From a virus, in the IMG/VR virus record IMGVR_UViG_3300009409_000561, positions 1-23,784 of that record: 23,784 bases of DNA; one strand, written 5' to 3'. Made by a program: the position numbers and the translations under genes. Shown here in pieces: positions 1 to 23,784 of the stretch; the stretch's first letter is position 1; each line of letters starts with the position of its first letter. A model generated the notes under the pieces. It saw nothing but the letters and a program-made list of their open reading frames with translations, was not told where the DNA came from and made no database searches.

Positions 1-1833
1 CTAACTTACGCTAGTGCGCTCTGGGTATCTAGGGCAGTAGACTCTACTGCAATGAATTCGTCTTCGGGCGCCGGCGGCGGACTATTGATTAAGAACAAAA
101 CCAAATACGACGAAGAGTTTAGCACTTCAGCTACAAAATCTGACTGGTATGCTAAGTATGCTGGTGATTTGGGCAACTCTCTTAAAGTTTCAACTTGTTC
201 TAATGCTAATGCATGGACTGAGTCCTTCAGTACTAACATCAGTAACACTGCCAGCCGAATTGTAGCTGCTAACACGACGTTCACGTTTACTGCTGGATCG
301 AAGAACGTAGCTATCTCTTATGGTGGTAATACTGCTCACGTTGGTGTTACTCTTACTAATAATTTCAATAAAGGAGATGTTCTTCTAAGTTCTAATAACA
401 TCGTTCTGGGTAAAGTTGATTCTATAACTTCTAATACTCAGATTGTAATGCAAGGAAACTACACTGCATATGCTGACGGCGGCACTTCTAACCTCACAAT
501 TGGCAGAACGTCCGGCGCGGCATTGCCAGCTAGTGCTGCTGTTATCAAGCGCCGTTGGGAGTATTATAACGAGTTTGATACTATTCCTTCGACGACTGCA
601 TATGCTAACAATGTCAACTCACAAGGTGATGCAATCCATGTTATTGTCACTGATGAAGATGGAACGATCTCTGGTACTAAGGGTGTAGTTCTAGAGCGGT
701 ATAATAACCTCTCTCTTGCTTCTGATGCGAAGACTGAACAAGGTGCTGTCAATTACTATAAAGAAGTTATTAATCAGCAGTCACAGTGGGTATACTGGGG
801 CAAGCATCAGGCTATTCATACTAATGCTGGTACTCGTGCAGATAAAAATAACTCTGGTGCTGCTGCATCTGGTACAAACTTCATTACGAAAGACACGCCT
901 ACTGCAAACAGCATGGTAGCCGGCATTGACGGCCCAGCGGCTGGTAATGACGATTATATTCGTGCAGCGAATAAGTTCAAGTCAGCCGATGAAGTTGATG
1001 TTTCGTTCATTCTAGGATCGAATCACGGCACGGCTGTTATTCAGCATTATGTTAACAATATCGCTGAAGATCGTAAAGATTGTATCGCAATGATTTCTCC
1101 CACCAGGGCAAGTTGTGTTAATAACACTGCTTATGAGGGTAAAGAAACTACGGATGTGATTGCTTCGCGTGACACATACAACATCGATTCTTCTTATGCT
1201 GTCATGGACAGTGGTTGGAAGTATATGTACGATAAGTATAATGATCTTTATCGCTATGTACCTCTTAATGGTGACATGGCAGGGCTTTGTGTTCAGACTG
1301 ATGTTAGTCGTGACCCTTGGTGGTCTCCGGGTGGCTTCAATCGAGGGCACGTTAAGAATGTTATCAAGCTTGCTTATAATCCAGCTAAAGCTGATCGTGA
1401 TTTACTTTATAAAGATAATATTAATCCTGTTGTTACTTTCCCCGGTCAAGGAACTATTCTGTTCGGTGATAAAACTCTACAGTCTAAACCTAGTGCGTTT
1501 GATCGTATCAATGTCCGTCGTTTGTTCATTGTTCTTGAGAAAGCTATCTCGACGGCTGCTAAGTACACTCTCTTTGAATTCAATGATGAGTTTACTCGCT
1601 CCCAGTTTAAGAACTTAGTAGAGCCGTTCCTGCGCGATGTGCAGGGCCGTCGGGGAATCACAGACTTTAGGGTCGTGTGTGATGGTACTAATAATACTGG
1701 CGAAGTGATTGATCGCAACGAATTTGTGGGTGATATCTATATTAAGCCTGCTCGTTCTATCAACTTTATCCAGCTTAACTTTGTTGCTGTGAGAACTGGT
1801 GTAGAATTTTCTGAAGTTGTTGGCAAATTCTAA
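1..1833 (+). CDS. 18: Tail sheath protein gp18, 5'-truncated by window edge
   Basis: Contractile tail sheath subunit, which polymerises around the tail tube and contracts at infection. The frame is open from base 1 with no stop (it reads ...SALWVSRAVDSTAMNSS), so the ATG at 52 is internal and the true start lies upstream; 610 residues are visible. The C-terminal part carries the conserved sheath fold: FEFNDEFTRSQFKNLVEPFL, then a GRRGITDFRVVCD strand and an IYIKPARSINFIQLNF strand before the end. T4 gp18 is 659 aa, so roughly 50 residues may be missing. The gene is followed at once by a late promoter and the tube gene, the canonical 18-19 order. Identification rests on the C-terminal motif plus synteny and is secure. 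Confidence 0.95.
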   Translation, partial: LTYASALWVSRAVDSTAMNSSSGAGGGLLIKNKTKYDEEFSTSATKSDWYAKYAGDLGNSLKVSTCSNANAWTESFSTNISNTASRIVAANTTFTFTAGSKNVAISYGGNTAHVGVTLTNNFNKGDVLLSSNNIVLGKVDSITSNTQIVMQGNYTAYADGGTSNLTIGRTSGAALPASAAVIKRRWEYYNEFDTIPSTTAYANNVNSQGDAIHVIVTDEDGTISGTKGVVLERYNNLSLASDAKTEQGAVNYYKEVINQQSQWVYWGKHQAIHTNAGTRADKNNSGAAASGTNFITKDTPTANSMVAGIDGPAAGNDDYIRAANKFKSADEVDVSFILGSNHGTAVIQHYVNNIAEDRKDCIAMISPTRASCVNNTAYEGKETTDVIASRDTYNIDSSYAVMDSGWKYMYDKYNDLYRYVPLNGDMAGLCVQTDVSRDPWWSPGGFNRGHVKNVIKLAYNPAKADRDLLYKDNINPVVTFPGQGTILFGDKTLQSKPSAFDRINVRRLFIVLEKAISTAAKYTLFEFNDEFTRSQFKNLVEPFLRDVQGRRGITDFRVVCDGTNNTGEVIDRNEFVGDIYIKPARSINFIQLNFVAVRTGVEFSEVVGKF

Positions 1834-1839
1834 TAAATA
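1832..1839 (+). promoter_or_regulatory. T4-type late promoter before gene 19
   Basis: AATAAATA, 7 of 8 to the T4 late consensus TATAAATA, overlapping the sheath stop codon and 37 nt before the tube start codon. Such boxes are read by the gp55 family of late sigma factors, and a gp55 is encoded at 12272. Assignment by motif and position. Confidence 0.7.
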
Positions 1840-1876
1840 GTTTAAAGTAACATAGAAGATACAGGAGAGAAAAACA

Positions 1877-2413
1877 ATGGCTTTTAATGTAAATGAATTT
1901 TCTGGTGCGCTAAAGGGAGGGGGAGCGCGAAGCTCCCTCTTCGAAGTGCAGATATTCAATCCCGCAAATCCAATCGGCGACTTTAAAGTTCCGTTCATGT
2001 GTAAAGCAGCGCAGCTACCTGCTGCTACTGTTAGTGCAGTAGAACTTGATTATTTTGGACGTAAAGTAAAGCTTGCAGGCAATAGAACTTATGCTGAATG
2101 GGCTCCAACGATTATCAATGATGAAGATTTTGCTATTCGGAACGCAATGGAACAGTGGCACAATTCAATCAATACGTTTCAAGGTAATAAGCGAGAATGG
2201 TCAGGATCAGGTTATAAATCTACCGCATCGATCTCACAGTTTGATAAAGAAGGCGGTGTTATCAGAGAATATAGTTTTGTTGGTCTCTGGCCTTCTGAAG
2301 TTGCTGCTATTGACCTTTCATGGGATGCGGATACGATTGAAGAGTTTGGTGTAACTTTCCAGTATGATTATTGGATTGTTACTGGTGGATCAACTGGTAA
2401 TCCTGGCAGCTAA
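1877..2413 (+). CDS. 19: Tail tube protein gp19
   Basis: Subunit of the inner tail tube through which DNA passes. The protein has 178 residues (T4 gp19 has 163) and begins MAFNVNEFSGALKGGGARSSLFEVQI, the typical gp19 N-terminus. It continues with beta-rich segments (VPFMCKAAQLPAATV; VELDYFGRKVKLAGNRTY) and ends on the family-typical EFGVTFQYDYW strand. The start is supported by AGGAGAG about 8 nt upstream. It lies between sheath and portal genes, as in other T4-superfamily phages, with its own late promoter. A second tube-fold protein occurs at 8585; this one is assigned gp19 by position and by its closer N-terminal match. Confidence 0.93.
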   Translation: MAFNVNEFSGALKGGGARSSLFEVQIFNPANPIGDFKVPFMCKAAQLPAATVSAVELDYFGRKVKLAGNRTYAEWAPTIINDEDFAIRNAMEQWHNSINTFQGNKREWSGSGYKSTASISQFDKEGGVIREYSFVGLWPSEVAAIDLSWDADTIEEFGVTFQYDYWIVTGGSTGNPGS

Positions 2414-2431
2414 TTGATGTTGTAAGTGCGT

Positions 2432-2439
2432 CATAAATA
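2432..2439 (+). promoter_or_regulatory. T4-type late promoter before gene 20
   Basis: CATAAATA (7 of 8 to TATAAATA) in the 57-nt gap between genes 19 and 20, 31 nt before the portal start codon. Same arrangement as the other late promoters in the structural cluster. Confidence 0.7.
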
Positions 2440-2470
2440 GAATTGATGCACGTTACATAAGGGATATAAA

Positions 2471-3991
2471 ATGGCTCTAGAACTTTTTGGATTTCGTATT
2501 GGTAAGGCAGAAGAGCAGAAGGATAGTGTTGTATCTTTTGCACCGCCTGAGCCAGATGATGGATCACTTACTATAGCACAAGGTGGTGTCTTTGGCACCA
2601 CTATTGATCTTGAGGGTACAGCTAAGAATGAAAGCGCCCTCATTACAAAATATCGTGAAATGCTTTTGCAGCCTGAGTGCGAAAAAGCTATTGATGATAT
2701 CGTAAATGAAGCTATTGTGGGAGATAATAAAGAACAGTCTGTGCAGATTATTCTGGAAGATACTGAACTTCCTAAGAGCATTAAGACTAAAATTAATGAA
2801 GAGTTTGATACTGTACTCTCATTACTGAATTTTAACACGAAATCATACAGTATATTCAGAGATTGGTATGTAGATGGTCGTCTATATTACCATGTTATGA
2901 TTGATACTAAGAACCCAAGGGCTGGTATTAAAGAACTAAGATATATTGATCCTCGAAAAATTAAAAAGATTCGCTCAGAAAAACGAGATAATAATAACCC
3001 AAATCAAACAAATAAAACAGTTATAAACAAAAAATACGACGAATATTTTATATACCAGCCTACTGGTCTTGGAACAAACACTGAAGGCATTAAGATCGCA
3101 GTTGATTCTATTGCTTATTCTCACTCTGGAGTTCTTGATCAGCGAAATTATATGGTTCTATCGTATCTACATAAAGCGATTAAGCCACTCAATCAGTTAC
3201 GTATGCTAGAAGATGCAACAGTCATTTATCGACTAGCAAGAGCGCCAGAGCGCCGCATTTTCTATATTGATGTTGGTAATTTGCCTAAGGGTAAAGCAGA
3301 ACAATATCTCCGCGACATGATGGCCAAGCATAAAAATAAGCTTGTGTATGATGCAGAGACAGGCGCAGTGCGCGATGATCGTAAATTTCTGACGATGCTA
3401 GAAGACTATTGGTTGCCTCGACGCGACGGCGGCCGCGGAACTGAAATTACTACGCTACCTGGTGGTCAGAATTTAGGTGAAATAGAAGATGTTTTGTACT
3501 TCAGAAAGAAACTCTATGAGTCTCTTAACGTACCAACATCACGCTTAGAAGCAGATGGTCAGTTTAATATGGGCCGATCATCCGAAATTACACGAGATGA
3601 ATTGAAATTCTCTAAGTTTGTTTTCCGTCTTAGGCAGAAATTCTCTGAAATGTTCTTTATTATCCTAGAGAAGCAGTTGCTACTCAAAGGAATAATGACG
3701 AAACAAGAATGGAACGATATTAAAGACAAAATCTATTTTGATTATATCGAAGATAATCATTTTGCAGAACTTAAAGAAGCAGAGATTATTCAAAATAGAT
3801 TGACTGTTTTAGCTGATGCTGATCAATATGCTGGTAAATACTTCTCTGATACGTGGATTAGAAAGAATGTTTTGATGATGACAGAGGATGAAATAGAAGA
3901 TATTAAGAAACAGATTGAAGATGAAGAGCCTGAAGACGATGGAGAAGACGATGAGGACTCTGAAAATGATTTTGAAAGTAAACAACTATAA
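2471..3991 (+). CDS. 20: Portal vertex protein gp20
   Basis: Dodecameric portal at the unique head vertex: nucleates prohead assembly, passes DNA during packaging and docks the tail. It has 506 residues (T4 gp20 has 524). Visible family features are the DWYVDGRLYYHVMID segment, IKELRYIDPRKIKKI, the RLARAPERRIFYIDVGNLPKGKAEQYL block and the FRKKLYESLNVPTSRLE region of the crown and clip. The C-terminus is a strongly acidic tail (about residues 470-500, repeated D/E), common in these portals. Start ATG follows AAGGGATATAAA. The order after tube and before the prohead core genes is canonical. Confidence 0.95.
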   Translation: MALELFGFRIGKAEEQKDSVVSFAPPEPDDGSLTIAQGGVFGTTIDLEGTAKNESALITKYREMLLQPECEKAIDDIVNEAIVGDNKEQSVQIILEDTELPKSIKTKINEEFDTVLSLLNFNTKSYSIFRDWYVDGRLYYHVMIDTKNPRAGIKELRYIDPRKIKKIRSEKRDNNNPNQTNKTVINKKYDEYFIYQPTGLGTNTEGIKIAVDSIAYSHSGVLDQRNYMVLSYLHKAIKPLNQLRMLEDATVIYRLARAPERRIFYIDVGNLPKGKAEQYLRDMMAKHKNKLVYDAETGAVRDDRKFLTMLEDYWLPRRDGGRGTEITTLPGGQNLGEIEDVLYFRKKLYESLNVPTSRLEADGQFNMGRSSEITRDELKFSKFVFRLRQKFSEMFFIILEKQLLLKGIMTKQEWNDIKDKIYFDYIEDNHFAELKEAEIIQNRLTVLADADQYAGKYFSDTWIRKNVLMMTEDEIEDIKKQIEDEEPEDDGEDDEDSENDFESKQL

Positions 3992-4004
3992 AGTAACATT
4001 TTAT

Positions 4005-4012
4005 TATAAATA
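4005..4012 (+). promoter_or_regulatory. T4-type late promoter (perfect) before gene 67-like
   Basis: Exact TATAAATA between the portal stop and the 63-aa prohead core gene, 22 nt before its start codon. It probably serves the run 67-like / internal protein / small protein / gene 21, none of which has a further late box. Confidence 0.8.
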
Positions 4013-4034
4013 CTGTTGAGATAAGGAAAAAATA

Positions 4035-4226
4035 ATGGCAGAATATACTACTAGAGATGCAGTCGAATTTTCTATGAATAAAGATGCAGCTAATTTTAAA
4101 GTTGCTATTCTTGATCTATTGAATCAGAAAATTTCTGACACTAGAGAGATTAAAAAAGTAGAAGTATCTAGCGCCTTTATGTCTGCCGACAATGAGGGGA
4201 GTCAACAGTCAGATGAAAACGTTTAA
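4035..4226 (+). CDS. Small prohead core protein, gp67-like
   Basis: A 63-residue protein placed exactly where T4 has gene 67, directly after the portal and behind a late promoter. It shows the pattern seen in small T4-superfamily prohead core proteins: a short amphipathic N-terminal helix (TTRDAVEFSMNKDAANFKVAILDLLNQKI) followed by a charged helix (REIKKVEVSSAFMS) and a polar, acidic tail. T4 gp67 is 80 aa. The RBS is AAGGAAAAA about 6 nt before ATG. Its 3' end overlaps the next gene by 14 nt if that gene starts at 4213. Assignment is by position, size and helix pattern; similarity is too short to be certain by eye. Confidence 0.55.
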   Translation: MAEYTTRDAVEFSMNKDAANFKVAILDLLNQKISDTREIKKVEVSSAFMSADNEGSQQSDENV

Positions 4227-4911
4227 AAAGTTTTTCGAGGCGCCAGCAGCAGATTATGTTGCGCCTAAGGATGATGATGACGAGGCTAAAGATATTAAAC
4301 CTCGGAGTAAAGGCGAAAAGAAGTTTAAAGACGACCATAAAGACGAGAAGAAAAAGCATCCTACTGCTTCTGATGTTGTACATACGGGCGACATTAAAAA
4401 AGAAGAAGTTGAGATGGATGAAGCTTTCTCTGTTGAAGTGCCTAAGCAAAAGATTGGTGGCAAAACTTACGGTGGTGGGGCTAATGTTATAGTCAAAGCA
4501 AAGACTGCTTCACAAGCAATTAAGATGGTTGCCAAGCGTTTAAAAGTTGATGTCGACCTTCTCAAAACTGGTAAGGTAGTAAAAGAAGAAGAAGTTAAAG
4601 AAGGCGAACTTCCTCCTGCTTTGAAGAAGGCAATTGCTAAGAAGAAGGGTGAAAAGCCTGAAGACGAAGATGAACTCGACGAAGACGTATTCTCTGATCT
4701 AGAGAACATCGTCAAAAAGAAGTCGATGAAGAAAGTCAAATTTGCTAATGGAAAAACTTTAGAAGTTGATCTATTCACAGCAAGCGCATTCGTCAATATG
4801 TTTAAGAAAGTTAACCCGAATAATGCTGAAAGAGGTAAAGCTCATATCGATAAATCTCCAGAGAACTTCATGAAAATGATGGATCTGGCAATGGGCGGGA
4901 GTAAGAAATAA
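4213..4911 (+). CDS. Lys/Glu-rich head-associated protein with a capsid-targeting-like N-terminus
   Basis: I do not recognise a named family. From the ATG at 4213 it has 232 residues and begins MKTFKKFFEAPA, which closely matches the capsid-targeting sequence of T4 internal proteins (MKTYQEFIAE, cleaved after the Glu by gp21). Composition is dominated by Lys, Glu and Asp: a charged, probably disordered first 60 residues, a small GKTYGGGANVIVKAKTASQAI segment near residues 80-100, an acidic DEDELDED patch, and a C-terminal helical part. It sits among prohead genes and upstream of the protease. An upstream ATG at 4192 is in frame but has no visible RBS, whereas GAGGGGAG lies about 12 nt before 4213. 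It is probably packaged in the capsid; this is inference from the leader and locus. Confidence 0.6.
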   Translation: MKTFKKFFEAPAADYVAPKDDDDEAKDIKPRSKGEKKFKDDHKDEKKKHPTASDVVHTGDIKKEEVEMDEAFSVEVPKQKIGGKTYGGGANVIVKAKTASQAIKMVAKRLKVDVDLLKTGKVVKEEEVKEGELPPALKKAIAKKKGEKPEDEDELDEDVFSDLENIVKKKSMKKVKFANGKTLEVDLFTASAFVNMFKKVNPNNAERGKAHIDKSPENFMKMMDLAMGGSKK

Positions 4912-5180
4912 TGGCATTGAAACTCAAAGGCGCACAAGTAGCAGCGCCAACGACAGCCGCTACTGCTAATAACATTTCATCTTCTACCGTAGTTCTAGTG
5001 CAGAATGTTGGTACTACTTCTAGACTAGTTACAGTAGTAGACAATGCAGTTAGCGCCGCGACTGTTGGCTCATTCAATCTTCCTGGTAATCAGAATGTTC
5101 GATTAGAGAAGACTTCTACTGATGAAATTTTTGCTGCAAATGCTGAAGTCAAGTTAACGCCTATTGCGCATTCAACGTAA
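4911..5180 (+). CDS. Small beta-rich structural protein, function unknown
   Basis: An 89-residue protein, neutral and rich in Ala, Thr, Val and Asn. It has alternating hydrophobic stretches consistent with a small beta-sandwich: STVVLVQNVGTTSRLVTVVD, then VGSFNLPGNQNVRLEKTSTD and EIFAANAEVKLTPIAHS. Small proteins of this style occur in head gene clusters of marine T4-like phages, but I cannot name a function. The start overlaps the previous stop by one base (TAATG) and follows GGCGGGAG, so translation is probably coupled. Location between the internal protein and prohead protease genes suggests a capsid component, for example a decoration or head-stability protein; that is inference only. Confidence 0.6.
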   Translation: MALKLKGAQVAAPTTAATANNISSSTVVLVQNVGTTSRLVTVVDNAVSAATVGSFNLPGNQNVRLEKTSTDEIFAANAEVKLTPIAHST

Positions 5181-5191
5181 GGAATAACCAG

Positions 5192-5842
5192 ATGAAGCTA
5201 ATATGCGAAGTAAACGAAAACATTCAGTATATCACTGAAGCTAAAGATGGTGGCGGAAAGAATTATTTTATTGAAGGCATCTTTATGCAAGGAGATATTA
5301 AGAATCGAAATGGTCGTATATATCCTTCAGAAGTTCTAGCAAGAGAAACTAAACGATATTCGAAAGAATATATCGATAAGAAACGCGCATTCGGTGAACT
5401 TGGCCATCCTCAAGGACCCACAATTAATCTAGAGCGCGTATCTCACTTGATCACTAAGCTTGAACAGAATGGTTCAGATTTCATAGGAAAAGCTAAGATC
5501 ATGCACGAAACTCCATACGGTAAGATCGTAAAGAGTTTGATGGATGAGGGTGCCCAACTAGGAGTTAGTTCTAGGGGTATGGGATCGCTTAAAGAGAAGG
5601 GCGGTCAAGCTGAAGTCCAAAAAGATTTCTATCTCGCTACTGCTGCTGATATTGTAGCTGATCCTTCTGCGCCTGGCGCATTTGTTTCTGGCATTATGGA
5701 AGGTAAAGAGTGGATTTGGGATAATGGTGTTATCAAAGAGTCTGATATTGCTTCTTATGCCCAAGCTGTCAGTGCATCTTCTAGTCGTGAACTAGATGAG
5801 ACTAAGCTAAAAGTATTCGAGAATTTCCTTTCAAAATTGTAA
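5192..5842 (+). CDS. 21: Prohead core protease gp21
   Basis: Serine protease of the T4 prohead family (MEROPS U9-like fold, related to herpesvirus assemblin). It removes the scaffold and trims capsid proteins before DNA packaging. It has 216 residues (T4 gp21 has 212). The catalytic His is in GELGHP (His72), the nucleophile in GVSSRGMGS (Ser126 or Ser127), and a conserved DIVADPSAPGAF block follows at 153-164. The N-terminal NRNGRIYP motif (38-45) is also typical. AAGGAATAACC precedes the ATG. The gene is followed within 4 nt by a late promoter for the scaffold gene. Likely substrates encoded here are gp22, gp23 and the 4213 protein. Confidence 0.95.
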   Translation: MKLICEVNENIQYITEAKDGGGKNYFIEGIFMQGDIKNRNGRIYPSEVLARETKRYSKEYIDKKRAFGELGHPQGPTINLERVSHLITKLEQNGSDFIGKAKIMHETPYGKIVKSLMDEGAQLGVSSRGMGSLKEKGGQAEVQKDFYLATAADIVADPSAPGAFVSGIMEGKEWIWDNGVIKESDIASYAQAVSASSSRELDETKLKVFENFLSKL

Positions 5843-5845
5843 AAT

Positions 5846-5853
5846 TATAAATA
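5846..5853 (+). promoter_or_regulatory. T4-type late promoter (perfect) before gene 22
   Basis: Exact TATAAATA starting 4 nt after the protease stop codon and ending 41 nt before the scaffold start codon. Confidence 0.8.
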
Positions 5854-5894
5854 TATTAAATGAAATAAAGACAAATTTATCAAGGAGTGTTCTA

Positions 5895-7049
5895 ATGTCA
5901 GACCAAGAACTAGAAATGCAAGACGCCGAGGCTGACGAAATCCTCGAAAGCGAAGATAGTGATCTTGAAGAGAATGATGATCTTCAAGAGAAAAAGGCTG
6001 AAGTCAAAGAATTCGATTCTGACGACGGCGAAAGTAAAGTTGATGATTCTACTGCAAAGAAGGCCGACGAGAAGAAGAAGGGTTCGGGCGATTCGCCTGA
6101 TAAGATTTCTGAACTCAGTTCTGTTGGACCGAAATCAACTAAAACTGCAATGATCAATGCTATGCTTGGTGCCATGAAGGGTATGAAGAAAGATGATCTT
6201 GCTGCTAGTTGGGGTAAAATCACAGCATCTCTTGAAGCAGAAGAAGATTCTGATGAAGACAAAGATGACGATGAGGTTGCTGAGAAGAAAACTCCTGTAA
6301 AAGAAGTTAAGAAAGTTACTAAGGAAGATATTGATGTATCTGCCGATGTTAAAGCTCTCTTCGGTGATGAAGACCTCTCTGAAGAATTTAAGTCTTCTGC
6401 TACTCTCATCTTTGAGTCGGCTGTACTCTCTAAGATCAACGAAGTCTTGGAAACTGTATGTGTCGATCTAGATGAAGAAGTTAGTGCTGAAAAAGAAGAC
6501 ATTCTTGAATCCCTATCTTCTCGCCTCGATGATTACCTAGAGTATGTAGTCGAAGAGTGGAGCAAAGATAATGAACTTGCTATTCAGCAGGGCGCACGCC
6601 TAGAAATTACAGAAAACTTCATGTCTGGCCTTCGCGTGTTGTTCACTGAAAATTATATCGATATTCCAGAAGAGAAGGTTGACCTTGTTGATGAACTCGC
6701 AGAAAAAGTTCAAGAACTGGAAGCTTCAGTCAATTCTGAAATTGAAAAAAATATCTCGTTGAGTAAGGACTTTAATGAGGTAAAGAAAGAAAGTGTTCTC
6801 AAGATTGTTTCTGAGAATCTTTCTGATACTCAATCAGAAAAATTGCGTTCATTGTCTGACGGTATTGACTTTGAAAGCGATGATGACTATAAGCAAAAGC
6901 TCGAAACTGTAAAGGAGAACTATTTCCCTACGGAAGAGAGTGTTAGTTATGACGATGAGGAACCTCTTTCTGAAGAAAAGAACGAAAAAGGGGTCGATGA
7001 CTCTATGTCGGCATATATGAGTGCCATTTCAAGAAGCATCAAAAAGTAG
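5895..7049 (+). CDS. 22: Prohead scaffold core protein gp22
   Basis: Main internal scaffold around which the capsid assembles; later degraded by gp21. It has 384 residues, longer than T4 gp22 (269), because of an extended acidic N-terminal region (about residues 1-130, dense in Asp, Glu and Lys and probably disordered). The remainder is helical and coiled-coil-like (for example VDELAEKVQELEASVNSEIE). The C-terminus, SAYMSAISRSIKK, is the diagnostic gp22 ending. The ATG follows AAGGAGTG. Position between protease and major capsid gene is canonical. Many [L/I]xE sites along the chain are compatible with breakdown by gp21. Confidence 0.92.
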   Translation: MSDQELEMQDAEADEILESEDSDLEENDDLQEKKAEVKEFDSDDGESKVDDSTAKKADEKKKGSGDSPDKISELSSVGPKSTKTAMINAMLGAMKGMKKDDLAASWGKITASLEAEEDSDEDKDDDEVAEKKTPVKEVKKVTKEDIDVSADVKALFGDEDLSEEFKSSATLIFESAVLSKINEVLETVCVDLDEEVSAEKEDILESLSSRLDDYLEYVVEEWSKDNELAIQQGARLEITENFMSGLRVLFTENYIDIPEEKVDLVDELAEKVQELEASVNSEIEKNISLSKDFNEVKKESVLKIVSENLSDTQSEKLRSLSDGIDFESDDDYKQKLETVKENYFPTEESVSYDDEEPLSEEKNEKGVDDSMSAYMSAISRSIKK

Positions 7050-7054
7050 TAATT

Positions 7055-7062
7055 TATAAATA
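7055..7062 (+). promoter_or_regulatory. T4-type late promoter (perfect) before gene 23
   Basis: Exact TATAAATA, 5 nt after the scaffold stop and 42 nt before the major capsid start codon. It forms a tandem pair with a second box 20 bp downstream. Confidence 0.8.
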
Positions 7063-7074
7063 TCAAATAGACAT

Positions 7075-7082
7075 GATAAATA
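7075..7082 (+). promoter_or_regulatory. Second late promoter-like box before gene 23
   Basis: GATAAATA (7 of 8), 20 bp downstream of the perfect box and 22 nt before the start codon. The tandem arrangement would suit the very high demand for capsid protein, but the second copy could also be chance in AT-rich sequence. Confidence 0.5.
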
Positions 7083-7104
7083 TTTCTAAAAGGAGAGAAA
7101 TCTA

Positions 7105-8478
7105 ATGTATAATCTCGATGAACTTCAAAAGAAATGGCAGCCCGTTCTTGAGCATCCTGATCTTTCCACGATCACTGATGCTCACAAACGTGCCACTGTA
7201 GCCATTCTTCTTGAGAACCAAGAACATGCTGCCCGCGAACAAGCTGGTCAGCAAGTAATGAATCCCACGCTTTTGGGAGAAGCCGCGCCTGGTAATGCTA
7301 TGGGTGCTTCGTCTTCGACCGCAGGTGATGGCAGTGTTGACATCTTCGATCCAGTGCTTATCAGCCTGGTTCGGCGTTCGATGCCTAATCTTATCGCTTA
7401 TGATCTTGCCGGCGTTCAGCCCATGACGGGTCCGACTGGTCTTATCTTTGCGATGCGCTCTCGTTATACCAGTCAGTCTGGTACCGAAGCGTTGTTTAAC
7501 GAAGCTAATACCACGTTCAGTTCGTCTGCTGCTGGTAACACCGCCTCGCGCAGTGTTGCGAATGGCGCGGCTGGTACGGTTCAGGCTGGTACTGATCCTA
7601 ATGATCGTGCTTCTGGCTCTGGTTATTCAGTTTCGACTGGTATGACGACTGCTGAAACCGAAGCACTTGGTGACGCAACCACGAACGCTTGGCAGGAAAT
7701 GGCTTTCTCGATTGAGAAGATTGCTGTAACGGCTGTCTCTCGCGCTCTTAAAGCAGAGTACACGATGGAGCTTGCACAGGATCTTAAAGCGATCCACGGC
7801 CTAGACGCCGAGACTGAACTCAGCAACATCCTTTCTTCGGAAATTCTTGCTGAAATCAATCGCGAAGTTATCCGCACGATCAACTATTCTGCTGTCGCTG
7901 GTGCGCAGAAGAATACGACTGCTGCTGGTACTTTCGATCTTGACACCGACTCGAATGGTCGTTGGTCAGTTGAGAAGTTCAAGGGACTTCTTTTCCAGAT
8001 TGAACGCGATGCGAACGAGATTGCAAAATCAACTCGCCGCGGTAAAGGTAATGTCATGCTCTGCTCGTCCGATGTAGCTTCTGCTCTTCAGATGGCCGGT
8101 GTACTTGATTACACTCCTGCTCTCAGCAACAACCTGAATGTCGATGACACGGGCAACACCTTCGCTGGTATGCTCGGTGGTCGAATTAAAGTTTATATTG
8201 ACCCGTACTTCAGCGATGCATCCAATCAGTACTACACTCTCGGTTATAAGGGAACTAGTGCATTTGATGCGGGACTGTTCTACTGCCCATACGTTCCTCT
8301 CCAGATGGTTCGTGCGGTAGGCGAGAACACGTTCCAGCCTAAGATCGGCTTCAAGACCCGTTACGGTATTGTAGCTAATCCTTTCGCGACGAATGACGGA
8401 AACGGCGTACCCGCTCGATTGGGTACTGGGGACGGTAACATCTACTATCGTATGGCTAAAGTTACCAACCTTATGTAA
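7105..8478 (+). CDS. 23: Major capsid protein gp23
   Basis: Hexamer-forming shell protein with the HK97-type fold. It has 457 residues (T4 gp23 has 521). It opens with MYNLDELQKKWQPVLEHPDL, followed by the well-known conserved stretch DIFDPVLISLVRRSMPNLIAYD, QPMTGPTGLIFAMRSRY and GTEALFNEANT. The C-terminal part contains DPYFSDASNQYYTLGYKG and FYCPYVPLQMVRAVGENTFQ. A gp21-type processing motif, LLGE|A, occurs at Leu56-Glu59; cutting there would leave a mature chain of 398 residues. RBS AAGGAGAG sits about 8 nt before ATG. Base composition looks more GC-rich than its neighbours, as expected for a highly expressed gene. A strong terminator follows 32 nt after the stop. Confidence 0.97.
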   Translation: MYNLDELQKKWQPVLEHPDLSTITDAHKRATVAILLENQEHAAREQAGQQVMNPTLLGEAAPGNAMGASSSTAGDGSVDIFDPVLISLVRRSMPNLIAYDLAGVQPMTGPTGLIFAMRSRYTSQSGTEALFNEANTTFSSSAAGNTASRSVANGAAGTVQAGTDPNDRASGSGYSVSTGMTTAETEALGDATTNAWQEMAFSIEKIAVTAVSRALKAEYTMELAQDLKAIHGLDAETELSNILSSEILAEINREVIRTINYSAVAGAQKNTTAAGTFDLDTDSNGRWSVEKFKGLLFQIERDANEIAKSTRRGKGNVMLCSSDVASALQMAGVLDYTPALSNNLNVDDTGNTFAGMLGGRIKVYIDPYFSDASNQYYTLGYKGTSAFDAGLFYCPYVPLQMVRAVGENTFQPKIGFKTRYGIVANPFATNDGNGVPARLGTGDGNIYYRMAKVTNLM

Positions 8479-8510
8479 GAAGTAAAACCAATAAAGTAGT
8501 TAGTAAACTT

Positions 8511-8540
8511 AGAGAGGGCTTCCGGGCCCTCTCTTTTTTT
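8511..8540 (+). terminator. Rho-independent terminator after gene 23
   Basis: Perfect 9-bp stem (AGAGAGGGC at 8511-8519 pairing with GCCCTCTCT at 8526-8534), a 6-nt loop TTCCGG, and a run of seven T at 8534-8540. It closes the structural operon after the capsid gene. A new late promoter begins three bases further on. Confidence 0.92.
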
Positions 8541-8542
8541 GT

Positions 8543-8550
8543 TATAAATA
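8543..8550 (+). promoter_or_regulatory. T4-type late promoter (perfect) after the gene 23 terminator
   Basis: Exact TATAAATA immediately behind the T-run of the capsid terminator, 34 nt before the start of the tail-tube-like gene. Restarts late transcription for that gene and possibly the lipoprotein. Confidence 0.8.
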
Positions 8551-8584
8551 GTAGAGTTATAACTATTCTATTCGGGAATGCATA

Positions 8585-9118
8585 ATGGCTCTTCAAGGTT
8601 CACAACCTGATAATAAAAACTTTCTCTCACCTGTAGGATTTCAATTCTCCATACAGAAGCTTCCGCACGTAAACTATTTCTGTCAAAGTGCTAACATACC
8701 TGATATAACTTTATCACAAACTGAAGTAACTAACCCATTTGTTAATATGCCCTCTCCGGGTACTAAGTTAACGTTTGGTGCATTAGATATTACCTTTCGT
8801 GTCGATGAAGACATGAAAAATTATAGAGAAATTTATGATTGGTTGATTGGACTAGGCTTCCCTGATAATTTTGATCAGAGAGCGGCCATTTCAAGATCAA
8901 AAAATCCAGGGAAAGCATCTGTGGGAGAAATATTCTCTGATGCTACGCTTCTTATCACTACAGCCTCTTATAAAACCAATGTGTCTGTAGCTTTTGTAGA
9001 TGCTTATCCTGTATCATTATCTACTCTGGCATTTAGTCTCATTGGAACAGATATCGAATATCTAGAAGCCACTGCATCTTTTGTATATCGCAGCTATAAT
9101 ATTCTTGACATTGCCTGA
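8585..9118 (+). CDS. Tail-tube-fold structural protein (gp19-like paralogue, at the gene-3 position of marine T4-like phages)
   Basis: A 177-residue protein with the recognisable phrase LSPVGFQFSIQKLPHVNYFCQSANIPDI, then SPGTKLTFGALDITFRVDEDMKNYREIYDWLIGLGFPD (about residues 57-98), and a terminal beta strand series ending in YRSYNILDIA. This pattern belongs to the tail tube-like proteins of T4-superfamily phages. It shares general layout with gp19 at 1877 (N-terminal strand, insertion motif, EYLEATASFVYRSY end strand) but is clearly diverged. Cyanophage maps place a tail completion gene (gene 3) between 23 and uvsY, so a tail-terminus or tube-cap role is possible. Own late promoter; start by position and GGGAATGCATA upstream. 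Confidence 0.65.
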   Translation: MALQGSQPDNKNFLSPVGFQFSIQKLPHVNYFCQSANIPDITLSQTEVTNPFVNMPSPGTKLTFGALDITFRVDEDMKNYREIYDWLIGLGFPDNFDQRAAISRSKNPGKASVGEIFSDATLLITTASYKTNVSVAFVDAYPVSLSTLAFSLIGTDIEYLEATASFVYRSYNILDIA

Positions 9119-9133
9119 ACTTTGTGCTATTAT
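9105..9133 (+). promoter_or_regulatory. Early/middle sigma70-type promoter before uvsY
   Basis: TTGACA (9105-9110), 17-nt spacer, TATTAT (9128-9133), preceded by TGC as an extended -10. It lies in the last codons of the tail-tube-like gene. The -35/spacer start TTGACATTG and the TGTGCTATTAT end recur in other promoters of this window (21472 and 22622), which supports function. Predicted start of transcription is near 9140. Confidence 0.8.
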
Positions 9134-9379
9134 CATAGAATAATAATTGTTGCTGTGTTTTATGCTGTTCTTTCTGGATGTGCATCTGGAGCTGTAGGTA
9201 CACTTTTATGGGTTAAGACTGCTGTAGATGGTATACTTATGATAGAAGACCAGCCGACTACTACAGAATATATGTTAAATAAAGCTACAGGTAAAGATTG
9301 TAGATTTATTAATATTGTTAAGGGTGAGGAAATATGCAAGAATGAATATGGAAAAGATAATGGAGAGTTGGTCGATTGA
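9122..9379 (+). CDS. Small phage lipoprotein
   Basis: An 85-residue product if translation begins at TTG 9122. The N-terminus is a type II signal peptide: short charged part with His-Arg, hydrophobic IIIVAVFYAV, lipobox LSGC with Cys20 as lipidation site. The mature part is small and has two Cys in GKDCRF and EEICKN, separated by 10 residues, a layout common in small phage and alphaproteobacterial lipoproteins. No ATG and no clear RBS exist; the gene starts 3 nt after the previous stop, so re-initiation is likely. The early promoter at 9105 would begin transcription downstream of the TTG, so this gene may be made only from late read-through transcripts. Outer-membrane exclusion or lysis are possible roles; nothing in the sequence decides. 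Confidence 0.6.
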   Translation: MCYYHRIIIVAVFYAVLSGCASGAVGTLLWVKTAVDGILMIEDQPTTTEYMLNKATGKDCRFINIVKGEEICKNEYGKDNGELVD

Positions 9380-9773
9380 TTGTAAGTATGATCAAACAGA
9401 ACTTGCAAGAGAGTCCTTAAATACACCAGTTCTTCATAACAAATATTATAAAATTCTAATGGGCGAACGCGCTGTTTTATTTAGGTTGAAATCTAAAGTA
9501 AAGCAGACTAAACGTATGCTTATAGAATACTATTCTGGTGATCTAAATGATCCCGAAACCCTCAATGACATTAATAGAGAAGTTTGGGCAAAGAGGGTGC
9601 TAAAATCTGATCTAGACACTTATATCGATAGTGACAGTGAAATGATTCAAGAACTTCTTAAATTAGCATTGCAAGAAGAAAAGGTAGATTATCTTATATC
9701 TATAATCGATAGAATTAAACAGCGTGGATGGGAAGTACGTAATGCAATCGAGTGGAATAAATTTACCCAATAA
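9342..9773 (+). CDS. uvsY: UvsY recombination mediator
   Basis: Loads UvsX recombinase onto gp32-coated single-stranded DNA during phage recombination and recombination-dependent replication. From ATG 9342 it has 143 residues (T4 UvsY 137). The N-terminus aligns well in register with T4 (MNMEKIMESWSIDCKYDQTEL against MRLEDLQEELKK...IDSTKL). Further matches are IEYYSG (YYSG in T4), a KRVLKSDLDTYI segment (VLSADKDV in T4) and the final IDRIKQRGWEVRNAIEW (DAIKSRGFAIKHI in T4). In-frame starts at TTG 9315, ATG 9348 and ATG 9360 are possible; 9342 fits family length best, with GAGGA 11 nt upstream. Overlaps the lipoprotein gene by 38 nt and the methylase by 32 nt. Confidence 0.88.
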   Translation: MNMEKIMESWSIDCKYDQTELARESLNTPVLHNKYYKILMGERAVLFRLKSKVKQTKRMLIEYYSGDLNDPETLNDINREVWAKRVLKSDLDTYIDSDSEMIQELLKLALQEEKVDYLISIIDRIKQRGWEVRNAIEWNKFTQ

Positions 9774-10305
9774 AAAATATGGAGTGATCTATGCAGATCC
9801 GCCGTGGTACTTTAAGAACTATAGCAAGCTTGGTGAAGGCCGCAATCCCAATCAGCATTATAACTGTATGTCTATTGATGACATATGTTCAATACCCATC
9901 TCAGACATTAGCGATGATAACTCTGTTTTGCTTATGTGGGTTGTTGATCCTTTGCTTGATCGTGCTTTTCAAGTTATTGATGCTTGGGGCTTCACATATA
10001 AAACGGTTGGTTTTACGTGGGCAAAAACCAACAGAACAAATCTAGGGTTCTTCACAGGATTAGGATATTGGACGCGAAGTAATCCAGAGATGTGTTTGTT
10101 AGCAACAAAAGGTAAGCCGAAGAGACTGTCTAAATCTGTAAGGCAATTGGTCACAAGCGAGCGAAGAGAACACAGCAGAAAGCCAGATGAAATCTATACT
10201 AGGATTGAGAATTTGTTAGATGGGCCATATATAGAACTCTTTGCTAGAAATACAAAAGATGGTTGGGATAGTTGGGGCAATGAAGTGGAGAAACACGATG
10301 AATAA
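9742..10305 (+). CDS. MT-A70-family DNA N6-adenine methyltransferase
   Basis: Predicted SAM-dependent adenine methylase. It has 187 residues from ATG 9742, chosen because GGGAAG lies 6 nt upstream; an in-frame GTG at 9724 is less likely. The catalytic DPPW is at residues 19-22 in YGVIYADPPWYF. The C-terminus has the MT-A70 signature ELFARNTKDGWDSWGNE, in which the SAM-contacting part follows the catalytic motif (beta-type order). HYNCMSIDDIC and MWVVDP are also typical of phage MT-A70 proteins. It overlaps uvsY (32 nt) and a small membrane-peptide gene (8 nt). Likely modifies phage DNA against host restriction; target site cannot be read from sequence. Confidence 0.88.
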   Translation: MQSSGINLPNKKYGVIYADPPWYFKNYSKLGEGRNPNQHYNCMSIDDICSIPISDISDDNSVLLMWVVDPLLDRAFQVIDAWGFTYKTVGFTWAKTNRTNLGFFTGLGYWTRSNPEMCLLATKGKPKRLSKSVRQLVTSERREHSRKPDEIYTRIENLLDGPYIELFARNTKDGWDSWGNEVEKHDE

Positions 10306-10396
10306 TCCGTGGTATGTGTGGGTGATCATGTTCGGAACCCTGATGTTCATGGCGTGGGCAGTATGGATGAAAATTAATGGATACACAATAGGATGA
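10298..10396 (+). CDS. 32-residue single-span membrane peptide
   Basis: Small open frame starting MNNPWYVWVIMFGTLMF and ending KINGYTIG. Residues about 4-24 form one hydrophobic, Trp- and Met-rich membrane segment. The ATG is preceded by GTGGAG at 7 nt, overlaps the methylase stop by 8 nt, and the TGA shares an ATGA junction with the uvsW start. These overlaps at both ends and the good RBS argue for a real gene, and its translation would couple to uvsW. No family recognised. Confidence 0.65.
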   Translation: MNNPWYVWVIMFGTLMFMAWAVWMKINGYTIG

Positions 10397-11859
10397 ATGA
10401 TGAAGAGATTCATATTCACCACAAAGATCAAGCTTATGTGAAGATTGAATGTGATGACGGTGTAGCTAGAGAGATGTCAGAATACTTCTCATTTTTCGTC
10501 CCAGGATATAAGTTCATGCCCACATACAAGAATAAGATATGGGACGGAAAGATACGTCTATTCAACGTACAGGCTAGATTGATATATCGAGGGCTTATAT
10601 CTAGAATAAAGAGATTTGGTCAGTCACATGGTTATAAGATTGTTGTGCATGATGATCTAGATGTTACTAATGATATATCTTTACCTGAAGCGATAGAATT
10701 CTTTTCTGATCTAAAGATAGTCCCTAGAGATTATCAGTATCGCGCATTTGCTCATGCAGTAAGAACTAATCGTGCAGTGATACTCTCTCCTACAGCATCA
10801 GGTAAATCTTTAATCATCTACATGATCTGTCGTTGGATACCAGGTAGAAAGCTTATTGTAGTGCCCACCACATCACTCGTTCATCAGATGGAAAGTGATT
10901 TTGTTGGTTACGGACATACCGATTATACACACAAGATCATGGCTGGTCAAGATAAAAATGCAGATGCAGATATATTTGTTTCTACATGGCAGTCTATCTA
11001 CAAGCAACCAACAAAATGGTTTGATCAGTTTGACGTAGTGATAGGTGATGAAGCGCATCTATTCAAGGCTCAGTCGCTCACAAAGATATTAATCAAGCTA
11101 GACAAATGTAAATATCGATATGGTTTCACTGGTACATTAGATGAAACACAGACGCACAGACTTGTGCTAGAAGGGTTGTTTGGCCCTGTGATGCGAGCCG
11201 TACAGACAAAAGAATTGATAGAGAATAAGACACTAGCAGATTTTAGAATTAAATGTCTTGTACTGAAGTATCCAGACAATGTGCGAAAAGACTTAACTAA
11301 GTCTACGTATCAAGATGAGATTAGTTTTCTCATATCGAACAATCATAGAAATAAGTTTATAAAGAACCTAGCATTGAGTCGCACAGGCAATACTTTACTA
11401 TTGTTTCAGATGGTAGAGAAGCATGGCCGCATACTATATGATGATATAAATAGTGAAGCGAAAGACAGAAAGATATTTTTCGTTCATGGGGGAGTAGATG
11501 CTGAAACGAGGGAAGAAATTCGTGCTATCACTGAAAAAGAGAATGGTGCAATCATTGTGGCGTCATACGGAACTTTTAGCACGGGTATCAATATCAAAAA
11601 CTTACATAATATAATATTTGCTAGCCCAACAAAGTCTCGCATACGAAATTTACAGTCTATAGGTAGAGGATTGCGTAGAGGTGATAATAAAGAGTCAGCA
11701 ACGCTATATGATATATCAGATGATCTATGTTGGAAGTCGTATAATAACCACACACTAAAGCATTTTGCATATAGATTGAAGATATACAAAGAAGAAGAAT
11801 TTAAATTCAAACTTTACAACATAAGGTTAAACTATGATACACATACTCAAATTATCTAA
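10393..11859 (+). CDS. uvsW: UvsW DNA/RNA helicase
   Basis: Superfamily 2 helicase that remodels stalled forks and R-loops and, in T4, drives the switch from origin-dependent to recombination-dependent replication. It has 488 residues. Ordered motifs: PRDYQ (111-115), Walker A SPTASGKS (132-139), DEAH (219-222), TGT (246-248), a second RecA domain with VHGGVDAETR (364-373), VASYGTFSTGIN (389-400) and the arginine-finger motif QSIGRGLRRG (421-430). The N-terminal 90 residues (YFSFFVPGYKFMPTYKNKIWDGKIRLF) form the UvsW-specific domain. Start shares ATGA with the upstream membrane peptide. It overlaps the next gene by 26 nt. In this genome it would be read from the uvsY-side promoter. Confidence 0.95.
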   Translation: MNDEEIHIHHKDQAYVKIECDDGVAREMSEYFSFFVPGYKFMPTYKNKIWDGKIRLFNVQARLIYRGLISRIKRFGQSHGYKIVVHDDLDVTNDISLPEAIEFFSDLKIVPRDYQYRAFAHAVRTNRAVILSPTASGKSLIIYMICRWIPGRKLIVVPTTSLVHQMESDFVGYGHTDYTHKIMAGQDKNADADIFVSTWQSIYKQPTKWFDQFDVVIGDEAHLFKAQSLTKILIKLDKCKYRYGFTGTLDETQTHRLVLEGLFGPVMRAVQTKELIENKTLADFRIKCLVLKYPDNVRKDLTKSTYQDEISFLISNNHRNKFIKNLALSRTGNTLLLFQMVEKHGRILYDDINSEAKDRKIFFVHGGVDAETREEIRAITEKENGAIIVASYGTFSTGINIKNLHNIIFASPTKSRIRNLQSIGRGLRRGDNKESATLYDISDDLCWKSYNNHTLKHFAYRLKIYKEEEFKFKLYNIRLNYDTHTQII

Positions 11860-12253
11860 TGGAGACACCATTGTCGGTGATCTCATTTCTGAAAATGAAG
11901 AGTGCATCACTTTAAATAATCCACTAGAACTTCAGATGGTTAATAATCCAATGGCAGGTTCTGGTCTAATGTCTATGTATTGGCTTCCTATAGATACTGA
12001 GGTTTTTCATGTTGACATTAGACAGCAACATGTGATAGTATTGTCTGAAGCGCCGCATGAGATAGAGATTTTTTATAAAAACTCTCTTTCTAATTTTATA
12101 AAAAAACAACATCTGATGCATCAATCGCTTGAAGATTATGTAGGGGTGAATGTTCCTAAGAATGACAGAACGAGAGAAGAAGAATATGAGGATATTAGAC
12201 AGAAGGCTCTTCTCTATGCTCTTCATGGCGCAAACACAAGTATTATACACTGA
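11834..12253 (+). CDS. Conserved phage protein, possibly Sm-like N-terminus
   Basis: A 139-residue acidic protein of unknown function. The first 75 residues form short beta strands in the pattern IHILKLSNGDTIVGDLISENEECITLNNPLEL, with a later strand YWLPIDTEVFHVDIRQQHVIVL; this resembles the small Sm/LSm-like barrels seen in T4-superfamily phage proteins, but no decisive motif is visible. The second half is helical and charged (ppossible amphipathic KNSLSNFIKKQHLMHQSLED). Start ATG has AAGG 8 nt upstream and lies inside the uvsW 3' end. It sits directly before the late sigma factor gene, so a link to transcription or RNA handling is possible but unproven. Confidence 0.7.
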   Translation: MIHILKLSNGDTIVGDLISENEECITLNNPLELQMVNNPMAGSGLMSMYWLPIDTEVFHVDIRQQHVIVLSEAPHEIEIFYKNSLSNFIKKQHLMHQSLEDYVGVNVPKNDRTREEEYEDIRQKALLYALHGANTSIIH

Positions 12254-12271
12254 TAAAAAAAGGATTTAGTT

Positions 12272-12865
12272 ATGGAACCTATTGTAAAAGTTGTAAAGCC
12301 GAAACGAGTAAAGCACGATTATGTAGATAACAAAATGTTTTTCGCTGCGATGCTAGAATATAAGAAAAGCGTTAAAGATGCAGAAGAGTGTGATGGTGTT
12401 CGGCCTATCATGCCCAATTATGTTGCTGAATGTATTATGAAGATTGCGACTCATCTATCTCATAAGCCAAATTTTGTCAACTACACCTTTCGTGAAGATA
12501 TGATTAGCGATGGTATCGAGAACTGTCTTCAGTATGTAGACAATTTTGATCCTGCTAAATCAAATAATCCTTTTGCATATTTCACACAAATCATATACTT
12601 CGCTTTCATTCGCAGAATTCAGAAAGAGAAGAAGCAGCTATACATCAAATATAAAGCAACAGAGAATGCAAACGTATTTGATATGACTGCGGGAAAACAG
12701 CAGCACGATGCAGCCACTACGTACAATACATCTATTAAATCTGGTGGGTGGTCACAAGATTATATGTCAGAGTTCGTTGAGAACTTTGAAGAGACTAAAA
12801 GAAAGAAAAGGATCAAAAAGGGTGTTAGTCTAGATAGGTTGATAGATGATGATCTTGAGGCGTGA
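12272..12865 (+). CDS. 55: Late-promoter sigma factor gp55
   Basis: Directs host RNA polymerase to late promoters (TATAAATA). It has 197 residues (T4 gp55 185). The diagnostic sigma region 2-like core reads DNFDPAKSNNPFAYFTQIIYFAFIRRIQKEKKQLY (about residues 90-124), with the preceding NYTFREDMISDGIENCL helix. The C-terminus is hydrophobic-acidic (VSLDRLIDDD), the type of short tail by which T4 late factors contact the sliding clamp; that role is inferred. RBS AAAGGA 8 nt before ATG. The gp47 gene starts 3 nt after its stop. Seven late-promoter boxes in this window are its expected targets. Confidence 0.95.
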   Translation: MEPIVKVVKPKRVKHDYVDNKMFFAAMLEYKKSVKDAEECDGVRPIMPNYVAECIMKIATHLSHKPNFVNYTFREDMISDGIENCLQYVDNFDPAKSNNPFAYFTQIIYFAFIRRIQKEKKQLYIKYKATENANVFDMTAGKQQHDAATTYNTSIKSGGWSQDYMSEFVENFEETKRKKRIKKGVSLDRLIDDDLEA

Positions 12866-12868
12866 TCT

Positions 12869-13927
12869 ATGAAGATAGCATTAATCACGGACACTCATTG
12901 GGGTGTTCGAAACGATAATCAATCTTTTCTAGATATGATCAATCGTTTTCATGGTGAAGTTTTCTTCCCTTATATCAAAGAGAATAACATCAACACTGTA
13001 ATTCATCTCGGCGACATAGTTGATAGGCGAAAGTATATCAGCTATACTACACTCAGAGACATGAATAAAAATTTCATAGAGAAGTGTCAGACAGAGAATT
13101 TGGATCTTCATATTCTAATTGGTAATCATGACGTAACATATAAGAATACCAATGAAGTAAATTCTATAAACGAACTTTACAATGAAGATATCAAAGGATA
13201 TTCTGAAGCACAAGAAGTAGAGTTTGACGGCTGTAAGATTCTATTTCTGCCATGGATCAATAATCAAAATCTTGAACAGTCTATGCGAATGATCAGGGGT
13301 AGTACATCACAAGTTGTTATGGGCCATTTAGAGATTGCAGGGTGTCTTATGCAGCGAGGTATGGTGAATGATCATGGTCTAAAGATAGACACATTTAAAG
13401 ACTTTGATATAGTCATGTCTGGTCATTATCATACTCGCTCTATCACAAATAACATTCATTATCTTGGATGCCCATATGAGCTTACGTGGTCAGATTATCA
13501 AGACCCAAAAGGGTTTCATGTGTTTGATACAGACACGAGGGAACTTGAGTTTATACAAAACCCAATTCATATGTTCCATAAAGTATTCTATGACGATTCT
13601 GATATGTCTGTTGAAGACATTAACAAAATTAATTTTGATGACTACAGCGGTACACTTGTCAAGGTGATCAAACAAACAACAGACAACCCGTATTGGTTTG
13701 ATCTGTATATGGATAGACTATACAAGTCTAATCCTGTTAACGTTCAAGTTGTAGATGATCATATGAATCTAAACTTGGATGATGATAGCGACATTGTAAA
13801 TGAAGCAGAAGACACTCTTACTATCCTGAGCAAATATATAGATGGTATGAAGACTACTGTAGACAAAAAAAGACTTGACTCTCTGATGAGAAGCCTGTAT
13901 ACTGAAGCATTATACATTGAGTCTTAA
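12869..13927 (+). CDS. 47: gp47 recombination endonuclease subunit (Mre11-like)
   Basis: Metal-dependent nuclease that forms the gp46/gp47 complex, resecting DNA ends for phage recombination and host DNA degradation. It has 352 residues (T4 gp47 339). Calcineurin-type phosphoesterase motifs are complete: DTHWG (Asp8, His10), GDIVDRR (Asp49), GNHD (Asn86, His87), MGHLE (His152) and SGHYHTR (His186, His188). The C-terminal third lacks obvious motifs and would bind gp46. GAGG in the gene 55 tail lies 9 nt before ATG. Followed after 1 nt by a 39-aa gene and then by gene 46. Confidence 0.96.
   Translation: MKIALITDTHWGVRNDNQSFLDMINRFHGEVFFPYIKENNINTVIHLGDIVDRRKYISYTTLRDMNKNFIEKCQTENLDLHILIGNHDVTYKNTNEVNSINELYNEDIKGYSEAQEVEFDGCKILFLPWINNQNLEQSMRMIRGSTSQVVMGHLEIAGCLMQRGMVNDHGLKIDTFKDFDIVMSGHYHTRSITNNIHYLGCPYELTWSDYQDPKGFHVFDTDTRELEFIQNPIHMFHKVFYDDSDMSVEDINKINFDDYSGTLVKVIKQTTDNPYWFDLYMDRLYKSNPVNVQVVDDHMNLNLDDDSDIVNEAEDTLTILSKYIDGMKTTVDKKRLDSLMRSLYTEALYIES
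13875..13903 (+). promoter_or_regulatory. Possible sigma70-type promoter before gene 46
   Basis: TTGACT, 17-nt spacer, TATACT inside the last codons of gene 47. Both hexamers and the spacer length are identical to the leftward promoter at 21311-21339. It would start transcription near 13910 for the 39-aa gene and gene 46. It lies in coding sequence and lacks the conserved TTGG spacer start, so chance remains possible. Confidence 0.4.
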
Positions 13928-13928
13928 T

Positions 13929-14048
13929 ATGTGGGTTTATAAATGTGAAGCTGGAAAATATACAGAAGATAGTTTATTGAATCTTTTGTTTGTTATTTTT
14001 AAACATAGGTATCATCATTTTAAAAATGGTGAAGGGTTCAGAGATTAG
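13929..14048 (+). CDS. 39-residue protein between genes 47 and 46
   Basis: Small frame, 39 residues: MWVYKCEAGKYTEDSLLNLL, then FVIFKHRYHHFKN and an acidic end. It starts 1 nt after the gene 47 stop (TAATATG) and ends 12 nt before gene 46, so it fills an otherwise empty gap. The aromatic start, a Tyr-x(4)-Ser-Leu-Leu helix and a basic KHRYHH stretch recall small unnamed proteins at the 46/47 junction of other T4-superfamily phages, from memory of the general pattern. Function unknown; translation probably coupled to gene 47. Confidence 0.65.
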   Translation: MWVYKCEAGKYTEDSLLNLLFVIFKHRYHHFKNGEGFRD

Positions 14049-14060
14049 TAAAGGCCTTAT

Positions 14061-15776
14061 ATGATTTTATTTAAGACGGTGAGGTGGAAGAATTTTCTAT
14101 CTACGGGTAATGCATGGACTGAAATTACTCTAGATCAATCACCCAATACACTTATAGTAGGAGAGAATGGCTCTGGTAAGAGTACTATTCTTGATGCACT
14201 ATGCTTTGGCCTATTCAACAAAGCCTTCCGAAAGATTAATCGACCTCAGTTAGTCAATACGATCAACGAGAAAGATTTAATGGTCGAGGTTGTGTTTAGA
14301 ATAGGTAGCAAAGATTATCTGATTAGACGAGGCGCTAAGCCTAACATATTCGAGATATACATTAATGGTGATCTACAAAATCAACCAGGCTCTACACGCG
14401 ACTACCAAGACTTGCTAGAGCGCATTATTCTCAAGTTAAACTTTAGTTCATTCACACAGATAGTCATACTGGGATCAACTTCGTTTGTACCCTTTATGCA
14501 GCTTACAGCGGCCGCACGCAGGGAAGTGATCGAAGACTTGCTAGATATACAGATATTCAGTAATATGAATCTGTTGCTTAAAGATAGAATATCTGAGAAT
14601 AAGAATTCTATCCAAGATGCCGAATATTCTGTGAACATCATCAAAGAAAAGATGACTATACAGAGAGAATATATCGGTAAAATGAAGGCTAAGAACGATA
14701 ATTATGTAGCAGAATTTCAAAAAGACATTGAAGATTTTACAGACGCTATCAATGATCAACATAAAGACAAACAAGCACAGGTGACGCTTATAGACGCTCT
14801 GGCTGATGCTCTGGTGGGTGAATCGAGTACTTTAACAAAGACTAATAAAGTTGTTACGTTGATAGAAAAACTAAAAGCTAAACATAAGAATGCTCATAAG
14901 CGAGTCAAGTTCTACGAGGACAATGACAACTGCCCAACATGTGAACAGATCATTGATACTGAAATCAAAGCTAATAAAATTTTAGATATTCAATCTACTA
15001 TAACAGAGACAACAGATGCTGTTGATGTGCTATCAAAAGAGCATGTACAATTGAGAGAAGCTATAGACAAATATGACGCAATGAATTCAGAAGTGACTAG
15101 TATTCAGAAAACGATTATGTCTATAGATGCTGGCATCGATTCTAACCAGAAATCTATTTCAAAAATTCAGAACAACATCAGCAAAATTCTAGAGGCTGAT
15201 GATGATGACGATACTGAAGCTAGAAATTCTCTTAAAATACTCAGAGATGATCTAGCTGAAAATGAAAAATCATTAGAAGAGTTTATATTTGATAAAGAAC
15301 TATTCAACACAGCAGGGTCTATGTTGAAGGATGGTGGTATTAAAACTAAGATCATACGACAATACATTCCTGTGATGAACAAGCTGATTAACAAATATCT
15401 TGCAGCCTTAGATTTCTTTATCAATTTTGAACTTGATGAAGAATTCAAAGAGGTCATCAAGTCTCGGTACAGAGACGTATTCTCATACGCTTCATTCTCT
15501 GAGGGTGAGAAGATGAGGATCGATCTCGCGCTACTATTTACATGGCGCGCCATAGCGAAACTTCGCAACTCTACTAATACCAATTTGCTCATATTAGATG
15601 AGGTCTTTGATGCGTCACTAGACACAAACGGCTGTGATGAGTTTTTGAAATTGCTTCAGCAAGCTGCATCAGATACTAACATCTTTGTGATCTCTCATAA
15701 AGGAGATATATTGTATGATAAGTTCCACAGTCAAATTCGTTTTGAGAAAACCAAAAACTTTAGTAGGATAGCATGA
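14061..15776 (+). CDS. 46: gp46 recombination endonuclease subunit (Rad50-like ATPase)
   Basis: SMC-family ATPase partner of gp47. It has 571 residues (T4 gp46 560). Walker A is GENGSGKST (34-42); the following STILDALCFGLF helix and QLVNTINEKD are typical. Two coiled-coil arms (about 165-285 and 305-415) flank a zinc hook CPTC (Cys291, Cys294). The C-terminal half has the ABC signature SFSEGEKMRIDLAL (478-491), Walker B LLILDEVFD (509-517) with catalytic Glu, and an ISHKGD His switch. RBS AAAGGCC precedes ATG. Its TGA forms an ATGA overlap with the next gene. Confidence 0.97.
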   Translation: MILFKTVRWKNFLSTGNAWTEITLDQSPNTLIVGENGSGKSTILDALCFGLFNKAFRKINRPQLVNTINEKDLMVEVVFRIGSKDYLIRRGAKPNIFEIYINGDLQNQPGSTRDYQDLLERIILKLNFSSFTQIVILGSTSFVPFMQLTAAARREVIEDLLDIQIFSNMNLLLKDRISENKNSIQDAEYSVNIIKEKMTIQREYIGKMKAKNDNYVAEFQKDIEDFTDAINDQHKDKQAQVTLIDALADALVGESSTLTKTNKVVTLIEKLKAKHKNAHKRVKFYEDNDNCPTCEQIIDTEIKANKILDIQSTITETTDAVDVLSKEHVQLREAIDKYDAMNSEVTSIQKTIMSIDAGIDSNQKSISKIQNNISKILEADDDDDTEARNSLKILRDDLAENEKSLEEFIFDKELFNTAGSMLKDGGIKTKIIRQYIPVMNKLINKYLAALDFFINFELDEEFKEVIKSRYRDVFSYASFSEGEKMRIDLALLFTWRAIAKLRNSTNTNLLILDEVFDASLDTNGCDEFLKLLQQAASDTNIFVISHKGDILYDKFHSQIRFEKTKNFSRIA

Positions 15777-16015
15777 TGTTACGGAATGAAGAAAGAATTG
15801 AAGAGATTAAAAATATTGCTATGGAAAACTTAAAGATGGCTGACAATAAGCCTAGAGATGGTAATGATCATGATTATAAAAACTTTTGGACATTGTATCG
15901 TGCAGACGTTAGAGAACTATTAGGCCTCATAGATGATTATGAAACTGATCTAGAAAAATTTAAAATGTGGGACATTGATACAAAGATGATCGTTAGTAAT
16001 GAGTCTGAAACTTGA
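15773..16015 (+). CDS. Hypothetical acidic helical protein, 80 aa
   Basis: I do not recognise a family. It has 80 residues, charged and almost entirely helical by pattern: MMLRNEERIEEIKNIAMENL, then a polar loop DNKPRDGNDHD and a second helix YRADVRELLGLIDDYETDLE. The start shares an ATGA junction with gene 46, and GGATAG lies upstream, so the two are translationally coupled. It sits between gene 46 and the dihydroorotate-dehydrogenase-like gene, 12 nt before the latter. No catalytic motif or membrane segment is visible. Confidence 0.75.
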   Translation: MMLRNEERIEEIKNIAMENLKMADNKPRDGNDHDYKNFWTLYRADVRELLGLIDDYETDLEKFKMWDIDTKMIVSNESET

Positions 16016-16027
16016 TAGGATAGTATA

Positions 16028-16735
16028 ATGTTATACATATCGCCGCCGTTCGGCAACTATTTCACATACAAGAATGCAATGTCTATAAGAGGCACATTCA
16101 CATATCACCGCAGAAAAGGATTGATATGGCATACAGCGCGATCACTACGGCCTGTGAAAGGCGGTTGGCGCAATCAGATAGGATTTCGTAATCCTGGTCT
16201 TAGTAATGTAATAATAAACAAGCGTGATACATATTCTATAGCAGCTTTAGATAGCGACTGGTCTCCATTTATTTCACAGATGCCATATAGTCATCCAACT
16301 TCTATAGAGATTAATGTTGGTTGTCCAAACGTTAGTTCTTATAGCATATCAGATGATGAAGTAAAATCTTTTGTTAAGTGTGTAGAATTAGGTTATGTTA
16401 AAAATTTAAGTGTGAAATTAAGTCCTACAAGCACGTACAATGTAGACTATGTTAAGAGATTGTGCGATCTAGGAATAAATAACTTTCATCTCAGCAATAC
16501 TATAGCTACAACTAAGGGTGGTATATCAGGCAGACAACTTAAAGATATAAACTTATATAAGGTAGAAAAAATTGCAAAAATCTTTACAGGAAGAATTATT
16601 GCTGGAGGTGGAATATACGATAGACAAGATGTAATAGATTATAGAAATGTTGGCGCAACAGATTTTTCTATATCTACAGTATACATCACTAAACCTTGGC
16701 ACATTAAGGAGATATATAATGAAACTCAAGCTTGA
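16028..16735 (+). CDS. Compact dihydroorotate dehydrogenase-like flavoprotein
   Basis: TIM-barrel FMN protein of the dihydroorotate dehydrogenase family, which in cells oxidises dihydroorotate to orotate in pyrimidine synthesis. Visible: PPFGN and GFRNPGLSN near the N-terminus, INVGCPN (95-101, equivalent to the family NxxCPN), Lys130 in KLSPT, SNT (156-158), GGISGRQLK (164-172), and the FMN-phosphate loops IIAGGGI (190-196) and FSISTVYI (213-220). It has 235 residues, shorter than usual (about 310 or more). The family lid loop carrying the catalytic Cys or Ser seems reduced, so activity on dihydroorotate is uncertain. RBS TAGGATAG. It overlaps the deformylase gene by 17 nt. Confidence 0.75.
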   Translation: MLYISPPFGNYFTYKNAMSIRGTFTYHRRKGLIWHTARSLRPVKGGWRNQIGFRNPGLSNVIINKRDTYSIAALDSDWSPFISQMPYSHPTSIEINVGCPNVSSYSISDDEVKSFVKCVELGYVKNLSVKLSPTSTYNVDYVKRLCDLGINNFHLSNTIATTKGGISGRQLKDINLYKVEKIAKIFTGRIIAGGGIYDRQDVIDYRNVGATDFSISTVYITKPWHIKEIYNETQA

Positions 16736-17255
16736 ACTACTACCTTATAATCATCCCGTATTGAGGGAACCCACTCTACCATACGACTTTGATAATCCTC
16801 CTATCCCTCCTGATCAACTGTTCACAACACTAGCAGAATTTATGATCGAGAATAAGGGGATGGGCCTTGCTGCTAATCAGGTCGGCATTCCATATAATGT
16901 ATTTGTCTTTGGTGATCCTACTAATGCAGACAGTGTTATTCCCGTATTCAATCCTAATATTCTCTCTAGGACTGGAGATGAGTATTATTCTGAAGAAGGT
17001 TGCTTGACATTCCCTGGTCTTTATGTTAAGATCAAAAGATACAATGTCATTAGGACAAGATACACGTCGCATGAAAACATAACCGATACGATCAAACTTT
17101 CTGGAATGTCTTCTAGAATATTTCAGCACGAGTATGACCATCTTCATGGCATCCTATATACTAAGAGAGCGCACAAGTATCACTTAGATAAGGCTCGCAA
17201 AGATTTGAAAAAAGTTATTAAACTAAGGAAAAAACTTGATGAAAAAAACAGTTAA
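16719..17255 (+). CDS. def: Peptide deformylase
   Basis: Metalloenzyme that removes the formyl group from N-terminal Met of new proteins. It has 178 residues from ATG 16719, selected by AAGGAGAT 6 nt upstream; the frame is open further upstream but without an RBS. All three family motifs are present: GMGLAANQ (47-54, GxGxAAxQ), EGCLTFPG (93-100, with metal-ligand Cys95) and QHEYDH (136-141, HEXXH with His137, Glu138, His141). The lysine-rich C-terminal helix resembles that of bacterial forms, so this is longer than some phage versions which lack it. Overlaps both neighbours by 17 nt each. Phage deformylases are thought to support translation of phage proteins late in infection. Confidence 0.93.
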   Translation: MKLKLELLPYNHPVLREPTLPYDFDNPPIPPDQLFTTLAEFMIENKGMGLAANQVGIPYNVFVFGDPTNADSVIPVFNPNILSRTGDEYYSEEGCLTFPGLYVKIKRYNVIRTRYTSHENITDTIKLSGMSSRIFQHEYDHLHGILYTKRAHKYHLDKARKDLKKVIKLRKKLDEKNS

Positions 17256-18807
17256 ACATTATTATGAACGAAATACTAAACTGGTAGAGCATCCAGTTAA
17301 CAAGTATTTTGAAGAAATATTATGGATGACAGATGAAGAATTTGTTAACTGGTTTACTGAATTGCGCACAATTGTTGTTGATATCTGGGATGATGATGGT
17401 ATTCCGCCGAGAGTAGGATACAATAAAGAAGGTATAGAAAAACAATTTAGGAGGATGTCTTCATTTAAAGTACATGAATTTGAAACTGTCGATGTGCTTA
17501 CGGGTGAAAAGGATGTCATACGCAACACAAGCGCAGTAGGTAATGCAGCGAACCAGTGGTTCCCTACGATGATGAAAACTCGTATTAACTATAAAATGAA
17601 TGATGATGGGCTGTCTATCTATGATCATTTTGCAGAATTAGATTTGTTAGGGAAGACATTGAAGTATGCGCGGCGCCATTTTAAGAAAGATAGCTTCTAT
17701 GCGTACTCAGAACCAATATTCAAAGATCAGATAGTTAAAGTAGGAACTATCGATTATAAGATTGATAATGGTGTAGATTTTATAAACTGGTTTGAAGAAA
17801 CGGCCAGACAATATGACCAATATGACTATTGGTTAAAGCCTATCAAAGATGATAAGAAAGGTTATACGGGTTATAACGATAAGCTCAGAGGTCGTTCTTG
17901 GTTAAGTATATCACGTAAAGATATAGAGAAAATCCCAGCGGGCTGCAAAACAAATATAGAAGATTATGAGAATTTTGAAATCATGTTATTTGAGAAGCGA
18001 CAGAGAATGTTCCCTGTAGGGCTGAAAGCTTTTCGCGTATCGTGGTGTCAGTATGCAGTAAACTTCCCTCCACTAACTGCCAAATATCTGTATGAAAAAT
18101 ATACAGAACATTTTAAAACACAAGACGTGATTAATATCTATGACCCGTCGAGTGGTTGGGGTGGTAGAATATTAGGCGCTATGTCTATTAAAGATGACCG
18201 TAACATTCATTATGTTGGTACAGACCCTAACACTGATCACTCGATAGAGAATGGTCGTACCAAGTATGAAGACTTAGCAGACACATACAATAGTGTTAGA
18301 AACTCTGGTGTGTTATTCACACACGAAAACACATATGATATGTATCAACTAGGTAGCGAAGTTATTCATGAGAATGAAGATTTTCAGAAATACAAAGGTA
18401 AGCTAGACCTGATCTTCACCTCACCCCCTTACTTCGCTAAGGAAGCGTATTGTGAAGATGATACTCAATCTTATAAGAAATTTAACACATACGATGTATG
18501 GCGTGATGGTTTTCTCAGGCCCACATTAGAAACTTGTGTTGAGTACCTACGTTCTGATAGATATCTTTTATGGAATATAGCAGATGCAAAATTTGGTAAA
18601 GATATGCTACCCCTCGAAAAGGATAGCATTGATATTCTAGAATCGTTAGGTATGAAATTCGTAACGAAATTGAAAATGTCTCTGGCTCAAATGCCAGGAG
18701 GAAATAGAATAGACACAGAGACAGGTCTGCCAAAAGCAAAGAACTTTTGCAAGGTCAATGATATTTGGCTGAAGTATGAACCTGTCTATGTGTTCTATAA
18801 GGAGTGA
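17239..18807 (+). CDS. DNA methyltransferase-like protein, motif I then TSPPYF
   Basis: Predicted amino-methyltransferase for DNA. It has 522 residues from ATG 17239 (AAGGA about 9 nt upstream; TTG one codon earlier is less likely). The SAM-binding motif DPSSGWGGRILG lies near residues 302-313, followed by the acidic strand VGTDPNTDH, and the catalytic motif IV is TSPPYF near 394-399, so the order is I before IV. A conserved WNIAD block and C-terminal VYVFYKE strand complete the fold. The first 290 residues are unusual: no MTase motif is seen, but NQWFPTMMKTRINYK and WCQYAVNFPP may form a target or accessory domain. Target base (N6-A or N4-C) is undecided. Its stop abuts the stop of the opposing gene without a gap. 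Confidence 0.82.
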   Translation: MKKTVKHYYERNTKLVEHPVNKYFEEILWMTDEEFVNWFTELRTIVVDIWDDDGIPPRVGYNKEGIEKQFRRMSSFKVHEFETVDVLTGEKDVIRNTSAVGNAANQWFPTMMKTRINYKMNDDGLSIYDHFAELDLLGKTLKYARRHFKKDSFYAYSEPIFKDQIVKVGTIDYKIDNGVDFINWFEETARQYDQYDYWLKPIKDDKKGYTGYNDKLRGRSWLSISRKDIEKIPAGCKTNIEDYENFEIMLFEKRQRMFPVGLKAFRVSWCQYAVNFPPLTAKYLYEKYTEHFKTQDVINIYDPSSGWGGRILGAMSIKDDRNIHYVGTDPNTDHSIENGRTKYEDLADTYNSVRNSGVLFTHENTYDMYQLGSEVIHENEDFQKYKGKLDLIFTSPPYFAKEAYCEDDTQSYKKFNTYDVWRDGFLRPTLETCVEYLRSDRYLLWNIADAKFGKDMLPLEKDSIDILESLGMKFVTKLKMSLAQMPGGNRIDTETGLPKAKNFCKVNDIWLKYEPVYVFYKE

Positions 18808-20934
18808 TTAAGCAACCAGGCTGATGAACTTGGCTAGCATTACGCGGCTTTCTTTCCGCTTGGTGTTTGCTTTCTTGAAAGCCGTTCGTATTGCGCCCTT
18901 CTTGGCATCGCTGGACACTTCAATGTTAGTGTTAGAGGTATTAAGATCGGACCCACCAGAGATGCCGAAATATTCACTGTATCCGCTATTCGGAATAGAT
19001 ATGAATTTATCTTTCCGCAGTTTAGCCCACAGAGCATCAAAGTCACGGTAGCCTACGCCGAGTGACCGCCGGCCTGCCCTTTTGTTCTTAGATATAATAC
19101 GATATCCGATAACATTGGATTGCGTATTTTCTCGCAGAAGAAGCAGTAGATCATTCGTTAAATATCCTGGATCAGTAATAGCATAGGTCTTTTTTGTATC
19201 ACGATCAATGATATTATACTTATATGGACCACGCCGAATATAATATTGGTCCTCTCCATCAAGTTGAATGTTCATGGTGTTCGATTCGCCATCAGTAAGA
19301 AACACCGTATTGACTATATCAAGATTGTTAGATTTTTTGAACTCCTTGAATATAGAAATAGCAGCAACAATTGTAGCATCTAAAGGTGTTCCGCCTAAGT
19401 GGAAAACCCTTGGCACACCTTCAGTAATAGTATATGGACCGAACCGCGTATAATTATTGTACCGTTCGTTGTATGCTAAACCTGTTGTTAAGCAGATTTC
19501 TGACATTCGAACAAAATCTGACCGAGACATTTTGTTGTCGAATAATTCTAGAAGAATTAGATCCTTATTAATAAGAAGCATATCTTCAGTATTATTTTGC
19601 CGAGTTATATCTTGTTTGTCGCGGTGTGAGGTGAAGCCATAAACACGGAATGAAATATTGACTTGCCGACAGAACATCACCAGATTTAGAGTCTGTTCCA
19701 TCGTAGCATTGAAATCTTGAGCCATAGAGCCAGAGAAATCAATATACATCAACAAGCCGTGGTTCTTACCTTCAGGAACAACAGACATCTTTTTGAAAAT
19801 ATCATCGCTGTAACGATAGCTATTCATCTTCACAGGATCAATAACGCCAGTCTTAGCGGTAGTCGTGCGGGCATATTCAGTAGCCCGCTTCTTCATTTCG
19901 AATTCCTTGACTAGGTAATTGATCGTTGGTTTGTTATTCACCCGAAACTTTTTGAGGAGGTCTTTACCGACCGAGGCGACCTCATCTGGCTCAGAATAGT
20001 ACCCATCAAAATCTTTGATAATATCTTTATATGAAGTCTTGAACTGATCGATATTTACATCATCTAGTTTCATATTATAGATATTGACGTTAGAATCATT
20101 TCCAAAGGTTTCTTCGATATTCTGGGCTAGCAATTCATCAGTTTTTGAATTGGGTTCCCAATCGTCTCCACCTTTATCATCACCCGATGCATCGTTTTCA
20201 GATTCATCGTTTTCAGATTCATCATCATCATCAGTATCACCATCAGCGAAATTATCTGATAACTCTTCTTCCTCATCACCCTGTTCATTGGTGATTTCTT
20301 CACCAGCGCCATCTGTCATAGCATCAGGATCAAATTCGTTTTCCTCAGCTTCATTTTCATCTTTTTCTTTTTCAGCATCACCTTTCGCTTTTTCGTAGAG
20401 TCGATCAGCGATATCAACTACGTTCTCCCACGTTTCGGCCGCTTCGATTTCAGCGAACCATGCATCTTCTTCTTTGGAGAATGTGACACCAGCAGACTGC
20501 CCGCACTTGAAAGCGACATTAAGCCGATCAATCAGATCATATGCGTTGATGGAAGTCCGGCTCTTACCGAAGAAACCATCATCCAACATCTTATTATAAG
20601 AACGAATGAAATTGCGCCGAAGACCAGGATACCGCCGAAGCATCAGCTTTTCGATCCGAGCGTCTTCGACCACGTTGAGATAAGATTTATATCCCTTAGT
20701 CTTACCGTCGATCTCATCCTTCCAACCCTCTGGAGGAGTGAATAGAGCGTGACCAACTTCATGCCCGGTAAGGTGATCATTCTGATCCTCGGTCATATCC
20801 TTCCAGTTGGGAAGGGTTAGCGTCCGAGCCATTAGATCAAACGATGCGGTGGGCACGTTCTTTTTGACGACCGTAAGATCCTCTGTCGCCAAAAGCTTGG
20901 CTAGAGTCTCTTTCGATTTAAACTGTGTAGTCAT
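18808..20934 (-). CDS. CobT-like VWA protein with N-terminal HExxH motif
   Basis: A 708-residue multi-domain protein of the CobT/VWA kind found in phages with CobS. From the N-terminus: a possible metallopeptidase-type motif TGHEVGHALF (His58, Glu59, His62) with a candidate third ligand in NVVEDARIE (Glu90); helical region; highly acidic linker (about 185-260); and a C-terminal VWA domain with a complete MIDAS: DFSGSM (399-404), Thr516 in GGTPLDAT, and Asp548 in LTDGES. The ATG at 20934 lies 2 nt after the stop of the preceding gene, so translation is coupled; TTG 20952 is possible. Its ATPase partner is probably the CobS-like protein at 22683. True cobalt chelation is doubtful, since no cobalamin genes are seen. 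Other options: MoxR/VWA-type chaperone or protein-remodelling system. Confidence 0.85.
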   Translation of the reverse strand: MTTQFKSKETLAKLLATEDLTVVKKNVPTASFDLMARTLTLPNWKDMTEDQNDHLTGHEVGHALFTPPEGWKDEIDGKTKGYKSYLNVVEDARIEKLMLRRYPGLRRNFIRSYNKMLDDGFFGKSRTSINAYDLIDRLNVAFKCGQSAGVTFSKEEDAWFAEIEAAETWENVVDIADRLYEKAKGDAEKEKDENEAEENEFDPDAMTDGAGEEITNEQGDEEEELSDNFADGDTDDDDESENDESENDASGDDKGGDDWEPNSKTDELLAQNIEETFGNDSNVNIYNMKLDDVNIDQFKTSYKDIIKDFDGYYSEPDEVASVGKDLLKKFRVNNKPTINYLVKEFEMKKRATEYARTTTAKTGVIDPVKMNSYRYSDDIFKKMSVVPEGKNHGLLMYIDFSGSMAQDFNATMEQTLNLVMFCRQVNISFRVYGFTSHRDKQDITRQNNTEDMLLINKDLILLELFDNKMSRSDFVRMSEICLTTGLAYNERYNNYTRFGPYTITEGVPRVFHLGGTPLDATIVAAISIFKEFKKSNNLDIVNTVFLTDGESNTMNIQLDGEDQYYIRRGPYKYNIIDRDTKKTYAITDPGYLTNDLLLLLRENTQSNVIGYRIISKNKRAGRRSLGVGYRDFDALWAKLRKDKFISIPNSGYSEYFGISGGSDLNTSNTNIEVSSDAKKGAIRTAFKKANTKRKESRVMLAKFISLVA
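20191..20220. repeat. 15-bp tandem duplication in the acidic linker of the VWA gene
   Basis: Two perfect adjacent copies of ATCGTTTTCAGATTC, followed by an ATC run. In the protein this encodes repeated Asp-Glu-Ser-Glu-Asn units in the disordered linker. It points to recent slippage and length variation in this part of the gene. Confidence 0.9.
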
Positions 20935-20936
20935 AT

Positions 20937-21278
20937 TCAAGCCCCAGTCCAAGCAACGGTGTAACCGCCTTCAATGATGTTTCCACGGGCGAAGTTCCGA
21001 GTAGGGGCTGCCCAGCCAGCGGCTTTCAGGATATCGCCCTTTTTGAACTTCTTATCGTTGTCAGTATTGACAACAAAGCCCCAAACGCCACCACGTTCTC
21101 TGGTGATTTTGATGTACTTGGTTCCCGCCTTGTAGGAAATGCCTTCATCGAATTCGATGATCATCTTTTTGTTGATATCGGTGAGGGTGTTTAGGCCCTT
21201 GATATCAGCGCACCGCGTCGTCCAGGTAAGATAGTCTGCTTTGATGTTTTCGATCAGGGCAGTCATTTCGGTATTCAT
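20937..21278 (-). CDS. Unknown protein, 113 aa, first gene of the leftward operon
   Basis: No family recognised. It has 113 residues from ATG 21278, chosen because AGAGAGAG lies about 7 nt upstream; the in-frame ATG 21302 would be almost at the predicted transcription start. The first 45 residues are helical, and the rest looks beta-rich: KMIIEFDEGISYKAGTKYI, then VWGFVVNTD, a KFKKGDILKAAGW turn and a Gly-rich terminal region. It stands directly behind the leftward early promoter, and its stop is 2 nt from the VWA gene start, so the two are co-transcribed and coupled. An early function, or a partner of the VWA protein, is inferred from position only. Confidence 0.75.
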   Translation of the reverse strand: MNTEMTALIENIKADYLTWTTRCADIKGLNTLTDINKKMIIEFDEGISYKAGTKYIKITRERGGVWGFVVNTDNDKKFKKGDILKAAGWAAPTRNFARGNIIEGGYTVAWTGA

Positions 21279-21310
21279 ATCAATCTCTCTCTGTTTTCTC
21301 ATTATAACTA

Positions 21311-21339
21311 AGTATACTTCATATGCAGCCCAAAGTCAA
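21311..21339 (-). promoter_or_regulatory. Leftward early promoter for the VWA operon
   Basis: On the minus strand: TTGACT (plus 21334-21339), 17-nt spacer beginning TTGGG, TATACT (plus 21311-21316), giving a transcription start near 21304. The -35 is directly preceded by the left arm of the inverted repeat. It mirrors the promoter at 21472. Confidence 0.85.
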
Positions 21340-21341
21340 GA

Positions 21342-21469
21342 AAAATCGTACCTGCTAAGTCATTGATATATAACGATACCTGAAATTAGATCGATTCGCT
21401 TATAAAATCAACATTATCAAATTATTTTTGAGTTTTGTTTAGAATCAATGACTTAGCAGGTACGATTTT
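21342..21469. repeat. 26-bp perfect inverted repeat between divergent early promoters
   Basis: Arms at 21342-21367 and 21444-21469 are perfect reverse complements (core CGTACCTGCTAAGTCATTGA on the left arm), separated by a 76-bp AT-rich spacer. Allowing one mismatch, homology continues outward to 21337 and 21474, reaching into the -35 box on each side. In both directions the same element therefore sits immediately upstream of a promoter. It looks like a paired binding site for an activator or repressor, or possibly part of a replication origin. Confidence 0.9.
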
Positions 21470-21471
21470 CC

Positions 21472-21500
21472 TTGCATTTGGCAATCACCTGTGCTATTAT
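21472..21500 (+). promoter_or_regulatory. Rightward early promoter
   Basis: TTGCAT (21472-21477), 17-nt spacer with TTGG and CCTGTGC, TATTAT (21495-21500), extended -10 TGC. Predicted transcription start about 21507. The -35 abuts the right arm of the inverted repeat. TGTGCTATTAT is identical to the promoter at 9105. Confidence 0.85.
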
Positions 21501-21530
21501 CTATATATAATGAGAAATAAGGAAATGACT

Positions 21531-21686
21531 ATGAAGATTAAAGAAGGCGACTTGATTACCGAAGGCGGCATATCTTATGTCGTAGAAAAAGATGAAGAGG
21601 GCACCCTGTGGGGTGTATCTAATAACGCAGAATACGAGATCGAATTGAGTGAAGATTTCGTCCCTGATGCGCTATTTTCTGCTTGA
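21531..21686 (+). CDS. Unknown small early protein, 51 aa
   Basis: A 51-residue acidic protein, MKIKEGDLITEGGISYVVEK and onward. It has a simple beta pattern (KEGDLI, ISYVVEKDEEGTLWGVS, YEIELSEDFV) resembling small SH3-like or KOW-type barrels, with no catalytic residues visible. Start at 21531 is chosen because AAGGAA lies 6 nt upstream; ATG codons at 21510 and 21525 are in frame but lack a properly placed RBS. It is the first gene after the rightward early promoter, so expressed at once after infection. Its stop codon lies inside the -35 of the next promoter. Confidence 0.7.
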   Translation: MKIKEGDLITEGGISYVVEKDEEGTLWGVSNNAEYEIELSEDFVPDALFSA

Positions 21687-21711
21687 CATTGGGATCTACC
21701 TGTGTTAGGAT
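21683..21711 (+). promoter_or_regulatory. Early promoter, repeated cassette copy 1
   Basis: TTGACA (21683-21688), 17-nt spacer, TAGGAT (21706-21711). The -35 overlaps the preceding stop codon. The stretch TTGACATTGGGATCTACCT is identical to that at 22622, and the downstream leader with GATGAT and AGAGAGAG is also shared. Confidence 0.88.
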
Positions 21712-21743
21712 ACTTAAATGATGATAGAAAGAGAGAGTTTGAT

Positions 21744-21914
21744 ATGACTAAGCTTGAAGAGCACCTTGCATTGACGAAACTCACTAAGATGGATGAGATG
21801 ACGTTGATGATGGAGCAACTAGCTGGAGATGTCCGGCTACTGTCCAGTGCATTGCAAGACGCTGTGACAACCGTTGAACGATTGACAGCCGCTGACGTGG
21901 TTAACAATAAATGA
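21744..21914 (+). CDS. Unknown small helical protein, 56 aa
   Basis: A 56-residue protein from ATG 21744, with AGAGAGAG about 7 nt upstream; the longer frame to 21702 is rejected because it would begin upstream of the transcription start. Apparently one long amphipathic helix: MTKLEEHLALTKLTKMDEM, then MMEQLAGDVRLLSSALQDA and ERLTAADVV, with heptad-like Leu/Met spacing suggesting a coiled coil or small oligomer. It shares an ATGA junction with dCMP deaminase, so the two are translationally coupled. Function unknown; could be a small regulator or host-takeover factor. Confidence 0.7.
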   Translation: MTKLEEHLALTKLTKMDEMTLMMEQLAGDVRLLSSALQDAVTTVERLTAADVVNNK

Positions 21915-22369
21915 AAAATAAACATATCCACGCGCATATGAAGTCTGCATTTAATTATGCAGAATGCAGCACCGCCAAGAAACTCAAGGTGGGCTGTGTT
22001 CTGGTCAAAGATGACCGCATCATATCGATCGGATATAACGGCATGCCCAGTGGATGGTCTAACGAGTGTGAAACACTTTCATTCTGGGCAGAAGATGGTA
22101 AGCAACTTCTGAACCAGGTCTTGATTACCAAACCAGAAGTTCTACATGCAGAAGAAAATGCTATCACCAAGCTTGCTAGGAGCACTGAGTCGGGCGAGGG
22201 CGCAACAGCATTTATCACACACGCGCCATGCATGACCTGTGCTAAACTAATGCATGGTTCTGGTATAATCGAGGTATTCTATGTGTATTCATATAGAGAC
22301 AACTCTGGGCTAGATTTTTTGAAGAAATGTGGCGTGAAATTAACAAAGATTGAAGGAGTTTGGAAATGA
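21911..22369 (+). CDS. cd: dCMP deaminase
   Basis: Zinc enzyme converting dCMP to dUMP, feeding thymidylate synthesis for phage DNA. It has 152 residues. The zinc site is complete: HAEENA (His79, with catalytic Glu81) and PCMTC (106-110, Cys107 and Cys110). Other typical parts are KVGCVLVKDDRIISIGYNGMP and the C-terminal FLKKCGVKLTKIE. T4 Cd is 193 aa; this is a shorter version without the extra T4 insertion. Start overlaps the previous gene (ATGA) and its stop overlaps the next start (ATGA), making a coupled set of three genes under the promoter at 21683. Confidence 0.95.
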   Translation: MKNKHIHAHMKSAFNYAECSTAKKLKVGCVLVKDDRIISIGYNGMPSGWSNECETLSFWAEDGKQLLNQVLITKPEVLHAEENAITKLARSTESGEGATAFITHAPCMTCAKLMHGSGIIEVFYVYSYRDNSGLDFLKKCGVKLTKIEGVWK

Positions 22370-22605
22370 GCAACTATGTAGATATTTTTTACGATAGCTA
22401 CTACAATTATGAACCCAGCACGAATGCTCAACTCGATACGGGTACTCCAGAGAGCGCCCGTGAGTGTCCTTGTGATGAATGCCCCAGCTATGCGCAGTGT
22501 GAGTCTGATGGTAAGGAATGCGTAGCTTTTCGCAATTGGGCGCTGAAGGGTGATTATGCAGACAAGGATATGGGCCGCCTGCTTCGAGTCGCTAAAAATC
22601 TGTGA
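22366..22605 (+). CDS. Cys-rich small protein, possible zinc-binding
   Basis: A 79-residue protein from ATG 22366 (AAGGAG 7 nt upstream, ATGA overlap with the deaminase gene). A Tyr-rich N-terminus (YVDIFYDSYYNY) leads to a five-Cys cluster CPCDECPSYAQCESDGKEC (about residues 34-52), followed by AFRNWALKGDYADKDMGRLL. The C-x-C-x2-C-x5-C-x6-C spacing suggests a zinc or metal site. Similar Cys-W-Gly-x-Tyr patterns occur in unnamed phage proteins, but I cannot assign a function. It ends 16 nt before the -35 of the cobS promoter. Confidence 0.75.
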   Translation: MSNYVDIFYDSYYNYEPSTNAQLDTGTPESARECPCDECPSYAQCESDGKECVAFRNWALKGDYADKDMGRLLRVAKNL

Positions 22606-22621
22606 AATGTGAAAATAGTTC

Positions 22622-22650
22622 TTGACATTGGGATCTACCTATGCTAAGAT
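22622..22650 (+). promoter_or_regulatory. Early promoter, repeated cassette copy 2, before cobS
   Basis: TTGACA (22622-22627), 17-nt spacer ending TATGC, TAAGAT (22645-22650), extended -10 TGC. Almost the same cassette as at 21683, including the GATGAT and AGAGAGAG leader that provides the RBS for the CobS-like gene at 22683. Confidence 0.88.
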
Positions 22651-22682
22651 ACTTATATTGATGATGAGAGAGAGAAATTGAG

Positions 22683-23784
22683 ATGAACAAGAAACACCAG
22701 CGTTTTGTTGATATTGCTACTGCGAAGTACGGTAATATCATAACTCGAAAAGATATCAAGGAAATTTGTGCGAGCGAGGGTCTCCCCTTCCCGTCATGGC
22801 TTACTGCTACGGGCAGTCGCTTTCGGCTTGCACACGGTAAGTTCCAGCTTCCTTCAATTCCCGATATCGATGGTAATATGTTGACGGCTGCTCCTGTAGC
22901 AGTCGCGCAGAATGTGTCTGAATCGGTAGTCAATCTTGAGCCGTCTAATCTGGTTAAAGATTTGAACATCGACACTATCGGGTTTACCGAGAAGCTTGTC
23001 CCAAAGATGGATAACCTGTTCGTTCCGTTCGGTAATTTCAAGATGATTAAGAAAGTGCTGTCTACCCAGATGTTCTACCCCATCTTCGTAACGGGTCTAT
23101 CAGGCAACGGTAAGACGTTTTCAGTCTTGCAGGCTTGTGCTGCTCTTAATCGGGAAACGATCCGGGTTAACTTCACGGTCGAAACTGATGAAGATGATTT
23201 GATCGGTGGCTTTCGGCTTGTTAATGGCGAGACCAAGTTCTTCAAGGGCCCTGTTATCAAGGCTATGGAACGTGGTTGTGTTCTTCTGCTTGATGAACTT
23301 GATCTGGCTAGCCCAGCTAAAGTTATGTGCTTGCAGTCGATCCTAGAAGGCAGCGGCTACTTCATCAAGAAAACTGGTGAGTATATCGAACCTGCTAAAG
23401 GCTTCACCGTTGTTGCTACTGCGAACACAAAGGGTAAAGGCTCTGACGATGGTCGCTTCATCGGCACTAACGTGATGAATGAAGCGTTCCTTGAGAGGTT
23501 CCCTATCACTTGTGAGCAGGAGTATCCGCCCGTTGCAACCGAGAAGAAAATTCTTGGGAAGGTCTTCGATGATCTTGATATTGATACTATGGATGATTTT
23601 GAAGAGAAGCTTGTTGATTGGGCTGATATCATTCGGAAGACTTTCTATGATGGTGGTGTCGATGAAGTTATCTCCACCCGTCGGCTAGTCCACATTGCAA
23701 AAGCCTACAGCATCTTCAATGATCGGATGGAAGCAATAGAATATTGCATCAACCGGTTCGACGATGATACCAAAGCATCCTTCA
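22683..23784 (+). CDS. cobS: CobS-like MoxR-family AAA+ ATPase, 3'-truncated by window edge
   Basis: An AAA+ ATPase of the CobS/MoxR type; 367 residues are visible and the frame is still open at the end of the window. An N-terminal helical, winged-helix-like domain (about 1-55, RKDIKEICASEGLPFPSWL) is followed by a short linker and the AAA module: Walker A GLSGNGKT (138-145), Walker B VLLLDELD (200-207), sensor 1 ATANT (245-249), Arg finger in LERF (Arg272) and sensor 2 STRRL (331-335). The start is supported by GAGAGAGA and a strong promoter. CobS proteins work with a VWA partner (CobT); the CobT-like gene lies 1.7 kb away on the opposite strand. Cyanophages also carry cobS, where its role is debated. 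Confidence 0.93.
   Translation, partial: MNKKHQRFVDIATAKYGNIITRKDIKEICASEGLPFPSWLTATGSRFRLAHGKFQLPSIPDIDGNMLTAAPVAVAQNVSESVVNLEPSNLVKDLNIDTIGFTEKLVPKMDNLFVPFGNFKMIKKVLSTQMFYPIFVTGLSGNGKTFSVLQACAALNRETIRVNFTVETDEDDLIGGFRLVNGETKFFKGPVIKAMERGCVLLLDELDLASPAKVMCLQSILEGSGYFIKKTGEYIEPAKGFTVVATANTKGKGSDDGRFIGTNVMNEAFLERFPITCEQEYPPVATEKKILGKVFDDLDIDTMDDFEEKLVDWADIIRKTFYDGGVDEVISTRRLVHIAKAYSIFNDRMEAIEYCINRFDDDTKASF

Follow-up and report, generated by a model that had tools for sequence, protein, structure and literature searches.

Divergent promoters of an uncultured T4-like phage are each preceded by an IHF-type site in a recurrent, helix-phased module

The region between two divergent operons of an uncultured T4-like phage probably holds, as judged from its sequence, two outward-facing copies of a sigma-70 early promoter module assisted by IHF. 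It was analysed within a viral DNA stretch of 23,784 nucleotides (IMG/VR record IMGVR_UViG_3300009409_000561, positions 1 to 23,784), referred to below as the window. The predicted module begins upstream with an AT-rich flank, followed by an IHF site (WATCAANNNNTTR) and, after a linker of 16 nt, by a sigma-70 promoter. This arrangement recurs in other viral contigs with a fixed, helix-phased spacing between site and promoter, and the site is also present at attachment sites. The features of the region are the following:

18808 to 20952, minus strand: second gene of the left operon, a phrog_459 protein ('peptidase') of 714 aa
20937 to 21278, minus strand: first gene of the left operon, function not assigned
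21311 to 21339, minus strand: left sigma-70-type promoter, TTGACT-17-TATACT, a good match
21311 to 21391, minus strand: whole left module (24-nt AT-rich flank, IHF-type site, 16-nt linker, promoter); profile score 46.5, the best in the window
21342 to 21367, minus strand: left arm of the 26-bp inverted repeat, ATCAATGACTTAGCAGGTACGATTTT on the minus strand
21356 to 21368, minus strand: IHF-type site TATCAATGACTTA, matching WATCARNNNNTTR perfectly and set 16 nt ahead of the left −35 box
21368 to 21443, no strand: AT-rich core of 76 bp, 24% GC, containing the upstream flanks of both modules
21420 to 21500, plus strand: whole right module; profile score 37.3, the second best in the window
21443 to 21455, plus strand: IHF-type site AATCAATGACTTA, matching WATCARNNNNTTR perfectly and set 16 nt ahead of the right −35 box
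21444 to 21469, plus strand: right arm of the 26-bp inverted repeat, ATCAATGACTTAGCAGGTACGATTTT on the plus strand
21472 to 21500, plus strand: right sigma-70-type promoter, TTGCAT-17-TATTAT, with TG before the −10 box, a poor match
21531 to 21686, plus strand: first gene of the right operon, 51 aa, function not assigned
21911 to 22369, plus strand: dCMP deaminase gene of the right operon

Results

The divergent promoters and their genomic surroundings

The initial annotation had described two outward promoters of early type with identical 17-nt spacers. Both were found, with predicted starts at 21304 (left) and 21507 (right), and their spacers are identical in length (17) but not in sequence. 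By its sequence match, the right promoter is the weaker of the two. Two further good sigma-70-type promoters were seen in the window, TTGACA-17-TAGGAT at 21683–21711 and TTGACA-17-TAAGAT at 22622–22650, neither with an IHF-type site upstream.

The promoters lie within a T4-like genome, as T4-type early promoters would, the window coding for a tail sheath, tail tube, portal, head protease, scaffold and major head protein of T4 type, as well as a UvsW-type helicase, a late sigma factor and SbcCD-like subunits. An rIIA-like identity was rejected for the 714-aa phrog_459 protein, as it has no similarity to T4 rIIA. No nucleotide match to the window was found among 50,697 phage records, and the nearest UvsW proteins were those of Pelagibacter phage Mosig and Methylophilales phage Melnitz, at about 54% identity.

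An inverted repeat with an IHF-type site in each arm

The perfect inverted repeat reported for this region was confirmed, positions 21342–21367 and 21444–21469 being exact reverse complements over 26 bp, and so was the 76-bp AT-rich core between them, with its 24% GC against 39% window-wide. From base composition, about 2e-7 exact inverted pairs of 26 bp would be expected by chance in the whole window, and beyond the two arms no exact inverted repeat of at least 16 bp was detected in its 23.8 kb. The homology had also been said to run into the −35 boxes: each arm ends 2 bp short of them, and the likeness extends through CTTG and TTTGG. The reading as an RNA element was rejected, since no Rfam family matched.

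A second inverted repeat, of 12 bp, was observed at 21295–21306 and 21506–21517, covering both start regions (TATAATGAGAAA). As a similar leader also trails many of the modules seen in other contigs, the module may include the start region.

In each arm, the IHF consensus of E. coli, WATCARNNNNTTR (PMC8421141), is matched perfectly. The centres of the two cores lie at about −58 from the predicted starts. Strong IHF sites have an A-tract to the left of the consensus (PMC8421141), and A/T-rich DNA was found in that place at both arms, with 24-nt flank scores of 7.8 (right) and 5.4 (left), above the 3.9 that marks the top 1% of the window. When the window was searched with a profile derived from other phages, the two arm modules were its only hits, the next place scoring −4.3. 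No phage-encoded homologue of IHF or HU was detected in 21 records; therefore, it is the host IHF that would be used.

The arm in other viral contigs

A 21-base stretch of the arm was present in five other viral contigs, each time as a single copy, in the same orientation and ahead of a promoter. The initial annotation had asked whether in relatives the arm always touches a −35 box; in every relative found, it stands before one. The pairing of the arms did not follow the promoters in the same way: in the closest syntenic relative (L003), the left arm is gone but its promoter remains, as do the right arm and promoter, which is the outcome that the initial annotation had set against its own proposal. 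As the five other contigs are one-armed and L003 lacks the left arm, the symmetry is not borne out as what works here: one arm with its promoter makes up the unit, and pairing is a local event. The proposal that one factor could control both operons is supported, with host IHF, which had not been named, as the most likely factor. A palindrome specific to this locus was rejected in view of the lone arms at other loci, and a divergent pair flanked by one IHF-type site per side was found in the window and nowhere else in the set.

At 3070–3260 of L003, the two divergent promoters form inverted copies that are nearly identical between −35 and about +10, and one upstream arm is lost. This points to copying between promoters, which may explain the extra identity of the arms; recombination or recent copying of this kind probably accounts for their identity outside the IHF core. 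In another pair of contigs that are closely similar near the site, L004 and L007, an insertion of 10 bp, one helical turn, separates the two forms, so that the gap from site to −35 box is 26 in one and 16 in the other.

Most of the 41 matches to the 16-mer AATGACTTAGCAGGTA look like chance matches inside other genes. An unrelated GC-rich phage (L019 and L041, at about 2740–2770 in L041) has 28 bp (CTAATAAAATCAATGACTTAGCAGGTAC) in common with the arms of L005 and L006, in non-coding surroundings with repeated AACTTGCA-like words.

Phased site and promoter composites across viral contigs

Viral contigs were scanned for ATCAATGACTTA followed, after 4–30 nt, by TTGAC-18-TANNNT, and also with the site reversed, gaps above 30 lying outside the scan. 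At least 120 stretches were recovered with the site forward and at least 120 with it reversed, compared with a few expected by chance, an estimate that assumes tens of billions of bases in the collection. Among the matches listed, forward gaps of about 8, 16–17 and 26 dominate, with 12–13 and 22–25 empty, and reverse gaps of 19–21 and 29–30 dominate, so that the peaks stand one helical turn apart with almost nothing between them. The phasing of these listed gaps, R(10.5 bp), was 0.57–0.71, with p ranging from about 1e-19 to about 3e-5, the latter with the hardest deduplication; after strict removal of similar sequences, p was about 3e-5 for the forward set (n=32) and about 2e-8 for the reverse set (n=47). 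IHF-type sites therefore lie upstream of sigma-70 promoters on a preferred helical face, and the gap of 16 at both window promoters falls within this pattern.

In the gap-16 set, collected with the central NNNN free, the unfixed base before ATCAA was A or T in 63 of 66 sites, as the IHF consensus demands, and the flank was T/A-rich. The site centre prefers YRAC (TGAC in 22 of 66), a requirement that the E. coli consensus does not have. Most modules have a freely varying linker.

Proteins like those of the window or of Melnitz, at 80 bits or more, were found at 91 of 119 forward and 83 of 114 reverse composite loci, compared with 10 of 36 controls; at 200 bits, the counts were 65, 58 and 0, respectively. 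T4-like genes were thus present at about 75% of composite loci among the matches listed, and the IHF-type core also occurs in phages without detectable T4-like genes. In eight module-bearing records (about 360 kb), 17 of the 22 strict sites were at phased positions ahead of a promoter, and one 41-kb contig carried four composites.

As the composite loci were chosen by motif, their counts are uninformative on frequency per genome. Among 80 relatives chosen by the phrog_459 protein alone, the module was found in one, the L003 contig. With the strict spacer, T4, KVP40, Aeh1, Acj9, Mosig, HTVC008M, P-SSM2, phiM9, phiM12, Cr30, Melnitz and RcDurkin gave at most an isolated, chance-like match, and the T4 genome had no composite in either orientation; a looser spacer gave one weak candidate, in Melnitz. 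This bears out the remark that the feature has no T4 counterpart, and extends it, as far as convincing cases go, to the eleven other cultured phages. Therefore, the module is patchy in its distribution.

Two variant arrangements were observed. In L245 (3295–3407, with a like pattern in L266 and L273), a single IHF-type site lies between divergent promoters, at 15 and about 27 nt, so that one site could serve both. In L608, the contig of L300, tandem IHF-type sites 24 bp apart face the same promoter with gaps of 6 and 30, and this arrangement occurs twice (12131–12167 and 12503–12539).

The same site at tRNA and integrase junctions

A longer form of the site, AATAAAATCAATGACTTAGC, was present in 56 bacterial genomes (L051–L106), in 22 of which it directly follows a tRNA 3′ end, with tandem repeats after it in part of them. 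The next gene after the site is an integrase in L070 and, for a related form, in the viral contigs L132, L134 and L140. Several other neighbouring genes that were tested were not integrases; therefore, not every such site lies in an intact element. Together with L109, these records show AATAAAATCAATGACTTAGC to be widespread at integrative-element junctions, after tRNA 3′ ends.

In the lambda attachment site, the order is core, IHF site, arm repeats and integrase, and the lambda IHF site H′ occupies the same place as the AATAAAATCAATGACTTAGC-type sites between tRNA end and integrase. As the junctions match this order, the sequence is tied to IHF independently of promoters, and AATAAAATCAATGACTTAGC is probably the IHF site of integrative-element attachment sites. 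The arm resembles H′ and the tRNA-linked elements in having the same core (ATCAATGACTTA in the latter) with AT-rich DNA on its left, and differs from them in that their site serves site-specific recombination and not a promoter. The window itself was rejected as an attachment site, as it has no tRNA gene, nor an integrase among its scanned proteins.

Discussion

The factor acting at these promoters is, on the sequence evidence, most likely host IHF. This reading is favoured by the perfect consensus in each arm and the facing of arm and promoter in the five other contigs, by the phased gaps of the composites, at least 120 in each orientation, with the one-turn insertion between L004 and L007, and by the A or T before ATCAA, the selectivity of the profile for the two arm modules, the largely phased placing of strict sites before promoters and the tRNA/integrase sites. 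Against it were counted the loss of the left arm in L003 with its promoter kept and the single module among the 80 relatives chosen by protein.

In the mechanism that we infer, host IHF, already present when the phage DNA enters, would bind each site at about −58 and activate rather than repress. It would bend the DNA by about 160 degrees, as it does over about 35 bp (PMC8421141), and the bend would fold the upstream AT-rich flank back onto the RNA polymerase, probably onto its alpha subunits. Transcription would then start in both directions, early in infection.

It is unlikely that IHF, once bound, keeps the promoters repressed or delayed and has to be displaced first. Some promoters are indeed repressed by IHF, as in the case of an integrase promoter that it attenuates (PMC7286903); however, the site lies outside the −35/−10 region, and phasing in both orientations, at distances that would allow wrapping onto the polymerase, seems to fit assistance better than occlusion. 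An activator or repressor encoded by the phage, binding the arm to control several operons with the likeness to IHF being incidental, is improbable. IHF alone does not explain the arm, as its conservation extends past the IHF core (GCAGGTACGATTT) in six contigs, and the preference for YRAC at the central bases makes a related protein with its own preference possible. Yet the core is shared with tRNA attachment sites in unrelated bacteria and prophages, it turns up in phages that lack detectable T4-like genes, and the linker is free to vary in most modules, all of which speaks against a regulator of the phage's own.

The perfect identity of the arms might instead mark a recombination cassette, in which the promoters merely ride along as in the promoter early stem-loops (PeSLs) of T4-type phages. 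Similar cassettes shuffle genes in T4-like phages, according to work cited in PMC4503421, and in L003 it is the promoter cores, not the arms, that are near-identical inverted copies. This reading is nevertheless quite improbable, as there is no stem-loop terminator at the arms, no terminator-like site being found at 21300–21510 of the window, and phased spacing over divergent sequences needs a functional constraint. The initial annotation had also offered a replication origin, with paired protein sites around an AT-rich core. Paired arms, a 76-bp core of 24% GC and the action of IHF at oriC (PMC8421141) agree with it. An origin would, however, occupy one locus per genome, and what was found is single modules at unrelated loci before different genes, always tied to a −35 box, with four composites in a single 41-kb contig and the arm pair lost in L003; therefore, an origin is very unlikely.

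IHF-aided promoters are already known in phages from a few textbook cases (lambda pL, Mu Pe), and we know of no repeated module at Mu Pe. The IHF site of lambda pL lies at about −85. In lambda pL, as in the window, an IHF site precedes a strong sigma-70 early promoter, and folding of upstream DNA back to the polymerase is the proposed mechanism; lambda pL differs in being one promoter, in a temperate phage, and in the greater distance of its site, the recurring window module having its core at about −58 and a 16-nt linker. The use of IHF plus a distant UP element by lambda pL comes from 1998 work (cited in PMC2753651). At Mu Pe, an IHF site likewise aids early lytic transcription (PMC3820752), at one promoter of one phage. 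Activation of glpFK by IS5 requires both IHF and the correct DNA phase. The early promoters of T4 (PMC2988021, PMC1524935) share with the window host sigma-70 and A/T-rich DNA upstream of the −35 box, and differ in that they rely on UP elements directly upstream of it and that the T4 genome has no composite. PeSLs are similar in joining a conserved sequence to early promoters at several loci; they combine a promoter with a terminator stem-loop (cited in PMC4503421), whereas the window module has an IHF-type site and no stem-loop was seen.

No report of a recurring phased IHF module in T4-like phages was found in the literature covered, which excludes most subscription journals. As the module recurs in many uncultured T4-like phages, their early genes are probably switched on via a host DNA-bending protein. 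The broader claim, that a large uncultured T4-like group uses host IHF as a general helper of early promoters, in the form of a portable helix-phased module in either orientation, is evenly balanced; if it is true, host takeover in these phages would depend on a nucleoid protein, and their host range could be limited by IHF.

The module provides a sequence signature for locating early promoters of T4-like phages, AATAAAATCAATGACTTAGC a useful marker for island ends, and the spacings found in nature (about 8, 16 and 26 bp, in both orientations) a series for how a DNA bend aids RNA polymerase. The module also predicts that ihf mutants would resist or slow such phages. Repeated in a hundred or more viral contigs, a phased IHF promoter module would amount to a new rule for how common T4-like phages control their early genes.
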